Positions 1 to 64,000 of a stretch of 64,000 bases of DNA are shown piece after piece. The first letter of the stretch is position 1, and each line of letters starts with the position of its first letter. The notes below the pieces were generated by a model. It was not told the DNA's origin. It saw nothing but the letters and a program-made list of their open reading frames with translations, and did no database searches. The stretch comes from an uncultured Alphaproteobacteria bacterium (GTDB lineage Bacteria > Pseudomonadota > Alphaproteobacteria > Rs-D84). The DNA lies in the NCBI GenBank assembly GCA_944389265.1, contig CALXLS010000001.1:1-64000 (forward strand), read 5' to 3'. A program made the position numbers and the translations under genes.

Positions 1-27
1 ACGAAACCCTTTTTCTTTTATTTTTCG

Positions 28-48
28 TTTGCTACCTATTTGCTACCA
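28..48. repeat. Left arm-type repeat of the element
   Basis: A 21-bp sequence with two GCTACC hexamers (31-36 and 42-47) is repeated exactly, in the same orientation, at 16448-16468 next to the integrase end. Paired GCTACC-type hexamers near the ends of a P4-type integrase element fit arm-binding sites. The core crossover site itself is not visible on this side. Confidence 0.6.
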
Positions 49-126
49 CAAACAAAAAATCCAAATTCAGCAAACGCCTTGCATTTCCGGCACTTTTTAG
101 TATATTGCTTGTAAAAGGATATTTAT

Positions 127-855
127 ATGCAAATCACCATTCTAACCTCCAATGATATAGACCTTATGATGCCAGCATCAACCGTAGAACATCATATTCA
201 TGATGCTCTATTAAATGCCTACAGCATCATTTTTGGAACCAACTACAAAAGACTACCTTTGACTAGTGAAGAGCTTGATATAATTAATAGGATAATAACT
301 TCATGTTTTGCTCTGTTAGAAAACCTACCAAATTTTAACCCCAGCACAGAACCAGAACACGACATTATAAGAATGCTTAACATCGCAACTACTTATTGGT
401 TCTATAAGCAATGGAAAAAGAAAAAGAACAAAAAACAGACAGCCAAAAGACTAGGCGTATGGGGAATTCCAGCGGAAGATAGAACCGCTCTTAGAAGAAC
501 TTTCAAAAGAACCTTTAATGCCAGCCCCGAGCAAATAATAGCCGCCAGTTTCTTTTATTTGTTGCCTGTTTTACGAAACTCTATAAAAAACAACGATTTA
601 TGGACGCTTGGTGCAATTATAGCAAACATTGCAGAAGCTAATATAATTATAAGCCTAAACTCAAAACAGATTGAGGGCGGAAAAAGTGTTCACACTAAAG
701 AAAAAAAATTAAATAAAGCTTATAAAATTTTACAATCGGAATACCCAAACATTAAAACCAAACCATTTGACGAACAAGTATTATATTGCCAAGAGCATTT
801 TCATTTATCAGAAGTCGAAGCGACAGAACTACTGTCTATGATGCACCTAAGATAA
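127..855 (+). CDS. Hypothetical protein of the mobile element
   Basis: A 242-residue protein with an AAAGGA ribosome site 7 bases before the ATG. It is mostly helical in appearance, with a lysine-rich stretch near residues 97-105 followed by a motif containing GVWGIPAEDR and an arginine/lysine-rich segment, which would suit nucleic-acid binding. No signal peptide or membrane segment is seen. It is the first gene inside the left arm repeats and precedes the Xis-like gene, a position where integrative elements often carry replication or regulatory proteins. I do not recognise the family and give no function. Confidence 0.7.
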   Translation: MQITILTSNDIDLMMPASTVEHHIHDALLNAYSIIFGTNYKRLPLTSEELDIINRIITSCFALLENLPNFNPSTEPEHDIIRMLNIATTYWFYKQWKKKKNKKQTAKRLGVWGIPAEDRTALRRTFKRTFNASPEQIIAASFFYLLPVLRNSIKNNDLWTLGAIIANIAEANIIISLNSKQIEGGKSVHTKEKKLNKAYKILQSEYPNIKTKPFDEQVLYCQEHFHLSEVEATELLSMMHLR

Positions 856-966
856 AAAAATTATCAAGAATTAACAATATATTATACAAGAATGCAAGCA
901 TTGCTTGCATTTGTTTTTTTATTTCTAATGTCGCATATCTTAAGCATAACAATGAAGGTACACATA

Positions 967-1164
967 ATGGAAAGAAGAGTTTTGATGACCCAACTAGAGG
1001 CAGCGGAATACCTTGGTACAACGGTAAGAACATTAAACACATGGCGTCACCATGGCAAAAATCCAATTCCTTTTGTGCGTTGGGGCAACCGTATTAAGTA
1101 CCTCAAGGAAGACTTAGAAAACTGGATAAAGGAGAATAAGCAACCTGCATCACAAAACATATAA
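967..1164 (+). CDS. AlpA/excisionase-like helix-turn-helix protein
   Basis: The ATG at 967 is chosen because GAAGG lies 8 bases upstream; an in-frame extension back to 892 would add a hydrophobic leader with no family support. The 65-residue product is an HTH_17/MerR-like DNA-binding domain: a helix-turn-helix with LEAAEYLGTTVRTLNTWR, then a wing containing IPFVRWGNRIKY, then an EDLENWI helix. Proteins of this size beside integrases act as excisionases or as activators of integrase expression. Here it sits at the end opposite the integrase. The HTH assignment is firm; the excisionase role is inferred from context. Confidence 0.8.
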   Translation: MERRVLMTQLEAAEYLGTTVRTLNTWRHHGKNPIPFVRWGNRIKYLKEDLENWIKENKQPASQNI

Positions 1165-1671
1165 TTTACAAGTTGTCTCTGCGACAAACAACGCATATCG
1201 GAGCGATATACAGTTAGGTAACCAGGGTGGCGACTCTTTATATTTATACCACTATCAATTCCCTATGCGTGCGACTGGTTGACCTGAACGATGTTGTGAG
1301 GCCTAGCATATTATTTTTGCATTGCCAATAATCAACCTGTTATTAAAAACACTTGCTGAGTTTCAGTTTTAATAACAGCCGACTGCCGAAAGGGAAAAAA
1401 AGTATAATAGTTGGGACGCAAGCCCGCAACTTCCAAACACAAAAAGAGTCATAATGTTTGGTTTCAAGAAGCTCAGGGTTGGACGATTCCTAACGGCTCA
1501 TCCATGGGCACAAAAATACGCTAGACAGAGTCTTTTAAAATTCGCCAAACCAACTTCCTATGCAAAAGGTTAAAGGACACTACATGTCCGGATAGAACTT
1601 CAAACCTACGGTCTATCCTTAAGCATCTAACCTTTATTTATCTGGAAATAAAAAAAGAAAGGAGAAAAAAA
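1165..1671 (+). ncRNA. Gene-free 507-bp segment dense in hairpins; candidate structured RNA
   Basis: No credible reading frame crosses this gap. Reading the + strand I find a 12-bp perfect stem at 1337-1348/1367-1378, a 7-bp stem at 1433-1439/1455-1461, and a three-way junction near the 3' end. The junction has an outer stem 1565-1572/1628-1635 enclosing hairpins 1575-1579/1585-1589 and 1590-1596/1612-1618. A TATAAT at 1403-1408 could start a shorter transcript, but its -35 is poor. The 3' junction lies just before the ribosome site of the gene at 1672. It could be a large ornate phage-type RNA or a long structured leader. The family is not recognised. Confidence 0.5.
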
Positions 1672-1998
1672 ATGGCAAACAAGAACCCCGATACGTCTGG
1701 ATTAGTATCTTTGGCAGACAGACCAAACAACGAAAGAACAAAGATACAATCAGCTGGAGGTATAGCATCAGGCATATCAAGACGAGAAAAAGTAAAAATG
1801 CGTCAAATTTTTATGGATGCGCTGGCTTTACCGCATGAAAATGGCCAAAACATGAAAGAAGCTATGGCCATTGCTATGATTACCAGAGCTCTCAAAGGTG
1901 ATGTAAAAGCATTTGAATTAATTATGAGATTTATTGGCGAAAAACCAACTGAACTTCAAGAAGTGGCAACTGATGATGATTTTGACTTTTTGTTTTGA
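1672..1998 (+). CDS. Small phage-like protein (possible terminase-small-subunit type)
   Basis: A 108-residue protein with a strong AAAGGAG ribosome site. The centre has a glycine/serine-rich AGGIASGISRREK segment followed by a helical region with ALKGDVKAFELIMRFIGEKP. Small phage proteins annotated as terminase-small-subunit-like or KGG-type share this layout, in which a basic KGG-like motif precedes a helical bundle and a GDVKAFE-like turn. The tail is very acidic (DDDFDF). No large terminase or portal gene is in the window, so a packaging role cannot be confirmed. It may be a satellite or cargo protein. A 49-codon frame overlaps its stop. Confidence 0.6.
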   Translation: MANKNPDTSGLVSLADRPNNERTKIQSAGGIASGISRREKVKMRQIFMDALALPHENGQNMKEAMAIAMITRALKGDVKAFELIMRFIGEKPTELQEVATDDDFDFLF

Positions 1999-2147
1999 TG
2001 CTTCAAACAAAAAACATCTATGAACACCTTGAAAAACAAGACATCATACCTACATTACAGAGGAAAGGAAACCACAAAGCATACATTAAGCTGAGTCTTA
2101 CCCCTTTGTATGCCAGTTACTATTTTTGTAAAGAGTATATTTTATAG
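1998..2147 (+). CDS. Short overlapping frame, 49 codons
   Basis: The ATG at 1998 overlaps the TGA of the preceding gene (TGATG), the usual arrangement for translational coupling. The product is basic in the middle and ends in a hydrophobic/aromatic tail. It is not recognised. It could be a real coupled small protein or the start of a gene truncated when the element degenerated. No separate ribosome site is needed with this overlap. Confidence 0.35.
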   Translation: MLQTKNIYEHLEKQDIIPTLQRKGNHKAYIKLSLTPLYASYYFCKEYIL

Positions 2148-2167
2148 TAAAAACAAGGTACAAAATT

Positions 2168-2380
2168 ATGACAACAATTAAAAAGCCACTAAAAAATTGT
2201 AAAAAATCTCCAAAAGAGAACTGTGTGCAAGAACGTACAGATGCTTATATTAACGATTTATTGAGCGGTAATGATACTGATGAATATCATTCTGATGCCT
2301 ACTGGACAAGAGCCGAAAAGGCAGCAAAGGAATTAGCAAAGAGTTTTAAAAAAGAATTTACAAAGACCGATAAAAAATAG
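2168..2380 (+). CDS. Small charged hypothetical protein
   Basis: A 70-residue, highly charged protein with an AAGGT sequence 9 bases before its ATG. It has a basic N-terminus with two cysteines, an acidic centre and a lysine-rich C-terminal helix. No membrane segment. It is the last plus-strand gene of the element's left part, facing the convergent hsd operon. Family and role unknown. Confidence 0.5.
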   Translation: MTTIKKPLKNCKKSPKENCVQERTDAYINDLLSGNDTDEYHSDAYWTRAEKAAKELAKSFKKEFTKTDKK

Positions 2381-2458
2381 GCGTCAAGCAAAAAACAGCA
2401 CAAGCTGTACTACGGTCCATGTATTTTGTAAAAAAAGATTTTCTTTATTCTTTTATAG

Positions 2459-2914
2459 TCACTTTATTTCGAGCTTTTCTTTTCGCATGTTTTCTTTTTT
2501 AAACCCATACCCAGCTGTCCCCAAGCACCTGGTAACATCATACACGAGGCTATTAAATTTATGCACACGTTCAATTGCAATTTTTGTTGTAACTATTGCA
2601 TTATCTCGGCGAATTTCCATCAAATAATTAAACAACGCTACAATTGTTTTAGAATCCTTCTTTTTTAATAACAAAGCACAAACGCTTTGATGCTTTCCCA
2701 GCCATTCTTGCACCTTAAGAGACGCTTCACGACTACCATCGAATTCAAAAGCAACTTCATCCAATTGTTGGATTAACTCTAACCGTTTCAATCGTAATTG
2801 CTGACGTCCTTGAGCAAACATTAAACACACCTGAACCGCAGCAAACACCAGCATGCCAAAAGCACAAATCCAAGAGGCATTTTGTTGTAAAAAAACAAGC
2901 ATATTATCTCCCAT
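2459..2914 (-). CDS. Single-pass membrane protein coupled to hsdR
   Basis: A protein of about 151 residues starting at the ATG that overlaps the hsdR stop codon (TGATG), so it is translationally coupled to the restriction subunit. Residues roughly 6-30 form one hydrophobic segment. The rest is a charged, helical cytoplasmic domain with a coiled-coil tendency (RQQLRLKRLELIQQLDE). Small one-pass proteins of this kind at the 3' end of hsd operons have no settled function. It may be a membrane-bound accessory or an unrelated passenger. An in-frame TTG one codon upstream is possible but less likely. Confidence 0.6.
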   Translation of the reverse strand: MGDNMLVFLQQNASWICAFGMLVFAAVQVCLMFAQGRQQLRLKRLELIQQLDEVAFEFDGSREASLKVQEWLGKHQSVCALLLKKKDSKTIVALFNYLMEIRRDNAIVTTKIAIERVHKFNSLVYDVTRCLGTAGYGFKKENMRKEKLEIK

Positions 2915-5900
2915 CAATTTTGATACTGTTTGAAATTTTCAACCTGTTCAATAACCTTCTCGAATACTTCTTCGTTCCATTCTGGTGGATACCCATTCTT
3001 GTACAACAGACGAACAACGTCCGCGGACAGTTGTGCTTTTATCATGGGATGACGCAAGAAATCTGCATACATAGAAGAACTGTCAACCAACTTCTTTATT
3101 TCCTTCGCAAGGAACTTACATTTGTCATCTGGGTATTCAAACTTGTGTTTGTCACGCAAAGAAGTTAGTATGTCATAAAATGCCTTTTCTTCGAATGTTA
3201 TACCTAATTTAACAAATTCTTCTTTATCGGTTTTCAATTCCTGAAACAATTGCAACAATTGGTCAGTTAATTCCTCGATTTTTGAGTCCACAATACCATT
3301 AATTGAATTTACTGCATCTGTGGCCACTTCGTTTGTAAAAGTCAATTTATCACGAGTATTATACTTATCAACCACCTTGTTAAGCATTTCCATAAATTCT
3401 TCACCACGAACCTTGTTGGTATGAGAATACTCCTTAATAGCCTTAGTTAGCATTTTAACCAGTAATTGGAACTTGGTATTAGGCATTTTTACATCGTCCA
3501 GTTCCTTTAAGAAAGTCGCATCAAATATGTTTTCTTCGGTTTCTGTTGCATTCAAAACACTTTCTATACCTGTGCAACTTAACGCTTCTTTGACCATTTG
3601 TTCAACATGCCTGTTCATAGAATCAACATCATGAGAAGTATCAGTTATTTTTCGTAAAAAAGACATTATGCCCATAAAGCACTGTGCCCATCCTGTTTCT
3701 TCATCAGTCAGTATTCCAGCAGGATTACAAATATCATAGGCGGTTTTTAATCTTTTAACATGCCCCTTGTATCTGGTCAACAAAGAAACCTTACCTTTTT
3801 CTTGTACAGAATTATCCATTATAAATTCGGCGGCACTTTGTAAGAACTGCAATCTGGCCAATGGTTTGTCCCCAAAGAAATCTGTAAAGTCCAAACCGTA
3901 TGTCATGTCTTTCAATACCTGCACTTCTGTTTGCAAGACCTCATGAGCTTTATCCAAATCTGTACCGTCTGTTATATCACCGCCATAGCGCTTCATCGCC
4001 TCTTTCATATTTTCACGGATGCCGATATAGTCTATGATATAGCCGCATTCCTTACCTGGATAAACACGGTTTACACGAGATATAGTTTGAATCAACGTAT
4101 GTTTCTGTAACGGTTTATCGTTATACATCATTGTCAACGCTGGCGCATCAAAACCCGTTATCCACATATCTACGACGATGGCGATACAAAAATTAGATTT
4201 ATCGTTTTTATACTCGTCAGCCATTTTTTTACGATACTCTTTGTCGCCCAATAAATCGTACATGTCCTTTTCATCATCTTTGCCACGTGTAGCAATAACA
4301 TTCATGAACCGAACTGGATTTAACTTCTTCAATTGTTCTGCCGTTAATACAGATTCATTCAGTGCCCTTACCGGCTTTACCCAATCAGGACGGATTTCAG
4401 CAATAATCTGATACAAATCATATGCAATTTCGCGACTGCTACAAGTAATCATAGCCTTTTGGACCACATTAGGATTATTTGCACAACGAGTTTCATAGTC
4501 AGCAACAATATCTTTTGCAACACGCTTTAAACGGTCTGGGTCACCCAAGATAACGTTCATACTTGCCATTGCTGCTTTACTTTTTGCAATATCTTCTGGC
4601 GACGCACCTTCATCGGCACACAACTTGTAATACTCTTCTACCTTCTTTGCCTGTTCGCCGACAAAAACTCTGGCTAAACGTGGGTCGTATTTAATCGGAA
4701 CAGTTATACCGTCTTCCTGTGATTGCTTCATAGTATATTGGTCAACGATACCACCAAACACATGTATTGCTTCGTCTGTTGGCGTTCCTGTAAAGCCAAC
4801 ATAAGTGGCATTTGGCAAAGCATCCCGCAAATATTTTGCAAAACCATAAGATATAAATGCGCCCAATTTAGCCTGATTTTCTTTAACATCTTTGTTAATA
4901 GTCAGTGTACTGCCAATATTATTTTGTGTTCTGTGAGCTTCGTCACTTAAACATATGACATTGTTGCGGTCAGTCAACATACCTGTATCGCTGGTAAATT
5001 TTTGTATTGTCGTAATATAAATTCCACCAGAATTACGGGTTGACATTTCTGTTTGTAATTCATTGCGCGTTTCGAACACCTTTACCGCTTTGTCCCCCAA
5101 ATAGGTTGTTGATTGACAGAATAATTTGGATGCTTGTTCTTCCAAATCTTCTCGGTCCACGATTAACAGGATTGTTGGCGTATCCAATTTGCCCGCACAA
5201 CGCTGTGCCAATAATCTGGCCAGAAATAGCATTGTATAGGTTTTTCCACAACCAGTAGCCCCAAAATATATTCCACCCTTGCCATCACCACCATTTCCCT
5301 GTAAGTGCGCCAAAATATTGCCACGCAAGCGACGAGCCGCAAAAAACTGGGGATACCGACACACTACGCATATTTCTTTTGAATCTTGTGGTCCTTTATC
5401 TGGGAAATAAACAAAATCACGCAAAATTTCTAATAATCTTGTTGGTTTTAATGCACCATTGATTAACGAGTCCAATTCTTGTAACCCTGACCCCGCCTTG
5501 TCTTCATTTTCTATTTTTTTCCACGCGTAAAAGAATTCATAATCTGATGTTGTTGACCCCATACGTGAGTTACTGGCATCACTGATACATGCAATAGGAC
5601 AATATTTCATCAGCAATGGGATATCACGACGATAACGAACTGTTATTTGCGTATGTGCATTACGAATAGTTGCGTTTTCGTCGGTCGGATTCTTTAATTC
5701 AATGATACATACAGGTATTCCATTTACAAATAATAAAACATCCGGAATACGCGTTTGATTAGCCTGTTTCATTTCGAACTGATTCACAACGCGAAAAATA
5801 TTATTTTCAGGATTATCAAAATCAATATAGTCCAAATGAAAGGGTTGTTTATTGGCATCCATAAACTTGAAATCGTACCCATCGTGATACAAGTTGTATG

Positions 5901-6153
5901 TATTACGCAATGAATCATAATCATTTACACCGCTGATGTTGCGAATGTTTGCGATTGCAGCATTACAATCGTCATTTGTAAATCCATTTTTTGCATAACG
6001 GGTATTCAAAAAAGTACGCAAATCATCTTCCAACAATGGGTCTGTTACCTGACGATGCAAGTCACCGCCAAAAGTATAATTCCAACCAGCGTTACGCAAC
6101 ATTTCAACAAACGCCTGTTCATATTCACTTTCGTACATTTTTCCATTTATCAT
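2914..6153 (-). CDS. hsdR: Type I restriction enzyme, R (motor/nuclease) subunit
   Basis: A 1079-residue HsdR. In order: an N-terminal PD-(D/E)xK nuclease with PDVLLFVNGIPVCIIELK near residues 137-155, a superfamily 2 translocase with Walker A GATGCGKT near 299, the DEAH box in LSDEAHRTQ, the GFTGTP motif, and a second RecA domain with QTISRVNRVYPG. A helical C-terminal domain binds the methylase core. With HsdM and HsdS it translocates DNA and cuts unmodified DNA far from the target. The ATG overlaps the hsdS stop by 4 bases (ATGA). Length and motifs are all normal, so the subunit looks intact. Confidence 0.97.
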   Translation of the reverse strand: MINGKMYESEYEQAFVEMLRNAGWNYTFGGDLHRQVTDPLLEDDLRTFLNTRYAKNGFTNDDCNAAIANIRNISGVNDYDSLRNTYNLYHDGYDFKFMDANKQPFHLDYIDFDNPENNIFRVVNQFEMKQANQTRIPDVLLFVNGIPVCIIELKNPTDENATIRNAHTQITVRYRRDIPLLMKYCPIACISDASNSRMGSTTSDYEFFYAWKKIENEDKAGSGLQELDSLINGALKPTRLLEILRDFVYFPDKGPQDSKEICVVCRYPQFFAARRLRGNILAHLQGNGGDGKGGIYFGATGCGKTYTMLFLARLLAQRCAGKLDTPTILLIVDREDLEEQASKLFCQSTTYLGDKAVKVFETRNELQTEMSTRNSGGIYITTIQKFTSDTGMLTDRNNVICLSDEAHRTQNNIGSTLTINKDVKENQAKLGAFISYGFAKYLRDALPNATYVGFTGTPTDEAIHVFGGIVDQYTMKQSQEDGITVPIKYDPRLARVFVGEQAKKVEEYYKLCADEGASPEDIAKSKAAMASMNVILGDPDRLKRVAKDIVADYETRCANNPNVVQKAMITCSSREIAYDLYQIIAEIRPDWVKPVRALNESVLTAEQLKKLNPVRFMNVIATRGKDDEKDMYDLLGDKEYRKKMADEYKNDKSNFCIAIVVDMWITGFDAPALTMMYNDKPLQKHTLIQTISRVNRVYPGKECGYIIDYIGIRENMKEAMKRYGGDITDGTDLDKAHEVLQTEVQVLKDMTYGLDFTDFFGDKPLARLQFLQSAAEFIMDNSVQEKGKVSLLTRYKGHVKRLKTAYDICNPAGILTDEETGWAQCFMGIMSFLRKITDTSHDVDSMNRHVEQMVKEALSCTGIESVLNATETEENIFDATFLKELDDVKMPNTKFQLLVKMLTKAIKEYSHTNKVRGEEFMEMLNKVVDKYNTRDKLTFTNEVATDAVNSINGIVDSKIEELTDQLLQLFQELKTDKEEFVKLGITFEEKAFYDILTSLRDKHKFEYPDDKCKFLAKEIKKLVDSSSMYADFLRHPMIKAQLSADVVRLLYKNGYPPEWNEEVFEKVIEQVENFKQYQN

Positions 6154-7250
6154 TTATTATCCCCTATGATTTGACGGATTAAGGCCGGACATACATCACT
6201 GTTTAATTTCTTGGCAGCTTCCGATATGTATTTTGATGTTCTTGCACAATTGTAAATTTCCACAATAGCCTGTTGGACTTCAATCGGAGGCAAAGGAATT
6301 TTGACCTGTTCCATCAAACTATAATCAAATGTATTTCTTACCCCCATTGAATAGAATTCGGCGTATCGTTTAAACTCAGGTCTTTTTAACCAAAGCAATA
6401 GGTATTCTGGCAAAATGACATCTTCTTGAACTGCAAACACTTCATATATTGGGGAACAAACAGCAGGATTTTTGCCTTTGTATAAATGTAATGCGTCCGA
6501 AAGTATATTGTATAATGGCGGTGCATAACATATGTCGTTGTATGTTATTATTTTATAATTTCTTAAAGATTCGTTTGGGGTCTTTTGCGGTCGAATGAAA
6601 CCGCTCTGCCCAATACCCAACACGTTATCAATTGTATTATCTGTATTTTTATTTCCCTTGTGAATATATGGGCCGATTTCAACAAGTGGATATTTGCGTT
6701 TCAGTTCCTGCAAGTAACTTTGGCACAAATCCATCAATGGTTCCGCCATTTGTTCATTTTGTTCTTTCAGATTCTTTAAGCCCCGCCATGCTTCAACAAC
6801 AACACTTTGTTCATCTATTGACGGCAAAGGAATTTCAATCCGACACATTTCATCATAACTGAATGCCTCACGTGCACTACCCCAAGAATTATAACGAGCA
6901 TACCGGTCAAAATCTGGTCTACAAAACCATAAATACAAATATTCTGGCAATAAAGTATTTGCGTTTCTTACCTTAAAAACGCAAGAAATCGAGGACACTA
7001 TGCAAGGATTACCTAAATTATTAAAAGCCAAACTCATTTTATCACCACGCCGTGATGTATCTGGGACAAAAGCAAACTCATCCTCACGAACTATCTTATA
7101 TGACGATAGAGATACACCATCCAAATTTGCTTTCGTTTTTATAAATAATTTTAATGTTGAAATACCACGCACATCAGTTTCAGAAAATATATTACCCGAA
7201 TTTTGTTCGTCACATTGTTCGATATAATCGCCCAGTTTTACCCACTGCAT
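6150..7250 (-). CDS. hsdS: Type I restriction-modification specificity subunit
   Basis: The ATG at 7250 follows the hsdM stop directly (TAAAATG) with GGAG upstream; a longer in-frame start inside hsdM is unlikely. The 366-residue protein has two target-recognition domains, about 1-165 and 190-350. Each ends in the conserved helix region after an IPLPSIDEQ or IPLPPIEVQ motif, and the helices form the spacer. It selects the bipartite DNA target for the HsdM2S methylase and the HsdR complex. It lies between hsdM and hsdR with overlapping ends. No inverted duplicate hsdS or invertase is seen, so there is no sign of phase-variable shuffling. Confidence 0.95.
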   Translation of the reverse strand: MQWVKLGDYIEQCDEQNSGNIFSETDVRGISTLKLFIKTKANLDGVSLSSYKIVREDEFAFVPDTSRRGDKMSLAFNNLGNPCIVSSISCVFKVRNANTLLPEYLYLWFCRPDFDRYARYNSWGSAREAFSYDEMCRIEIPLPSIDEQSVVVEAWRGLKNLKEQNEQMAEPLMDLCQSYLQELKRKYPLVEIGPYIHKGNKNTDNTIDNVLGIGQSGFIRPQKTPNESLRNYKIITYNDICYAPPLYNILSDALHLYKGKNPAVCSPIYEVFAVQEDVILPEYLLLWLKRPEFKRYAEFYSMGVRNTFDYSLMEQVKIPLPPIEVQQAIVEIYNCARTSKYISEAAKKLNSDVCPALIRQIIGDNK

Positions 7251-7251
7251 T

Positions 7252-8832
7252 TTACTGCTCCACTTTATATCCCAATGTTTCAAATGCATGTTTCAAAAGC
7301 TCTGCATTTTCAGATTGTAATTTCAACAATTCTGATGTTTGTTTGCCTATTTGTGTCAATGCTGTTTTATAGTCAAGTGCTATATCACGGTCAACAAATT
7401 CGATATAACGCGATGGAACCAAACTATAATTTTTTTCTCGAATCTCGTATATGCGGGCCGAGTAAAATAATTCAGGTTTGGCATAATTTTCACCACCTGT
7501 TGTTTGCCAATCAAAGTATATTTTGCAAATATCGGCAATTTGGTCAGGCAATAATTGCACATATTTCTTTTCATATACATTTTGATTCCAAGTACGCAAG
7601 TCAACAAACAATATTTCATGTTCACGATTACGTAATTGGCGCCCATGCCATGGACCGCCACGTTTATTATTATTCAAAATCCATAATGTGACAGATATAT
7701 CTGTTGAATAAAACATTTCACGTGGCAAAACGATTATTGCTTCTACCTTGTCGTTTTCTATCAGTTTTTTACGAATTTCTAATGTATCGCTATCATCCAG
7801 CGCACCATTGGCCAATAAAAAACCAGCCACGCCACTTGAAGGTTTTAATTTAGACAACATATGCAAAATCCATGCATAGTTTGCATTGCTTTCTGGCGGA
7901 ACCCCATAGCCTGCCCAACGTGCATCATCGGCAATGTTTTTATCTGTGTTTGTCCACCATTTTTTCAAATTAAATGGCGGGTTTGCCATAATATAATCTA
8001 CTTTGATATCTGGATGTTTATCATCAGTAAATGTCGATGCGGCTTGGTCACCAAGGTCATATGGAATTCCACGAACCGCCAAATTCATTTTTGCCAAACG
8101 GTAAGTTGCAGGTTCAGATTCCTGACCGTAAACCAAGTTTTTCATATCGCCACCATGTGCCTCGATAAACTTTTTGCTTTGAACAAACATACCACCAGAG
8201 CCACAACAAGGGTCATAAATTGTACCATCAAAGGGCTCTATTAATGACGCAATCAATTCTACTATGCTATGCGGTGTATAAAACTCGCCTTCTTCTTTAT
8301 CTGCATTTATCGAAAACGCCTGCAAAAAGTATTCATACACACGCCCAATCAAATCTTTATCATGGAAACGCGAACGGTCAATTTTATTAACTTCATCAAC
8401 CACTGCTTTCAATACAGCTGGTTCCAACGCAGTTTTTGTAAATATTTGCTTTGGCAACGCATTTTTTAAAGTCTTCTCATTGCTTTCCAATGTCGCAATA
8501 CAGGTATCAAAAGCAACTGCCATATCTTTTGCGGGCTTCGTTATCAACTTATCCCAAAAGCATTCATCAGGCAAATAAAACACACCGTCTTTGGCGTAAA
8601 AACTTTTGTTTTTTAGTGCCATCTCAACAAAACCGTCTTTTTGCCCACTTTCTTCTTGTTCGCGAATTTTTTCTTGCTGAGTTTTGAAACGGTCGCCGAT
8701 AAACTTTAAGAACACCAATGTCAGTAACAAATCGCGCTTATCCGTCATAGGCGCGCGGCCACGCAAATGATTACGACAATTGAATAATATAGTTTCCAGT
8801 GTTTCTTCTTTTATTTTTGCTGCCTTTGCCAT
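7252..8832 (-). CDS. hsdM: Type I restriction-modification methylase subunit
   Basis: A 526-residue N6-adenine methyltransferase subunit. The N-terminal helical HsdM_N domain (about 10-150) is followed by the catalytic domain, with an AdoMet-binding motif I DPCCGSGG near residue 208 and the catalytic motif IV NPPF near 283. A C-terminal helix contacts HsdS. It is the first gene of the M-S-R operon. The promoter is expected in the 63-bp gap upstream, where a TATAAT-like box is present but the -35 is weak. All motifs are intact, so host modification should be functional. Confidence 0.96.
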   Translation of the reverse strand: MAKAAKIKEETLETILFNCRNHLRGRAPMTDKRDLLLTLVFLKFIGDRFKTQQEKIREQEESGQKDGFVEMALKNKSFYAKDGVFYLPDECFWDKLITKPAKDMAVAFDTCIATLESNEKTLKNALPKQIFTKTALEPAVLKAVVDEVNKIDRSRFHDKDLIGRVYEYFLQAFSINADKEEGEFYTPHSIVELIASLIEPFDGTIYDPCCGSGGMFVQSKKFIEAHGGDMKNLVYGQESEPATYRLAKMNLAVRGIPYDLGDQAASTFTDDKHPDIKVDYIMANPPFNLKKWWTNTDKNIADDARWAGYGVPPESNANYAWILHMLSKLKPSSGVAGFLLANGALDDSDTLEIRKKLIENDKVEAIIVLPREMFYSTDISVTLWILNNNKRGGPWHGRQLRNREHEILFVDLRTWNQNVYEKKYVQLLPDQIADICKIYFDWQTTGGENYAKPELFYSARIYEIREKNYSLVPSRYIEFVDRDIALDYKTALTQIGKQTSELLKLQSENAELLKHAFETLGYKVEQ

Positions 8833-8895
8833 ATCACATCCATTTTTATTTCAGTTTATTTATTTTAACCTTATTATATCATAAAAGAAAGATTT

Positions 8896-9435
8896 TTATC
8901 CTTTCCAAATAATCCCCTTCTCTATCGCCCCATCAAGGGCCAACTTAAAATTATTTTTTGTTATCTTTAACCGTTCATTAGCTACTAATCTAACTACTGG
9001 TGGATATCCTGGTGTTTTTTCAATAGCGTCTATGGAGCTACTAAAATCGCCTTTTGATATACCACTATGTGGCAACGGACCAAACAGAATCAAACAATAA
9101 GTCTCGTTCCATTGCGTCTTTGATATATCGTACATTTTTCCTTCGTCATAAGACAAAACGAACTCAAATCTATTTTTGTTAATTCCTAAATCCTTGGCAA
9201 CCGCCAAAAGATGTTCTTTTTTCACCTGGGAGTCACCGATAACTAAAATTTTTCCGTCTTTATATGGCTGATACCCATTGTTAGGATATAGTAAGTCTGC
9301 CATTCCCCACTTTGACAAAGCCTCGTCCAATTCGCCTGCACGATTAAATTCACATAACAAGCGAGTCAAATCTGTCGCTAATCTTTGCCGAATAGCATCT
9401 TCCAATTTTAACAGTTCGCTTGTATCTAGAAGCAT
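8896..9435 (-). CDS. Small Rossmann-like partner of the methylase/specificity fusion
   Basis: The ATG at 9435 has AGGA upstream and overlaps the end of the preceding methylase-like gene by 10 bases, so the two are coupled. The 179-residue product has a helical N-terminus (about 1-50), then a Rossmann-like part starting with KILVIGDSQV, a middle strand ending in CLILFGPLPHSG, and a final helical segment. The strand pattern is reminiscent of small alpha/beta proteins such as DUF2325, but I cannot assign it. There is no nuclease motif. Tight coupling suggests it works with the 635-residue protein. Confidence 0.7.
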   Translation of the reverse strand: MLLDTSELLKLEDAIRQRLATDLTRLLCEFNRAGELDEALSKWGMADLLYPNNGYQPYKDGKILVIGDSQVKKEHLLAVAKDLGINKNRFEFVLSYDEGKMYDISKTQWNETYCLILFGPLPHSGISKGDFSSSIDAIEKTPGYPPVVRLVANERLKITKNNFKLALDGAIEKGIIWKG

Positions 9436-11333
9436 TTTAATTCCTCGCAATTGTCGTCAAATATCGCATTTAAACGGTTGATTACATCATTCATTTTCGA
9501 AAAATAAATTTGATATTCGTCTGCGGCTGCCAAATATGCATTTTTTATTTTTTTCTGCACTTCTAACGACGGCACAGGAATTTCAATTTTCTGCAGTTCT
9601 TCTTGACTGATATTAACCATAGTAGCATGATTTGAACGACTATTTAGTAATGCTTTCCCGCGCTGACTCTCAAAAAACACCTTGACGTAATACGGGTCAA
9701 CCCGTGATGTATCCAGTTCGATTACATACAGATTTACAGATGGCACAATCTTTTGACCAGGTTTTGGGTCAGCCACTGCGATTTTATATGGTTCGCCACT
9801 TTTTGAAATAATTAAATCGTTCTTTTTTACAAAAAAGTTCTTTTTTTCCATAAGTTTATCAATAAATACACTTTTTTCGTATTCCGACCCAGTATCCAAA
9901 TACTGTAGCTCATCATCGATGATACCGTTCTTGATATCGGCTAATGTTAAATATTGTACATCTACTGTAGTATTTGTTTTGTTTGACGACAGCCCAGTAT
10001 TTTTGTATAATACCCCGCGTCTAATAGACTTGATTAAATTCCCAAGTTTTTGACCGTTTTCAAATTTTATATCGGCCGCAACATATCTGCCATAATTCAA
10101 GACATAATCATTCGTCTCTAAATCATTTACATCAACAGTTTTGCTGTATTCTGTATCTTGATACAATCCCGTCATTATTTTGGCGATATTTTCATCAGAC
10201 AATCTGTTGCACGGTTTGTCTTGTGTAACAATTTTTGTGGCGTCAACCAATCGTACATGTTTGTTGTTATGGCTAAACACTATCATAGTTACCGCCACCC
10301 CAGTGTTATTGTACAATCTGTCAGGCAATGCAATCACAGCCTCCACCAGTCCATTTTGAACAAATGTCTTTCTTGTTTGTGCATCTAAATTATTCCATGC
10401 AGCACCATTGCTCATTATTGCGACAGCTTTTCCGCCCGATGATAAATGTACGCAAATTTGTTCATTAAACATCCAATCGCTAGACATTTTATTGCCATCG
10501 ACACAATGATATTCATATCTGAGCCCACGTGGATAATCGGCAAATATTTTATCAAACACGTCGGTATCGCACTTTTTTGCAAAATAATTTACATAAATGT
10601 TGAGGAAATCTCTGTCAATATAATGTGCACCCAGCAAATTCGCCCTTAAAACAGCCACTTCATATTCTTCTGTCGCTATTTCATACCCATAGTACTTACC
10701 GCCAGGGAACACATCACCAAAACCATCCTCGACATATCTGGCCAATTTATCATTTTTAAACATTTCGACCATGAAACCAGCGGTACCACAGCCTAAATCC
10801 ATAACACGGTCCCCATTCTGAATATCTAATATCTGGAGTGCTAATTTATTTATTCCTTCTGGGGTTGGTACAGAATACCCATCGTGCGTCAAACCACGAG
10901 CAATGGGCTGCATCAGAACCACCGCTTTAAAAACACTATCATCGTATTTATCGGTCAATGCTACCAGTTTTTCCCACAAATCGCCCGGCAAATATCTCGA
11001 ACAGATACTTTGAATTATTTCCTGCACTTCACCAGAACCATCTGGATAAACATTGGTTTCGCCCGTGCGGCACAATAACATTTCTTGCGTATACTCTAGC
11101 ACTTCCTGTAAATTTGGTTTATGAGACGTTTGGTGCTTTTTCATTATACTGCACGCCGTATTTAATAAATATCCAGCAGCAACATAAAAATACCTATACA
11201 CATGCTTATTGGTATGACGAATATATGTCTGATACACGTCTTCCATGTCGTTATATGCAGATAGAACCGCATTATCATTAAATGCGAAATCTGATAATTT
11301 TGGTATAGATTCTAAAAATTTATCATTTGACAC
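9426..11333 (-). CDS. N6-methylase-like protein fused to a specificity (TRD) domain, altered catalytic motif
   Basis: A 635-residue protein starting at GTG with AAAGGAT upstream. Residues about 1-150 are helical. About 150-400 form an HsdM-like N6_Mtase domain with motif I DLGCGTAGFM. About 430-630 form a type I-like target-recognition domain ending in IEIPVPSLEVQ and a helix. Where HsdM enzymes have NPPF/Y this protein reads FADYPRG, so the first catalytic residue is Asp and the base-stacking aromatic is Arg. Methylation may be weak or lost. Its promoter (11371-11398) is flanked by two identical palindromes. It is a separate system from the hsd operon, not a broken copy. Confidence 0.85.
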   Translation of the reverse strand: MSNDKFLESIPKLSDFAFNDNAVLSAYNDMEDVYQTYIRHTNKHVYRYFYVAAGYLLNTACSIMKKHQTSHKPNLQEVLEYTQEMLLCRTGETNVYPDGSGEVQEIIQSICSRYLPGDLWEKLVALTDKYDDSVFKAVVLMQPIARGLTHDGYSVPTPEGINKLALQILDIQNGDRVMDLGCGTAGFMVEMFKNDKLARYVEDGFGDVFPGGKYYGYEIATEEYEVAVLRANLLGAHYIDRDFLNIYVNYFAKKCDTDVFDKIFADYPRGLRYEYHCVDGNKMSSDWMFNEQICVHLSSGGKAVAIMSNGAAWNNLDAQTRKTFVQNGLVEAVIALPDRLYNNTGVAVTMIVFSHNNKHVRLVDATKIVTQDKPCNRLSDENIAKIMTGLYQDTEYSKTVDVNDLETNDYVLNYGRYVAADIKFENGQKLGNLIKSIRRGVLYKNTGLSSNKTNTTVDVQYLTLADIKNGIIDDELQYLDTGSEYEKSVFIDKLMEKKNFFVKKNDLIISKSGEPYKIAVADPKPGQKIVPSVNLYVIELDTSRVDPYYVKVFFESQRGKALLNSRSNHATMVNISQEELQKIEIPVPSLEVQKKIKNAYLAAADEYQIYFSKMNDVINRLNAIFDDNCEELKCF

Positions 11334-11353
11334 GTTTTATCCTTTTTTTGTTT

Positions 11354-11420
11354 GATTATTGATAATCACGATTATAACCACAAAACGATTCGCGTCAAGC
11401 TTTTTTGATTATTGATAATC
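11354..11420 (-). promoter_or_regulatory. Promoter flanked by two identical palindromic operators
   Basis: On the minus strand a TTGACG (-35, 11393-11398) and TATAAT (-10, 11371-11376) are 16 bp apart. The 14-bp near-palindrome GATTATTGATAATC occurs exactly at 11354-11367, just downstream of the -10, and at 11407-11420, just upstream of the -35. Their starts are 53 bp apart, close to five helical turns. This suggests a dimeric repressor, with possible looping, controlling the 635/179-residue gene pair. No repressor gene is evident next to it. Confidence 0.8.
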
Positions 11421-11445
11421 GACAATTATGATTTGAGTAAATTTT

Positions 11446-12321
11446 TCATTCCCCATCTGGGATTTCGGGGCTGAACACATCTGCCTTGTTACCACAGATT
11501 TTTTTGTTTCGGCTATGGCGTAATTTTAGTTTGGTCACCTTGCAACCATATGATAGGTCCAGCACATAAACATCCCTGAATACAGACTCAAATTTATGCT
11601 TTTGTAATTTATCGGATAAATGCACAAAACCGTTTTCGACAACGACCAACAAATCGCATTCATCGCAATTCTTTTTGTATTGTTCGAACTTCTTGTTCTT
11701 GCCGTCTATCGTCTTTTGCAGGTCTTCGAACGGGTTTTCAATACACATTCCTTGATTATTTACATGTGCTGATGTATGCGGCGCATGCATTTTGCTAGCA
11801 TTTACAATAAACGTCTGCCCTTTTACATCAACCCACTTCTTTGTTATTCCCCATTTTGGAATGCCGGCTTCCTCCAGCGCAGATATCAATGCATCCTTAA
11901 TTTCTTTGTCTGTGGCATTTAATTTATTAAATCCGGGGTTATAGCACCTGTCAAAAAAATCTTCCCTGGTCATACTGAATTTTCGCGGGTCTTGAATATC
12001 TATTAGCAAGGTAAGCGCGATTCCCTGTTTCTTAAAGTGGCCGACTATCTTCTTGGCAATTTCTTCCAAACGCATCGTGGCTATGTTCTTGGCACTTTTA
12101 TTTACGAAATTAACAATCTCTAAACCTATTGTGGGCCTATTTGGAACCTTGAATATAAAATCCGGGCTTTCGCTGCTTATTTTTTTGGTTATACCGTTTT
12201 CCTGCATCCAGCGTTCACCAAGTTTATGGCGTGTAAATAACGCTAGATAAGTTGCCTCTGCGCCTTTTTGACCATCATCTTGAATTATAAATTGCCCGCC
12301 CTTGTGTACAACTTCTGTCAT
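11446..12321 (-). CDS. Putative PD-(D/E)xK-like nuclease-fold protein
   Basis: A 291-residue protein whose ATG is 11 bases after the stop of the DUF4143 ATPase gene, so the two are probably co-transcribed. Near residues 52-70 is SPDFIF followed by GLEIV. The spacing matches the D and E of a PD-(D/E)xK nuclease core, but the lysine position appears to be valine. The C-terminal part contains CDECDLLVVVENG, a strand typical of such folds. It could be a nuclease with a relocated lysine or an inactive DNA-binding relative. No signal or membrane segment is present. Confidence 0.6.
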   Translation of the reverse strand: MTEVVHKGGQFIIQDDGQKGAEATYLALFTRHKLGERWMQENGITKKISSESPDFIFKVPNRPTIGLEIVNFVNKSAKNIATMRLEEIAKKIVGHFKKQGIALTLLIDIQDPRKFSMTREDFFDRCYNPGFNKLNATDKEIKDALISALEEAGIPKWGITKKWVDVKGQTFIVNASKMHAPHTSAHVNNQGMCIENPFEDLQKTIDGKNKKFEQYKKNCDECDLLVVVENGFVHLSDKLQKHKFESVFRDVYVLDLSYGCKVTKLKLRHSRNKKICGNKADVFSPEIPDGE

Positions 12322-12332
12322 TGTGTATTGTT

Positions 12333-13559
12333 TTACAAATACGCCACGGGGATGACGTTTACATCGGCCGTTAATGGCAGGTGAGTTTGCGCATTACAAA
12401 CAACCGCACCTGGGCCACGTTGGGCATGCAAGACGTCTTCTATGACCCTAAAATTTTTTATGTCGCCAACATTCGGTGTCGTTGTTCGTTTGATTTCCAC
12501 AGGATACAATTTACCGTTTTCTTCAATCAAAACATCGATTTCCGCACCATGATTATCACGATAGTAATATATGTTCGGGTTGCGACCATTGTACCAATAG
12601 CTTTTAATTATTTCGGATACAACGTATGTTTCAAATATACTGCCCGCCATAGCCCCATTTGCAAGTGTTTCCGGTGTGTTCCACCCAGTCAAGAATGCGG
12701 CCAGCCCTGTATCAACGAAATATACCTTTGGAGCTTTGATAATACGTTTGGTAACGTTGCTGTAATACGGACGCAACAAGAACACCAAGCCCGACGCTTC
12801 CAATACAGACAGCCATGATTTAATCGTTGGTGCGGTTACACCAATGTCACGGGCAATGTCACTGTAATTCATTTCCTGGCCTGTTCTGGCCGCCAAGACA
12901 CGCATAAACGACACAAATGCCATAGTATCCCCAACCGCACCAAAACTTTTAACATCGCGTTCGATATAGGTCTGCAGATATGATTCATAAAACGTATTCC
13001 ACATGTCGTCTGGTGCACCGTGCATTTTCGGATACGAACCACGCCATATCACATCATACACACGATTGATGTCCATTGGCTTGGATATTTTTGCCTTGGC
13101 ATCAATATATTCCATTGTTGGCAAGAACGGTTGTGCCATTGGATTATTATTCTTTTCATCTTGGGAAAATCCGTCCAGATGCAGTATGCCGACACGTCCC
13201 GCCAAACTTTCTGATACATTTTTCATCAAATGAAACTGTTGCGAACCGGTCAGCCAGTACATACCAGGCTTGTTTTCTTGGTCTACAATCGCCTTGATAT
13301 ATGGAAACAGTTGCGGTGCATATTGAACTTCATCAATCAAAACAGGGGCCGGGAAACGTTGCAAAAACAGTTCTGGTTCCGTCTGGGCCAGACTTCTGTT
13401 CGCCAACGTATCCAACGAAACATAGGTTGCAGGCGTATTTGCAACATTTTGCAAAACCGTTGTCTTACCAACTTGACGCGGTCCCGTGACCATAATCACA
13501 GGGAAAAAGTTGCTGATTTTTTCTATACTCTGTTCCAAAGTTCTGTTTATGTATGCCAT
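12333..13559 (-). CDS. AAA ATPase with C-terminal DUF4143
   Basis: A 408-residue AAA_14/DUF4143 protein. Walker A GPRQVGKTT lies near residue 26, Walker B PVLIDEVQ near 93 and sensor segment LTGSQQFHLM near 124. DUF4143 (about 210-370) carries EIDVLIEENG...VEIK, the PD-(D/E)xK-like motif usual in this family. Such ATPases are common in gut bacteria and mobile elements. Their role is unproven, with defence or toxin-like functions suggested by context. A GGAGG ribosome site lies 5 bases before the ATG. Transcription starts from a repeat-flanked promoter at 13592-13620 and probably continues into the 291-residue gene. Confidence 0.9.
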   Translation of the reverse strand: MAYINRTLEQSIEKISNFFPVIMVTGPRQVGKTTVLQNVANTPATYVSLDTLANRSLAQTEPELFLQRFPAPVLIDEVQYAPQLFPYIKAIVDQENKPGMYWLTGSQQFHLMKNVSESLAGRVGILHLDGFSQDEKNNNPMAQPFLPTMEYIDAKAKISKPMDINRVYDVIWRGSYPKMHGAPDDMWNTFYESYLQTYIERDVKSFGAVGDTMAFVSFMRVLAARTGQEMNYSDIARDIGVTAPTIKSWLSVLEASGLVFLLRPYYSNVTKRIIKAPKVYFVDTGLAAFLTGWNTPETLANGAMAGSIFETYVVSEIIKSYWYNGRNPNIYYYRDNHGAEIDVLIEENGKLYPVEIKRTTTPNVGDIKNFRVIEDVLHAQRGPGAVVCNAQTHLPLTADVNVIPVAYL

Positions 13560-13568
13560 AGCATCCTC

Positions 13569-13659
13569 CGGCGGATTTAAAGTTATACTTTAGAATATCA
13601 AAAGTCAGACCCAATGTCAAATATTTTCGGCGGATTTAAAGTGACGCTTTAGATTATCG
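13569..13659 (-). promoter_or_regulatory. Promoter with two 31-bp direct repeats, each containing a palindrome
   Basis: On the minus strand TTGACA (13615-13620) and TATTCT (13592-13597) are 17 bp apart. Two near-identical repeats, about 13569-13600 and 13628-13659, each hold the inverted pair TAAAG-N5-CTTTA (13578-13592 and 13637-13651) followed by ATCCGCCG. One repeat overlaps the -10 and start region, the other lies upstream of the -35. The arrangement suggests repression of the DUF4143 ATPase operon, perhaps by its own product. Confidence 0.75.
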
Positions 13660-13674
13660 AAAATGCAGCCATAT

Positions 13675-14652
13675 TTAGCAAAAATCATCGAACACATCAC
13701 CACCTGTCCATTCATAACCGCGTTCTATGGTATAATATTTTTCTGCGCCTTCGTCTGTAATAAACGTTCTTATAGAGGTATGATAGAACATGTTAGATTT
13801 ATACTCTATTTTTGCTAACGCATAGCCCATACCACCACTGGCCATAACCACAATGGCTTTTCTATCCTTATCGAAATCTGCTTTTATAACTTCAGATTGA
13901 TAAACAGCATTTTTAGCAAACAGTTTGCCCTCGCTTATATTGTTCAAGTAATCTTGCAATGGTTCATCTGATACCACGGATGGACATAATGGAAATTCTG
14001 ATGGAACTTTCCAGTTAACTTGCATTGCATTAGGTGTAAGCGATTGTTTTTCTATCGGCATATCTTCTTCCACTGTATCTTCTGGGCCCCACTGTTTATC
14101 ATGATACACCCACTCACCCAATTTACCATTGCCTGTCGGCACAGAATCTTCTTTGGCCCAACGTTCTAATTTTTCTTTACTGATTTTTGCTTCATCTGGC
14201 GAAACTGTGCGCATCCAGTCAAAATTCTGGTCCACACTACCAGCTCTTAAAAGTGCAGGATTTTCCAAGAAGTTTTCAATACTGCCACAACATAATATTA
14301 TACGCTTTCTGGTTATTGGATTGTTCAGTGCGTTTTCCAGTCTAGTTGCCCAACGCAAGTTGTCTGGCCGATTATTACACTTATTTGTGTCCTTGTGGTC
14401 TATTACATGCGTGGACGATGGCTTTGGTTCAAGAAAGGCCTCTGCAACAATCTGATGAACACGCACAGAATTGATATACATATATCCATTCGTTTCGTTT
14501 TTGGTTCCAAAGGTCCAAACTTCATCTAGTTTGCGTTTTATCTTGTTGGGCCGAGCATGCCGCATTACCGCACCATTATTACGCACAGAGTACCTTTCGT
14601 CCTTGAACACACATTCCTTTTCTTGGTCAAAAAAAGAGTCAACACTTATCAT
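13675..14652 (-). CDS. HNH endonuclease (NUMOD4/HNH_3 type) with unknown C-terminal domain
   Basis: A 325-residue protein. Residues about 15-75 resemble a NUMOD4-like segment (RYSVRNNGAVMRH). The HNH core at about 75-120 reads VHQIVAEAF, then HVIDHKDTNKCNNRPDNLRW, holding the metal-binding and catalytic histidines and asparagines. The remaining 200 residues are not recognised. Proteins with this core are phage-type or homing HNH nucleases. The start has AAGGGGA five bases upstream and lies 2 bases after the integrase stop, so integrase and nuclease form one transcript. No intron or intein is seen, so it is probably free-standing. Confidence 0.85.
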   Translation of the reverse strand: MISVDSFFDQEKECVFKDERYSVRNNGAVMRHARPNKIKRKLDEVWTFGTKNETNGYMYINSVRVHQIVAEAFLEPKPSSTHVIDHKDTNKCNNRPDNLRWATRLENALNNPITRKRIILCCGSIENFLENPALLRAGSVDQNFDWMRTVSPDEAKISKEKLERWAKEDSVPTGNGKLGEWVYHDKQWGPEDTVEEDMPIEKQSLTPNAMQVNWKVPSEFPLCPSVVSDEPLQDYLNNISEGKLFAKNAVYQSEVIKADFDKDRKAIVVMASGGMGYALAKIEYKSNMFYHTSIRTFITDEGAEKYYTIERGYEWTGGDVFDDFC

Positions 14653-14654
14653 TA

Positions 14655-15842
14655 TTATCCCCTTATATCTGAATCCACAAATTCCAACATTTTATCGGCG
14701 GCACGCTGGATAGATTCTCTAACTGGGTCTACCGTAAGGCGACTATATACCAATGTCGCACTTTGAGACTTGTCACCAAGTGCCTTGCCTATTATTTGTA
14801 AACTTGAACCCGTTATCGCCTGATAACTGCCAAACGTCCTGCGCAAATCATGTATTCGGAAATTTTCTATACCAGCCTGCTTTAGCAATGCATACCATGG
14901 CCGATGAAAATCTTCTACATGGCCACTTTTACTACCAGCACGGCTTGAAAACACCCAGTCATCTGTTGCGTATTGCCGCATATCACTTAATATTTCTTGC
15001 GTCTGTTCTATTAACGGTATACGTTGTGGCTCGCCATTTTTAGAATCCGGAAACAACACAAAACCTAGATTTAAATCAACGTTAGACCAGCGCATAGACA
15101 ACATATTCTGACGTCTTTGACCTATGAATAAGGACAACAGTATATAATTCTTGAACTGCTCATTCTGTTCTTCATTTAGCGCTGTCCAAAAACGTTTCAA
15201 TTCATCTGGTTGTAAAAACCTTTCACGAGATTGTTCTTTGAACATCTTTATGCCCTGTGCTGGATTTTCATAGCGTTTAGGATATCCCCAATCAAACGCC
15301 TTGTTATACATGTGCTTTACCAGCCCCAAAGAACGATTGGCAGTATATAAACTGACTTGCTTTCTTATGCTTTCATGAAGTTGCTCTAGGTCCTTGCGAG
15401 TTATGCTTATCATTTTGCGATTATGCAATGGCGCCAGATAATTACGAAACATAGACTCGTCTTTAACCTGTGACTTAGGTCGCTTATATACCTGTGAATA
15501 TTGCGGAAAATACACATCGTCAAAGAACTGCTTTAAAGTAATATCTTTCAGAGCGTCACGACGTTCTTCAGACGGGTCAGTCCCTTTGTCTGCAGTTGCC
15601 TTTAATTCACGCGCTTTTACACGAGCTTCTACAAGCTTCGTAACACCTACCCTGCCAATTTTTATACGCTTTGGCGTACCTTGGAACTTCATATAGGCAT
15701 AGTAAGTTTTGGCACCACCATAAGTCACAATAACACAAAGACCCGCCTGCCCGTCATCATAGTATGTAACGGGTTTCTTATCAGTTGGCACAGGCAACGC
15801 CGCCAACGCTTTTTCAGTAAAATTAAAGCGGTTAGTCTGCAT
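14655..15842 (-). CDS. P4-type tyrosine site-specific integrase
   Basis: A 395-residue integrase. It has an N-terminal DUF4102 arm-binding domain (about 8-90), a SAM-like core-binding domain (about 105-200) and a catalytic domain with Arg in FIGQRR, HDLRR and the nucleophile Tyr in VYSRL. The second histidine position reads LGDKS instead of the common LGHKS, a tolerated variant that may weaken activity. It recombines the element at tRNA-Asn, whose displaced 3' half lies about 740 bp upstream. The start overlaps the 3' end of the neighbouring membrane-protein gene by 11 bases. Confidence 0.95.
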   Translation of the reverse strand: MQTNRFNFTEKALAALPVPTDKKPVTYYDDGQAGLCVIVTYGGAKTYYAYMKFQGTPKRIKIGRVGVTKLVEARVKARELKATADKGTDPSEERRDALKDITLKQFFDDVYFPQYSQVYKRPKSQVKDESMFRNYLAPLHNRKMISITRKDLEQLHESIRKQVSLYTANRSLGLVKHMYNKAFDWGYPKRYENPAQGIKMFKEQSRERFLQPDELKRFWTALNEEQNEQFKNYILLSLFIGQRRQNMLSMRWSNVDLNLGFVLFPDSKNGEPQRIPLIEQTQEILSDMRQYATDDWVFSSRAGSKSGHVEDFHRPWYALLKQAGIENFRIHDLRRTFGSYQAITGSSLQIIGKALGDKSQSATLVYSRLTVDPVRESIQRAADKMLEFVDSDIRG

Positions 15843-16422
15843 TATTTATTACATTTTTATCTTCTGAACACTTTGTGTTAGGCAATCGGTTAACTGCCTG
15901 ATTTTCTTTAATTTTTGACATGATATTTTTTATTAAAATTGTATTATGCTCATTTTCTTTTATATATGGTATAGAGACATTTCCTCCCAAAGCATACAAA
16001 ACAAGCGTATAGTACCCAAAAACACTACCTCCCAAAGACTTATAAACTTCGGCGTTATTAACATCTTTCATAAAAAGCTTATCATAGTGTTTGTTTAGCC
16101 AGCCCGTTTTTACAGTTATTACGTCATCTGTTTTTTGTGCCTTCACAAACGCCGACGAAAATAAATCGCTCCCGCTCTCTTTCAGAGTATATAACATGGG
16201 CAGTAAGAACACCGAATATAATATATCTGAATTAAAAACCCCTTCCAAAATAAATTTTTTCTCTGCGAGATAGCGTCCTAGCTCATCAAACCCCAAAAAC
16301 AGCCCCACCAGTACAGATACATCCAGCGCAAAAAGAATAAATTTTTCAAGTATAACCCACCCTCTACATATATAAAAGCCTGTACCATTATCAACTAAAA
16401 ACATATCATCTATTTTATTCAT
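15832..16422 (-). CDS. Membrane protein with bacterial PH-like domain
   Basis: A 196-residue protein with two hydrophobic segments (about 27-47 and 68-85). These are followed by a domain reading TVKTGWLNKHYDKL...LGGSVFGYYTLVLYALGG, the pattern of bacterial membrane-anchored PH domains (bPH2/DUF304). It has a GAAGAGG ribosome site. It is the outermost gene at the right end of the element, overlapping the integrase gene, so it is probably transcribed with it. The role of such proteins in integrative elements is unknown. The domain assignment is moderate. Confidence 0.65.
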   Translation of the reverse strand: MNKIDDMFLVDNGTGFYICRGWVILEKFILFALDVSVLVGLFLGFDELGRYLAEKKFILEGVFNSDILYSVFLLPMLYTLKESGSDLFSSAFVKAQKTDDVITVKTGWLNKHYDKLFMKDVNNAEVYKSLGGSVFGYYTLVLYALGGNVSIPYIKENEHNTILIKNIMSKIKENQAVNRLPNTKCSEDKNVINNAD

Positions 16423-16447
16423 AAAAAATTGACCTCTTCTTTAAATT

Positions 16448-16486
16448 TTTGCTACCTATTTGCTACCAACGGCGTTTTTTGCTACC
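16448..16486. repeat. Right arm-type repeats of the element
   Basis: Three GCTACC hexamers at 16451-16456, 16462-16467 and 16481-16486. The first two lie in a 21-bp stretch (16448-16468) identical to 28-48. They are between the integrase operon and the tRNA-Asn remnant, where arm-type sites of P4-type integrases are expected. Confidence 0.6.
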
Positions 16487-16582
16487 AATTTTCATTAATT
16501 ACCATCAAGTACAACATAGCCTATAACCCGCAGAAAATCAAGAAAAATTAAACTTTATCAATTTCTATCAATCTTAATAAAA

Positions 16583-16630
16583 ACGGACTGTTAATCCGTA
16601 TGTCACTGGGTTAAAGCCCAGTTACCCAAG
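16583..16630 (+). pseudogene. Displaced 3' half of tRNA-Asn(GUU), element attachment remnant
   Basis: The sequence folds as a perfect anticodon stem (16583-16587/16595-16599) with loop CTGTTAA, giving anticodon GUU, followed by a 5-base variable region. The T-stem ACTGG/CCAGT encloses an 8-base loop that has lost the TTCGA consensus. No D-arm or 5' acceptor strand precedes it. This is what remains of the original tRNA 3' end after integration in the anticodon region, and it has decayed without selection. The intact gene should lie left of base 1. Confidence 0.8.
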
Positions 16631-16655
16631 ATACAATATCATAGTGCACTTTTAT

Positions 16656-17213
16656 CTATCTGCACCTTTCAAATACTTGTATCCGTATCAACTTTTGATA
16701 CACTTCGTAATCCACGGCACAGAAGTTTTCTGAATCTATTAAGTTCGCTAAACCTGGTAACCCTAAACTTTTATATACTCCTGGTTTTATACATGTACTA
16801 AAACCTGTGTAAAACCACTTATTCGGAACAGTAAGTATTTTACCACTCTTTTTATCACGGCATACTATAGTTCCTGCATAACCTGTTTGCCCCAAAAACT
16901 TGATACTTGGTTTAGCGTATCTGGGCTTTCTTATAACTTTACCTATATAAGGAATATCTGAATAAGGACTTATACTTAAAGATACAACCGCAACTAATTC
17001 ATAACTTTTATTAAACCTAGCATCTTTTTTTAAAATATTTCTAAAATTATTGTAAATTATATTGTCTTCTTTGGATGCTGCAACGCCATTATTAAGACAA
17101 CCCGTATCATAATCGAACCATTCAACAAATTGATAATTTGCACCTAATAATTCGTGCATTTTATTTTGTGTTAAAGTTTCTTTTATTACATCCATTAAGT
17201 AATAAACTAGCAC
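16656..17213 (-). CDS. Hypothetical protein beside the attachment site
   Basis: A protein of about 185 residues. GTG at 17213 is preferred because AAGGA lies 7 bases upstream; ATG at 17195 and TTG at 17231 are alternatives. It contains an aromatic, glycine-rich central part (about 100-150) with IKFLGQTGYAGTIVCRDKK and a following KWFYTGFSTC segment, but no motif I recognise. No signal peptide or membrane segment is seen. It lies just outside the element's right edge and is separated from the next gene by a strong terminator hairpin, so it is a single-gene unit. Confidence 0.6.
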   Translation of the reverse strand: MLVYYLMDVIKETLTQNKMHELLGANYQFVEWFDYDTGCLNNGVAASKEDNIIYNNFRNILKKDARFNKSYELVAVVSLSISPYSDIPYIGKVIRKPRYAKPSIKFLGQTGYAGTIVCRDKKSGKILTVPNKWFYTGFSTCIKPGVYKSLGLPGLANLIDSENFCAVDYEVYQKLIRIQVFERCR

Positions 17214-17240
17214 AAAGGAATCCTTTTTCAATGAAATTAT

Positions 17241-17275
17241 AAAAGAATCAGCGGAATTTCACCGCTGATTCTTTT
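17241..17275 (-). terminator. Strong intrinsic terminator (bidirectional hairpin)
   Basis: A perfect 14-bp stem 17241-17254/17262-17275 with a 7-base loop and T-runs on both sides. It ends the TetR-led operon whose last gene stops at 17282. Confidence 0.9.
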
Positions 17276-17281
17276 ATATTA

Positions 17282-18289
17282 CTAATCTAATTCTATCAAC
17301 TCATATTTAGTTGTGCCTAACCCTATTGATTCTGCATACGGTAAAATATGTCGTCCCATCTGTCTGTCAATTCGTTCTTGTAATTTCTTTGCTCCTGAAT
17401 CTTTAGACTCATATATCATATCTACAAACGCTTGGTCATTAGCAACAGGGTCTGTTGATGCAACAATCCCTAAATCAGACATAACTGGATCCGTTTGATG
17501 CGCATCGCAATCACAATCAACTGACAAAAAGTTCATAACTGTTATATATACAATCTGCTTGCCCTGCGAAGCAAAATAATCACTAACTGATTTTGCTGCC
17601 TCTGCCATTGATTCTATAAAGGCTTGCTGTTCTGGTAAATTAGACCACAATATATCTGGGTCTTCTGTAAAACCCGCTGAATGAATATAGGCTTTGCCAT
17701 TTCTTGATGCAATACCAATAGATTGATTCTTCAAATTAGCACCAAATCCACCCATTGCATGTCCCTTGCCATGTGCTAAATTTAATATTGAATCATAATT
17801 ATCCAAATGTGTCCCAACAAGATTATATTTTAAATGCTTGCCATTATTAACTGGTATTTTCTTTTCGCCTTCTGAATCCATAATGTCAACGTCCGCAAAT
17901 TTAGTGAAACCGTGTTCTTCTGCAACCTTTAAATGGTCTTCTACTGTATTGCGTTTGCCAGCGTATGCCGTATTACACTCAAGAATGGTACCATTTAATT
18001 TCTGAACAAGCGGTCCTATTAAGTCCGCCTTTAAATAACCGCGAGAACCGGCCTCGCCAGTTGAAACTTTTACCCCAACCCTGCCCTTTAATTCTACACC
18101 AAGTGCGTCATATATTTTTATCAAATTTTCTGGTGTTATATCTTTTACATAATATACTTTTGCTGGTTCATTTCCCATTTTTGCCTCCGACTTATTAATG
18201 AATTTTGTTCCGATGATGCCGACAATAACTGCGACAACAACCAGACCACCAAGTGCAACGCCTAATTTTTTGTAATTCATTTGTACCAC
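17282..18289 (-). CDS. DUF362-domain protein with N-terminal membrane anchor
   Basis: A 335-residue protein. The start is either GTG at 18289 or ATG at 18280. Residues about 10-30 form a hydrophobic anchor or signal segment. The remainder matches the DUF362 layout, with GRVGVKVSTGEAG near residue 69 and a late segment VMSDLGIVASTDPVANDQAF typical of the family. DUF362 proteins are often ferredoxin-associated, but the CxxC clusters of a ferredoxin domain are absent; only a CDCD pair is present near residue 255. It is the last gene of the TetR-regulated redox operon and is likely periplasmic. Its reaction is unknown. Confidence 0.85.
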   Translation of the reverse strand: MVQMNYKKLGVALGGLVVVAVIVGIIGTKFINKSEAKMGNEPAKVYYVKDITPENLIKIYDALGVELKGRVGVKVSTGEAGSRGYLKADLIGPLVQKLNGTILECNTAYAGKRNTVEDHLKVAEEHGFTKFADVDIMDSEGEKKIPVNNGKHLKYNLVGTHLDNYDSILNLAHGKGHAMGGFGANLKNQSIGIASRNGKAYIHSAGFTEDPDILWSNLPEQQAFIESMAEAAKSVSDYFASQGKQIVYITVMNFLSVDCDCDAHQTDPVMSDLGIVASTDPVANDQAFVDMIYESKDSGAKKLQERIDRQMGRHILPYAESIGLGTTKYELIELD

Positions 18290-18294
18290 GTTTT

Positions 18295-19152
18295 TTATCT
18301 TAGTTTATTGTAGTCTTCAGCAGAAACTGCTTCTAGCCATTCATTAGAAGTGTCTTCACCATCCAACTCAAACGCCAAATGTGAAAACCAAGAATCTGGT
18401 GCGGCTCCATGCCAATGCTTTACCCCAGCTGGAATATGAATAACCGTACCCTCTTTTATCTCTACTGGCTCCTTACCCCATTCTTGATAGTAGCCACGTC
18501 CGCCAACACCAACTAACATCTGACCACCACCAGTTGTAGCATGGTGTATATGCCAATTATTTCTGCACCCAGGTTCAAAGGTCACATTAGAAAACTTTAC
18601 TTGTTCTGTTGAAACTGGTGCCAGATAACTTTGTCCAACAAAGTATTGTGCATATGCATCGTTTGGTTCCCCAATCGGGAAGATTATTGTTTTTGCATAT
18701 TCATCTTTGCTCATTGGTTGAACCGTATCTGCGTCCCCCCAAACGTTTTTAGCAAGATTAAATACTGCCCACGCCTTTGGCCAACCAGCATAAAATGCGT
18801 TATGCGTAATAATCCCTGCAATTTCAGATTTTGTTACACCATTATTCTTTGCGGTTTGTAAGTGATATGTCAGTGAAGAATCTGTTATACCTTGACTCAT
18901 CAAAGATACAACCGTTACGATACTTTTGGTTTTTAAATCTATCTTGCCATCGTTCCAATTTTCACCAAACAAAATATCATCGTTATAGTGTGCAAATTCT
19001 GGTGCGAAATCCCCCAGTTGATTACGCCCCGCGGTTTGAACTATTTTTTCACTCATATTATTTTCCTTTGGTTGAGTTGTAGAATTATCTGATGCAGAAT
19101 CACATGCACCTAATGTTGTAATCAATGCCAATGCTGTTAATGTTTTTCTCAT
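18295..19152 (-). CDS. Lipoprotein with carboxymuconolactone-decarboxylase and cupin domains
   Basis: A 285-residue protein with a lipoprotein signal peptide ending in LGAC. Residues about 45-135 form a CMD/AhpD-like domain but lack the AhpD CxxC pair, having NAFYAGWPKAW at that place. Residues about 170-265 form a cupin with metal-binding histidines in NNWHIHHATTGGGQ and a later VKHWHGA. Fused CMD-cupin proteins accompany flavodoxin and hydrolase genes in detoxification operons. The lipid anchor puts it at the periplasmic face of a membrane. Substrate unknown. The start has AAGGA upstream. Confidence 0.9.
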   Translation of the reverse strand: MRKTLTALALITTLGACDSASDNSTTQPKENNMSEKIVQTAGRNQLGDFAPEFAHYNDDILFGENWNDGKIDLKTKSIVTVVSLMSQGITDSSLTYHLQTAKNNGVTKSEIAGIITHNAFYAGWPKAWAVFNLAKNVWGDADTVQPMSKDEYAKTIIFPIGEPNDAYAQYFVGQSYLAPVSTEQVKFSNVTFEPGCRNNWHIHHATTGGGQMLVGVGGRGYYQEWGKEPVEIKEGTVIHIPAGVKHWHGAAPDSWFSHLAFELDGEDTSNEWLEAVSAEDYNKLR

Positions 19153-19164
19153 ATTCAGTCCTTA

Positions 19165-19590
19165 TTATTTCACTGAAAATGTAACTTCTACATCGCCATA
19201 ACCTCCGAAGAAATCAAGTATCTGTTGTCTTGTCATATTGGGTATTTTGCCAATGCGAGTGAAGTTCCAACTGTTGGTGTCATAATATATGACAATCGTG
19301 TTGCCTAGATATAAAATCACATCACCTGCATACGTGGTTATATTTTCATCTGACCTTGGTAAATCAAACCCTAGTTTACCTGTTTTTTCAAAATTCCCGT
19401 AATCAGACATTTTAACCGTTATATCACCAGAAGACAATTTTTCAGCAAAAGCCTTGGCAGATGGATTGTCTGCCAACTCTATGTCCAAAGATTTGTTCCC
19501 ACAATATACTTTCATTATATTTTCCTGTGCAAATGCTGGCGCACTTTGTAGTACAACCAACAATCCTATTAAACATAACCTTTTTCTCAT
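19165..19590 (-). CDS. Secreted cyclophilin-like-fold protein
   Basis: A 141-residue protein with a signal peptide cleaved after AFA (about residue 21). The mature part has the cyclophilin-like (Cyclophil_like/DUF3830-type) pattern: SADNPSA-like helix ADNPSAKAFAEKL, then DYGNFEKTGKLGFDLP, then AGDVILYLGNTIVIYYD and a final GDVEVTF strand. Members of this family commonly sit beside flavodoxins and TetR regulators. They lack prolyl-isomerase residues and their function is unsettled. It lies between the hydrolase and the CMD-cupin lipoprotein. Confidence 0.9.
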   Translation of the reverse strand: MRKRLCLIGLLVVLQSAPAFAQENIMKVYCGNKSLDIELADNPSAKAFAEKLSSGDITVKMSDYGNFEKTGKLGFDLPRSDENITTYAGDVILYLGNTIVIYYDTNSWNFTRIGKIPNMTRQQILDFFGGYGDVEVTFSVK

Positions 19591-19605
19591 TTATTAAATT
19601 TGCCT

Positions 19606-20643
19606 TTATTTCAGATTTGTCTTAAAGAACGTTTCTATTTTATCAAACGGAATCTTATCATGATTCTTGCCGCCATCGTATAAGTCAACATGAACAGCGC
19701 CTGGAATAATCATCAGTTCCTTGTTATCGCCCGTCAACTTCTTAAACGCGTCTTCGCTAAAATACCGACTATGTGCATTTTCACCATGTATCATCAACAC
19801 AGGTGTATGAATTTCATTTATGTATGACAAAATAGGCATATTCATAAATGGCAACGATGTCGTTAGTGTCCAATCTGTGTTAGAATTCTTAGATCGTACA
19901 TGATAACCACGTGATGTTTTGTAATAATCATAATAATCTTGAACATATTTTGGTTCATTACCCGTTATTTTTTGTGGCAGCCCATCACCAACAGCATAAG
20001 TACCAGATGCAAAATCTGCTGTGCGCTGTGCATTCAATTTTTCTTTTAACGCCTGTCTGTCTTCGGCAGTCATTGAATCGAAATAACCGTATGCATTTAC
20101 ACGACTCATGTCATACATAGTTGATGTGACTGTTGCCTTGATACGTGTATCTATCGCCGCAGCACTTAACGCAAATCCACCAAAACCACAAATACCAAGT
20201 ACACCTATTTTATCTGCGTCTACATCTTTATTGTTTGATAAGAAATCAACCGCAGCTGACATATCTTCGATACTAATTTCAGGCGACGCAATATTACGTA
20301 CGGCACCTCCGCTTTCGCCTGTAAATGATGGGTCGAATGCCAATGTTATAAAACCACGGCTGGCTAATTCCTGAGCATAAAGACCCGATGCCTGCTCTTT
20401 ATCAGCACCAAACGGTCCAGATATCGCAATTGCGGCAGATTTCTCCGCCGATTTATCCTTTGGCATATACAAGTCACCAACCAATTCTATACCAAAGCGA
20501 TTCCTGAATTTGACTTTTTCAACGACAACATTCTCGTTTTTGGGAAACGTTTTATCCCATGTTTGTTTAGTCATGCTTTTTACTCCTATTGCGATTGCAG
20601 TTATTCCGATTAAAGTTAAAACGATTGTTATTGCTGTTTTCAT
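19606..20643 (-). CDS. Alpha/beta hydrolase, dienelactone-hydrolase-like
   Basis: A 345-residue alpha/beta hydrolase with an N-terminal hydrophobic helix (about 4-22) that anchors or exports it. The nucleophile elbow reads GICGFGG near residue 150, so the nucleophile is cysteine as in dienelactone hydrolases. The acid and base are expected in the regions with HTPVLMIHGENAHS and GAVHVDLYDG, the latter holding the catalytic histidine. Related gut proteins are annotated as alpha/beta hydrolases of unknown substrate. It sits directly after the flavodoxin gene in the TetR operon. Confidence 0.88.
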   Translation of the reverse strand: MKTAITIVLTLIGITAIAIGVKSMTKQTWDKTFPKNENVVVEKVKFRNRFGIELVGDLYMPKDKSAEKSAAIAISGPFGADKEQASGLYAQELASRGFITLAFDPSFTGESGGAVRNIASPEISIEDMSAAVDFLSNNKDVDADKIGVLGICGFGGFALSAAAIDTRIKATVTSTMYDMSRVNAYGYFDSMTAEDRQALKEKLNAQRTADFASGTYAVGDGLPQKITGNEPKYVQDYYDYYKTSRGYHVRSKNSNTDWTLTTSLPFMNMPILSYINEIHTPVLMIHGENAHSRYFSEDAFKKLTGDNKELMIIPGAVHVDLYDGGKNHDKIPFDKIETFFKTNLK

Positions 20644-20656
20644 TTTTCTTCCTTTG

Positions 20657-21154
20657 CTATTTGATGCTTTCTGCCCAAGTTTTTAGTTCTTCTGTACTAA
20701 TATTTGCTGTGAAACGTTTGCCGTTTATTATTTCTGGGTTGCCTGTTGCGTCTTTCTGTAAATCAGACGCTGTATCCCCGAGTCCACTACTGCCAGAAGT
20801 TGCGAACAAAATTACTTTCTTGCCCGATAGGTCATAACTCTTTACAAACTGGTTTACTATTTTAGGCGAAGTCCCCCACCATATAGGGAAACCCAAGAAT
20901 ATTGTGTCATAATCTTTAACTGGCGCATTCAAATCCGCTAATTCAGGATACGGCAACATATTAGCCATTTCCAAAGACGACCTACTGTTTTCATCATTCC
21001 AATTTAAATCTGCATCAGTATAAGGTTGTGCTGCTTTTATTTCATAAATCGGTGCATTAATTGCAGCCGCCAAATTATTTGCCACCTTTGCCGTCGTTCC
21101 TGTCGCAGAAAAATATGCAATAAGAACAGAAGATAAAATGCTATTCATTTTCAT
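20657..21154 (-). CDS. Flavodoxin
   Basis: A 165-residue flavodoxin. The FMN phosphate loop SATGTTAKVA lies near residue 16, the second FMN contact loop has FPIWWGTSPK near 93, and the third is FATSGSSGLGD near 117. It starts at an ATG overlapping the TetR stop (ATGA), so the two are coupled. It carries electrons or reduces quinone-like substrates in the cytoplasm. The N-terminus is slightly extended and hydrophobic, but the first strand runs straight into the FMN loop, so this is not an export signal. Confidence 0.93.
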   Translation of the reverse strand: MKMNSILSSVLIAYFSATGTTAKVANNLAAAINAPIYEIKAAQPYTDADLNWNDENSRSSLEMANMLPYPELADLNAPVKDYDTIFLGFPIWWGTSPKIVNQFVKSYDLSGKKVILFATSGSSGLGDTASDLQKDATGNPEIINGKRFTANISTEELKTWAESIK

Positions 21155-21777
21155 TCCCCTTGGTTATTTAATAGTGAAACTATTGTTTGATACGCGAAGT
21201 CGTAAACTCTTTTGGTTGGGAACTTTATACCTGCAGAAGTCATCGCTTCTTTTTGTTTTTGCGTAACATTTGCATAAGGATAAAGCCCAAACATAAATGG
21301 AAAGAATATATATATGAACTTATTTATGTCCGCCCTGCTCATATGCGGGAAATATACCACTAATAAATGTTCCACAGTGTCCAAAGCGCGTTTGTATTCT
21401 TGTTTAAATACCGTTAGTTCATCTAAAGAACAACTTTCTTCTAAATCGTATAAATTCATAGAAAGCAATTTTAATAATACAGGACGATTTTCTAAAGTCC
21501 GAGCCAGTTTACTTGCAAATTCTTTGACGCTTAGTTTTTTATATTTTTTTACGATGCCGTCCATATCATCACACCAAAAGGCATATTCTTCACGGAATAT
21601 TTCCAGAAAAATACTTTCTTTTGTTGCAAAATAATTATAAATAGAAGGTCTGGAAAAACTTGTATATTCACTTATCTCTTTAATTGTAATTTCTTTAAAA
21701 TTCATTTTCTGATAAAGTTCACGACAAGCGATAACTATTTCAGCTTTCCTTTTATCAGCATATATTATATTTCCCAC
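21151..21777 (-). CDS. TetR-family repressor of the redox operon
   Basis: A 208-residue TetR regulator. The N-terminal HTH (about 10-60) contains TIKEISEYTSFSRPSIYNYF, the recognition helix pattern of the family. The C-terminal ligand domain is divergent. It is first in the operon and its promoter holds two perfect TGACAC-N-GTGTCA palindromes, so autorepression with release by an unknown ligand is likely. A GAAAGGAG ribosome site lies before the start. Confidence 0.93.
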   Translation of the reverse strand: MGNIIYADKRKAEIVIACRELYQKMNFKEITIKEISEYTSFSRPSIYNYFATKESIFLEIFREEYAFWCDDMDGIVKKYKKLSVKEFASKLARTLENRPVLLKLLSMNLYDLEESCSLDELTVFKQEYKRALDTVEHLLVVYFPHMSRADINKFIYIFFPFMFGLYPYANVTQKQKEAMTSAGIKFPTKRVYDFAYQTIVSLLNNQGE

Positions 21778-21794
21778 AAAAACTCCTTTCTTGC

Positions 21795-21843
21795 TGACAC
21801 AGTGTCAATATATTATATATGTCATTTTTCTGACACCGTGTCA
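21795..21843 (-). promoter_or_regulatory. Twin TetR-type operators in the operon promoter
   Basis: Perfect palindromes TGACAC-N-GTGTCA at 21795-21807 and 21831-21843, centres 36 bp apart. The distal one contains a TTGACA -35; an AT-rich -10 (TATAAT-like, within 21808-21825) lies between. Binding at both would cover the promoter. The target is the divergently read TetR-flavodoxin operon on the minus strand. Confidence 0.85.
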
Positions 21844-21960
21844 AGAATTGTTTTGTAAAGATATATAACACCAAATCAAAACGCACACTGAAAAAGATAA
21901 TTGCGAACAAAAATAAAGATAATATTTATATATTTACCGTATTTATTTGCGGTTTTATTT

Positions 21961-23313
21961 CTAAAACCGTTGCGTCATAGAAAACTCTACGCCCCATTTA
22001 TCAAACTCACGTTGCCATATATTTGAATCACGACGCATGTAACTGAATGTGAAAGTCGGAACAAAATTCCATACCTCCAATTTACTATTTGAAATTGATA
22101 CTGCATACCTCTGTGTTAAACTGCTTTCTGCAATTTGTTCAAACTTTCCGTCTTTTACAACCCAGCGCATATCATCATAATCCTGCAAATACGCAGATAC
22201 ATCAAAATATACATTAAACTGGGCTGGCAAATCTATCCCAAAACCTATTCCTAAACTTGGTCGCCAATTTGAATACACTCTATCCTTTGTAACCTCTCTT
22301 GCAACCCCCAATCGCAACATTACATATTTTGAGGAATCAAACGAATGTATAAAGCGACTTGTGGCGTCATACGTTTGACCATCTAAAATCAATCCAAAAT
22401 CATCGTATGTATTATCACTAACAAGAAGCGACAGTTGCCCAGATGTCTTACGTGTAAAATCATAGTTTATATTTAAACGCCCACCCGCAGACCAATTATA
22501 AGGATTCCAACCATACCACCGCCTGCTTGCCGTTGCAGCAAACCATATATCACCGTTTTCCCATACATACCTTGGTCCCGAACTTACAAACAATAACAAG
22601 TCATCAAAATCGTGCTTATTATAGATATTTGCATAAATATTCGCATCCGATTTCCAACGCCACTTTTCTGACAATCGAAACTCGTAATCACCACCCAAAA
22701 CGAAGTTAAAACCAACTGCTTTTTCTGGCTCAGGCAATTGTCTGCATAGTGGTCCAAAAATCGTATCAACACATTCTTCCCCACCAACAGAAGTGTTAAT
22801 ATTATTATCTGGTGCCATGCCTAAGTTTAAATACACATTCCAGTTTTTGTTCTGACGAATTACGTATCTCATATAATTCATCACATTTTTTATATCGTCT
22901 GGTAAGTCTTTACCCGCCATGGCACGACGCAACTGATAATCTGCCTGGCGCCATTGTTTTGTATTCATATAGCAAATTGCTAATTCAAATCGAACTCTTG
23001 CTAAATCTGGATATTTATCAAGAATCTTGCGATATATCTTTATCGCTGTTTCATAATCTTTGTTTGCAGTAGCAACACGCCCACGTAAGAAATTTTGCTC
23101 AATATTTAATGCGACACTTTCAAATTCTGGCAGGTTATCTAATATAGATTCTGCCTGTTCTATTTCACCCTTGTCTATCAATGCACCAGTTATTTTTAGT
23201 GCATCAACTGCAGACATAGTAATTTCTTTTGAATTATCTTTGGGCTTATGCAATTCTGCCCAGCACAAGCTGGGCAGAACGATAATGATAAAAGCGAACA
23301 ATAATTTCTTCAC
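21961..23313 (-). CDS. Slam-like outer-membrane surface-lipoprotein assembly modifier
   Basis: A 450-residue protein with a signal peptide (cleavage after CWA, about 19). A periplasmic TPR domain (about 35-155) has an ALNIEQNFLRGRVATANKDY-type repeat. A C-terminal DUF560/Slam beta-barrel (about 170-450) ends in the outer-membrane signature aromatic ...SMTQRF. Slam proteins move specific lipoproteins to the cell surface (type XI secretion). It starts at a GTG overlapping the stop of the upstream lipoprotein gene by one base, so cargo and transporter are co-expressed. Confidence 0.88.
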   Translation of the reverse strand: MKKLLFAFIIIVLPSLCWAELHKPKDNSKEITMSAVDALKITGALIDKGEIEQAESILDNLPEFESVALNIEQNFLRGRVATANKDYETAIKIYRKILDKYPDLARVRFELAICYMNTKQWRQADYQLRRAMAGKDLPDDIKNVMNYMRYVIRQNKNWNVYLNLGMAPDNNINTSVGGEECVDTIFGPLCRQLPEPEKAVGFNFVLGGDYEFRLSEKWRWKSDANIYANIYNKHDFDDLLLFVSSGPRYVWENGDIWFAATASRRWYGWNPYNWSAGGRLNINYDFTRKTSGQLSLLVSDNTYDDFGLILDGQTYDATSRFIHSFDSSKYVMLRLGVAREVTKDRVYSNWRPSLGIGFGIDLPAQFNVYFDVSAYLQDYDDMRWVVKDGKFEQIAESSLTQRYAVSISNSKLEVWNFVPTFTFSYMRRDSNIWQREFDKWGVEFSMTQRF

Positions 23314-24218
23314 TATTTCACACCAAATGCTACGTCCATTTTAATCCCAGATATAGATTCTTGAAATTTTACATTTCCAACCGCCTCTGATGGGATACCC
23401 ATATCTGGTCTCGCACCATAATACCCAACATCCATTTCTGCACCTGATGTTGTAACCTTATTACCAGCAACGTCAAATTTCACTAAATCTTCTTTGTTCT
23501 TATAATTACTAAACTCTATTGTACCTGCTGCGTCATCTTTTACTATGATGTCATACCAGTTATCAAATATAGCGCCAAGTGTACTAACACCCGTTTCTTT
23601 ATCAAAGTTTAATACAGCATCGCCATCTAATTTTACAAATTCTGAATCTGCACTTGCACCACCGACTGCACGTCCAGAAAATTGCACATCTTTTACAATA
23701 TCCGCAACATCTATCTTTTGTGCTGCATTACCACTAACAAAAACTTTATCTTCTATACTAGTACAATTTACCGTATTTTCATTTATAATTTCATACGTAC
23801 CAAAGTCCGAATACGACAAACCTAATTCTTTTCCCAAAGAAGAATAGTCAAAACTTTCATCCGCAATTTCTATACGCACGCTAGAATTTCTATTTCCACG
23901 CGAAGGTCTGGTTCCCCTATCAGATTGCACAATATTTTCTGCATCATTTCCCCTGTCTGTACTTGGAACCAAATTTACGTCATCCCCACGTTCATCAGTT
24001 GGATTACGATCGGATGTATCACCCCGATTGTCACTTGGTTCTGGGTTCGTTTCACCCCGATTGTCACTTGGTAAATAATTTGAACTATTTCCACGACCTG
24101 ATGTCGGTATATGCTTAGTACAACCTTCGGCAGAATCAAGGCATGCTGGGGAATATCCACCGCCACCACCACAAGCAGCCAAAATAACAGTTAACATTAA
24201 ACAAGTTATTTTTTTCAT
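23313..24218 (-). CDS. Surface lipoprotein with TbpB-like C-terminal barrel (Slam cargo)
   Basis: A 301-residue lipoprotein: signal peptide ending LAAC, then a glycine/aspartate-rich linker (about 25-110) built of degenerate repeats ending in SDNRG, DERG or TDRG. A C-terminal half (about 115-301) follows with FDNWYD, GTIEFSNYK and the TbpB barrel ending YYGARP...EAVGNVKF...VAFGVK. The YG-EA-G-F-FG.K pattern is the signature of transferrin-binding-protein-B-like barrels, which Slams recognise. It lies immediately upstream of the Slam-like gene. The repeat linker would hold the barrel away from the membrane. The ligand is unknown. Confidence 0.85.
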   Translation of the reverse strand: MKKITCLMLTVILAACGGGGGYSPACLDSAEGCTKHIPTSGRGNSSNYLPSDNRGETNPEPSDNRGDTSDRNPTDERGDDVNLVPSTDRGNDAENIVQSDRGTRPSRGNRNSSVRIEIADESFDYSSLGKELGLSYSDFGTYEIINENTVNCTSIEDKVFVSGNAAQKIDVADIVKDVQFSGRAVGGASADSEFVKLDGDAVLNFDKETGVSTLGAIFDNWYDIIVKDDAAGTIEFSNYKNKEDLVKFDVAGNKVTTSGAEMDVGYYGARPDMGIPSEAVGNVKFQESISGIKMDVAFGVK

Positions 24219-24246
24219 TTTATTTCCCCTTATCCTTTATGTAAGA

Positions 24247-24340
24247 ATTATACCCTATCCCACATTTATAAACAAGGACTTGTTTTTATCATAACAACGA
24301 CTTTATTCCCTTGAAAAAGAAATCAGTCCTATACTATACT
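24247..24340. promoter_or_regulatory. Divergent promoters sharing a palindrome
   Basis: Minus strand: TTGTTT (24270-24275) and TATAAT (24247-24252), 17 bp apart. Plus strand: TTGAAA (24311-24316) and TATACT (24335-24340), 18 bp apart. A perfect palindrome AAACAAG-GA-CTTGTTT at 24270-24285 overlaps the minus -35 and could bind one regulator of both lipoprotein genes. It does not look like a classical Fur box. Confidence 0.65.
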
Positions 24341-24378
24341 CAAATATATAAATGATCCTGTTAGTTAGGAGGATATCC

Positions 24379-25626
24379 ATGAAAAAACTTACTTTTTTAT
24401 TTATTGTAAATGCTTTGTTAGCTGCTTGTGGTTTAAGCAATAGTGATGTTGATGGTTATTCTGCACATCCTGGCAACAGAAATCAATATAATCCTAGTTT
24501 AGACCTACCTTATAAAAATACTGCACAGAATAGCAATAAAGAAATTACAGGAATGGTCTCAAGTTCTTATGACCAGTTAAATAGATTTATAGCATACAGG
24601 TTATCTGGTTATACCAACTACCCTATTAGCAATTATCAAGAAATTGCAAGTTTAGCTGTATGGCTGACTTCCGATGATAGAACTGCATCAGATATAAAAG
24701 ATAAGTTTTATGAGAACTCTACCTTATTACACAATGCAATGTATGTAATTAACAAAAGTTTAGCAAGTTGCGTTAAATTTGTATCTTCTTATTCTGGCGA
24801 AGATGTGGGTAATTGTTTTGTAAAATGGCGCGCAGATAACGCGGTCACTTTTGATAAAGCAGCGCAATCTATTCGTGAAAATGCCGACTTTATAAATATA
24901 CAGTCCGCGGAATTTTCTACAAACGATGATATAGTATTAAAGTTCGTTATTGATGACGGCGAAGAAAATAATGGTCCTGGTAAAATAACTGCTATAAAAG
25001 TCGCAGACCAACAATATAACCGTATTGAAGATACCTATACATTTGAAAATGAAGAATCTATTTTAACTTATAATTCTCTTGGTAAAGAATTAGGGCTTTC
25101 TTATTCTGATTTCGGAACCTACAAAGTAGTAAACAAAATCAATAACGAAATTTTAACTGATAATACGCCTTTTGCAGGTGGTTATTCCGCAAAAGAAATT
25201 ACAGACATTGCACAAAATATCGAATTTACAGGTAAAGCTATCGGTACTGTTTCAAAAATGGCAGAAGATGGCGAGCAAAAGAAACTAGAAAAAATTGATA
25301 TTGCGGGGAATGCTGCGCTAAACTTTGATAACGAAACAGGTGTTAGTACACTTGGCGCTACATTTGATAACTGGTATGATGTCACAGTAAAAGATGATAC
25401 CGCAGGTACAATAGAATTTAGTAATTATAAGAATAATGCTAATGAATATGACATGCAAGTATCTGGCGATATGATAGAAGACAAAATAACTGCAAGTGGC
25501 GCAAATATGGATGTGAATTATTACGGTCAATTTCCAGAAAATAAAAGACCAACCGAGGCCGCTGGATTGGTTCAATACAAAGACGCAAATGGTGTAAAGT
25601 TAGATATGGCATTTGGCGCTAAGTAA
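24379..25626 (+). CDS. Second surface lipoprotein with TbpB-like barrel (Slam cargo)
   Basis: The ATG at 24379 is chosen for its AGGAGG ribosome site and because it begins the lipoprotein signal (MKKLTFLF... ending LAAC). The 415-residue product has a unique N-terminal region (about 25-225), then a segment parallel to the divergent lipoprotein: LGKELGLSYSDFGTY, FDNWYD, GTIEFSNYK and the ending AFGAK. The shared C-terminal half and different N-terminal half suggest two cargos of the same Slam with different binding surfaces. It is divergent from the first lipoprotein and convergent with the ABC exporter. Confidence 0.85.
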   Translation: MKKLTFLFIVNALLAACGLSNSDVDGYSAHPGNRNQYNPSLDLPYKNTAQNSNKEITGMVSSSYDQLNRFIAYRLSGYTNYPISNYQEIASLAVWLTSDDRTASDIKDKFYENSTLLHNAMYVINKSLASCVKFVSSYSGEDVGNCFVKWRADNAVTFDKAAQSIRENADFINIQSAEFSTNDDIVLKFVIDDGEENNGPGKITAIKVADQQYNRIEDTYTFENEESILTYNSLGKELGLSYSDFGTYKVVNKINNEILTDNTPFAGGYSAKEITDIAQNIEFTGKAIGTVSKMAEDGEQKKLEKIDIAGNAALNFDNETGVSTLGATFDNWYDVTVKDDTAGTIEFSNYKNNANEYDMQVSGDMIEDKITASGANMDVNYYGQFPENKRPTEAAGLVQYKDANGVKLDMAFGAK

Positions 25627-25631
25627 AAAAT

Positions 25632-27416
25632 TTATGCGTTCATAGATTTCTCGTCTGATTTAAACTGCATATCGTATAACGTTTTATATGCACCACATTC
25701 ACGGTTTAACAAGTCTTTATGAGTCCCCATTTCTACAATTTCACCATTGTTTATTACTACTATCTTTGATGCGTTCCTTATTGTAGAAAGTCTATGTGCT
25801 ATTACAAAAACTGTTTTATCCTGCATCAGGTTCTCTATCGCTTTTTGTACAACAGCTTCTGCTTTGTTATCAAGCGCTGACGTTGCTTCATCCAAAACCA
25901 ATATCGGTGCATTCTTTAAAAACGCGCGTGCAATGGCAACCCTTTGTTTCTGCCCACCCGAAAGTAGAATTCCCCGTTCCCCAATTTCTGTCTCTAAACC
26001 ATCTTTTAAACTTGCAATAAATTTATCTAAATATGCCATTTTTACTGCTTTCTGTAATTCTTCTTCGCTAGCATCTTTATTACCCAGCATTATATTTTCG
26101 CGAATTGTACCACCGAATAAAAAATTATCTTGAAAAACAACGCCTATATTCTGCCGAAGTGAATGTAATGTGAAGTCCCTTATATCTGTACCATCTATAC
26201 AAATTTGCCCCGATGTCACATCATAAAATCTTGGCAGAAGACTTACTAACGTAGTCTTTCCACCACCAGAATTACCAACCAATGCTATTGTTTCACCCTG
26301 CTTTACAGTTAAATTTATATTTTTTAAAATAGGAACCCCTTGATTATATTCAAAACCTAAATTCTTAAATTCTATCAACTTATGAGTTGCAGGCATTTCT
26401 TTTGCATTAGGTTTATTTGTTATTGCAGGTTTCGCATTCAAAATATCGAATACTCTATCTATTGCCATAAAAGACATCAAAACAGAATTGTAATTAGAGC
26501 CTATACTTTTCATAGGCGTATACAACATAACCAACGCAGTTAAAAACGATACAAAGTTACCTGCAGAAATTTTACCTTCTAAAATTAAAAAAGACCCAAA
26601 CCAAATAGATAAACCTATACCAATAGACAATATCACATGCATAACCGGTGTCACCCAACGAGTACGCTGCAACATTTTTATCTTTAATCTAAACACACCG
26701 TCTAAAACGCTATTAAATTTGCCCTTTTGATGCTCAGATAAGTTATAAGCAATAACCGTCTTGTTCCCAGAATAAGATTCATTATATGCAGTCAAAAGCG
26801 CCGCATCGGCCGCAATAGATTGACTCATAACAGAGTCCACCTTTTTACGTAAAGAACTCATCGGTAAAAAGGCACCTATTAAAATCGCAACACACAAAAA
26901 AGCCAATTGCCAAGAATTATAAAACAGTACCGCTATCAGTGATATTGCAGTAAACAACTTCTGAACAAATGTTTTTAAATTTGTTAGTAATCCTGCACAG
27001 GCCAAGTCTGCATTATTATTAAACATAAATATTATGTCACCAGAATTCTTGGTGTTAAAAAAGTTAGTCTCAAAATCTAACATTTTCTTATATAAATCTA
27101 ACTTCAATAAATTCGTTATTTTTGCACCAACCCAAGTATTTAAATAATTCGCAGCGTAAGTTAGTCCTCCTTGAATACAAGTAAAAGCAATTATCGCCAA
27201 TGGTATGTACCATGCGGTCTGTACCGATTTTTCTACCATAACTAAATCCATATACGGTTTTAACGATAATGCAATTACTGCATCTAATGAACCAATAGGT
27301 ATTGTTATAAGTAAAGACATTAACCCAGGAAACCAATATGGCTTTATATAAGGCCACATTCGCTTATAATTCTTTACAAACATATTCTGACTTAAACGCT
27401 TCTTTATTTTACTCAT
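25632..27416 (-). CDS. MsbA-like lipid/glycolipid ABC exporter (fused TMD-NBD)
   Basis: A 594-residue half-transporter: six membrane segments (about 28-310), then an ATPase with Walker A GNSGGGKTT near 378, Q-loop, signature LSGGQKQR near 484 and Walker B ILVLDEATS near 506. It flips lipid-linked molecules across the inner membrane as a dimer. It is the last gene of the surface-glycan operon, so the likely substrate is the glycolipid or glycan made by the upstream genes. MsbA itself (lipid A) is possible, since MsbA-like proteins cannot be told apart by sequence alone. Confidence 0.93.
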   Translation of the reverse strand: MSKIKKRLSQNMFVKNYKRMWPYIKPYWFPGLMSLLITIPIGSLDAVIALSLKPYMDLVMVEKSVQTAWYIPLAIIAFTCIQGGLTYAANYLNTWVGAKITNLLKLDLYKKMLDFETNFFNTKNSGDIIFMFNNNADLACAGLLTNLKTFVQKLFTAISLIAVLFYNSWQLAFLCVAILIGAFLPMSSLRKKVDSVMSQSIAADAALLTAYNESYSGNKTVIAYNLSEHQKGKFNSVLDGVFRLKIKMLQRTRWVTPVMHVILSIGIGLSIWFGSFLILEGKISAGNFVSFLTALVMLYTPMKSIGSNYNSVLMSFMAIDRVFDILNAKPAITNKPNAKEMPATHKLIEFKNLGFEYNQGVPILKNINLTVKQGETIALVGNSGGGKTTLVSLLPRFYDVTSGQICIDGTDIRDFTLHSLRQNIGVVFQDNFLFGGTIRENIMLGNKDASEEELQKAVKMAYLDKFIASLKDGLETEIGERGILLSGGQKQRVAIARAFLKNAPILVLDEATSALDNKAEAVVQKAIENLMQDKTVFVIAHRLSTIRNASKIVVINNGEIVEMGTHKDLLNRECGAYKTLYDMQFKSDEKSMNA

Positions 27417-27424
27417 AACACTCT

Positions 27425-28552
27425 CTACTTTGCTTTATAGTTATTAATAATTGCCTGAACTAATTGCATTTCTGTGAAATCAGCAGCGTCATATTCTCTG
27501 ACCTTATCGCTAACATTCGGTAAATGATATACAGAATACAAATCTTTTATTCTTGCCGATGATATATGCGGTTTAAAAATTCTAAAATCTGTATATATTA
27601 AATCCATAGGACGATTGGCAGCAGTTAATAATACAGATAACCCAGACGCTAAACCTATGATTCCAGCAGACCGCTCTGCCAAAGCAAATATTTCTGCTAT
27701 ATTTGTATCAAAACATACAGAATCTGAAAAACTATTGTTAATATTATTTACAAAAACATCATACCCTATTCTTTTAAACTCTTTTATCAGCAAACTCCAA
27801 AAAACATCAGACATTCCAGATAAAGAGCTTGCACCAGGTAAAATAATAACGAATGGGTGCCTGAAATTATCTGCAAGTTTCTTATTTATTTTTAATACAA
27901 TCGATTTATCAATTTTAGGTTTTTGCATTACAGATTTTTTAGTTAAATCAAAATCTTTGCATATATAATCATAAAAATTTACTTGTACGTTATTTTCGTA
28001 TAACTTATTAAGATTTTCTGCAATTTTATATGTAGGACAAAATAACTTCCTGCCCTTATATTCAATACTTTCACAATCCAAGGCATCTTGAAGTTTATTT
28101 TTATCTATTTCAATGTATTTAATATCAATGCCACTAGGTAAAAACATATTATAAAAAGGGAGATATTTTTTCTGCCAAACTACTAACAAAGGTTTCTTCG
28201 TTCTGTTTGCCAGCACCCACGCTTTTAAATGAGCCAAATATACATAACTTTCCCCGATATTATGTCGAATTATATAAACGCCATCATATTTTTTATTGAT
28301 TTGACTAAATAATTTATTAAGAATTTTTCGTCTAAGGTTTTCCCTATATACTGGCAGGCAACAAACTTTACTTATTGCATAATGATTTTTTATACGCCTT
28401 TTATAAATTCGAAGTCCCAATACCCTGAAGTCCTGCGTACCGCGTGAAGATTTTTTAAAGCGCAATACACCGCATAATATAGAATAAGTCTTTTCCTTAC
28501 CCCAATCATGATTATATGATGCGGAATTATAAATAATCTTTTTAATCGTCAC
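27425..28552 (-). CDS. Heptosyltransferase-like (GT-B) glycosyltransferase
   Basis: A 375-residue protein starting at GTG. After a basic N-terminus, which has the LGLRIYKRR type common in gut glycan loci, two Rossmann-like halves follow. The second has FVIILPGASSLSGMSD near residue 240 and AERSAGIIGLASGLSVLL near 310, the positions where GT9 heptosyltransferases bind nucleotide sugar. No signal or membrane segment. It probably adds a sugar to a lipid-linked glycan in the cytoplasm. The family assignment is by fold pattern; the sugar is unknown. Confidence 0.65.
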   Translation of the reverse strand: MTIKKIIYNSASYNHDWGKEKTYSILCGVLRFKKSSRGTQDFRVLGLRIYKRRIKNHYAISKVCCLPVYRENLRRKILNKLFSQINKKYDGVYIIRHNIGESYVYLAHLKAWVLANRTKKPLLVVWQKKYLPFYNMFLPSGIDIKYIEIDKNKLQDALDCESIEYKGRKLFCPTYKIAENLNKLYENNVQVNFYDYICKDFDLTKKSVMQKPKIDKSIVLKINKKLADNFRHPFVIILPGASSLSGMSDVFWSLLIKEFKRIGYDVFVNNINNSFSDSVCFDTNIAEIFALAERSAGIIGLASGLSVLLTAANRPMDLIYTDFRIFKPHISSARIKDLYSVYHLPNVSDKVREYDAADFTEMQLVQAIINNYKAK

Positions 28553-28563
28553 TTCATATACTC

Positions 28564-29685
28564 TTAATTCTTATACTTCTGGTACATTCTTTCAGAAATC
28601 AAATTTCTTTCACGCGCAATACCTAAAATATCGTTCTCAAAACCATAAGTTGTGCTATAAAACTCATTAAAAAAATCAGAAACAGATTTATCATCCAGTC
28701 CTATATCTATCTTTACGCAATCTTTATAAACAGGTATATGTCGCCATACTTTTTCATCATATAACATATCAAGAACTGGCAAATACAAAACACCCTTGTG
28801 CCATTTCAAAACAAATGCCCAGTGTCTTGACAATGCAATATCTGGCATGTGAATTACCATGGAATTATCTATATAAAATGTTTTTAACTTTAACTGCTCT
28901 GTATCCCTTAGAAAAGTAAATACCCAATCCACATTGAAGTTAAACTCGTCTACATATTTTGTTGAATACTTTTCAATTAAATACTCGTTATAACGCCAAC
29001 CTATATTTTTCTTTACTACATCTAAACATTTCTGAGGATTTCTAACATACACGACCCCAAAAGACCAATGTACACCAAAAGATTTTGATACAAACATATC
29101 GAAGTTAAAGCAATCTAAATCATTTTCTTCCGCGTAAAACTCGGCTTTTTTCAGTGCTTCTGCTATTAATTCTGGTTTGGTCAAAATCATTATATCGTCT
29201 GCATCAATATTATAAGTCCTTTTATAGTTATGTTTTGCAGCATGAACAAATGGGGTTAACATAGAATATGCAATTCTATGCCATAACTTCTGCCTTTCTA
29301 CTTCATGCAATAATAATGGAACTTCTTTTTTTAACGTTTTCCTGTCACTTTTTATAAACGCGAAATCTTCGTTATAAAAGAAGCATGGTTTCTTAAAAAT
29401 ACCTTCTTTCATTTTTTTATTATCACATACAAAATAGATAAAAGCATCCATTCTGGCAATTATATCTATCCAATGCTGAATACAATCAAAACCTGTAGTA
29501 TGAACACGATGAACTTTTAAATAAAAAACCCGCTGTCCTGGTTTAGGCTTATGCCTTCTGCAACGCTCTATTTTCAATTTACCGTTTTGGTGCGTGTACT
29601 GAAAAACAGGAATTCCCAAAAGATAAAATCTTCTTATTTTTTCCCCATTTACTAATCTTACTTTTACTTTTTTTACAATTTTCAT
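28564..29685 (-). CDS. Putative glycosyltransferase with DxD-like motif
   Basis: A 373-residue protein. The N-terminal part repeats the basic-aromatic lead seen in the neighbour (RRFYLLGIPVF). Its middle has YNIDADDIMIL near residue 168, a DxD-like metal/nucleotide-sugar site, then FNFDMFVSKSFGVHWSFGV. The length and layout suit a GT-A enzyme, and the position between an acyltransferase and a GT-B enzyme supports a role in the same surface glycan. I do not recognise the exact family, so this is inference. Confidence 0.55.
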   Translation of the reverse strand: MKIVKKVKVRLVNGEKIRRFYLLGIPVFQYTHQNGKLKIERCRRHKPKPGQRVFYLKVHRVHTTGFDCIQHWIDIIARMDAFIYFVCDNKKMKEGIFKKPCFFYNEDFAFIKSDRKTLKKEVPLLLHEVERQKLWHRIAYSMLTPFVHAAKHNYKRTYNIDADDIMILTKPELIAEALKKAEFYAEENDLDCFNFDMFVSKSFGVHWSFGVVYVRNPQKCLDVVKKNIGWRYNEYLIEKYSTKYVDEFNFNVDWVFTFLRDTEQLKLKTFYIDNSMVIHMPDIALSRHWAFVLKWHKGVLYLPVLDMLYDEKVWRHIPVYKDCVKIDIGLDDKSVSDFFNEFYSTTYGFENDILGIARERNLISERMYQKYKN

Positions 29686-29696
29686 AACATTTACCC

Positions 29697-30617
29697 CTAA
29701 TTATTTTCACCAGTCATTTCAAAAGCTTCGTCCCAAGTATCTATTCTTTTTACCCCCCTTTTTAAAACATGTGCCGGATTTCCCCCAATTACTGTATAAG
29801 ATTCTTCAAAAAGCTTTACGACATTACTCTGCGCTGCAACAATTGTGTAATCTGGCAGGCTCGCACTTTTCCCTATAAAACTGCCCGTCCCTATCCAGCA
29901 ATTATTGCCTATTCGCATGACTCTTTTGCGATGTCCATAATTTATTACTTTGTTTGTTTCAATATCTATTATCGGATGCGCATCACTTACATATATCTTT
30001 GATTCTGCAGCCAGTCTTACATTATTTCCAATAAAGCACTTTAATCCGTATTCGCACATATGAATTATAACCAAAGGATTTACGACCAAGTTATCACCTA
30101 TTACTAATTCACAATCTCCCATAGTCATAAAAATCACAAGACAAACTATTTTCTTGTCATAAATCTTATTAGTAAAATTACCGAGCGAGAATTTATGCCC
30201 GTCCCCCAGCATAGTAAGTTCTAATCTTTCTATTATTTTAGGCTCGCGAATTTTTATGGTGTTATTATTACCTTCTATTGTAAGAATTAAACCTGGTATT
30301 ATTTTTGTCGTTTCAACATAATCACCAACCGCATCATCCCAAACTAATAATTTATTATTTTCCCCATGAAATACATAGTCGGTTGGACCAGCAGGTGGTG
30401 TTATTGCCTGTCTGAAATCACTTTCTACTTTTGACAATTCTGACTTTGTTGTAAATGTTTCAAGTTTTGGGTAAATATCATTTACACCTTTTCTTAAATC
30501 TTCAATTTGTCCGCGCAAATCGTCTATCGGGTTATACATTAGTTTTTCACGAAAAGACTTTCTGCGTTCTTCATTTGGTATGAAACGACAAAGTGTATCT
30601 ACCCAAAACTTTTTCAT
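29697..30617 (-). CDS. Left-handed beta-helix (hexapeptide) acyltransferase
   Basis: The ATG at 30617 has AAGG 8 bases upstream; an in-frame GTG three codons earlier is less likely. The protein of 306 residues has a helical N-terminus with a coiled-coil stretch (about 28-60), then hexapeptide-repeat turns. It ends with the CatB/LacA-like trimer segment DAHPIID, GHRKRVMRIGNNCWIGTGSF, where His and the WIG motif bind acyl-CoA and acceptor. It O- or N-acylates a sugar. It lies in the glycan operon between the epimerase and a putative glycosyltransferase. Confidence 0.88.
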   Translation of the reverse strand: MKKFWVDTLCRFIPNEERRKSFREKLMYNPIDDLRGQIEDLRKGVNDIYPKLETFTTKSELSKVESDFRQAITPPAGPTDYVFHGENNKLLVWDDAVGDYVETTKIIPGLILTIEGNNNTIKIREPKIIERLELTMLGDGHKFSLGNFTNKIYDKKIVCLVIFMTMGDCELVIGDNLVVNPLVIIHMCEYGLKCFIGNNVRLAAESKIYVSDAHPIIDIETNKVINYGHRKRVMRIGNNCWIGTGSFIGKSASLPDYTIVAAQSNVVKLFEESYTVIGGNPAHVLKRGVKRIDTWDEAFEMTGENN

Positions 30618-30622
30618 TATAA

Positions 30623-31276
30623 TCACCTTAACTTTTCTACAATTTCTTTGTAAGTACGCAGTCCTCTTTTCTTACCGAACATTTCTGACGCAGTACCACA
30701 TACAAATTCTTCAATTCCACGCGCAGACCACTTCGAAATTACATCTGGTGACACACAACCGTCTAAACGAATAGAAAATTTTCTATTTGGCATATCTGCT
30801 AAAAATGCCAATTTTTTTTCAACTTCTGGTACAGCAGACTGACCCGCAAACCCAGGATTCACCCGCATAACCAATAAAGTATCTATTAATGGAAACAAAT
30901 TCTGAACTTCTTCAATTCTTGTTCCTGGGTTTATAGCAAGCCCTGCTTTTCTGCCGTTCAATTTTATTTCTTGCAAATATTTAGCAGAATTCCCAGATTC
31001 ATAATGCACATAAATTATATCCGCACCATTTTTAAAAGCATAAGGTAAATGAATGCTAGGTACTTTCACCATTAAATGTGCATCTAGTGGTTTAGAAGTC
31101 ATCTTTCTGACCGCCGCAAAATCTGCCCAAGACAAAGCAAAGTTCGGCACGAACTCCCCGTCCATAATATCCATGTGATATTGGTCTATTCCTGCTGCAT
31201 CCATATCGGCAATTTCCGAACGGAAACTGCCGAAGTCTGCGCACATAATCGAAGGGCACAATATTTTATACGCCAT
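30623..31276 (-). CDS. rpe: Ribulose-phosphate 3-epimerase
   Basis: The start is the ATG at 31276, following the upstream stop with AAAAGGG before it. The 217-residue TIM barrel has ILCPSIMCADF at the N-terminus, the metal site in YHMDIMDGEFVPN, LDAHLMV, AINPGTRIEEV and MRVNPGFAGQS, then the phosphate loop VCGTAS. It interconverts ribulose-5-P and xylulose-5-P. Placement among glycan genes with a mannose-6-P isomerase-like gene suggests it supplies a pentulose for surface sugar synthesis in addition to, or instead of, central metabolism. Confidence 0.9.
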   Translation of the reverse strand: MAYKILCPSIMCADFGSFRSEIADMDAAGIDQYHMDIMDGEFVPNFALSWADFAAVRKMTSKPLDAHLMVKVPSIHLPYAFKNGADIIYVHYESGNSAKYLQEIKLNGRKAGLAINPGTRIEEVQNLFPLIDTLLVMRVNPGFAGQSAVPEVEKKLAFLADMPNRKFSIRLDGCVSPDVISKWSARGIEEFVCGTASEMFGKKRGLRTYKEIVEKLR

Positions 31277-31277
31277 T

Positions 31278-32174
31278 TTATGCCCTTTTAGGTTTAGCAA
31301 TCATAAATTCGCAACCAGAAACATCTAGTTTTTCATTTGGTTCTAATAATATCGCTGTACCAGGTAAAACCTTTATACCATCAATATCTTTTTCACCGCG
31401 CAACATTACTGCAAACGCAAACATATCCCCCTTGTTTTCAAATGTATCAACACCTTTAACAAGTTGTGTCGAATACATACGTTCTTCAATAGGCTCGCCG
31501 TCTTTATACTTTCTGGATTTAGACTTCTTATTTACATCCAAGCACGCAAGAGCCTTTTCTAATTGCAAAGGTCTTTTTTTACCGTCTTTATCAATGCGGT
31601 CATAGTCATAAAAGCGGTATGTCTTTTCACAATTTTCTTCTATTTCAAAATGAAGTGAACCTGCTGTTGCAGCATGCAAAGTACCCCCAACTATATAAAC
31701 ATAATCACCCTCTTCGCATGGCATCGAATCCAAAGTTTCTGCAATTTTTCCGTCTTTTATTTTCTGCTTCATATCTTCAACGGACTTCGCCTTGCAACCG
31801 TTATACATTTTTCCGCTTTTCGGTGCTTCTAATGTATAAAAAGACTCATTCTTTCCAAAGGGTTTATTCTCTAATTCCTGAGCCTTCTTATCGTCTGGGT
31901 GTACCTGTATGGAAAGGTCATCGTCTGCTTCAACCAACGCCATTAATATAGGCAATTCAGGATATTTACTTAGCCCATACTTGTCACGATTTTCCATAAA
32001 CCATTCGTGAATGTTTTTACCTTTATCTGGTCCATAAATTATCTCGTTCTTAAATTCTTCAGTATCTATTGCTGAATACAGGTGCCCTATTTTATGACAA
32101 TTAGAACCTGAATACGGAGTCAATTTTGCTCCACCCCAAATAGTTTCGTGTACAATAGGTTTTAATATTTGCAT
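31278..32174 (-). CDS. manA: Mannose-6-phosphate isomerase, class I
   Basis: A 298-residue type I phosphomannose isomerase. The N-terminus reads PIVHETIWGG, followed by metal ligands in SIQVHPDD (Gln, His) and later TLHAATAGSLHFEIEEN (His, Glu), with the substrate lysine in KGVDTFE as spacer region. It interconverts fructose-6-P and mannose-6-P. Length is typical of the short bacterial class. It is followed after 1 base by the epimerase gene and preceded by the HAD phosphatase gene. Isomerisation of another hexose phosphate is possible. Confidence 0.9.
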   Translation of the reverse strand: MQILKPIVHETIWGGAKLTPYSGSNCHKIGHLYSAIDTEEFKNEIIYGPDKGKNIHEWFMENRDKYGLSKYPELPILMALVEADDDLSIQVHPDDKKAQELENKPFGKNESFYTLEAPKSGKMYNGCKAKSVEDMKQKIKDGKIAETLDSMPCEEGDYVYIVGGTLHAATAGSLHFEIEENCEKTYRFYDYDRIDKDGKKRPLQLEKALACLDVNKKSKSRKYKDGEPIEERMYSTQLVKGVDTFENKGDMFAFAVMLRGEKDIDGIKVLPGTAILLEPNEKLDVSGCEFMIAKPKRA

Positions 32175-32189
32175 GGTTTGTCCTTATTT

Positions 32190-32585
32190 TTAGAGGTTTT
32201 CATCAATTATTACCGACAATTCTTGTAAGCCTTGATTTCTATCTGGCGCAACAACATGTGCGCAACATAGACCACTAGGTTTGTTATCGTTGAATAAAAT
32301 TCTTTCCCCCATCGGAATTGCGAACTTTATATCATCAAAACGAATACCCGCATCCAAAATAAAGTTGATTGTCTTATCACGAACATCTGGTTCATCTTCG
32401 CGCGCAGTAAGAATCAACACATAATCTTCCTCTGGGATATTACGCAAAAAATCCAGCGCACCAGGCAACCATTCATCCTGATTTGATATTCCGTCTTTAT
32501 AACCGTTGTGCCTTACTAATGTCCCGTCAAAGTCCAGTATCCATGTATGACGTAATGGCGATAACCGCAGTTCTTTATTGCTCAT
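32190..32585 (-). CDS. HAD-family phosphatase
   Basis: The ATG at 32585 is preferred over an ATG two codons upstream because GGAG then sits 7 bases away. The 131-residue minimal HAD enzyme has motif I LDFDGTLVRH (nucleophile and acid aspartates), motif II ILTAR and a conserved NDNKPSG end region. There is no cap domain, as in histidinol-phosphatase or heptose-bisphosphate phosphatase-like enzymes of sugar-nucleotide pathways. It overlaps the end of the nucleotidyltransferase gene and probably dephosphorylates an intermediate before nucleotide activation. Confidence 0.85.
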   Translation of the reverse strand: MSNKELRLSPLRHTWILDFDGTLVRHNGYKDGISNQDEWLPGALDFLRNIPEEDYVLILTAREDEPDVRDKTINFILDAGIRFDDIKFAIPMGERILFNDNKPSGLCCAHVVAPDRNQGLQELSVIIDENL

Positions 32586-34098
32586 TTTCATACTCCATTA
32601 ACCATTCGTTAAACAATAAAGTCCCGTTATAAAACGCTATGCACATAGAGTCATAGTCTTCCCATGCATGTGAAGCCAAAGACAACCAAATAATCGCATG
32701 TATTAATTTGATTTCTTTTACACTTGCTTCTTCTTTCGGAATTAAATTCAAGAAATAATCTGTCAGATGTTCCCAACCACCACTGCTAATACTAAAAGTC
32801 ACATCCTTGTCAGAAATATCCAAAGTAAACTTCTTTATATTGAACTGGTCGAAGTTGCCGTAAATCGCATAGTACATTTTCGCCCAATCATATCTAACAT
32901 CACCAAGAACTTGACTTTTTCCAAAATAACCACGCGCATCTATGAAGTAAATTTTACCTAGGTCGTCTATCATCGTGTTTGTTAACTGACAATCACCATG
33001 TATAGGACCGTAATATGTACTCATTAGTGTATTCAGAACAGCATGACGCAAAATGTCTATGTTCCACATTATGTTCTGACATTTTTTACCGTTTATAGTA
33101 ATAAACCTTTCATTAGCGAACGGTATCGCAGATATTATTCCCTGCAGTCTATGTATGGTTTTTTTTAGGTATTCGGTATATAAATCCCATGCAGACGAAG
33201 GCGCCTTTTCGTAACTATGCATAGTCTGTAATGCATGCACCATTTTTCGTATGGTTTCTTTACGATTATCATCGTCCATCTCTGCAAGGAAGACATTTTT
33301 ACCATGTATTAGTTCCATTGTTAGCGGATTCGTATTATATACTTTTGGTATGTATTCGAATCCGTATTCTTCCATTTTCTTATACCAGACAACCTCACGT
33401 TCTATCAATTTTACTGCTTCTGGTGTAAGACCTGTCTTTACAACCTTGCCATCAATAAATTCTATCTTATTATAAGGACGACATCTGTTAGATGTTGTAG
33501 AAATCTCGTTATATGCTTCTAAGGTTCCTACATCTATGCTACCCATTAAAGAAATTGGACTTAATGGAATATCTTTTTCTGCCAACCATTTTGTAAAAGA
33601 ACCTTCTGTCGGGAAATCTGTAAACCAACTTTTGTTATCAAAGATATATAAACCTGCAACCCCTTTACCTGCTATTTGCTCGTTCACAAGTTTCCCTTCT
33701 TTTAAACTCCATGAACAAGGGAAATCAACCAAACCAACCTGACACCCTTTTACTATTTCATTAATGCAGAAAGAATCTGATAAAATTATATCCGACCAAA
33801 TAATCATAAAAGGTTCATTATCAGGTATATAAGAAACCGCTTCTTTTATACCAGCAGCATTACCTTTAGTCGTGGCACGAACTAACATATAATTAACATC
33901 TTTCGCGAATGTAGATAAATATCTATCTAAAACATCAAACTTATAATCACCGATAATTATGAACTCATCTTTCGGATATTTTTTAAACAAGTGAAATATT
34001 ATAGGCATATATTTTGCAGAAATTAAACTTTTGGGTTTTACATGCGTCAAAGCCTTCATTCTGGAACCAAGTCCACCCGCTTGAATTATGATTTTCAT
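32575..34098 (-). CDS. Sugar nucleotidyltransferase fused to an APH/choline-kinase-like domain
   Basis: A 507-residue bifunctional protein. Residues about 1-225 are an NTP-transferase with the nucleotide loop IIIQAGGLGSRM and SDIILSD as metal site. Residues about 245-505 are an aminoglycoside/choline-kinase-like fold with IHGDCQLTNTMID (catalytic Asp) and YFIDARG (metal Asp, usually DFG-like or D.R). The fusion resembles LicC-LicA type activation of a small alcohol or sugar. It probably phosphorylates and then nucleotide-activates a building block for the surface glycan. It is the first gene of the eight-gene operon, with a GGGGAGAG ribosome site. Confidence 0.88.
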   Translation of the reverse strand: MKIIIQAGGLGSRMKALTHVKPKSLISAKYMPIIFHLFKKYPKDEFIIIGDYKFDVLDRYLSTFAKDVNYMLVRATTKGNAAGIKEAVSYIPDNEPFMIIWSDIILSDSFCINEIVKGCQVGLVDFPCSWSLKEGKLVNEQIAGKGVAGLYIFDNKSWFTDFPTEGSFTKWLAEKDIPLSPISLMGSIDVGTLEAYNEISTTSNRCRPYNKIEFIDGKVVKTGLTPEAVKLIEREVVWYKKMEEYGFEYIPKVYNTNPLTMELIHGKNVFLAEMDDDNRKETIRKMVHALQTMHSYEKAPSSAWDLYTEYLKKTIHRLQGIISAIPFANERFITINGKKCQNIMWNIDILRHAVLNTLMSTYYGPIHGDCQLTNTMIDDLGKIYFIDARGYFGKSQVLGDVRYDWAKMYYAIYGNFDQFNIKKFTLDISDKDVTFSISSGGWEHLTDYFLNLIPKEEASVKEIKLIHAIIWLSLASHAWEDYDSMCIAFYNGTLLFNEWLMEYENEQ

Positions 34099-34252
34099 CG
34101 TCTCTCCCCTCTTTTATAGTGATAAACCTACCACCTGTCTTACAGATAAGATTTATTACTATAAATTCCTGTACAATTCGAGGAGTATACATTCCTATAT
34201 TTCTTAGGATTTTTTAGAAAATTCATAATGTTAAGCTATGAAAACACTAAAT
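34099..34252 (-). promoter_or_regulatory. Upstream region of the glycan operon
   Basis: The gap before the glycan operon contains an imperfect inverted repeat, roughly 34122-34157, with arms beginning ATAAACCT and ending AGATTTAT and an inner CTGTCTTACAG. The promoter must be here, but I see no clear -35/-10 pair. A folded leader is possible. Confidence 0.3.
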
Positions 34253-34274
34253 AAAAAAAAGCCCCAAATGGGGC
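34253..34274 (-). terminator. Intrinsic terminator after the DUF378 gene
   Basis: Stem GCCCC/GGGGC (34261-34274) followed on the minus strand by eight U. It ends transcription of the small DUF378 gene before the glycan operon. Confidence 0.85.
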
Positions 34275-34305
34275 AAATGACATGAACAATTTTTTTATTT
34301 ATTTT

Positions 34306-34518
34306 TTAACGTTCACTGTTATCAGATTTATCAATGAACATCCAAATTAACCATATCAAGGCCGCAATACCAACCAAGCTATATACTATACTACTAGCTA
34401 ATGTACCAATACCGAATATAAACGCGACCAAGTCAAAACCAAATATACCTATCAACCCCCAATTCAAGGCACCGATAAATGTCAATGGTTTCAAAACATA
34501 ATTTGTTAATCCTCTCAT
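34306..34518 (-). CDS. DUF378 small membrane protein
   Basis: A 70-residue protein with two membrane helices (about 10-35 and 40-62) and the family's N-terminal pattern LTFIGALNWGLIGIFGFDLVA. DUF378 (YuzA-like) proteins are widespread and of unknown function. It has a strong AAGGAG ribosome site and its own terminator, so it is a single-gene unit. Confidence 0.92.
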   Translation of the reverse strand: MRGLTNYVLKPLTFIGALNWGLIGIFGFDLVAFIFGIGTLASSIVYSLVGIAALIWLIWMFIDKSDNSER

Positions 34519-34682
34519 CTTTTCTCTCCTTTTAAGGTTTAGTTTTTACGTCCTAAGACAAGCCAATTATATATATTTTTTTACATACTTTCAATCGCAA
34601 TACTGCATTTAGGAAAAGATACTTAACCCATAATTTACAAGGTTTTTAGCAATATATGCCAGATTAAATTGCCGCAATTGTC

Positions 34683-35357
34683 TTAATAATTTATTATGTT
34701 TTTAATCGCAAAATTTGCTAGATATAATCCAAATGTTCCTGTAACTGTTATAACAGAACCAAACACCCTGCCTTTTACATTATCATCAGCAGGCTCGGTT
34801 GAATATACTGTATAAAAATCCTTAATTTTTTCTTCTTTTACAATCTTTCTTATCTTCGCTGCAAGTGGGCATACACTGGTCTTTGAAATCTTGTCTACTT
34901 TTATTTGTGATATGTCTGTTTTACGTGCAGCACCCATACTTGAAATAAAAGGTATTTCTTTTTCCTGACACCATTTATATAACGCTATCTTCGATTCAAC
35001 CGTATCTATTGCATCTATTACAAAATCAGGTTTTATATCTAAATCAGTATCTTTATCAAAAAACATATCTAACGCATCAACTGTTATATCTGGTGATATA
35101 TCTTTTATTCTATCTTTTGCTACTTCTACTTTCTGCTTACCCAAAGTGCTGTCTAACGCAAACAACTGACGGTTTATGTTTGTTTCTTCTACCTTGTCAA
35201 AATCTATTACTATAAGATGTCCGATACCACTTCGTGCCAAAGCCTCTATCGCAAAAGAACCAACCGCACCACACCCCACAACCATCACTGTCGCATTCTG
35301 CAACTTACTTATAGCATCATCACCAAATAATAAACGTGTTCTGTGTAATCTATCCAT
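34683..35357 (-). CDS. tcdA: tRNA threonylcarbamoyladenosine dehydratase (ThiF/E1-like)
   Basis: A 224-residue E1-like enzyme with nucleotide-binding VVGCGAVGSFAIEAL near residue 25, DFDKVEETNINRQ near 51 and DAIDTVESK near 115. It uses ATP to cyclise t6A37 to ct6A in tRNA, usually with the CsdA-CsdE sulfur relay. Length and motifs fit TcdA/CsdL. Its ATG overlaps the last codons of the TatD gene, so the two are coupled. No cysteine desulfurase partner is nearby. Confidence 0.9.
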   Translation of the reverse strand: MDRLHRTRLLFGDDAISKLQNATVMVVGCGAVGSFAIEALARSGIGHLIVIDFDKVEETNINRQLFALDSTLGKQKVEVAKDRIKDISPDITVDALDMFFDKDTDLDIKPDFVIDAIDTVESKIALYKWCQEKEIPFISSMGAARKTDISQIKVDKISKTSVCPLAAKIRKIVKEEKIKDFYTVYSTEPADDNVKGRVFGSVITVTGTFGLYLANFAIKNIINY

Positions 35358-36078
35358 TATTTAATACTCTTTTACTATTTTCATAAACTTGCGTTATAAA
35401 GTCTGATTTTTTTGCGTCACGCATTTCTGCAAGTTTTTCTGCAACTTTTATAACATTTTCTATTTTTTCGTTGTCGCTTTCAACAAGTATCCTGTCATAC
35501 GGTGTTGCAACAGCAGATTCTTTTAACTTATTGTGCCCATCTGTAAAAACAAGTGGTGAATAAGAAAAATATACATTACCCAAACACAACAACCTTCCCA
35601 TAACATCCGCGCCACCGTTATAAGAATGAAATATTAGTTTTGGTGGGATTTCTTTTCCGCGTTCCTTTAATATATGCAACATTTTGTCCCACACACCGAC
35701 ACAATGTATATTAGCAGTTCTTTTCAACCTTGTCGCTATACCAAGTTGCGCACAAAAGACTTTTTCCTGTAAGTCCATATCTGGCTTATATTTATCAAGC
35801 CCTATTTCACCAACCATAAATTCTGAATTCTGATTTAAAACCTCGGTCAAACGCTGTTCCCACCCTTCTCTTAAATCTTTCACGTTCCAAGGATGAATAC
35901 CAAACGCACATTTTACTGCTGAATAATTTTTTGATAAATCAAGCAACTTTGTCCAATCCTTTTCAGATGTTGAATTACATACACAACAAACTACGCCAGA
36001 TTTTTCCGCACTATTCAGCACAATTTCTGGCTCAGGCACATTCTGTAAATGACAATGAATATCTATATATTTCGGCAT
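35350..36078 (-). CDS. TatD-family metal-dependent deoxyribonuclease/hydrolase
   Basis: A 242-residue TIM-barrel hydrolase. Metal ligands: YIDIHCHLQ at the N-terminus, GEIGLDKY near residue 92, a later HCVG and a FHSYNGG, and LVESDNE near 200. TatD enzymes act in DNA repair or processing and on D-aminoacyl substrates. It is a little short, as many alphaproteobacterial forms are. It is first in a two-gene operon with tcdA and divergent from the methyltransferase operon. Confidence 0.9.
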   Translation of the reverse strand: MPKYIDIHCHLQNVPEPEIVLNSAEKSGVVCCVCNSTSEKDWTKLLDLSKNYSAVKCAFGIHPWNVKDLREGWEQRLTEVLNQNSEFMVGEIGLDKYKPDMDLQEKVFCAQLGIATRLKRTANIHCVGVWDKMLHILKERGKEIPPKLIFHSYNGGADVMGRLLCLGNVYFSYSPLVFTDGHNKLKESAVATPYDRILVESDNEKIENVIKVAEKLAEMRDAKKSDFITQVYENSKRVLNNG

Positions 36079-36128
36079 ACCACAAGGGTAAAATTTATAA
36101 AACGTTTTTCAAGTACAACTTTATCATC

Positions 36129-36241
36129 TTGATTTTTTTACTATTTTATGATATACTGAATATAATTGATAAGGTGGTCTTGGTGACCGCTTTTTTTATT
36201 GCCCCGTTTTATGGGGCCCTTTTTATTTTCAAGGAGCCTTT
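36129..36241 (+). promoter_or_regulatory. Promoter and double-hairpin leader of the cytosine-MTase operon
   Basis: TTGATT (36129-36134) and TATACT (36152-36157), 17 bp apart, predict a start near 36164. The leader then holds two terminator-like hairpins: 36174-36179/36185-36190 followed by seven T, and 36201-36205/36213-36217 followed by a T-rich run. An AAGGAG ribosome site (36231-36236) comes directly after. Consecutive hairpin-T units in a 5' leader suggest attenuation, keeping expression of the methylase-nuclease pair low or conditional. Confidence 0.7.
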
Positions 36242-37117
36242 ATGCAAAAATATAAATACATAAACCTATTTTCTGGCATCGGTGGCTGGGAATTAGGACT
36301 GCAAGACTTACCAATGGAAAACATTTTGTCTTGTGAAATTGATAAGTATGCACGTCAAACTTTCCTTGCTAATTTTCCCGACCTGCCCTGCATAAAAAAT
36401 AATAAATACCCTACGGATATTCGCAAACTTAACCCGCATGACATACCAGAATTTGATATTCTGGTTGGCAGCCCACCATGTCAATCTTTCTCAACCGCAG
36501 GACTTCGTAAAGGCTTAAAAGATTATAAAGACGATAAAGGCAATATGTTCTTCTATGTCTTGAACATTATTAAACACCACCGTCCCAAAGCATTTATTCT
36601 GGAAAATGTAAAGGGATTACTTACAGCCGAAGGTGGTAGAAGTTTTCGTATTATTCACGACTTATTTCGTAATGCAGGTTATTCGTTTCATTATAAAGTA
36701 ATAAAAGGTTGTGATTGTGGAATTCCACAGGTCCGACAGCGCGTCTTTATGGTCGGATTTCGTGACGAGAATCAAGAAACAAGCACATTTCAGTTTCCAT
36801 CCCCAGTTCCACTTAAATTTACTATGCGTGATGTGTTTAAGTGTAAAACTTGCAATAGAGATATTGGGCATACAGTTATGACAACCCGCCACAACAAAAA
36901 TTATGGAGAACCTTTAAATTGGTCTGCATATATAATTGACGGGAAGGAAAGACGTATAACATTAGATGAAATTCAAATGTTAATGGGATTACCTGATAAC
37001 TTTTTGTTTCCTGTTCCTAAAACCCAACGAATGAAACAACTTGGAAACAGTATAATACCTGATTGTGTTAATATGGTATCAAAACAGGTTCTTTTGTACT
37101 TGAAAAACATCTCTTGA
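36242..37117 (+). CDS. DNA cytosine-C5 methyltransferase
   Basis: A 291-residue C5-MTase with motif I LFSGIGGWELGL, motif IV GSPPCQSFSTAG (catalytic Cys), motif VI ENVKG, motif VIII QVRQRVFMVG and the final motif X near LGNSI. The target-recognition region (about 185-235) is short and includes a CKTC pair. It modifies a specific DNA sequence and here precedes an exported PLD-family nuclease, making a modification partner likely. A strong ribosome site follows a double-hairpin leader. All catalytic motifs are intact. Confidence 0.95.
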   Translation: MQKYKYINLFSGIGGWELGLQDLPMENILSCEIDKYARQTFLANFPDLPCIKNNKYPTDIRKLNPHDIPEFDILVGSPPCQSFSTAGLRKGLKDYKDDKGNMFFYVLNIIKHHRPKAFILENVKGLLTAEGGRSFRIIHDLFRNAGYSFHYKVIKGCDCGIPQVRQRVFMVGFRDENQETSTFQFPSPVPLKFTMRDVFKCKTCNRDIGHTVMTTRHNKNYGEPLNWSAYIIDGKERRITLDEIQMLMGLPDNFLFPVPKTQRMKQLGNSIIPDCVNMVSKQVLLYLKNIS

Positions 37118-37134
37118 TTGGCAACTATTCTTTT

Positions 37135-38157
37135 ATGAAAAAAATATTTGTGCTTTTTTTCAGTGTTTTTATGTTGATATTCCATAGTGCCACAGCATTT
37201 GAAATATCAGACATAAAAAAATATCCTGCTATTGTTGTTAAAACAATGGTTGAAAGTGATACGCTTCATAAAACAACAAGTAAGAAAACAGAAATACGAA
37301 ATGGCGAGGCTTTACGAAAAATTCTAGGCGATGAAAAGGTAAAATTTGATACAGAATATGTATATATAGGTGATAAAAAAATAGAAGAAGAAGGTTATAC
37401 CACCTGGTATCATTACACAAGCCCGAAATCAAAAACTCAAAAGCCTGTTTATCATTTGTATTATCAAAAGAAACGTCCTATGTACGAAGGACAAGTTGGT
37501 GATACATTGGCCGTTATACGAAAATCTGATAGTGAGATAGTTTTACTTATTGTAAAGCAAGATAGTGATGCAGAAAAAGAATTATATGAAATTATCGGTA
37601 TGCTGCCAAAACATACAGAAAATAAAGGATCTACATTTTGGCAACGTTTATGGAATACAGAATCAAAACGAACCGAAGATTATGAATTAGAAGAAGAAAC
37701 TTTATCACTACCTGCAATACCAGAAAAATCTTGGGTGCGTGTTTATTTCACCCCAGGCACAGATTGTGAAAACAACATTGTTGCTGAAATCAACAATGCT
37801 AAAAAGATTGATATCGCTGTTTATTCTATAACAAACCAAAATATAGTTGATGCTATAATAGAAGCAAAAGAACGTGGTGCAAAAATAAGGGTTATAACAG
37901 ACAGATTACAATCAAAAGGCAAACATTCGTTAGTTGACGAACTTTCTGATGCAGGTATCCCCGTTATAACAAATGTTGGACATAAGATTATGCACAATAA
38001 GTTTGCTATATTTGACGGTAAAAGAATAGAAAGCGGCAGTTATAACTGGACTGAAAGCGCAACAGAATCAAACGCAGAAAATTGTACGTTCTTTGAACAA
38101 AAAAATAAAACCTTCTCTAAACAGTTTGAATATCTTTGGGATTTATATCAAAAATAA
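37135..38157 (+). CDS. Exported PLD-family nuclease 1 with N-terminal recognition-like domain
   Basis: The ATG at 37135 begins a canonical signal peptide (MKKIFVLFF...SATA, cleavage before FE at about 21/22). The gene starts 17 bases after the MTase stop; no clear ribosome site, so coupling is likely. Mature residues about 25-165 form a beta-rich domain with TTWYHYTSP and GDTLAVIRKSD, resembling B3-like DNA-recognition domains of EcoRII-N/BfiI type (inference). The C-terminal half (about 190-340) is a single-HKD phospholipase D nuclease with HNKFAIFDGK at 287 and SGSYNWT. One HKD per chain implies a dimer, as in Nuc and BfiI. Confidence 0.88.
   Translation: MKKIFVLFFSVFMLIFHSATAFEISDIKKYPAIVVKTMVESDTLHKTTSKKTEIRNGEALRKILGDEKVKFDTEYVYIGDKKIEEEGYTTWYHYTSPKSKTQKPVYHLYYQKKRPMYEGQVGDTLAVIRKSDSEIVLLIVKQDSDAEKELYEIIGMLPKHTENKGSTFWQRLWNTESKRTEDYELEEETLSLPAIPEKSWVRVYFTPGTDCENNIVAEINNAKKIDIAVYSITNQNIVDAIIEAKERGAKIRVITDRLQSKGKHSLVDELSDAGIPVITNVGHKIMHNKFAIFDGKRIESGSYNWTESATESNAENCTFFEQKNKTFSKQFEYLWDLYQK
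37696..38157 (+). repeat. Nearly identical 3' half shared with the second nuclease gene
   Basis: From about 37690 to the stop codon this DNA matches about 39600-40070 with only scattered mismatches, many at third codon positions. Upstream of this boundary the two genes diverge strongly. This marks a recent duplication or gene conversion restricted to the PLD catalytic half. Confidence 0.9.
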
Positions 38158-38176
38158 AAAAAGATAACCTATTTTT

Positions 38177-38204
38177 GCTCTGGCTTGTTCCAGAGCATTT
38201 TTTA
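38177..38204 (+). terminator. Intrinsic terminator between the two MTase/nuclease units
   Basis: Stem GCTCTGG/CCAGAGC (38177-38183/38190-38196), 6-base loop, then six T. It separates the first methylase-nuclease operon from the second. Confidence 0.9.
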
Positions 38205-38220
38205 TGCTTAAAGGAAAATC

Positions 38221-39018
38221 ATGCAAAGTAAAAAATTGCTACGTGCAAAGTTAGCAAAAAATGACGAATTTTATACACGGTATGAAGATGTAAAATCAGA
38301 ATGCGACAATTATATGTCGCATTTTTTTAACAAAATCATCTATTGTAATTGCGATACAGAAAATAGCGCATTTGTAAAATATTTTACCGAACTTAAACAA
38401 AAAAAAATTATAAAAGATATTTGGTACAGCGGGGGACTTGGTGGAATAGATTTTAGGTCTAAAACATCTATAAAATTATTAAAAAAGGCGGATTTAATAA
38501 TAACAAATCCGCCTTTTTCTTTATTCCGTGAATTTCTGGATTTACTTATAAAGTACGACAAAAAATTCTTAATAATTGGTAATAAAAATGCCATTGCATA
38601 TAGAAAAATATTTACGCGCATAAAAAATAATAAAATATGGTTTGGTGTGCGCAAGTGGACTGGTGGAATACCTTTTATTACACAAGACAATAATATAAAA
38701 GAAATACCTGCAATTTGGTTTACTAATCTAAGCCACAGATTCCGCCCTGCATCGCTTTTATTAACTAAAAATTTTAATTCTGATGAATTTATAAAATATG
38801 ATAATGCAAACGCTATAAATATAAATAAAACAGCAGACATACCAAAAGATTATTTAGGCGTCATGGGTGTTCCTATTAGCTTCTTAGAAAAATACACCCC
38901 AACCCAATTTGAAATACTAGGTTTAGATAAAGATTTTACTTATGATAAGGGTGCTGGACTTATAATGGGGAAACGCATATACACAAGAATTTTTATTAGA
39001 AAAAAATCTTGCGCATAA
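38221..39018 (+). CDS. EcoRI-type adenine-specific DNA methyltransferase
   Basis: A 265-residue protein of the EcoRI methylase family. The N-terminus reads KNDEFYTRYEDVKSE. Motif IV is ITNPPFSLFREF near residue 92, and the unusual AdoMet region includes IIYCNCDTENSAFVKYF. It methylates adenine within a specific site. It has an AAAGGA ribosome site and follows a terminator, so it starts a new unit with exported nuclease 2. It is shorter than EcoRI methylase (326 residues) but keeps the core; the C-terminus is compact. Host DNA modification is the expected role. Confidence 0.9.
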   Translation: MQSKKLLRAKLAKNDEFYTRYEDVKSECDNYMSHFFNKIIYCNCDTENSAFVKYFTELKQKKIIKDIWYSGGLGGIDFRSKTSIKLLKKADLIITNPPFSLFREFLDLLIKYDKKFLIIGNKNAIAYRKIFTRIKNNKIWFGVRKWTGGIPFITQDNNIKEIPAIWFTNLSHRFRPASLLLTKNFNSDEFIKYDNANAININKTADIPKDYLGVMGVPISFLEKYTPTQFEILGLDKDFTYDKGAGLIMGKRIYTRIFIRKKSCA

Positions 39019-39044
39019 GAATATATATGTTTCATACTACCCAT

Positions 39045-40070
39045 ATGTTAAAGCGCGTATTTTCTTTTTTTATATACATTTTTTCGATATGTTTCATATC
39101 TTTTGCATCATTTGCTTTCGAAGTTCGCGATTTAATAACCTATAACGCAGTCGCAATAAAAACTATGAAACCGACCGACACAATACGTCCAGATAAAAAG
39201 CAAACCTTACAAATCACTGGTACAAAAGACCTAGAAAAAGTTTTGGGAACAGAAAAAAAAGAATTTGAAACTCTTTATGTTTATATTGGTGAAACACAAA
39301 TAGAAGAATACAGTACTGCAAAATGGTACTATTACTATCAACCATCGTGGAATGGGCGCGGACGCGGTAAATTAAACTATAAAAGAAATTCTATAACAGA
39401 ATCTGGTGCTGCGGGTGATACTTTATTCGTTGCTAGAAAAAACAACAAAGAATTACTTTTTATAATAGTCGAAAAAGGAAATCCTGCAAAAGAAATAATT
39501 TTAAGGACACTCGGATTAAAAAGTGAAGAAGATACAAATACTTCTTCTTTTTGGCAACGACTATGGCGCACAGAATCAGAACAAGCCGAAGACTATGAAT
39601 TAGAAGAAGAAACTTTATCACTACCTGCAATACCAGAAAAATCTTGGGTGCGTGTTTATTTCACCCCTGGCACAGATTGTGAAAATAATATTATCGCTGA
39701 AATCAACAATGCCAAAAAGATTGATATCGCTGTTTATTCTATAACAAACCAAAATATAGTTGATGCTATAATAGAAGCAAAAGAACGTGGTGCAAAAATA
39801 AGGGTTATAACAGACAGATTACAATCAAAAGGCAAACATTCATTAGTTGATGAAATTGAATCCGCTGGTATACCCGTTATAACAAATGTTGGACATAAGA
39901 TTATGCACAATAAGTTTGCTATATTTGACGGTAAAAGAATAGAAAGTGGCAGTTATAACTGGACTGAAAGTGCAACAGAATCAAACGCAGAAAATTGTAC
40001 GTTCTTTGAACAAGAAAATAAAACCTTCTCTAAACAGTTTGAATATCTTTGGGATTTATATCAAAAATAG
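39045..40070 (+). CDS. Exported PLD-family nuclease 2 with divergent recognition-like domain
   Basis: The ATG at 39045 opens a clear signal peptide (MLKRVFSFF...ASFA, cleavage about 24/25 before FE). ATG at 39027, with AAGA upstream, would add six residues. The N-terminal mature half (about 26-170) is only moderately similar to nuclease 1 but keeps the same layout: YVYIGETQIEE, WYYYYQPSWNG and GDTLFVARKNNKEL. The PLD half is almost identical to nuclease 1, with HNKFAIFD at about 288. Pairing with a different MTase suggests a second target specificity. It is followed 11 bases later by the VanX-like gene. Confidence 0.88.
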   Translation: MLKRVFSFFIYIFSICFISFASFAFEVRDLITYNAVAIKTMKPTDTIRPDKKQTLQITGTKDLEKVLGTEKKEFETLYVYIGETQIEEYSTAKWYYYYQPSWNGRGRGKLNYKRNSITESGAAGDTLFVARKNNKELLFIIVEKGNPAKEIILRTLGLKSEEDTNTSSFWQRLWRTESEQAEDYELEEETLSLPAIPEKSWVRVYFTPGTDCENNIIAEINNAKKIDIAVYSITNQNIVDAIIEAKERGAKIRVITDRLQSKGKHSLVDEIESAGIPVITNVGHKIMHNKFAIFDGKRIESGSYNWTESATESNAENCTFFEQENKTFSKQFEYLWDLYQK

Positions 40071-40081
40071 GTGGTATTTTA

Positions 40082-40804
40082 ATGAAATACAAAGTTTATA
40101 TTTCTGTTATATTATGGCATTTAGGAACACGTAAAATTTTACCTTCAGAATATATAAACAAAAAAACTATTAAAGATACTGCCTGTCCACTTATAGATAT
40201 TTCTAAAGACAAGCGTTTTTCTTTTGATGAAATGGCTTTAAGTCGTGGTGGTTGTTGGGTTCGCGCAGATTTATTATCGATGCTTCATAGCGCAGCTGAC
40301 AAATTGCCTGACGGCATAAAACTTCATTTCTTTTGTGGTTGGCGCCACCCAGCCGTTCAATGGGCTGCATGGGAAAGGGTTTTGGCACAAAAACGAAAGG
40401 CTTTCCCCGAACTAACAGAACAAGAAATAATAAGAATTACAAGAATGACCGTAGCGGACCCTTCTCGTGGTGGGTTCGGTCCACATCAAACAGGTGGCGC
40501 GATTGATGTCGCGCTTATAAAAGACGGCGAACTTTTAGATATGGGGACAACTTTTGACCACCATGGAATTAAAAGCCAAACTAAGTATAAAAATATAACA
40601 AAACAACAAAAACAAAACAGAAAAGCTTTATTTGACGCACTTACCGCCTCAGGTTTCTTTAACTACCCTGCAGAATGGTGGCATTATAGTTACGGTGACA
40701 GAATGTGGGCGGTGTATAACAATAAACCTTTTGCAATTTATGGTAAAATAGAGAATAAGCACTATAAGCTAACCCCAGAAGAAATAAAATATACAAAAAA
40801 ATAA
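40082..40804 (+). CDS. VanX/DdpX-like D-alanyl-D-alanine dipeptidase
   Basis: The ATG at 40082 has GGTGG upstream. The 240-residue zinc peptidase of family M15D has GPHQTGGAIDVAL (zinc His and Asp) near residue 138 and PAEWWHYSYGDRMWA (catalytic Glu and zinc His) near 200. VanX-type enzymes cleave D-Ala-D-Ala or related peptidoglycan-derived dipeptides. There is no clear signal peptide, so it is probably cytoplasmic and acts in cell-wall recycling. Its closeness to the nuclease gene suggests read-through transcription rather than shared function. Confidence 0.92.
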   Translation: MKYKVYISVILWHLGTRKILPSEYINKKTIKDTACPLIDISKDKRFSFDEMALSRGGCWVRADLLSMLHSAADKLPDGIKLHFFCGWRHPAVQWAAWERVLAQKRKAFPELTEQEIIRITRMTVADPSRGGFGPHQTGGAIDVALIKDGELLDMGTTFDHHGIKSQTKYKNITKQQKQNRKALFDALTASGFFNYPAEWWHYSYGDRMWAVYNNKPFAIYGKIENKHYKLTPEEIKYTKK

Positions 40805-40806
40805 AA

Positions 40807-40828
40807 AACCTGCTGAAATCAACAGGTT
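40807..40828 (-). terminator. Intrinsic terminator after tRNA-Lys
   Basis: Stem AACCTG/CAGGTT (40807-40812/40823-40828) followed on the minus strand by a U-run. It ends the tRNA-Lys transcript and faces the convergent VanX-like gene. Confidence 0.75.
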
Positions 40829-40832
40829 ATCT

Positions 40833-40908
40833 TGGTGGGGACACAGGGACTCGAACCCTGGACCCAATGATTAAAAGTCATTTGCTCTACCAACTGAGCT
40901 ATGTCCCC
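40833..40908 (-). tRNA. tRNA-Lys(UUU)
   Basis: A full cloverleaf on the minus strand: acceptor GGGGACA/TGTCCCC, D-arm AGCTCAGTTGGTAGAGC, anticodon loop CTTTTAA giving UUU, T-arm GGGTTCGAGTCCC and an encoded CCA end. Confidence 0.98.
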
Positions 40909-41025
40909 AAAACGGAACCGGAAATAAGATTCTTTGCAGTCTCTTTTTCCGTGGTTCGGGGGCAATTTTGACATAAAAAAATATAAATTGCAAGAAAAAA
41001 TAATCTTTTTTTACTTTTTTCTTTC

Positions 41026-41691
41026 TCATATACCGTCCGCAGATTCCTCTGGCATATCCTTTTCTAACCCCGCAGACATTGTAGCACTACTATCTTGCCA
41101 CTCTATTATACGCAAAATTATATTCTTTACATGCTTTGCTACTATTGTCTTGTCCCTGTGAAAATTATGTTCCGTCATCAAATGTAATATCTCGCGACTT
41201 AATGATGATAATATCTGCTCTTGCTCGCTAGTTAAAACACTCCCCTTACTGGCACGATATATTATCTCGTCTATTTCATACCTGTATGCACGCAAATTAT
41301 TCATCTCTGACCGCGTTATTTTTAATCTTTCTGATATCTTCTTTACAGACCAATCCTGCAATTTATTAAAAGTTTCTAAGTGCACATTTACTTTTAAACC
41401 CAATGAATGACGCAAAAACACAACTATGTTTAATATCACAGAATTTACTTTATCCGAAATATTACTGGCAAGACTTCTATTTACCTGACGAGAAATTCTA
41501 TAATTTGTATAATCATACAACAAAAATACTAACGGTATAGATAACAAAGACGCCGCAATATTATCTATTAACCCGCTAACATTCGGGTTTCTTACTTTAT
41601 CTAACGATATTAAAAATAAAGTTATGCCCCCTATTACAGATAATATATACGGTATCGTTTTTAATAAAAGATTTTTCAGCATTATACTCAT
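41026..41691 (-). CDS. Hypothetical two-helix membrane protein
   Basis: A 221-residue protein with two membrane helices (about 12-30 and 43-62) and a long helical cytoplasmic domain (about 70-205) rich in charged residues. It includes ITRSEMNNLRAYRYEIDEII and repeated Leu/Ile heptads. I do not recognise a family. It stands alone between tRNA-Lys and the MFS gene, transcribed from the minus strand. A sensor or scaffold role is only a guess from the layout. Confidence 0.65.
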   Translation of the reverse strand: MSIMLKNLLLKTIPYILSVIGGITLFLISLDKVRNPNVSGLIDNIAASLLSIPLVFLLYDYTNYRISRQVNRSLASNISDKVNSVILNIVVFLRHSLGLKVNVHLETFNKLQDWSVKKISERLKITRSEMNNLRAYRYEIDEIIYRASKGSVLTSEQEQILSSLSREILHLMTEHNFHRDKTIVAKHVKNIILRIIEWQDSSATMSAGLEKDMPEESADGI

Positions 41692-41740
41692 GCTGATATT
41701 TTAATCAAAATCCCCACGACTTTTATATAAGAAGGCTTTC

Positions 41741-42985
41741 CTATACTATATCACTGCCACCAGGACGCATCGTTTTAAAGATTTTCCCTGTCTTATTTGG
41801 CTCGTATGCACATTTATCTTTTACAAACAGCAATGCCCATAATCCAGTTAAAACTAATATAAGCCCAGCAAATAAAACACCATATCGCCAACTACCCAAA
41901 GTACCACCAAACCCAATTAATAAACACATTAACACATAACTCACATTATCCCCAATACTATATAAAGACAACATTACAGGTCTATGCGATGTTGGAATAA
42001 AGTCTTGCAATCGTGCAAATAATAAAATAAATAAACCGCTATATAAGACATAACCAATACCCAAAAACAACAAACCTGATACAGAATAAAATACAGAAAA
42101 AGCAACAAAACTTATACCCAAAGCGCATATCGCACTATATAAAATCCAATCTTTTATTTTACTAAACCTATATGCAAAAGTCTGCCCTAAAACAGAACAA
42201 CCTAAACAAAAGAATGAAACTATACCAACATATTCAACTGGCAGCCCTATTTCTACACCGATAAGACTTAAATAATCATCCAAATACGCAAAATTTGAAA
42301 ACAACCACAAAACCATAGAAACCATAAATATGCACGGCATTTTTCTGCAGATTCTGAACGCCGTTTTCAAAAAAGATAAAGAACGAATTTTTTTATTTTT
42401 TCTGACTTTCTTAGAATTTTTATGTCTGAACTTAATCGCAAATATGAAAGCACTTGAAATAACCAGTGCCAGAACAGACGCGAAAGTAATCCACTCATAC
42501 CCAAAGAACAATAGCAAAGACCCAGACGCAGAAAAAGCAACTGCTATGGCCTGAATATTATAAATTACACCAAGTACTTTTGCATAAATATTTCTATGAT
42601 GTCTGGCACTTAACTCGTCATAAACGACCGTTTCAAACGATACATTATATATCGCAGTTTGCGTTCCCCATAAGAACATTCCCACTGCAAATCCACCAAA
42701 AGTCGGTACAAATAGCCATAGTATAAAAGCCGCTGCCTTTAAAAACTGCCCGAATATTATTGAATATTTATGTCCTATTTTGTTTGCAAGCCATGTGACA
42801 GGGATTTGTGATGCGATTATACCAACAGATAAAATTATAAACAAAGAAGACAGTTGCATATCTGTCATTCCGTTTTCTTGCATAAACACCGAGTATACTG
42901 GTGCCAACAAAAGCATTTTATTAAAGAAAGAAAAACCATAAATACATGTTAAAAAATGCTTTATGGCACTATGCGCCTTTTTCAT
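41741..42985 (-). CDS. Major facilitator superfamily transporter
   Basis: A 414-residue protein with about twelve membrane helices. The MFS loop between helices 2 and 3 reads TWLANKIGHKYSIIFGQ, and a basic central loop (about 195-210, KNSKKVRKNKK) splits two six-helix halves. It exchanges a solute for protons. No substrate can be deduced, and the neighbours give no hint. A GAGGAAGGG ribosome site supports the start. Confidence 0.9.
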   Translation of the reverse strand: MKKAHSAIKHFLTCIYGFSFFNKMLLLAPVYSVFMQENGMTDMQLSSLFIILSVGIIASQIPVTWLANKIGHKYSIIFGQFLKAAAFILWLFVPTFGGFAVGMFLWGTQTAIYNVSFETVVYDELSARHHRNIYAKVLGVIYNIQAIAVAFSASGSLLLFFGYEWITFASVLALVISSAFIFAIKFRHKNSKKVRKNKKIRSLSFLKTAFRICRKMPCIFMVSMVLWLFSNFAYLDDYLSLIGVEIGLPVEYVGIVSFFCLGCSVLGQTFAYRFSKIKDWILYSAICALGISFVAFSVFYSVSGLLFLGIGYVLYSGLFILLFARLQDFIPTSHRPVMLSLYSIGDNVSYVLMCLLIGFGGTLGSWRYGVLFAGLILVLTGLWALLFVKDKCAYEPNKTGKIFKTMRPGGSDIV

Positions 42986-43059
42986 ACCCTTCCTCGTTTA
43001 TAAAACCGAATAACTTATTGTATTATAACTCAAAAGCCTCCTTTTTTGTACTAAAAACA

Positions 43060-43088
43060 TTGAATTTTTTGTCAAAAAGTGTTATAAT
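43060..43088 (+). promoter_or_regulatory. Promoter of the 803-residue gene
   Basis: TTGAAT (43060-43065) and TATAAT (43083-43088) with a 17-bp spacer, 31 bp before the chosen start codon at 43119. Confidence 0.7.
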
Positions 43089-43118
43089 TATTTGGGTATA
43101 AAGCAACAGAGGTTTCTG

Positions 43119-45530
43119 ATGGCAGATGTAAATATGAACGATTTTCTTTTGCAATATTATATGCAGTTGCATTTCAATGCAATGCCACCTGAAATCTTTG
43201 CTAAATATCAAGATTATGTAAAAGCAGATGACTTCCGTGGCAATATGAAAGACTGGAAGTCAAAATTAATGCATCAAGACAATAGTGGTAAATGGGTAAA
43301 AAATGGCCTACCTGATCCAAATGATGCAAACGGGAATTTCCATCTGACTGATGATGAATGGAAAAAATTGTTTAATGCCTTCCAAGGCGCTATGCGCGGG
43401 ATGTCCGCCAATACAAAAAGTTTCGCAGAAAACGCCAAGGCGAATGCTTTCCTTGAAGAATATTTTGGTGACCCTGCTACACACCTTTTCTCGAACGGAA
43501 CCGCAAATCAGACTGCAGAAGCACAAATTCAAGTCCTGAAAAATTTGCTGTCTGATAATACTTTCCGATCAACATTAAATTTCTATATCAAAGATATTTT
43601 AAAAGAAGCAGAAATTTCTTATTCTGATTTATTAAGCGGCATTAATTCTAAAAAGTATAATACTGACCCTAAATTTCAAACAACTTTGAAACAAGTCGCT
43701 AGTTATATGAACTATTATGTTCATAATGATCAAAATTTAGCGGCTTCACCATATGGTACACAAGACTTTTCTGCAATTGAATCTGGTTTTGATGATACAA
43801 CCGTTCCACAAAACAAACTTGATTACTTTAAAAGAAATTATAAAACCCTTTTAAATACTCTGCATAACGATTCCAAAGTTTATGAAGTATTTAAAAGTTT
43901 TGATAAGGGTAAAATCTCTAAATCTTTAGATGCAGCATTAAGCAAAGTAGATTATGCAAATAAAGATAGCAAAGATTATGTTCCTCCAAAACGTAGTGAC
44001 GAATTAACCCCATGGCAACACTTACAAGGTGAAATTAGTGATACCTTGGAAGACTATATGGGAAAATATATTCATCTACGTGGTGATAGATTATACTTTT
44101 CTGATTCCGCAAAACTAATTATAAAAGCAATTGATGGAACAAAGTTTAAACCAACTGACGGTATCGCAAAAGTATTGGAAAATACGGGAAAGATTAAAGA
44201 AAACTTACTTTATAAATCCCCACGTGCAACTGACCATTTTGATTGGTTTTCCAAAACGCTGGGTGAATTAAAATCTACTATGCCAAAAGCTTTTGATGGC
44301 GCTTTAAAAAATGCCCGCCAAATGAAAGCGTTGATAGAAGAAATGATTATCAAAGCAGTTCGTGAAAATAAAATAGACGAAGCAAAAACTGCTATGGAGG
44401 TTCTATCAGTAATTAAGTACGGCTATACAACCAGTAAAATTATGGACGCACTTAGTAAAGAACAGTTAACTATATTCTCTGATGGCGGATTATCTTGGAA
44501 TAAAAACGAAGGTGTAAAATTTGTCACAACCGCTATGGATAAAAGCATAAAAGCAGCCTTTATGATGGTCGGATATATTATTACCGTTACAGGAAATGTC
44601 TATAAACTTTCTGGCAGTAAATTTAACGGAAAAACAAAACGCGTAAAAAGTAAAAGAGACGCATGGTTAAATGATAATGCGGCAGGTTTACAAGCCGCTA
44701 CACAAAAACGAGATACAGAAAATCAAATTGATATAACAGACCGCAGTAATCAAGAAACTATACTGCAAGGTACGGGCATAACTGACCAAACAATAGCCCA
44801 AGAAAAACAAAACCTTGAAACCTTTAAACAAGACGCAGAACAAAAACACTCTGCTTTAGAAACGGCGTCAACAACTTATAATGATGCAAGAAGCCTTATA
44901 GACGAAAATGATTCTTATACTGCACAAATAAATCAATTAAATACTGAAATGCAGCAAATTGCTGCAGATATAGCACAGATAGATAATGATTTACAAAATC
45001 CTAATACTTTTGCAGGGATGCAACCCGCCGTTGCAAATGCATATGCAAATGATTTAATGAAACAAAAACGCGACAAACAAAATCTTGGTCAAAAGAAATT
45101 AAAACAAGCACAAGATTTAAGCAATCAACAAATGCAAATTAATCAACAAGACTTAGCAAATGCACGCGCCAATATTAGACAATATCAACAAAATTTTGTA
45201 AATGCAGAAAGGAATTATAATGCTGCGCAATCTCGTGCAGACGATTTAAATACAAAAATAAATGATTTCACACTTGCGTCAAGCCGTATAAAAGAACTTA
45301 ACGACAGAATAAACAAAAGAAATGAAGAAGTTTCAAACTGGGATAATAACCATAAGGATAAATATAAAGAACTTATGACTTACTGGGATTTCTTAGAATC
45401 TGGTCGTGATTCTCATACAGGCAACATGTATTCTTGGATGCCGGGCAGTGCAAAGAAAAAGCAAGCAAAATTTGATGCAAATAAAATTGCTCAACTTCAA
45501 GCATATATGTCTAATTATAATGTGGCTTGA
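43119..45530 (+). CDS. Unrecognised 803-residue protein with long coiled coil
   Basis: The ATG at 43119 is chosen for its AGAGG ribosome site and the plausible MADVNMNDF start. Residues about 1-480 form a helical, possibly globular region rich in Lys, Asp and aromatic residues. About 490-515 hold a hydrophobic stretch (AAFMMVGYIITVTG) that could be a membrane or core helix. About 545-770 are Gln/Asn-rich coiled coil with DLNTKINDF-like heptads. No enzyme motif. The next gene encodes a phage-tail-fibre-like protein, so it may be a domesticated phage structural protein or a large surface protein, but there is no signal peptide. Confidence 0.65.
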   Translation: MADVNMNDFLLQYYMQLHFNAMPPEIFAKYQDYVKADDFRGNMKDWKSKLMHQDNSGKWVKNGLPDPNDANGNFHLTDDEWKKLFNAFQGAMRGMSANTKSFAENAKANAFLEEYFGDPATHLFSNGTANQTAEAQIQVLKNLLSDNTFRSTLNFYIKDILKEAEISYSDLLSGINSKKYNTDPKFQTTLKQVASYMNYYVHNDQNLAASPYGTQDFSAIESGFDDTTVPQNKLDYFKRNYKTLLNTLHNDSKVYEVFKSFDKGKISKSLDAALSKVDYANKDSKDYVPPKRSDELTPWQHLQGEISDTLEDYMGKYIHLRGDRLYFSDSAKLIIKAIDGTKFKPTDGIAKVLENTGKIKENLLYKSPRATDHFDWFSKTLGELKSTMPKAFDGALKNARQMKALIEEMIIKAVRENKIDEAKTAMEVLSVIKYGYTTSKIMDALSKEQLTIFSDGGLSWNKNEGVKFVTTAMDKSIKAAFMMVGYIITVTGNVYKLSGSKFNGKTKRVKSKRDAWLNDNAAGLQAATQKRDTENQIDITDRSNQETILQGTGITDQTIAQEKQNLETFKQDAEQKHSALETASTTYNDARSLIDENDSYTAQINQLNTEMQQIAADIAQIDNDLQNPNTFAGMQPAVANAYANDLMKQKRDKQNLGQKKLKQAQDLSNQQMQINQQDLANARANIRQYQQNFVNAERNYNAAQSRADDLNTKINDFTLASSRIKELNDRINKRNEEVSNWDNNHKDKYKELMTYWDFLESGRDSHTGNMYSWMPGSAKKKQAKFDANKIAQLQAYMSNYNVA

Positions 45531-45595
45531 TTTTTTCGGTTTTTTATGTTATAATTATGTTCATAATTTAACCGCCATTATGGCGGTTTTCTTTT
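45527..45595 (+). promoter_or_regulatory. Promoter followed at once by a terminator hairpin
   Basis: TTGATT (45527-45532) and TATAAT (45550-45555), 17 bp apart, predict a start near 45562. The hairpin AACCGCCA/TGGCGGTT (45570-45577/45581-45588) with a T-run follows. It ends the 803-residue gene's message and also lies in the leader of the tail-fibre-like gene, so that gene may be attenuated. Confidence 0.65.
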
Positions 45596-45625
45596 TCCCA
45601 TTTTTTATAACATAAAGGATTCTAT

Positions 45626-46198
45626 ATGGCTAGAGTTTTACAAATTCGCCGCGGTACAACTGCTCAAAATAATAACTTTACAGGACTATCTGGTGAAATC
45701 ACTTTCGATACAGATGCAAAAACTATTCGCGTTCATGACGGTCAAACCCTTGGTGGATTCCCTCTCGCACGAGCAAACGAAGAAACTTCATCTGGCAGCG
45801 ATAGTTTCGATATCACATCTGTTCCGGATGAAACTTGGCAAGAAATCTTTACAGAGTTCACTCCAGCACCTTTTACCCTACTGGAAAGCTCTTTAATCCC
45901 TGTTCCAGACACAACTGCACTGACCTATATTTTTGACTGCCAAACACCCGCTAAAATTATTCATACGCTTCTTGTATGCCAAACACCAGAAGCAGGATAT
46001 AGTATAGGTGATGAAGTTTCCGCTTTCGGTATTGACAACAGAACCAACCCTGCACCAAACACTTTTATCGACCAAAGCGGTCTGCATGTTCGCCTGATGA
46101 TAGGAAATAAACCTTTCTGGGTTAGTCATAAAGATACAGGGAATACAACAAATATAACAAATGAAAATTGGCGCATTTTATTCAGAGTTTACTGTTGA
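45626..46198 (+). CDS. Phage-tail-fibre-like protein with Mtd-type N-terminus
   Basis: A 190-residue protein. The first 55 residues (ARVLQIRRGTTAQN...LSGEITFDTDAKTIRVHDG) match the N-terminal repeat domain of phage tropism determinants and tail fibres (Mtd_N type). The remainder (about 70-190) is beta-rich and ends in a strand with NWRILFRVYC; it is not a recognised receptor domain. No reverse transcriptase or template repeat is nearby, so it is not an obvious diversity-generating target. No other phage genes flank it apart from the unknown 803-residue protein. Confidence 0.75.
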   Translation: MARVLQIRRGTTAQNNNFTGLSGEITFDTDAKTIRVHDGQTLGGFPLARANEETSSGSDSFDITSVPDETWQEIFTEFTPAPFTLLESSLIPVPDTTALTYIFDCQTPAKIIHTLLVCQTPEAGYSIGDEVSAFGIDNRTNPAPNTFIDQSGLHVRLMIGNKPFWVSHKDTGNTTNITNENWRILFRVYC

Positions 46199-46249
46199 AA
46201 CCTATAAAATCATTTGCTATGCTTGCCCCATAGAAAAAAGAGGTTTTAA

Positions 46250-47491
46250 ATGTACATACTTGCTTTGAACTGTGGTTCTTCTTCATTAAAGTATCAAGTC
46301 TTTGATGCAGATTCTAAAAAAGTTGTTGTTGGTGGAAATGTTGAAAAAATCGGTCTGCCTGATTCTTTCATAACTCAGAAATATCCAGACGGTACAAAAC
46401 AGCGCAAAGACACAGAAATGAAAAACCATGACGAAGCATTGAATGTCGTCTTGTTTATGTTGCGCGAAGCATCTATTGATATGAACGAAATCGGTGGTGT
46501 GGGTCATCGCGTTGTTATGGGGGGCGATAAGTTCGCTTCTTCGGTTGAAATTAATGATGAAGTTATCAAAACTATTGACGAACTTTCTTCTATCGCACCT
46601 TTACACAATCCTTCCGCATTAATGGGTATTGTAACCGCAAAACAACTTTTACCAAATGCTAAACAAGTCGCTGTTTTCGATACCGCTTTCCATCAAACTA
46701 TGCCTGACTATGCATATCGCTATGCAGTACCTAGCGCATGGTATACAGAACTCGGCGTTCGTAGATACGGTTTCCATGGTACTTCTCACCTGTATGTTTC
46801 TAAACGTGCTGCGAAGTTATTAGGTAAACCTGCTTCTGAATGCAACTTAATCACATTACATATCGGTTCCGGGGCGTCCGCAACTGCAATCAAGAACGGT
46901 ATATCTGTTGACACTTCTTTGGGTATGACACCTTTGGCGGGGTTAACAATGGGTACAAGACCTGGTGACCTGGACCCAGGTGTTGTTCTTTATGTTATGC
47001 AACGTTTGGGACTAAGTGCAGAACAAATGCAAAAACATTTAAATAAAGATTCTGGTCTGTTGGGGTTAACAGAATGCTTTGTTGACCGCCGTGATGTTGA
47101 AGAGAACAAAGAAACTAACGACAAATGTCGCTTAGCCATCGAAATGGAAGCACACAATGTAAAAAAATATATCGGTGCATTCATGGCAGAACTAGGTCAT
47201 ACAGACGCTTTAGTATTTACAGCGGGTGTCGGTGAAAATGATGATTACCTACGCGAAAAGTTCTGTAGCGGTTTGGAAGAACTAGGAATAAAGTTAGACA
47301 AAGAAAAGAATGCTGTATCTTTGGCTCGTAAAGGTGTTGATGAAGCAGAAATTAGCACACCTGATAGCAAAGTCAAAGTATTTATGATTGCAACAAATGA
47401 AGAACTTGTAATCGTAGAAGATACGTTGGCTATTATGAACGGAACATATAATCCAAATCACTTGGAAATGGATTATTCATTTGCAAAATAA
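46250..47491 (+). CDS. ackA: Acetate kinase
   Basis: A 413-residue acetate kinase with ALNCGSSSLKYQ at the N-terminus, GHRVVMGG near 84, FDTAFHQTMP near 147, GFHGTSH (catalytic region) near 178, GGT-like GASATAIKNG and TAGVGEND near 324. It converts acetyl phosphate and ADP to acetate and ATP, a main fermentation step. No pta gene is adjacent. A promoter TTGAAA-17-TATGCT (46195-46223) lies just before it, overlapping the stop of the upstream gene. A strong terminator follows, so it is a single-gene unit. Confidence 0.97.
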   Translation: MYILALNCGSSSLKYQVFDADSKKVVVGGNVEKIGLPDSFITQKYPDGTKQRKDTEMKNHDEALNVVLFMLREASIDMNEIGGVGHRVVMGGDKFASSVEINDEVIKTIDELSSIAPLHNPSALMGIVTAKQLLPNAKQVAVFDTAFHQTMPDYAYRYAVPSAWYTELGVRRYGFHGTSHLYVSKRAAKLLGKPASECNLITLHIGSGASATAIKNGISVDTSLGMTPLAGLTMGTRPGDLDPGVVLYVMQRLGLSAEQMQKHLNKDSGLLGLTECFVDRRDVEENKETNDKCRLAIEMEAHNVKKYIGAFMAELGHTDALVFTAGVGENDDYLREKFCSGLEELGIKLDKEKNAVSLARKGVDEAEISTPDSKVKVFMIATNEELVIVEDTLAIMNGTYNPNHLEMDYSFAK

Positions 47492-47516
47492 AAAGCGCCC
47501 TTCGGGGCGTTTTTTA
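47491..47516 (+). terminator. Intrinsic terminator after ackA
   Basis: Stem CGCCC-TTCG-GGGCG (47496-47509) with a stable UUCG loop and a T-run. The A-run on the other side lets it serve the convergent bepA gene too. Confidence 0.93.
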
Positions 47517-48806
47517 TTTTATTAAATCACCTGCTTTTATATATTCTGGCGTATCTTTCTTTAAGTTCTTCCTTGCAAGTCGTGCATATTTTACAGAATT
47601 CTTTTTATCACCTATCATATGATAATATTCTGCACGCGCCCAATCTGCTCTGCCGTCTTCATATGCGCGCGCCAATACCCAATAAGTTAATGGTGCGGGC
47701 TGTGATAATAAAGAACGCTTGCACAACTCTATTGCACGCGCTTTATCACCTGGCTTATTCCTTTCTGTTAAAACTAATGCCAGCGCAGTTTCTATCTGTG
47801 GCGCACCCGACTGCAAAGACAAACTCTTTTCATATGCTTCTACACTGTCATCATACCGCCCCAATTGATAATCTATATCGCCCAACAATTCATAAAAATA
47901 TGGGTTACCCGGATTCTTAGAAATTAATGCTTGCGTACCAACACGCGCATCTTCTAATTTCCCTGCCTGCATAAGCGCTATGGCACGTGCATATATCGCC
48001 GCATCCGATTTATCAGAATTTGGATATAATGATGATACCCTATCTGGACTATCAAGATAGCCTATCAATTTTGCCTGTATTAATTTAAATTCTTCTTCCT
48101 GCTTTTTTGTTGGTGCATTAGATGCTACATAATCTGAATCTATATTTTTTATCTGTGTCTTTACATTGTTCAATCGTTCAGATGTTAGTGGGTGGTTTAT
48201 TCTATTCGGATTTACTTTGGATTCCAAGACAGATGTCATTTCGCCCATTTGCTCTAAAACCTGAACAAAGCCATTTGGATCAAGTTTTGCTTTTACCAAC
48301 AACTTTAAACCCATATCATCAGCAATTCTTTCTTCATCACGAGTAAATGCCAGCATAGACTGTTGAGCCACACCACTAGACCCCGCCAAGACCCCTGCAC
48401 CCAATGACGGATTTCCACCTGCAACCATTAATCCAACACCCAATGCTTGTATCAACATGGCACGTTTTAATTCTGCTTCCATACGCGATGACATCTGCGC
48501 CATATGCCCGCCAATAGTATGCCCCATTTCGTGCGCTATTACCGCTTGAAGTGCAGACGGTGACTTTATCTGTGTAAGCAACCCCGTATAAACATATATA
48601 TCTTCGCCCCCCATTACAAACGCATTGAAATCATCACTATTTATAATGTGGACTTTTAATCTGCCATCTGGTACATCTGCAGCACTACCGATAGGTTCGA
48701 CTAACTCCATCAAAACTTTTTCCGTTTCTGTATCGTTTATTAATGACGCCGCGTGTGCAGAAACAGAAAACAAAGCACTCATAAAAATCATAAGAATCTT
48801 ACGCAC
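47514..48806 (-). CDS. BepA-like periplasmic M48 metalloprotease with TPR domain
   Basis: The GTG at 48806 overlaps the recG stop and opens a signal peptide (VRKILMIFM...VSAHA). The 430-residue protein has an M48 protease with IAHEMGHTIGGH (zinc) near residue 90 and the third ligand region TRDEERIADDMG near 160. A C-terminal TPR array (about 280-420) follows. BepA-type proteases degrade misassembled outer-membrane proteins and help LptD and BamA assembly. It is translationally coupled to recG. Confidence 0.92.
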   Translation of the reverse strand: MRKILMIFMSALFSVSAHAASLINDTETEKVLMELVEPIGSAADVPDGRLKVHIINSDDFNAFVMGGEDIYVYTGLLTQIKSPSALQAVIAHEMGHTIGGHMAQMSSRMEAELKRAMLIQALGVGLMVAGGNPSLGAGVLAGSSGVAQQSMLAFTRDEERIADDMGLKLLVKAKLDPNGFVQVLEQMGEMTSVLESKVNPNRINHPLTSERLNNVKTQIKNIDSDYVASNAPTKKQEEEFKLIQAKLIGYLDSPDRVSSLYPNSDKSDAAIYARAIALMQAGKLEDARVGTQALISKNPGNPYFYELLGDIDYQLGRYDDSVEAYEKSLSLQSGAPQIETALALVLTERNKPGDKARAIELCKRSLLSQPAPLTYWVLARAYEDGRADWARAEYYHMIGDKKNSVKYARLARKNLKKDTPEYIKAGDLIK

Positions 48807-50853
48807 TAATTCCCAGCCCCCTATCAAAAATATACATCAGGTCACGAGTCCATGCATCAGGAACATCTACATCCCTTGCAGCATTTGCCGCCAACTTAAA
48901 CAAATCATGGTGCATTCTGTAATCCACAAAGTGATAGTTTATCCAGCCGCTTTGACGCGTTCCAAGCAATTCACCAGTACCGCGCATTATTAAATCTTGT
49001 TCCGCTATCTTAAATCCATCTTCGGTTTCTGTTAAAACTTCTAATCTCTTTAAACCTTCTTCGCTGATATTACGTCCGTATACTAAGATACAATAAGACC
49101 GTAAATTACCGCGCCCCACACGACCGCGCAACTGGTGCAATGCAGCAAGACCGAACCTTTCGGCATTCTCTATCACTATTATAGATGCAGACGGGACATC
49201 AATTCCAACCTCTATTACTGTTGTTGCAATCAATATGCGCATATCAGACTTATCATCTGCAAACTTAGCCATAACCGCATCGCGCTGTTTCTTGTCCATC
49301 TGCCCATGAACAAGCCCCGCATCAGGAAAATATTTCTTCAAGTCTTCATATCTTGATTCAACTGCGGTCATATCTGATTGCTCGGACTCTTCAACCAATG
49401 GACAGACCCAGAACACCTTAGCGCCACCAGCAATCTGCATACGCAGACGCGCAACAAGTTCTTCTAATCTTGCAATCGACAACTTAGTAGTCTTAATCGG
49501 CAATCTGCCAGCTGGTTTTTCATTTATAATAGAGACATCCATGTCACCGTAAATCGTCATAGATAAAGTTCGTGGTATCGGGGTTGCAGATAAAGCAAGC
49601 AAATCTGGGTTTGAACCTTTTGCACGCAAAGCCTCGCGTTGAGATACACCAAATCTATGCTGTTCGTCCACAATAACCAAACCTAAATCTTTATATTCTA
49701 CGTCTTCTGAAAACAGTGCGTGGGTACCAACAACAATTTTTGTTCTTCCCGACTGCAATGATATTAACTTCTCGCGTCTGGCAACACCTTTGTCGCGCCC
49801 CGTTAAGACGTCGCAAACTATACCAATTTTATCGCATATAGATTTTATCTTTGCGTAATGTTGCTGTGCCAAAGTATCTGTCGGGGCAAGTAATGCTGTC
49901 TGTGCACCACTTTCTGCCATCTTTACCGCCGCAGCAAGTGCGACTATTGTTTTGCCACTGCCTACATCCCCCTGCACTAAGCGCATCATAGGAATATCAC
50001 GTGCCATATCTGTAAATATTTCTTCAATTGTACGCGACTGAGCCCCAGTCATAGAAAACGGCAACACAGAATAAAACTTTTCTAATAAATCATATTTCTT
50101 TGCTCTGACCTTTCGCTTGTTCCGCACGTCTTTTCTATTTTTACGGCTAATCACAATAGCAGATTGATGTGCCAATAGTTCCCAATATGCAAGTTTTACC
50201 ATATATACAGAATTTGGATTCAAGTCATCTGCACTTTCTGGAAAATGCACATGACGAAGCGCATCAAAAAACTCTATGACCTGTGCGTCCGTTTCATACG
50301 ATATCTTTTCTGGCAACATTGCAAATATCTGGTCACGAACATTTGCAAAGGTCTTTTGTGTCAGACCTTCCCCGGAAGGATATATCGCCTGAATAGACGG
50401 TATCTTTTCTGCGTTCTGCATTTCTTCTATAAAATCAGGATGATTTATAATTGCACGACTTCCTTTCTCTAGTTTTCCACTTATCATACGCCACTGACCA
50501 ATAGGAAGTTTCTTTAACCAATAATCTAAAAAATTAACATTAAAAAACTGAATTAAAACTGTATTACCCATTTTATCGGCACATGTAATCTGCGTAGGGG
50601 TACGTCTACCACGAAAAAAGCCGCCCTTTTTATGCGCTTTTATTAATAAAGGCACAGTCACAATGTCACCTGCAACAGCAGTTGAAATGTCTTCGGTAAT
50701 TCCACGCGCACGAATATAAGCAGGTATATGCAGCATAAAGTCAAGCACCCTACGCCCACCTAAAACATCTTCAAAGCGCGCCGCCAAAACAGGCCCCACG
50801 CCCTTTATAAACTGCAAATCTGCGTTTAAAAAATCAAACAGTTCTTTCTTCAT
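48799..50853 (-). CDS. recG: ATP-dependent DNA helicase RecG
   Basis: A 684-residue RecG with an N-terminal wedge/OB domain (about 1-180), Walker A VQGDVGSGKT near 292, VIVDEQHRFGV (DEQH box) near 393, ALSATPIPRT near 418 and motif VI QLRGRVGRGN near 590. It reverses stalled replication forks and processes branched DNA. Length is normal for alphaproteobacteria. It is first in an operon with the BepA-like gene. Confidence 0.97.
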   Translation of the reverse strand: MKKELFDFLNADLQFIKGVGPVLAARFEDVLGGRRVLDFMLHIPAYIRARGITEDISTAVAGDIVTVPLLIKAHKKGGFFRGRRTPTQITCADKMGNTVLIQFFNVNFLDYWLKKLPIGQWRMISGKLEKGSRAIINHPDFIEEMQNAEKIPSIQAIYPSGEGLTQKTFANVRDQIFAMLPEKISYETDAQVIEFFDALRHVHFPESADDLNPNSVYMVKLAYWELLAHQSAIVISRKNRKDVRNKRKVRAKKYDLLEKFYSVLPFSMTGAQSRTIEEIFTDMARDIPMMRLVQGDVGSGKTIVALAAAVKMAESGAQTALLAPTDTLAQQHYAKIKSICDKIGIVCDVLTGRDKGVARREKLISLQSGRTKIVVGTHALFSEDVEYKDLGLVIVDEQHRFGVSQREALRAKGSNPDLLALSATPIPRTLSMTIYGDMDVSIINEKPAGRLPIKTTKLSIARLEELVARLRMQIAGGAKVFWVCPLVEESEQSDMTAVESRYEDLKKYFPDAGLVHGQMDKKQRDAVMAKFADDKSDMRILIATTVIEVGIDVPSASIIVIENAERFGLAALHQLRGRVGRGNLRSYCILVYGRNISEEGLKRLEVLTETEDGFKIAEQDLIMRGTGELLGTRQSGWINYHFVDYRMHHDLFKLAANAARDVDVPDAWTRDLMYIFDRGLGISA

Positions 50854-50894
50854 ATACTATAAAATTAGCCAAAATCCTAAAACTTCGCAATAAT

Positions 50895-50925
50895 AAAAAG
50901 CGCCCCAAAAGGGACGCTTTTTATT
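50895..50925 (-). terminator. Intrinsic terminator after the rph operon
   Basis: Stem 50895-50906/50911-50922, with one mismatch, flanked by A- and T-runs. It lies downstream of the YcgN-like gene that stops at 50943. Confidence 0.85.
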
Positions 50926-50942
50926 CCTTTCACGTTAACTGC

Positions 50943-51395
50943 TTATCTTTGCCAATTTATGGAATCTGTTAATATATGATTTAAAACTTTACTTTGTGGC
51001 ATCTCGTCAAAATCTTTATCTTTTATTGGTTGGACACGAGAAAAATCTACTTTTGCCGGATATTTTGCGGGGCCGAAAATATATTCTACATACCCACAAG
51101 ACGCAGGTAATAATTCATTCTTCAGCACTATATCTAAATTAACTTTCTGACATTCACCCTTTTCTGCTTCTATTCTCTTTTTATAGATTTTACATGCTTT
51201 GGTTGAACAATCTAAATGTTCGCAACAAAAATCTGTATATAAAGTAACGTCTTTAAATCCTGATGATAATTTTATCAAACAGCACATACCACACCTTTTA
51301 CAAAGTGCTTCCCATTCTTTAGGTGTCATTCGACGCAATTCTGCGACTCTCTTTAACTGTTCAGAAGTCAGTTTTATAGCATTATCTGATAACAT
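50943..51395 (-). CDS. YcgN/UPF0260-like Cys-cluster protein
   Basis: The ATG at 51395 follows the rph stop closely (GGAATAAATATG). The 150-residue protein has the CKRCGMCC cluster near residue 33 and further cysteines in DFCCEHLDCSTKACKIY and LPASCGY. This is the YkgJ/YcgN zinc- or iron-binding family of unknown function. It is coupled to RNase PH. Confidence 0.93.
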   Translation of the reverse strand: MLSDNAIKLTSEQLKRVAELRRMTPKEWEALCKRCGMCCLIKLSSGFKDVTLYTDFCCEHLDCSTKACKIYKKRIEAEKGECQKVNLDIVLKNELLPASCGYVEYIFGPAKYPAKVDFSRVQPIKDKDFDEMPQSKVLNHILTDSINWQR

Positions 51396-51397
51396 AT

Positions 51398-52114
51398 TTA
51401 TTCCAAAACCTGTTTCTGTAATTCTATTAAACGTGCACAACCCTTTGATGCCATATCCATCAATTTTACAAGTTGGTCTTGAGTGAACGGATGCTGCTCC
51501 CCTGTTGCTTGAACTTCTATAAATCTACCGGATTCAGATACAACAAAATTAGAATCTAATTCTGCAACACAATCTTCTTCATAATCCAAGTCCAGGACTA
51601 AATCACCGTCCCAAAGCCCCGCAGAAATTGCGGCAACATGCTCTTGTATAGGATTTTCTTTGATACGCCCCTTTTCCAGCAACCAGCGCACCGCCAAAGC
51701 CATAGCAACGAAACCACCTGTTATGGACGCGCACCTGGTACCACCATCTGCCTGAATAACGTCACAATCTATCGTTATTGTATGCCGCCCCAGTTTTTCC
51801 ATATCAACGACGCTGCGCATTGCGCGACCGATTAAACGAGATATTTCTGCGCTGCGATGGTCTTTCATTAATGTTTCACGAGTTTTTCTTGTTCCAACTG
51901 CACGCGGTAACATCGAATATTCTGCTGTTACCCAACCACCCGTCTTATTTTGCAAACGTTTCCACAAAGGCTGGTTCAAATCAACAGATGCAGTACATAA
52001 AACCTGAGTTCCACCCATTTTTATAAGGCAAGACCCTTCTGCCCATTTATTTACACCCGTTTCCATAGATACAGGTCGTACTTGTTCTGCCTTTCTTAAA
52101 GATGGTCGCATCAT
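51398..52114 (-). CDS. rph: Ribonuclease PH
   Basis: A 238-residue phosphorolytic exonuclease. RPSLRKAEQVRPV at the N-terminus, the RNA-binding arginines in EYSMLPRAVGTRKTRE near 66, the phosphate site GGTRCASITGG near 124 and the metal aspartates in DGDLVLDLDYEEDC near 178. It trims tRNA 3' ends using phosphate. Full length. A minus-strand promoter TTGCAA-16-TATACT lies in the divergent gap near 52150-52175. Confidence 0.97.
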   Translation of the reverse strand: MMRPSLRKAEQVRPVSMETGVNKWAEGSCLIKMGGTQVLCTASVDLNQPLWKRLQNKTGGWVTAEYSMLPRAVGTRKTRETLMKDHRSAEISRLIGRAMRSVVDMEKLGRHTITIDCDVIQADGGTRCASITGGFVAMALAVRWLLEKGRIKENPIQEHVAAISAGLWDGDLVLDLDYEEDCVAELDSNFVVSESGRFIEVQATGEQHPFTQDQLVKLMDMASKGCARLIELQKQVLE

Positions 52115-52188
52115 AGCAAAAGCCTTTATTTTTTATAAATGAAATGTCAGTATATAATAAGAATATAAAATTGCAATTTTTTTTAAAT

Positions 52189-52217
52189 TTGCTTTTTTTT
52201 GTATATGTTGCTATCCT
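52189..52217 (+). promoter_or_regulatory. Promoter of the UPF0104 gene
   Basis: TTGCTT (52189-52194) and TATCCT (52212-52217), 17-bp spacer, 22 bp before the start codon at 52240. Confidence 0.55.
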
Positions 52218-52239
52218 GCCTTGTTGAAAAAGGATTTTT

Positions 52240-53271
52240 ATGTCGGCACAGACAAAACGCCGGTTTAAAAAACTGGTAAGTTATTCGGGAATATTTTTCT
52301 TTTTATTAGCCGCCTTTATGCTGTGGTGGCAACTACGCGATTACAGTATTTATGATATTATAAGCGCAATTTTTAGTATTCCTATGATAAACTTAATTGC
52401 TGCATGTATTGCTTGTTTTGCAGGGTACCTGGCTTTGTCTTTGTATGACTTTTTGGCTCTGCGATATGTTGGTGGTCACGTTTCTTGGTGGAAATGGATG
52501 TTGGCAGGTATGCTTGGGTTCGCAATCAGCAATAATGCAGGGCATGCTGTTGTCAGTGGGGGTGCAATTCGATATAGACTGTATACTCGGTGGAGAATAA
52601 GTGGTGGTGACATCGTAAAAATGCTTACTTTTTCCGGTTTTACTTTCTTCTTGGGTTGCTCTGCGATATTAATTATAGGCTATTTTCTAGTTCCTTCTGC
52701 CTTACTTGATAGGTCAGTCGGGGCAAGCGTCGGATTAAATACCTTATTCATCTTCTGTTCTGCGGCAGTCTTGGCATACTTTGCAGTCACCCTGTTCTTT
52801 TACAAAAAAAGCATAAAAATAGGAAACCTGAAATTTCAGGTACCTTCTACTAAAACCGCTTTCCTGCAAATGTTATTAGGAGCAGCCGATAGCGTTCTGG
52901 CAGGGTTGGTCTTGTATTTCTGCTTATTGCCTTTTGTACAAATTCCATTCGGTACTTATATCGGTCTCTTCGTAATAGCCCAAACTACCGGTGTATTCAG
53001 TCAAGTACCAGGTGGTATAGGCGTTTTTGAAACTATTTTCTTACTGGCTTTACCAGAACATATAGATAAAGCAGATATTTTCGGTGCTTTATTGGCTTAT
53101 AGAATTATCTATTACCTGCTGCCGTTAATTGGTGCGGGCGGGCTGTTCTTTATATATGAAAATTGGCTGCGTGCGCGTATGAAAAGATGGCTAGAAGAAG
53201 CAAAAGCCAAAATTCCACAAATTCCCGCAAAAATCAAAAACATAAAAAATCTTAAAAATAAGAAAAAATAA
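52240..53271 (+). CDS. UPF0104/MprF-like integral membrane protein
   Basis: A 343-residue protein with about eight membrane helices. It matches the flippase part of lysyl-phosphatidylglycerol synthases (LPG_synthase_TM/YbhN), with NNAGHAVVSGGAIRYRLY near residue 94 and QVPGGIGVFE near 250, both family signatures. It lacks the C-terminal aminoacyl-transfer domain. It probably helps move or organise membrane lipids. A basic tail ends the protein. An AAAGGA ribosome site supports the start. Confidence 0.9.
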   Translation: MSAQTKRRFKKLVSYSGIFFFLLAAFMLWWQLRDYSIYDIISAIFSIPMINLIAACIACFAGYLALSLYDFLALRYVGGHVSWWKWMLAGMLGFAISNNAGHAVVSGGAIRYRLYTRWRISGGDIVKMLTFSGFTFFLGCSAILIIGYFLVPSALLDRSVGASVGLNTLFIFCSAAVLAYFAVTLFFYKKSIKIGNLKFQVPSTKTAFLQMLLGAADSVLAGLVLYFCLLPFVQIPFGTYIGLFVIAQTTGVFSQVPGGIGVFETIFLLALPEHIDKADIFGALLAYRIIYYLLPLIGAGGLFFIYENWLRARMKRWLEEAKAKIPQIPAKIKNIKNLKNKKK

Positions 53272-53276
53272 ATACC

Positions 53277-53477
53277 TTGCCATACTATATATTTGCGTGA
53301 TATGCTAAGAGTTATCGTATGACATGGGGTTAATATAAGTGTTTGTATTATCACTATTTTCTGTAATTCGATTTGCGCTTTTTATTATCGTTGCGCATTC
53401 CCTTGGCATGGGCTTGGACGCCCCACGGGGACGGGTTATTTCCATCGCATACGCATACAGAACAAAAGGATTATTAA
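53277..53477 (+). promoter_or_regulatory. Promoter and long leader of the RNase E/G gene
   Basis: TTGCCA (53277-53282) and TATGCT (53301-53306), 18-bp spacer, give a leader of about 165 bases. The segment 53400-53445 is clearly more GC-rich than its surroundings and can fold (CCCC near 53424 with GGGG near 53429, and GGGC/GCCC pairs). RNase E genes in other bacteria control themselves through their leaders, so autoregulation is possible here. Confidence 0.5.
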
Positions 53478-55274
53478 ATGTCAAAGAAGATTTATGTGGA
53501 CGCAGTCCACCCGGAAGAAACAAGGGTGGTGGTGGTGGATACTGCTACCAACCGCGTTTCTGATTTTGACGTTGAAACAACGACAAAACCCCAGATAAAA
53601 GGGAACATTTATCTGGCAAAGGTCATTCGCGTCGAACCTTCCTTGCAAGCGGCTTTCGTTGATTACGGGTCTGGTAAAAATGGCTTCTTACCTTTTTCAG
53701 AAATTCACCCCGATTATTATCAGGTGACCCCTGAACAAAAAAAGAAATTGTTGGAACTGGCTCATGCTAATATCGTTGATGACGATGAAGACCCAGATGA
53801 TGAAAATGATGAAGTAGCAGAATATGACGACCAAAGCGCAGGTGATGATAATAAAGAATTCACAAAACGCGCACACGAATTCAAAATTCAGGACGTTATA
53901 AAACCAAAACAAATTTTGCTGGTTCAAGGGGTTAAGGAAGAACGTGGTCAAAAAGGCGCATCAATGACAACTTATTTGTCATTGGCGGGGCGTTTTGCCG
54001 TTTTAATGCCAAATTCAAGAAAACGCAATAGTTATGGTATTTCTAAAAAGATTTCTGATAAAGCAGAACGCGCACGTTTGCGTGAAATACTACACGAACT
54101 TAAAATACCAAAAGGTATGACCGTCGTTTTGCGTACCGCTGCTTTTGAAGCAAACGCGGCAGAAATTGCAAAAGACTATGATTACTTGGTTAACTTATGG
54201 AATGAAATCCGTAAAACTACCTTGGAATCTGTTGCACCTATTACTATACATACAGAAGATTCCTTATTGCGTCGCGTAGTTCGTGACTTCCTGTCCGACA
54301 AAGAAGATGTATTGGTTATTCAAGGTGAAGAAGCATTTGATGCGGCAAAACAATATTTTCAGCAAATGTATGGGCGCGCACCACGCAAACAGTTGGTTCA
54401 ATATAAAGATGCTGCGGTTCCTTTAATGGTAAAAGCGGGCGTTGAGAAACAATTAGAAGGTTTGCATGGCCCGTACGTTCAATTGCCTTCTGGCGGCTCT
54501 TTGGTAATTAACCAGACAGAAGCAATGGTGACAATTGACGTAAATTCTTCTCGCGCTATCAAAGAAAAAGATATTGAACAAACCGCGCTGAATACTAATT
54601 TAGAAGCAGCGGAAGAAATCGCGTTACAACTTCGTCTTCGCGACTTGGCGGGTATCGTTGCTATCGACTTTATCGATATGGAAGAAGAAAAAAATAACCG
54701 CAAGTTAGAAATGAAAATGCGCGAAGTTATGAAGCGCGACCGCGCACGCACACAAGTTGCAAAAATAAACAACTTTGGTGTTTTGATGCTATCACGTCAA
54801 CGCTTGCGTAGTAGTTTTATGGAATCTTCATACGTTCAATGCCCACACTGCATGGGTGCAGGCGTAGTTCCAAGCATACAGACAGCGGCAATAATCTTAT
54901 TCCGTCACTTGCAAGAAAAACTGCTTGCAAAAAGTGCACAGAAAATCATTATGACTGTTCCAACAGATGTTGCGATTTATCTGTTAAATCATAAACGCGC
55001 AGAACTGGCGGCAATGGAAGCCGAATTTGAAACTGAAATTGTTATAGTCGGTGATGACAGTTTAATGAATATTGACCAATATTCAATTCAACGCGTTGCA
55101 CCAGAACAAAACAAAACAGAAGAATTATTGGGCGCATACGAGCCATCTACAGATGTGAAAAAGAAAAACGCACAGCATGTAGAAGCACGCAAAACGACAA
55201 TGAACGCGCCGCGCCGTCGTCGCAAGAATGATTCAAAAAAGAAGTCCAGTTTGTGGCACAAATTGGTTGGTTAA
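53478..55274 (+). CDS. rng: Ribonuclease E/G family endoribonuclease
   Basis: A 598-residue RNase E/G. It has an N-terminal S1 domain (about 37-150) interrupted by a very acidic insert (about 94-120), as is common in alphaproteobacterial RNase E. The 5'-sensor region follows, then the catalytic DNase-I-like domain with aspartates in MVTIDVNSSRA and VAIDFIDMEEE, and the zinc-link CPHCMGAG near 458. There is no long scaffold tail, only a short basic C-terminus (RRRRKNDSKKK). It processes rRNA, tRNA and mRNA. The short form could be called rng or rne. Confidence 0.93.
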   Translation: MSKKIYVDAVHPEETRVVVVDTATNRVSDFDVETTTKPQIKGNIYLAKVIRVEPSLQAAFVDYGSGKNGFLPFSEIHPDYYQVTPEQKKKLLELAHANIVDDDEDPDDENDEVAEYDDQSAGDDNKEFTKRAHEFKIQDVIKPKQILLVQGVKEERGQKGASMTTYLSLAGRFAVLMPNSRKRNSYGISKKISDKAERARLREILHELKIPKGMTVVLRTAAFEANAAEIAKDYDYLVNLWNEIRKTTLESVAPITIHTEDSLLRRVVRDFLSDKEDVLVIQGEEAFDAAKQYFQQMYGRAPRKQLVQYKDAAVPLMVKAGVEKQLEGLHGPYVQLPSGGSLVINQTEAMVTIDVNSSRAIKEKDIEQTALNTNLEAAEEIALQLRLRDLAGIVAIDFIDMEEEKNNRKLEMKMREVMKRDRARTQVAKINNFGVLMLSRQRLRSSFMESSYVQCPHCMGAGVVPSIQTAAIILFRHLQEKLLAKSAQKIIMTVPTDVAIYLLNHKRAELAAMEAEFETEIVIVGDDSLMNIDQYSIQRVAPEQNKTEELLGAYEPSTDVKKKNAQHVEARKTTMNAPRRRRKNDSKKKSSLWHKLVG

Positions 55275-55276
55275 AA

Positions 55277-55300
55277 AAAATCCCGCAACTGCGGGATTTT
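55277..55300 (+). terminator. Intrinsic terminator after the RNase E/G gene (bidirectional)
   Basis: A 10-bp stem 55277-55286/55291-55300 with a 4-base loop, with A/T runs on both sides. Confidence 0.93.
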
Positions 55301-55307
55301 TATTATT

Positions 55308-55475
55308 CTGGGGCGGATGACCGGGACACCTGCGCCAGGCAATTTTATTGTCTGGCTTCGTATTGTTCGCTTATCGCACCTAACGGTGCTGCTCACCACT
55401 CGTTCACGTTCGACTTCCCTTCGGTCGTCTTACTGACTCGTATGCGAACCTCGGTTCGAACCCGACCCGTCCAAA
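55308..55475. other. GC-rich structured segment beginning with a copy of the tRNA-His 3' end
   Basis: This 168-bp block lies between two strong bidirectional terminators and is far more GC-rich than its neighbours. Its left edge (55308-55324) exactly repeats 17 bases of the tRNA-His 3' end (55516-55532). Its right part contains CGGTTCGAACCCG, a T-arm-like sequence, and ends CCCGTCCA. On the + strand GGGCGG near 55311 can pair with CCGTCC near 55468. It has no long reading frame. It may be a structured RNA or the remnant of a small insertion at tRNA-His. I cannot name it; it lacks the conserved parts of tmRNA, SRP RNA and RNase P RNA. Confidence 0.5.
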
Positions 55476-55516
55476 GTTATAAAAAATACTGGCATAACGC
55501 CAGTATTTTTTATAAC
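55476..55516 (-). terminator. Very strong intrinsic terminator after tRNA-His
   Basis: A perfect 18-bp stem 55476-55493/55499-55516 with a 5-base loop, containing A- and T-runs in both orientations. It starts at the last base of the tRNA-His region. Confidence 0.93.
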
Positions 55517-55594
55517 TGGGGCGGATGACCGGATTCGAACCGGCGACATTTGGTACCACAAACCAACGCTCTAACCAGCTGAGCTACATCCGCC
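55517..55594 (-). tRNA. tRNA-His(GUG)
   Basis: A complete cloverleaf on the minus strand with the extra G at -1 typical of tRNA-His, anticodon loop TTGTGGT (GUG), T-arm CCGGTTCGAATCCGG and an encoded CCA. Confidence 0.98.
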
Positions 55595-55609
55595 ATACTC
55601 AATTCTTCT

Positions 55610-55685
55610 TGGTGGAGCTGATCAGACTCGAACTGACGACCCCTTGCATGCCATGCAAGTGCTCTACCAACTGAGCTACAACCCC
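55610..55685 (-). tRNA. tRNA-Ala(GGC)
   Basis: A complete cloverleaf on the minus strand with acceptor GGGGTTG including the G3-U70 pair that marks tRNA-Ala, anticodon loop ATGGCAT (GGC) and an encoded CCA. A promoter TTGACT-17-TAGAAT lies just upstream on the minus strand (about 55700-55729). It is probably co-transcribed with tRNA-His. Confidence 0.98.
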
Positions 55686-55765
55686 CTTGCGAAGCATTAT
55701 TCTATATTTCTTCTTGCAAAAAGTCAAATCAATTTGCTAATCTTTTTACACATAAGGAGATTAAT

Positions 55766-56326
55766 ATGGATTATCAATCTTTAAAAGCAGAAGTTGAACA
55801 AAAAACCTTGCAAACTTTGGATGTCTTGAAAAATGAATATGCAGGCCTGCGTACTGGTCGTGCATCCATTCACCTTTTAGATGGTGTTAAAGTCCCTGTT
55901 TATGGTTCTGATATGCCTTTAAACCAAATCGCAACAGTCGCAACACCAGATAACCAAACTCTTACAGTTACAGTTTGGGATATTAATAATGCAGGTGCCG
56001 CAGAAAAAGCAATTCGCGATTCTGGGCTGGGATTAAACCCTATGACAGCTGGTGGGGTTATTCGTTTAAACATGCCCCCCCTTACAGAAGAACGTCGCAA
56101 AGAACTGACTAAAGTCGCTGGTAAATATGCTGAAGAAGCAAAAATTTCTATGCGCAATATCCGTCAAGATGCAATGGGTAAAATTAAACGCGCTGTCACA
56201 GATAAAGAAATTTCTGAAGACGACCAGCGCAAATTTGAAGATGACTTACAGAAAGTTTTTGATAATCGCGCCGCAGAAGTTGACGCATTGGCTAAACAAA
56301 AAGAAGCCGACATCATGTCTGTTTAA
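55766..56326 (+). CDS. frr: Ribosome recycling factor
   Basis: A 186-residue RRF with LRTGRASIHLLDGVKVPVYG near residue 30 and the conserved end RRKELTKVAGKYAEEAKISMRNIR followed by EDDQRKFEDDLQK. With EF-G it splits post-termination ribosomes. A TAAGGAG ribosome site precedes the ATG. It leads the frr-uppS-cdsA-rseP-bamA run. A likely promoter, TTGCAA-18-TAATCT, lies before it. Confidence 0.98.
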   Translation: MDYQSLKAEVEQKTLQTLDVLKNEYAGLRTGRASIHLLDGVKVPVYGSDMPLNQIATVATPDNQTLTVTVWDINNAGAAEKAIRDSGLGLNPMTAGGVIRLNMPPLTEERRKELTKVAGKYAEEAKISMRNIRQDAMGKIKRAVTDKEISEDDQRKFEDDLQKVFDNRAAEVDALAKQKEADIMSV

Positions 56327-56349
56327 CTTCAAAACATCGGATATAAAAA

Positions 56350-57111
56350 ATGCTGAAACTATTTAAAAAGAAAAAAGAAATTCAACCATCAGAACCAGCA
56401 AAATTGCCACAGCATATCGCCTTTATATGCGATGGTAATCGACGCTGGGCAGAAGCACGCGGTTTGCCACCACTTATGGGGCATAAAGCAGGTATTTCAA
56501 ACTTTGAAAATCTAGTAGATTGGTTCATTGCTCGTGGCGTATCTACAATAACCTTCTTTATTTTCTCTACAGAAAATTGGAACCGTTCAAAAGAAGAAAT
56601 TGATTTCTTGATGGACTTGTTCTATACAGAATTAAAGAAAAATCTTAAACACGCGGTTGAAAAAAACTTGCGATATCGTGTAATTGGCTCGCGCGACAGA
56701 TTACCGAAAAAATTAGCAAACCTTTGCGATGAACTAGAAGAAAAGTCTGCTGAAAATACAGGTGGTACGGTTGTATTTGCTCTGAATTATGGTGGCCAAG
56801 ATGAAATCATAAATGCAGTAAATGATGCAATCGAAGCAGGTAAACCTGTTGATAAAGAAACTTTTGAGACGTTCTTGGATACGAGCGAACTTTTACCAAT
56901 CGATTTAATGGTAAGAACAAGCAATGAATACAGAATTTCTAACTTCTTATTATGGAAATTGGCTTATGCAGAATTATTGTTCGTACCAGAACATTGGCCA
57001 GACTTAGTAAAAAGTGAAAAACTGTGGCAATTTACTTTGGACGAATTCGCAAAACGAAATAGACGTTTCGGGGGCGGTAAAAAAGCCAATTATGCCGGCA
57101 CAAAAAAATAA
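56350..57111 (+). CDS. uppS: Undecaprenyl diphosphate synthase
   Basis: A 253-residue cis-prenyltransferase with IAFICDGNRRWAEARGL (catalytic Asp and FPP site) near residue 23, TFFIFSTENWNRS near 76 and the C-terminal DLMVRTSNEYRISNFLLW near 190. In the last motif, GE of the usual SGE is NE. It makes the C55 carrier lipid for cell wall and surface glycan synthesis. Confidence 0.96.
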   Translation: MLKLFKKKKEIQPSEPAKLPQHIAFICDGNRRWAEARGLPPLMGHKAGISNFENLVDWFIARGVSTITFFIFSTENWNRSKEEIDFLMDLFYTELKKNLKHAVEKNLRYRVIGSRDRLPKKLANLCDELEEKSAENTGGTVVFALNYGGQDEIINAVNDAIEAGKPVDKETFETFLDTSELLPIDLMVRTSNEYRISNFLLWKLAYAELLFVPEHWPDLVKSEKLWQFTLDEFAKRNRRFGGGKKANYAGTKK

Positions 57112-57122
57112 GGTGAAAAACT

Positions 57123-57767
57123 ATGTCAAACACAACGCAACGAATAATTGTCGGTGCTGTAATGGCTTTGATTGCAGTTGCAGCAGCAGTCGCAGAATAT
57201 TTCGGATTTCCAGCCGTTAAATACTTAGGTATTTTTGTCGTTCTGGCTATGATTTTGGAAATGATTATTTGTACTACTCATACACCAAAAGAAACATTAA
57301 AAAATAACTGGTTATCTTTTACTTTATTCTTTGCATGGTTGTTTGTCATGCTGGTCGCCGTCAACTATGTCGGAACACGCCCTTGGATTATGCTATTATT
57401 ACTTTTAATAATAAGTTGTGCAGATATAGGTGCTTGGTTCTTTGGCCGCTTGTTTGGTGGTGACAAAATGTGGGAAAGACTCTCCGCAGGTAAAACTTGG
57501 TCTGGTCAGATTGCAGGTATTGTTTGTGGTACCCTTGCATCAATAATGTACGGCTTGCTGGGAACAGATACTTTCATGCCACAATTAATGTGGATTGGTA
57601 TTAGTGTTGCACTGCTAAGCCAATATGGGGACTTAACTGCAAGTTGGATAAAACGTAAAATGGGGATAAAAGATTTCGGTCGTATTCTACCTGGACACGG
57701 TGGCATGCTGGATAGATTTGACGGGTGGATTTATGTTCTTCCCCTGATATGGCTTGTTATGTTGTAA
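57123..57767 (+). CDS. cdsA: Phosphatidate cytidylyltransferase
   Basis: A 214-residue membrane enzyme with six or so helices. It has the CdsA signature near the C-terminus: KRKMGIKDFGRILPGHGGMLDR (split here over positions 177-198) with the catalytic D. It makes CDP-diacylglycerol, the precursor of phospholipids. It is shorter than the E. coli enzyme (285), as usual for alphaproteobacteria. It is 11 bases after uppS. Confidence 0.94.
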   Translation: MSNTTQRIIVGAVMALIAVAAAVAEYFGFPAVKYLGIFVVLAMILEMIICTTHTPKETLKNNWLSFTLFFAWLFVMLVAVNYVGTRPWIMLLLLLIISCADIGAWFFGRLFGGDKMWERLSAGKTWSGQIAGIVCGTLASIMYGLLGTDTFMPQLMWIGISVALLSQYGDLTASWIKRKMGIKDFGRILPGHGGMLDRFDGWIYVLPLIWLVML

Positions 57768-57797
57768 TTGTTTTTGGGTTAAAAAGGAAAGGGAATT

Positions 57798-58856
57798 ATG
57801 CAAATTATTTTAACCATTGTCGCATTATTAATTGTTCTGGGCGTAGTAGTTTTTGTACACGAACTGGGGCATTTCTTGGCTGCACGTTGGGCCGGTGTAC
57901 GCGTAAATACTTTTTCTATCGGTTTCGGTCCCGCAATCGTAAAGTGGCACGATAAAAAGGGTACTATGTGGAAAATCGCGTGTTTACCTCTTGGCGGCTA
58001 TGTTTCTATTTATGGTCAAGAGGACATGTTTGACCGAAAAAAATATAAAGAAATGCCAGAAGATAAAAAGAAAGGTCACTACCTTTCAGCACCAGCATGG
58101 AAACAGTTTATTATAATAGCCGCTGGTGTATTCATGAACTTCGTCCTTGCTTGGGGTATTTATTCCGCAATGTTTATGTTCCAACCGAAAACAGTTCAAC
58201 TACCCGTTGTCGGACAAGTCATTCAAGAAAGCATAGCATTTAACGCCGGCGTTAAACCAGGTGATATAATTGTTCGTATCGATAAAGAAAAAATTACTAA
58301 TTGGGGCGAACTTATCATAGCAAAAGAACTGGCTGCTAATCGCGATGCGAACGTCCTTATTGCACGTGGAAATAATTTAATAACGGTCCAACTGTCCCCT
58401 GCAGAAAGATGGGGATTGATAGCCGACGGCAGTAAAACAGAATTACGCAAAAAAGGTTTCTTTGGTGCATTATATTCCGGTGCGCGCGAAACTTATTATC
58501 AATCAAAAACACTACTTGTTGTATTAAAGCAAATCGTCACTGGTGAAAGGTCTTCTAAACAACTTGGCTCTTTTATTACCATAGCAGAGGTATCAGGTAA
58601 AGCAATGGCAATGGGATTCTTTGCACTACTGTCAATTATTGCATTGCTGTCTGTTAACTTAGGTGTTATAAACTTATTACCCCTGCCGGTTCTGGACGGT
58701 GGTTATTTGCTGATATTAATTATAGAGGGCATTACCAGAAAAAAACTTGGTGGGAAAAGCATGGAAATCGCAATCATCGCAGGTTGGTTGTTCATATTTG
58801 CGCTGTTTGCACTGACTATGTGGAATGACTTGGCACGTGTATTTGGGTTAAATTAA
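57798..58856 (+). CDS. rseP: Site-2 intramembrane protease RseP
   Basis: A 352-residue RseP with the zinc motif VVVFVHELGHFLAAR near residue 16, one PDZ domain (about 125-205) with GVKPGDIIVRID, and NLLPLPVLDGG near 290. It cuts membrane-bound anti-sigma factors and signal-peptide remnants. It follows cdsA directly. The dxr gene usually found between cdsA and rseP is missing here. Confidence 0.96.
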   Translation: MQIILTIVALLIVLGVVVFVHELGHFLAARWAGVRVNTFSIGFGPAIVKWHDKKGTMWKIACLPLGGYVSIYGQEDMFDRKKYKEMPEDKKKGHYLSAPAWKQFIIIAAGVFMNFVLAWGIYSAMFMFQPKTVQLPVVGQVIQESIAFNAGVKPGDIIVRIDKEKITNWGELIIAKELAANRDANVLIARGNNLITVQLSPAERWGLIADGSKTELRKKGFFGALYSGARETYYQSKTLLVVLKQIVTGERSSKQLGSFITIAEVSGKAMAMGFFALLSIIALLSVNLGVINLLPLPVLDGGYLLILIIEGITRKKLGGKSMEIAIIAGWLFIFALFALTMWNDLARVFGLN

Positions 58857-58857
58857 A

Positions 58858-61131
58858 ATGAAAAAAAATACTACTTTTGTTTTAGCAGCTTGTTCGATTT
58901 TTGTCGCACCATTGGCAAACGCTGCAAATGTTTCAAGAATTGATGTCAGCGGGAACCAGCGCATGGATGCAGAGTCTATCCGCATATTGTCCGATGTAAA
59001 AATTGGGGAAAATGTCGGCACAGAACGCGCAAACCAAATCGCAAAAAAACTGCAAGAAAGTGGTTATTTTTCTAAGGTTAGTGTTCGCATGTCTGGTGAT
59101 GTATTGAAAATCGATATTCAAGAAGCACCAACCGTAAATATGGTGACAGTCGAAGGAAATGACGAAATATCTACTGATGACCTAAAAAAAGAACTGCGCC
59201 TTAAAGAACGGTCTTCTTATGATGAATCCGTCATAGGCGCAGATGTACAGAGAATGCTGACTCTTTATCAACGAAAAGGCTTCTTTGGTACAAAAATAGA
59301 ACCTAAAAAAATAGAGTTAGAAGATAACCGCGTTAATGTCGTCTATGAAATTAAAGAAGGTCACCCTACTTATATAACAAGCATCGATTTTGAGGGAAAT
59401 AAAAAATTTAGTGACCGAACTCTTCGTGGCGAAATATTATCTCGTGAACATGCTTGGTGGCGTTTTATGACGCAATTCGATGTATTTGATGAAGATAGAA
59501 TCAAATATGATGAACAAATGTTGCGCCAATTTTATATGCGAAACGGTTATGTTGATATTCAAATCACAGACGCTAATGGTAAATTTACACCAGATAGACA
59601 ATATTACTCTGTCGTATTCACAATCGATGAAGGTGAAAAATATAAGTTTGGCAAACTTACAATAGACAATCCTTTTGATGATGTACCAGACGAAGAACTA
59701 TATGATGTTATCGTTATGGCCAAAGGTGATGTCTACAATATTGACGAAGTAGATGAAACTATATCTGCCCTGCGTGGTGCAGTTGCAGATCATGGATATG
59801 CTTTTATCAATGTTGAACCTGTACCTGTTAAAAATGACGATACAAAAACAATCGATTTAGAATTTAAAATTCAAAAGACTAATCGCGTTTATCTGAATAG
59901 CATAAATATTTTAGGTAATGTTCGTACTTTCGATAGCGTCATAGAACAATTAATTCCTATGCGTCCGGGTGACCCATTCTCGCTACAAACTATTGAAGAA
60001 GGTCGTCAAAACTTAATGCGCACACGCTTCTTTAAAGACGTACAAATGGTTCCAAGTCGTGTTGCAGATGCAAATATGATGAACCTGGATATTAAAGTAG
60101 AAGAACAACCTACGGGCGAATTATCTGGTGGGTTCGGTTGGTCAAATATAAATGGTTTTATGGTTGATGCCGGTATTACCGAAAGCAACTTTATGGGGCG
60201 CGGACAAGTAGTACAACTGCGCGGTTCCATCGCACAATATCAAAAACAAGCCTTGTTTAGTTTTACTGAACCTTATCTTTTCGGGCGTCAATTATCTGGT
60301 GGTTTTGATGTTTCTTATACAATGTATGATTATTCTTCACTTGGTGGGTTCGGTTATGACCGCGACTCGCTGACAGTCGCTACACGTATGGGCTGGAAAC
60401 TAACAGACCATTGGACTCAAAGCGTCAGATTGTCGGCTTCTTTCGACCAAAACTATGATATACAATCTGCAACAGGTTGGCGGGATGCTAATTTATATAC
60501 TTTAAGCACTAACCTTAGATACTATAACCTTGATACGAATTTTGAACAAAATACTCATACCGGAGTTGTTGCAAACCTGGGCGTTGCTTATACAGGTTTC
60601 GGCGGAACAGAAACTTATATGCGATACAGCGCAGATATTACCGGTATGGTAAAGTTCTTTGACGATAGATGGCAATTGCGTTCTTCACTTGATTTCGGGT
60701 TATTACAATCAATCGGTGGGGACTATATTTCTCGTGTTTACCGTTATTTCTTGGGCGGTGAATCACTGCGCGGTTTTGATATCGCAGGTGTCGGTTCCAG
60801 AAACTGGGCTTATACAACTTATTCATTGGGGGGGCTATGGAAAATTAACGGTTCAACACAATTGAACTTCCCTATCTTTATTCCAGATGAATATCAAATA
60901 AAAGGTTTCGTATTCTTTGATTATGGTATCTTAGGTAAACCACCAAAAGAAGAATATTATTATGCTGGTAAACCAAACTATATAGATGATAACATCAGAA
61001 CTTCTGCGGGTGTCGGTGTCTATTGGAATACACCAATGGGTCCAATGAATTTTAGTTGGGGTTGGCCACTTAAAATGGATAAATACGATAGAGAACAAAG
61101 ATTCTTGTTATCTTTTGAAACTCAGTTCTAA
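58858..61131 (+). CDS. bamA: Outer-membrane protein assembly factor BamA
   Basis: A 757-residue BamA. The signal peptide is cleaved after NAANA-type residues (about 22). Five POTRA domains (about 24-420) are followed by a C-terminal 16-strand barrel (about 430-757). The barrel has the conserved FLGGESLRGFD of the VRGF/Y loop near 635 and the final aromatic SFETQF. It inserts beta-barrel proteins into the outer membrane. The ATG begins 1 base after the rseP stop. A strong terminator follows. Confidence 0.97.
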   Translation: MKKNTTFVLAACSIFVAPLANAANVSRIDVSGNQRMDAESIRILSDVKIGENVGTERANQIAKKLQESGYFSKVSVRMSGDVLKIDIQEAPTVNMVTVEGNDEISTDDLKKELRLKERSSYDESVIGADVQRMLTLYQRKGFFGTKIEPKKIELEDNRVNVVYEIKEGHPTYITSIDFEGNKKFSDRTLRGEILSREHAWWRFMTQFDVFDEDRIKYDEQMLRQFYMRNGYVDIQITDANGKFTPDRQYYSVVFTIDEGEKYKFGKLTIDNPFDDVPDEELYDVIVMAKGDVYNIDEVDETISALRGAVADHGYAFINVEPVPVKNDDTKTIDLEFKIQKTNRVYLNSINILGNVRTFDSVIEQLIPMRPGDPFSLQTIEEGRQNLMRTRFFKDVQMVPSRVADANMMNLDIKVEEQPTGELSGGFGWSNINGFMVDAGITESNFMGRGQVVQLRGSIAQYQKQALFSFTEPYLFGRQLSGGFDVSYTMYDYSSLGGFGYDRDSLTVATRMGWKLTDHWTQSVRLSASFDQNYDIQSATGWRDANLYTLSTNLRYYNLDTNFEQNTHTGVVANLGVAYTGFGGTETYMRYSADITGMVKFFDDRWQLRSSLDFGLLQSIGGDYISRVYRYFLGGESLRGFDIAGVGSRNWAYTTYSLGGLWKINGSTQLNFPIFIPDEYQIKGFVFFDYGILGKPPKEEYYYAGKPNYIDDNIRTSAGVGVYWNTPMGPMNFSWGWPLKMDKYDREQRFLLSFETQF

Positions 61132-61160
61132 AAATATTGCGGGTAACCGCAATATTTTTC
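61132..61160 (+). terminator. Intrinsic terminator after bamA
   Basis: An 11-bp stem 61132-61142/61147-61157 with a GTAA loop and a T-run. It separates bamA from the downstream cluster. Confidence 0.93.
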
Positions 61161-61168
61161 TTTTAGGC

Positions 61169-61198
61169 TTGACGTATTAAGTGCATTTTTCTTATAAT
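61169..61198 (+). promoter_or_regulatory. Promoter of the VirB7/VirB8-like cluster
   Basis: TTGACG (61169-61174) and TATAAT (61193-61198) with an 18-bp spacer, directly after the bamA terminator. Confidence 0.75.
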
Positions 61199-61224
61199 TT
61201 AATTAATCTAAGGGGGAAAAAGAT

Positions 61225-61371
61225 ATGAAAAAAGTTATTCTCGGTGTTTTCGTTGCGTTGGCTTTGGCGGGTTGTGGTCAGGTATATGATCGTGAACCAG
61301 TCGGTGTCGGATACGATAATAACGAACTGAAACTTAGCCCTTGCGCTTGCATAATGGTATATCAGGCTTAA
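61225..61371 (+). CDS. Small lipoprotein (VirB7-like position)
   Basis: A 48-residue product with an AGGGGG ribosome site and a textbook lipoprotein signal: MKKVILGVFVALALAGC, so the mature part has about 31 residues including a CAC pair. Its size and its place before two VirB8-like genes recall VirB7 lipoproteins of type IV secretion systems. Sequence is too short to prove homology. It lies under its own TTGACG/TATAAT promoter and probably leads the four-gene operon. Confidence 0.75.
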   Translation: MKKVILGVFVALALAGCGQVYDREPVGVGYDNNELKLSPCACIMVYQA

Positions 61372-61401
61372 GACTTTATTTTACCAGAGGGAGGGAAATC
61401 T

Positions 61402-62103
61402 TTGGACTATCCAAGCAGTTTTGAAACGCCTGCTTTCCCTGCGGGAAAACGCATAGCCGTTTCCCGCTTTATGGCTATTGGTATATCGGTTTTATTTCTG
61501 ATTATAATATTTATGTGTGGTATCTTGTTTTGGGTGTCACGTTCACAGAAAATTGATCCTTTCCTAGTTTCTATAAATAACGTGACGGGTCAATGGATTG
61601 ATGTAGGTCATTCTCATGGTAATTCACCTTTTGAATACTCTACAACACGTACAATGCAGGAATCCGTCGTCGGAAATTTTGCAGCAAAATGGTTCCTTAT
61701 TTCAGAAGATGCAGAAAATAATGATGCTCTATGGAAAACTTGCGAAAGAAATGTTGACTGCATAGGTGAAAATACACCCGCATATGGAATAAATGATTGC
61801 GCAATATTCTGCATGACTAGCGAAGAATTGTTCTCTCGGTTCGTGTACGATATTGTACCAGACTATCAAAATAGATTCGCAAATGGTGAACGTTGGACTC
61901 TGGATAAAGCAAATATTCAAATAGAACCCGCTAGCACAGTTTCTGATGTCGGTGGTACTTGGTTACTACGTGCAAATATCCAATCCAATATATCAGAAGA
62001 TATTAATATCGTTGCTTTTGTAAAAGTTGCAAGAAATGTCACTTTTTATCCACAAAACTTGGGGTACTATGTGGCGGACTTTAACGCGTATAAGATAAAT
62101 TAA
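61402..62103 (+). CDS. VirB8-like membrane protein
   Basis: A 233-residue protein starting at TTG with GAGGGAGGG upstream. One membrane helix (about 23-47) is followed by a periplasmic domain with the VirB8/NTF2-like pattern: TTRTMQESVVGNFAAKWFLI near residue 74, then cysteines in CERNVDC and CAIFC, and a beta-rich end. VirB8 proteins scaffold type IV secretion channels. No other T4SS genes are in the window. The last base of its stop overlaps the next start. Confidence 0.7.
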   Translation: MDYPSSFETPAFPAGKRIAVSRFMAIGISVLFLIIIFMCGILFWVSRSQKIDPFLVSINNVTGQWIDVGHSHGNSPFEYSTTRTMQESVVGNFAAKWFLISEDAENNDALWKTCERNVDCIGENTPAYGINDCAIFCMTSEELFSRFVYDIVPDYQNRFANGERWTLDKANIQIEPASTVSDVGGTWLLRANIQSNISEDINIVAFVKVARNVTFYPQNLGYYVADFNAYKIN

Positions 62104-62744
62104 TGAGAAAGTTGATTATGTTCTTTGCCGGTGTGGTTTTATTAGCGCTAACATTCTTAGCGCTGTACATAACTGGTGCAATATATGATGCAGGTAAAAA
62201 CTTAACTATTCAACCTTATTTCTTTCAACCCAATAATTTATCAGAACGCCGTTTAGGAAAACCTTTGACCGCAGAAGAAATCGGTGACAGTAAATTTATG
62301 GATATGTTGGTGCGTAAATATGTAAATGAATATTTTTATGCCGCACCAGACCCAGAAAACCTTGCACGCAGAACTCGTGGTGATAGTACGTTGGCAAAAT
62401 TGTCTTCCGCAACTGTATTCAAAGAATGGCAAAACACAGAAGGTCAAACAATTCAGAAACTGGCAGAAGACAGGTCTTTACGAACAGTTAGTATTATCGA
62501 TGAAATTTATAAACCATCAGGCAGTGACTATTGGATTATAAATTATGAATTAAAAATATGGTCAAAGCCTAACGATTTTTCTATAATACCAGAAACAAGT
62601 CGCGGAATACTGTATATGAAAATTATATACGAACCAGGTATGCGTAAAGACGTTGACTTGAAAACGATACACGACTTCCTAGAAGAAGGTGGCGACCCTG
62701 CGGTAGTGTTCCAGTTCAAAGTCCAAGAGGTAATTCGAGGTTAG
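62103..62744 (+). CDS. Second VirB8-like membrane protein
   Basis: A 213-residue protein whose ATG overlaps the preceding stop (TAATG). An N-terminal membrane helix (about 5-27) precedes a periplasmic NTF2-like domain with LVRKYVNEYFYAAPDPENL near residue 70 and WIINYELKIWS near 157, the VirB8 core pattern. Two VirB8 paralogues in tandem with a small lipoprotein suggest a reduced or split secretion apparatus. The assignment rests on fold pattern, not on strong motif identity. Confidence 0.65.
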   Translation: MRKLIMFFAGVVLLALTFLALYITGAIYDAGKNLTIQPYFFQPNNLSERRLGKPLTAEEIGDSKFMDMLVRKYVNEYFYAAPDPENLARRTRGDSTLAKLSSATVFKEWQNTEGQTIQKLAEDRSLRTVSIIDEIYKPSGSDYWIINYELKIWSKPNDFSIIPETSRGILYMKIIYEPGMRKDVDLKTIHDFLEEGGDPAVVFQFKVQEVIRG

Positions 62745-62748
62745 CAAA

Positions 62749-63531
62749 ATGACAAAAAAACTTACTTATCTTATTAGCGTTTTCTGTGTATTTGCTTTGC
62801 CTTGCAATGCCGCAACTGATGACGCTTTTGATTTCAGCAACTTCGCAATTACAGAAAGTTCAGATGCTGATTTAACCACAGAATCTGTATCTATTAACCT
62901 AGATGCAGAACCCGCAAATGTAAGCGGTTTTGATATCGCAGGTGTTATGCTGGGTATGCCATTCGAAGATGTAGAAACTTTGTTCTTTAAAGCAAAGGGA
63001 CTGTACGCCCCCCGCAAAGACAATAGTATAATCTATACCATACAAAAAGACTGGAAATATAATCTTGATTATGAATGCCGTCAGCAAGGCATATACCCCC
63101 CTGCAGAACTTGAACAATGCATAAACACTTTGGCAAAAAATCGCGGGTTGTTATACGCATCTGAATTACACTTGGTGCGCGAAAATACAGGTGAAACACT
63201 TGTAATCTATTTTACAAGTAATGCGACGGATAATCTTGTCTGGCGTATAGTTTATACAAATGATGTTAATGATATAGAAGGTGCACACGAAAAATTTGAA
63301 AACCAACGCGAAAAGAAAATCTTGGCGTTCTGGCAGAACGTTCTGGATAAATACGGTGCCCCTAATTCAGGCACCGATAAATGGATTTCAACAAATAATT
63401 CTTATGACCCAATGATGACGGCTTATTATGGCTCTTTGGACTTGGTTGATATGGGTCGCTGGACATCAGATGTCGCAAAGAATGTTCAGCAAGCACGCGA
63501 AAATTTCCAGGCCAAGCCTTATGCTTTTTAA
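62749..63531 (+). CDS. Exported protein of unknown function in the VirB8-like cluster
   Basis: A 260-residue protein with a signal peptide (cleavage after CNA, about 21). The mature part has an acidic, Ser/Thr-rich lead, then FDIAGVMLGMPFEDVETLFF near residue 65, a pattern common in periplasmic proteins that begin with a GxxxGM helix. Two cysteines in CRQQGIYPPAELEQC near 110 may form a disulfide. Family not recognised. It is co-transcribed with the two VirB8-like genes and probably acts in the periplasm with them. Confidence 0.65.
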   Translation: MTKKLTYLISVFCVFALPCNAATDDAFDFSNFAITESSDADLTTESVSINLDAEPANVSGFDIAGVMLGMPFEDVETLFFKAKGLYAPRKDNSIIYTIQKDWKYNLDYECRQQGIYPPAELEQCINTLAKNRGLLYASELHLVRENTGETLVIYFTSNATDNLVWRIVYTNDVNDIEGAHEKFENQREKKILAFWQNVLDKYGAPNSGTDKWISTNNSYDPMMTAYYGSLDLVDMGRWTSDVAKNVQQARENFQAKPYAF

Positions 63532-63558
63532 GTTTGGTTAAGTACTGTTTCTTTTTCC

Positions 63559-63587
63559 TTTACAATTTTGATTAAAGCATCTACAAT
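63559..63587 (+). promoter_or_regulatory. Promoter of a candidate small RNA
   Basis: TTTACA (63559-63564) and TACAAT (63582-63587), 17-bp spacer, predicting a start near 63594 with no coding frame following. Confidence 0.7.
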
Positions 63588-63593
63588 TAGCGT

Positions 63594-63820
63594 GGATTTC
63601 AATAGGTATTGAAGTTCGGGACTTAGAAACTCCCAGCATTTATGTCCGATGCGAAAGCGTCGTTGATAAAAAATGATGCATTCGCATCGTTATAATCCCG
63701 GCAAACTGGTCGGGAAGCCGTTGGTTATACAACAGGGCTTGCCCAAAGGCCAAACGGGGTCATCTGACATAAATGACGTTTCTAACTTCCCGACCGCCAA
63801 ATTTGAATGGCGGTTTTTCT
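63594..63820 (+). ncRNA. Candidate structured RNA, promoter to terminator, about 227 nt
   Basis: The segment has its own promoter and ends in an intrinsic terminator (63793-63799/63808-63814, then T-run). A 10-bp stem pairs 63708-63717 with 63786-63795. Within it lie smaller hairpins such as GTTG/CAAC and GTCAT/ATGAC. The 5' arm of this stem can instead pair locally as TCCCG/CGGGA (63696-63700/63711-63715), and its 3' arm overlaps the terminator's left arm by 3 bases. Two mutually exclusive folds suggest a switch, but a constitutive small RNA is as likely. I do not recognise the family. Confidence 0.6.
63793..63820 (+). terminator. Intrinsic terminator of the candidate small RNA
   Basis: Stem ACCGCCA/TGGCGGT (63793-63799/63808-63814), 8-base loop, then five T with a short T-rich tail. 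Confidence 0.88.
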
Positions 63821-63851
63821 TTACCTTATGTTTCCGACTTTATTCCCAAAC

Positions 63852-63927
63852 GGGTGGATGCGCATGGTCATATATTGAAAACCAGCGGAATTAGAAAAAA
63901 GTTTTCTGATTGTTTGAACGTCCACCC
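63852..63927 (+). promoter_or_regulatory. Folded leader before the family 2 glycosyltransferase gene
   Basis: Stem GGGTGGA/TCCACCC (63852-63858/63921-63927) encloses a 10-bp hairpin (63889-63898/63902-63911) and a smaller GGT/ACC pair, giving a junction-like fold 23 bases before the start codon. Function unknown. Confidence 0.45.
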
Positions 63928-63949
63928 CCAAAAGTAAAAGGTAAAACCT

Positions 63950-64000
63950 ATGCCAAAAGTATCTGTTTTAACTCCGATTTATAATACCAACCCAGAATTC
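63950..64000 (+). CDS. Family 2 glycosyltransferase, N-terminal fragment (cut by window end)
   Basis: The first 17 codons read MPKVSVLTPIYNTNPEF, the start typical of GT2 glycosyltransferases (VSVLTPIYN strand and nucleotide-sugar loop). AAAGG lies before the ATG. The rest lies beyond the window. Confidence 0.85.
   Translation, partial: MPKVSVLTPIYNTNPEF

Follow-up and report, generated by a model that had tools for sequence, protein, structure and literature searches.

Two DNA methyltransferase genes, each paired with a predicted exported B3-PLD nuclease, form candidate compartment-split restriction-modification systems

Two methyltransferase-nuclease units

The window analyzed is a stretch of 64,000 nucleotides from contig CALXLS010000001.1 of an uncultured alphaproteobacterium (GTDB Rs-D84). 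It carries two DNA methyltransferase (MTase) genes, and directly 3' of each, on the same strand, lies a PLDc_2 gene (PF13091, ~1e-26). The features of the locus are as follows:

36129..36157, + strand: promoter-like site 5' of unit 1, TTGATT-17-TATACT (consensus scan only; such sites are no commoner than in shuffled sequence)
36171..36230, + strand: two tandem terminator-like hairpins with T runs, immediately 5' of the C5 MTase ribosome-binding site
36242..37117, + strand: C5-cytosine DNA MTase of unit 1, 291 aa (PF00145, E 1.2e-68)
37135..38157, + strand: predicted exported nuclease 1 (signal peptide, B3-like recognition domain, PLD nuclease), 340 aa
37135..37197, + strand: signal peptide of nuclease 1, cleavage A21|F22 (A21 and F22 invariant in alignment A1)
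37198..37602, + strand: B3-like (EcoRII-N type) recognition domain of nuclease 1 (AF2 model and fold comparison)
37729..38154, + strand: NucT-type PLD nuclease domain of nuclease 1, single HKD (PF13091, 1.3e-26; profile match to 1byr, E 8e-21)
38162..40796, + strand: segment with unit 2 and an M15 peptidase gene, adjoining tRNA-Lys (absent at the same locus in the close relative L005)
38176..38203, + strand: terminator-like hairpin between units 1 and 2
38221..39018, + strand: short EcoRI-type N6-adenine DNA MTase of unit 2, 265 aa (PF13651, E 1.5e-73; NPPF motif)
39045..40070, + strand: predicted exported nuclease 2 (signal peptide, B3-like domain, PLD nuclease), 341 aa (alternative ATG at 39027)
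39045..39116, + strand: signal peptide of nuclease 2, cleavage A24|F25
39117..39521, + strand: B3-like recognition domain of nuclease 2 (profile family of nuclease 1, E 7e-58; same predicted order of strands and helices)
39642..40067, + strand: NucT-type PLD nuclease domain of nuclease 2 (fold match to NucT)

An earlier sequence-only reading had described a C5 and an EcoRI-type adenine MTase, each followed by a single-HKD PLD gene with its motif near residues 287/288. The PF00145, PF13651 and PF13091 matches bear this out, and alignment A1 places HxKx4D at H287/K289/D294 of nuclease 1. The same reading held that the nucleases differ in their N-terminal halves and are almost identical in their PLD halves; indeed, protein identity was only 34% between the B3 halves, whereas DNA identity was 94% over 527 bp between the PLD halves. 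The nuclease genes probably start at ATG 37135 and ATG 39045 (or 39027), rather than at the TTG codons of the open-reading-frame list. Fused MTase-nuclease open frames of 620-674 aa were rejected, as in-frame stops separate the two genes in the DNA. The tandem hairpins before the C5 MTase gene were retained across the compared C5 systems, and their stem sequences varied.

Export signals and domain architecture

Signal peptides were called by rules (hydrophobic core, charge and cleavage motif; not SignalP). The sites obtained, A21|F22 and A24|F25, agree with the cleavage before FE proposed earlier. Among the 27 non-duplicate nucleases (31 intact genes found in the family survey described below, minus duplicates), 26 had a predicted SPase-I-type signal peptide, and the L052 nuclease had a lipoprotein signal instead, with the lipobox LTGC (read by hand). 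An export signal of either type was therefore predicted in 27/27, and orthologues lacking one, an outcome that had been named as speaking against export, did not occur in this set by rule-based prediction. Signal peptides were found in none of the 27 partner MTases and in none of five cytoplasmic EcoRII relatives; three further relatives were also without one.

In nuclease 1, the B3 domain spans residues 22-156 and the PLD domain residues 199-340. Although no Pfam model matches the N-terminal domain, its B3 relationship was found by fold comparison and by a profile search across the class. The best fold matches of the AlphaFold model were restriction-enzyme domains, namely EcoRII-N (Z 10.8), BfiI-B3 (Z 9.8) and LlaJI.R1-N (Z 9.2), with pLDDT mostly 80-95 over the domain, moderate overall model confidence (mean pLDDT 65-69) and a disordered linker. 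The fold check suggested for this half of the protein thus returned a DNA-recognition fold of the B3/EcoRII-N/BfiI type. For nuclease 2, where PLD matches fill the fold-match list, the B3 assignment comes from the profile and from the order of strands and helices. Elsewhere, the closest relatives of the B3 domain are conventional EcoRII enzymes that lack a signal peptide; class-wide, these relatives (PF09019) are accompanied by a C5 MTase and Vsr, with profile E values of 1e-12 to 1e-22. Where homologues of B3 occur on plasmids, their annotation is type II restriction endonuclease.

The catalytic part of nuclease 2 matched NucT (6ehi, Z 20.7) and Nuc (1byr, Z 19.5), and is nearer to periplasmic NucT than to BfiI (2c1l, Z 12.2). 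In four relatives (L055-L058), SNase (PF00565) takes the place of PLD, with signal, B3 domain and MTase retained. The PADLOC/NCBIfam identities DrmC, NucT and DpdK were rejected as PLD-domain matches only, below family cut-offs where such exist. C211 and C317, invariant in alignment A1 and absent in Nuc, are a candidate disulfide.

Obligatory pairing and co-variation of recognition regions

We surveyed 183 genomes of the GTDB family of the window organism and found 31 intact signal-B3-PLD-type nuclease genes, all in the window's own genus; the known cases are confined to this one genus, and all are in metagenome-assembled genomes. A C5 or EcoRI-type MTase gene lay directly 5' on the same strand in 31/31 cases, and this adjacency recurs at several different genomic sites. 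Whole-gene dN/dS of about 0.08-0.16 placed the nuclease genes under purifying selection. Because every intact homologue follows an MTase gene and the nuclease is under purifying selection, the pairing pattern is not due to chance. Within the family survey, an intact nuclease without an MTase was never found. MTases without nucleases in most relatives, which the sequence-only reading had named as a contrary outcome, were not seen; the exceptions were an orphan MTase (L121) and an MTase with a nuclease fragment only (L135). Viral contigs contained no relative. The long-type EcoRI MTases of the family (L075-L083) were set aside as a separate system, paired with a different gene.

The recognition regions of the two partners co-vary. 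Across 7-8 C5 pairs with shared ancestry, the target-recognition region of the MTase (about residues 201-246 of the unit 1 enzyme) correlated with the B3 domain (r 0.92, p 0.0007) but not with the PLD half (r 0.02), and the C5 catalytic part did not correlate significantly with B3 (r 0.13). Similarly, the variable part of the N6 MTase followed B3 (r 0.74, p 0.0001) rather than PLD (r 0.22). In L048, a PLD member, the nearest B3 domain and the nearest MTase variable region were both those of L058, an SNase member. That MTase recognition regions follow B3 and catalytic regions do not is strong, though indirect, support for the view that the partners may read the same site.

A probable restriction-modification system divided between compartments

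Domain content, export signals, obligatory pairing, MTase-B3 co-variation and catalytic-module interchange are supported here. On this basis, each pair is probably a type-II-like restriction-modification (R-M) system whose halves reside in different compartments, with the endonuclease exported, and we favor a role in sorting self from non-self DNA. The earlier proposal of sequence-specific periplasmic nucleases with protective MTases is upheld in its export signals, B3 fold and pairing, on which three of the four contrary outcomes it named did not occur, and the present analysis adds the co-variation, the SNase replacement and the cytoplasmic EcoRII cousins lacking signal peptides; as to the cutting itself, we infer that the exported nuclease cleaves DNA in a site-specific and methylation-sensitive manner. 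The MTase would remain in the cytoplasm and mark a short site in the DNA of its own cell. Its partner, exported by a Sec signal (or by a lipoprotein signal in one relative), would act in or beyond the periplasm, where the EcoRII/BfiI-type B3 domain would read the site of the MTase. Unmarked DNA would then be cut by a module able to work outside the cell, either a metal-independent NucT-type PLD or, in relatives, a staphylococcal-nuclease type. In the favored role, transforming or phage DNA entering via the periplasm would be sorted, with kin DNA spared and foreign DNA cut, in what would be a purine-salvaging cell with competence genes: ComEC was found in 20/21 genomes searched, and DprA and a secretin are present in the genome. 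An enzyme in the periplasm has no contact with the chromosome of its own cell, so that it is not obvious why it should always require an MTase; pairing this strict is a hint that some of the activity may be cytoplasmic or directed at kin. In the broader reading, these R-M systems form a class in which the methyl mark is set in the cytoplasm and recognized beyond it, by exported site-specific nucleases whose PLD and SNase modules are interchangeable; through them a naturally competent purine auxotroph would keep incoming kin DNA and would cut, perhaps eat, foreign DNA. We judge this reading about evenly balanced between right and wrong.

A nutritional role is also conceivable, in which the exported nuclease mainly breaks down DNA from the environment to supply a purine auxotroph with nucleotides, and the MTase and site specificity do no more than keep sister-cell DNA intact or shield the chromosome from un-exported enzyme. 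PurH is absent from the genome, whereas the same search, as a control, found it in 12/14 genomes; nucleotide biosynthesis is incomplete in Rs-D84/Enterousia genomes (PMC12306168); NucT, which among solved structures is the closest relative of the catalytic part, resides in the periplasm and has been linked to purine salvage and to transformation (PMC5714352); and Mycoplasma Mm19 was interpreted in such terms (PMC4807054). Standalone exported PLD paralogues without B3 or MTase are present in the genus, which fits an exported-nuclease diet, yet they would already serve nutrition. Sequence specificity is needless for nutrition, and diversified, MTase-matched recognition domains and two different systems in one cell resemble self/non-self discrimination. 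We consider a mainly nutritional role rather unlikely.

It is less probable still that the nuclease leaves the cell to attack competitor DNA, with the MTase as immunity of the producer and its kin. The strict asymmetry by which the nuclease requires the MTase, the coexistence within one genome of two systems that differ in recognition domain, and the presence or absence of the unit at a locus would all fit such a weapon. However, signal, B3, linker and nuclease fill the entire protein, with no receptor-binding, translocation or toxin-delivery domain found, and the T2SSE-type ATPase alongside the secretin could serve pili or competence. An ordinary cytoplasmic R-M system, with the hydrophobic N-terminus merely anchoring the endonuclease on the cytoplasmic face of the inner membrane, would accord with all other known type II enzymes, which work in the cytoplasm, and with SNIPE, which shows that membrane-tethered nucleases are able to act during phage injection (PMC13190303). 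But a positively charged N-terminus, hydrophobic core, A-X-A-type site and invariant A|F constitute a cleavable export signal, which moves the C-terminal part outward; moreover, one member has a lipobox instead, the catalytic modules belong to exported types, and the N-terminal segment is missing in the cytoplasmic EcoRII cousins, making an anchor very improbable. That exported nucleases happen to follow unrelated MTases is scarcely credible, given the 31/31 adjacency at several genomic sites and the co-varying recognition regions; nothing in favor of such coincidence was found.

The pairs share parts with several known systems. EcoRII, a type IIE R-M enzyme (Dcm-type C5 MTase, Vsr), has a homologous B3 domain and likewise a C5 MTase neighbor; however, its PD-(D/E)XK catalytic domain (EcoRII-C, PF09019) was not found in the nucleases, which carry PLD or SNase instead, have an added signal peptide and pair with EcoRI-type adenine MTases as well. 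The PLD-family type IIS enzymes BfiI and BmrI combine the same PLD fold with a B3-like domain, but the domain order is reversed (B3 is N-terminal here, PLD in BfiI), and the window nucleases differ from both in their predicted export signal, single short MTase partner and PLD nearer to NucT. NucT of Helicobacter pylori and Nuc of Salmonella are likewise signal-peptide PLD nucleases and come closest to the catalytic part in fold, but stand alone, without a recognition domain or MTase partner; NucT favors single-stranded substrates (PMC5714352). In SNIPE, a nuclease at the cell envelope meets DNA during entry, as proposed here, but self and non-self are told apart by location and tape-measure contact, with no methyltransferase or B3-type recognition domain (PMC13190303). 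The claim that no exported type II R-M system has been described held in that we found none in the literature searched, and a type II review (PMC4081073) mentions neither periplasm, secretion, signal peptides nor SNase; it is tempered by one weaker precedent, Mm19 of Mycoplasma meleagridis, a surface nuclease of a restriction-enzyme-related family encoded beside an MTase gene (PMC4807054). Mm19 differs in belonging to the RE_AlwI family, in its Mg-enhanced, broad degradation of DNA and RNA and in the opposite orientation of the MTase gene; in that paper a membrane segment is predicted and effects of methylation go unreported (PMC4807054).

An exported cutter would shift self/non-self discrimination to the envelope, ahead of DNA entry, and would allow a test of whether DNA in the periplasm is read for its methylation marks. 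Restriction is normally understood as acting on DNA already inside the cytoplasm. Exchange of the catalytic module, with signal peptide and B3 domain staying the same, would provide a natural set of modular, site-specific nucleases of metal-independent or calcium type, and the compartment-split class, if true, would contain to our knowledge the first SNase-fold restriction enzymes. In host-associated bacteria of reduced genome size, such systems would also tie together defense, natural transformation and the scavenging of nucleotides. The host group here consists of gut bacteria with tiny genomes.

Two gene pairs in the window

The window carries two successive pairs of a methyltransferase (MTase) gene and a nuclease gene with a phospholipase-D-family (PLD) domain.

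36242-37117, C5-cytosine MTase, unit 1 (PF00145, E 1.2e-68)
37135-38157, nuclease 1 (340 aa), unit 1, directly after the C5 MTase; C-terminal single PLDc_2 (PF13091, about 1e-26)
38221-39018, short EcoRI-type adenine (N6) MTase, unit 2 (PF13651, E 1.5e-73)
39045-40070, nuclease 2 (341 aa), unit 2, after the adenine MTase; C-terminal single PLDc_2 (PF13091, about 1e-26)

The sequence-only reading had described the PLD halves as almost identical and the N-terminal halves as different. Indeed, the PLD halves share 94% DNA identity over 527 bp, whereas the preceding halves share 34% protein identity, so nucleases 1 and 2 have undergone module exchange or gene conversion. At the homologous locus of a close relative (L005), unit 1 has the same flanks, with tRNA-Lys directly behind nuclease 1; relative to L005, 38162-40796 is an extra segment holding unit 2 and an M15-type peptidase gene. 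The latter (D-Ala-D-Ala dipeptidase, 40079-40804) lies just ahead of tRNA-Lys. Whole-gene dN/dS values of about 0.08-0.16 show purifying selection on the genes.

Tandem terminator-like hairpins with T runs (36171-36230) lie immediately 5' of the C5 MTase ribosome-binding site. Such hairpins also precede the C5 MTase at homologous loci L005-L012, L016, L055 and L135, with structure retained and stem sequence varying. The upstream TatD gene is divergent in the window and so is not terminated by these hairpins, which may attenuate or insulate the restriction-modification (R-M) operon. Large proteins of unknown family (564-814 aa), beginning MADVNMNDFLLQYYMQ.. or MADFNDFLIDLSKQ.., are encoded near several loci (window 43092-45530, L005, L008, L016 and L019); none gave a convincing Pfam match.

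Recognition and catalytic domains

Nuclease residues 22-156 gave no Pfam match. In an AlphaFold model built from 15 homologues, pLDDT across this region was mostly 80-95, and fold comparison returned restriction-enzyme recognition domains as top matches: EcoRII-N (3hqf, Z 10.8; 1na6, Z 10.3), the BfiI B3 domain (3zi5, Z 9.8; 2c1l, Z 9.6) and LlaJI.R1-N (Z 9.2), with plant B3 domains next (Z about 8). Foldseek was concordant (3hqf, E 3e-4). These matches bear out the comparison with EcoRII-N and BfiI B3 domains that the sequence-only reading had suggested for the mature N-terminal half. Independently, a B3-domain profile search of the class and phylum found EcoRII-like enzymes (405-433 aa) in eight genomes of other families (L088-L092, L146-L148). 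These have EcoRII-C as catalytic part in the three tested (PF09019, E about 1e-63) and adjoin C5 MTase genes, mostly together with Vsr. The annotation of plasmid-borne B3 matches is likewise type II restriction endonuclease.

For the PLD part of nuclease 2, fold matches were stronger to H. pylori NucT (Z 20.7) and Salmonella Nuc (Z 19.5) than to BfiI (Z 12.2), whose domain order is opposite to that here (B3 first, PLD last). The protein thus joins a restriction-enzyme-type recognition half to an exported-nuclease-type catalytic half. In L055-L058, a staphylococcal-nuclease (SNase) domain replaces PLD (PF00565, E 2e-11 to 1e-14 in the three tested), with signal peptide, B3 and upstream MTase retained. 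PLD (metal-free) and SNase (calcium) are catalytic types typical of nucleases working outside the cytoplasm. The nearest relatives of both the B3 domain and the MTase variable region of L048 (PLD) are in the SNase member L058, suggesting that specificity was retained and the cutter exchanged.

Export signals, pairing and co-variation

Signals were scored by a simple rule (charge, hydrophobic core, cleavage site), which gives predicted export only. A positively charged start, hydrophobic core and SPase-I-like site were present in 26 of 27 non-duplicate members, and every nuclease homologue in the alignment has A and F flanking the cleavage point. The remaining member, L052, has a lipoprotein signal (LTGC; assigned by hand, outside rule scoring) that would tether the nuclease to a membrane. 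The sequence-only reading had noted signal peptides in both window nucleases; no orthologue among the 27 lacked a predicted signal. By the same scoring rule, signals were found in 0/27 partner MTases and 0/5 scored EcoRII-like relatives, which begin at the B3 domain itself.

The survey covered 183 genomes of the GTDB family and 201 of the order, and B3-containing nucleases were confined to the window's own genus. All 31 intact genes, a count that includes related genomes and does not represent independent events, had an MTase directly upstream on the same strand (9 C5, 22 N6), with gaps of roughly -54 to +71 bp, and were spread over several distinct genomic sites. Broken copies at four loci (L007, L012, L046 and L135) also adjoin an MTase, convergent at L046. 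MTases mostly accompany a nuclease, the exceptions being L121, with an MTase alone, and L135, with only a nuclease fragment; no intact nuclease lacked an MTase in the survey. This asymmetry is the usual signature of a nuclease hazardous without its partner MTase.

In C5 pairs, the MTase target-recognition region tracked B3 (r 0.92, p 0.0007, n 7; r 0.77, p 0.0001, n 8 with the SNase member added) and not PLD (r 0.02). The C5 catalytic region showed the reverse pattern, with r 0.13 for B3 (not significant) and r 0.61 for PLD (p 0.10). For the variable region of the N6 MTases (n 15-18 pairs), correlation with B3 was r 0.74 (p 0.0001, PLD set), compared with r 0.22 for PLD; the MTase N-part did not track B3 (r 0.00).

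The genus also commonly encodes stand-alone exported PLD paralogues of about 175-240 aa (L054, L060-L073) that lack both a B3 domain and an MTase; several have lipoprotein-like signals. Behind most of the full-length EcoRI-type MTases in the same GTDB family (L075-L083) lies a 360-420 aa gene whose start is conserved (..TVRDLVNGYVDN..GVVA..GGKL..RPAYQREFVY..); these seem to form a separate system.

Known systems and possible role

As the sequence-only reading had supposed, no description of an exported R-M system turned up in a literature search. Closest among reported cases is Mm19 of Mycoplasma meleagridis, an RE_AlwI-related surface nuclease encoded beside an MTase gene, whose broad DNA and RNA degradation was interpreted as nutritional (PMC4807054). 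SNIPE likewise places a nuclease at the envelope, but without methylation (PMC13190303). Joining EcoRII-type recognition to NucT or SNase catalysis in an exported enzyme would be a new combination for type II R-M.

Each pair is read here as a type-II-like R-M system with an exported cutter, for which domain content, signals, pairing, co-variation and module interchange are supported. A shared target site for B3 domain and MTase is inferred, as are site-specific cutting, its block by methylation and the source of the target DNA. The target could equally be phage DNA on its way through the periplasm or DNA being taken up. Nutrition without defence is a possible alternative: NucT is periplasmic and implicated in both purine salvage and transformation (PMC5714352), and a gene search found PurH absent from the window's genome. 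Another possible reading is a weapon that the cell secretes, to which methylation would confer immunity. A filter on DNA during uptake fits best, in which kin DNA would be spared and foreign DNA cut; ComEC is present in the window's genome and in 19/20 relatives searched, and the window's genome also encodes DprA, a secretin and a T2SSE-type ATPase.
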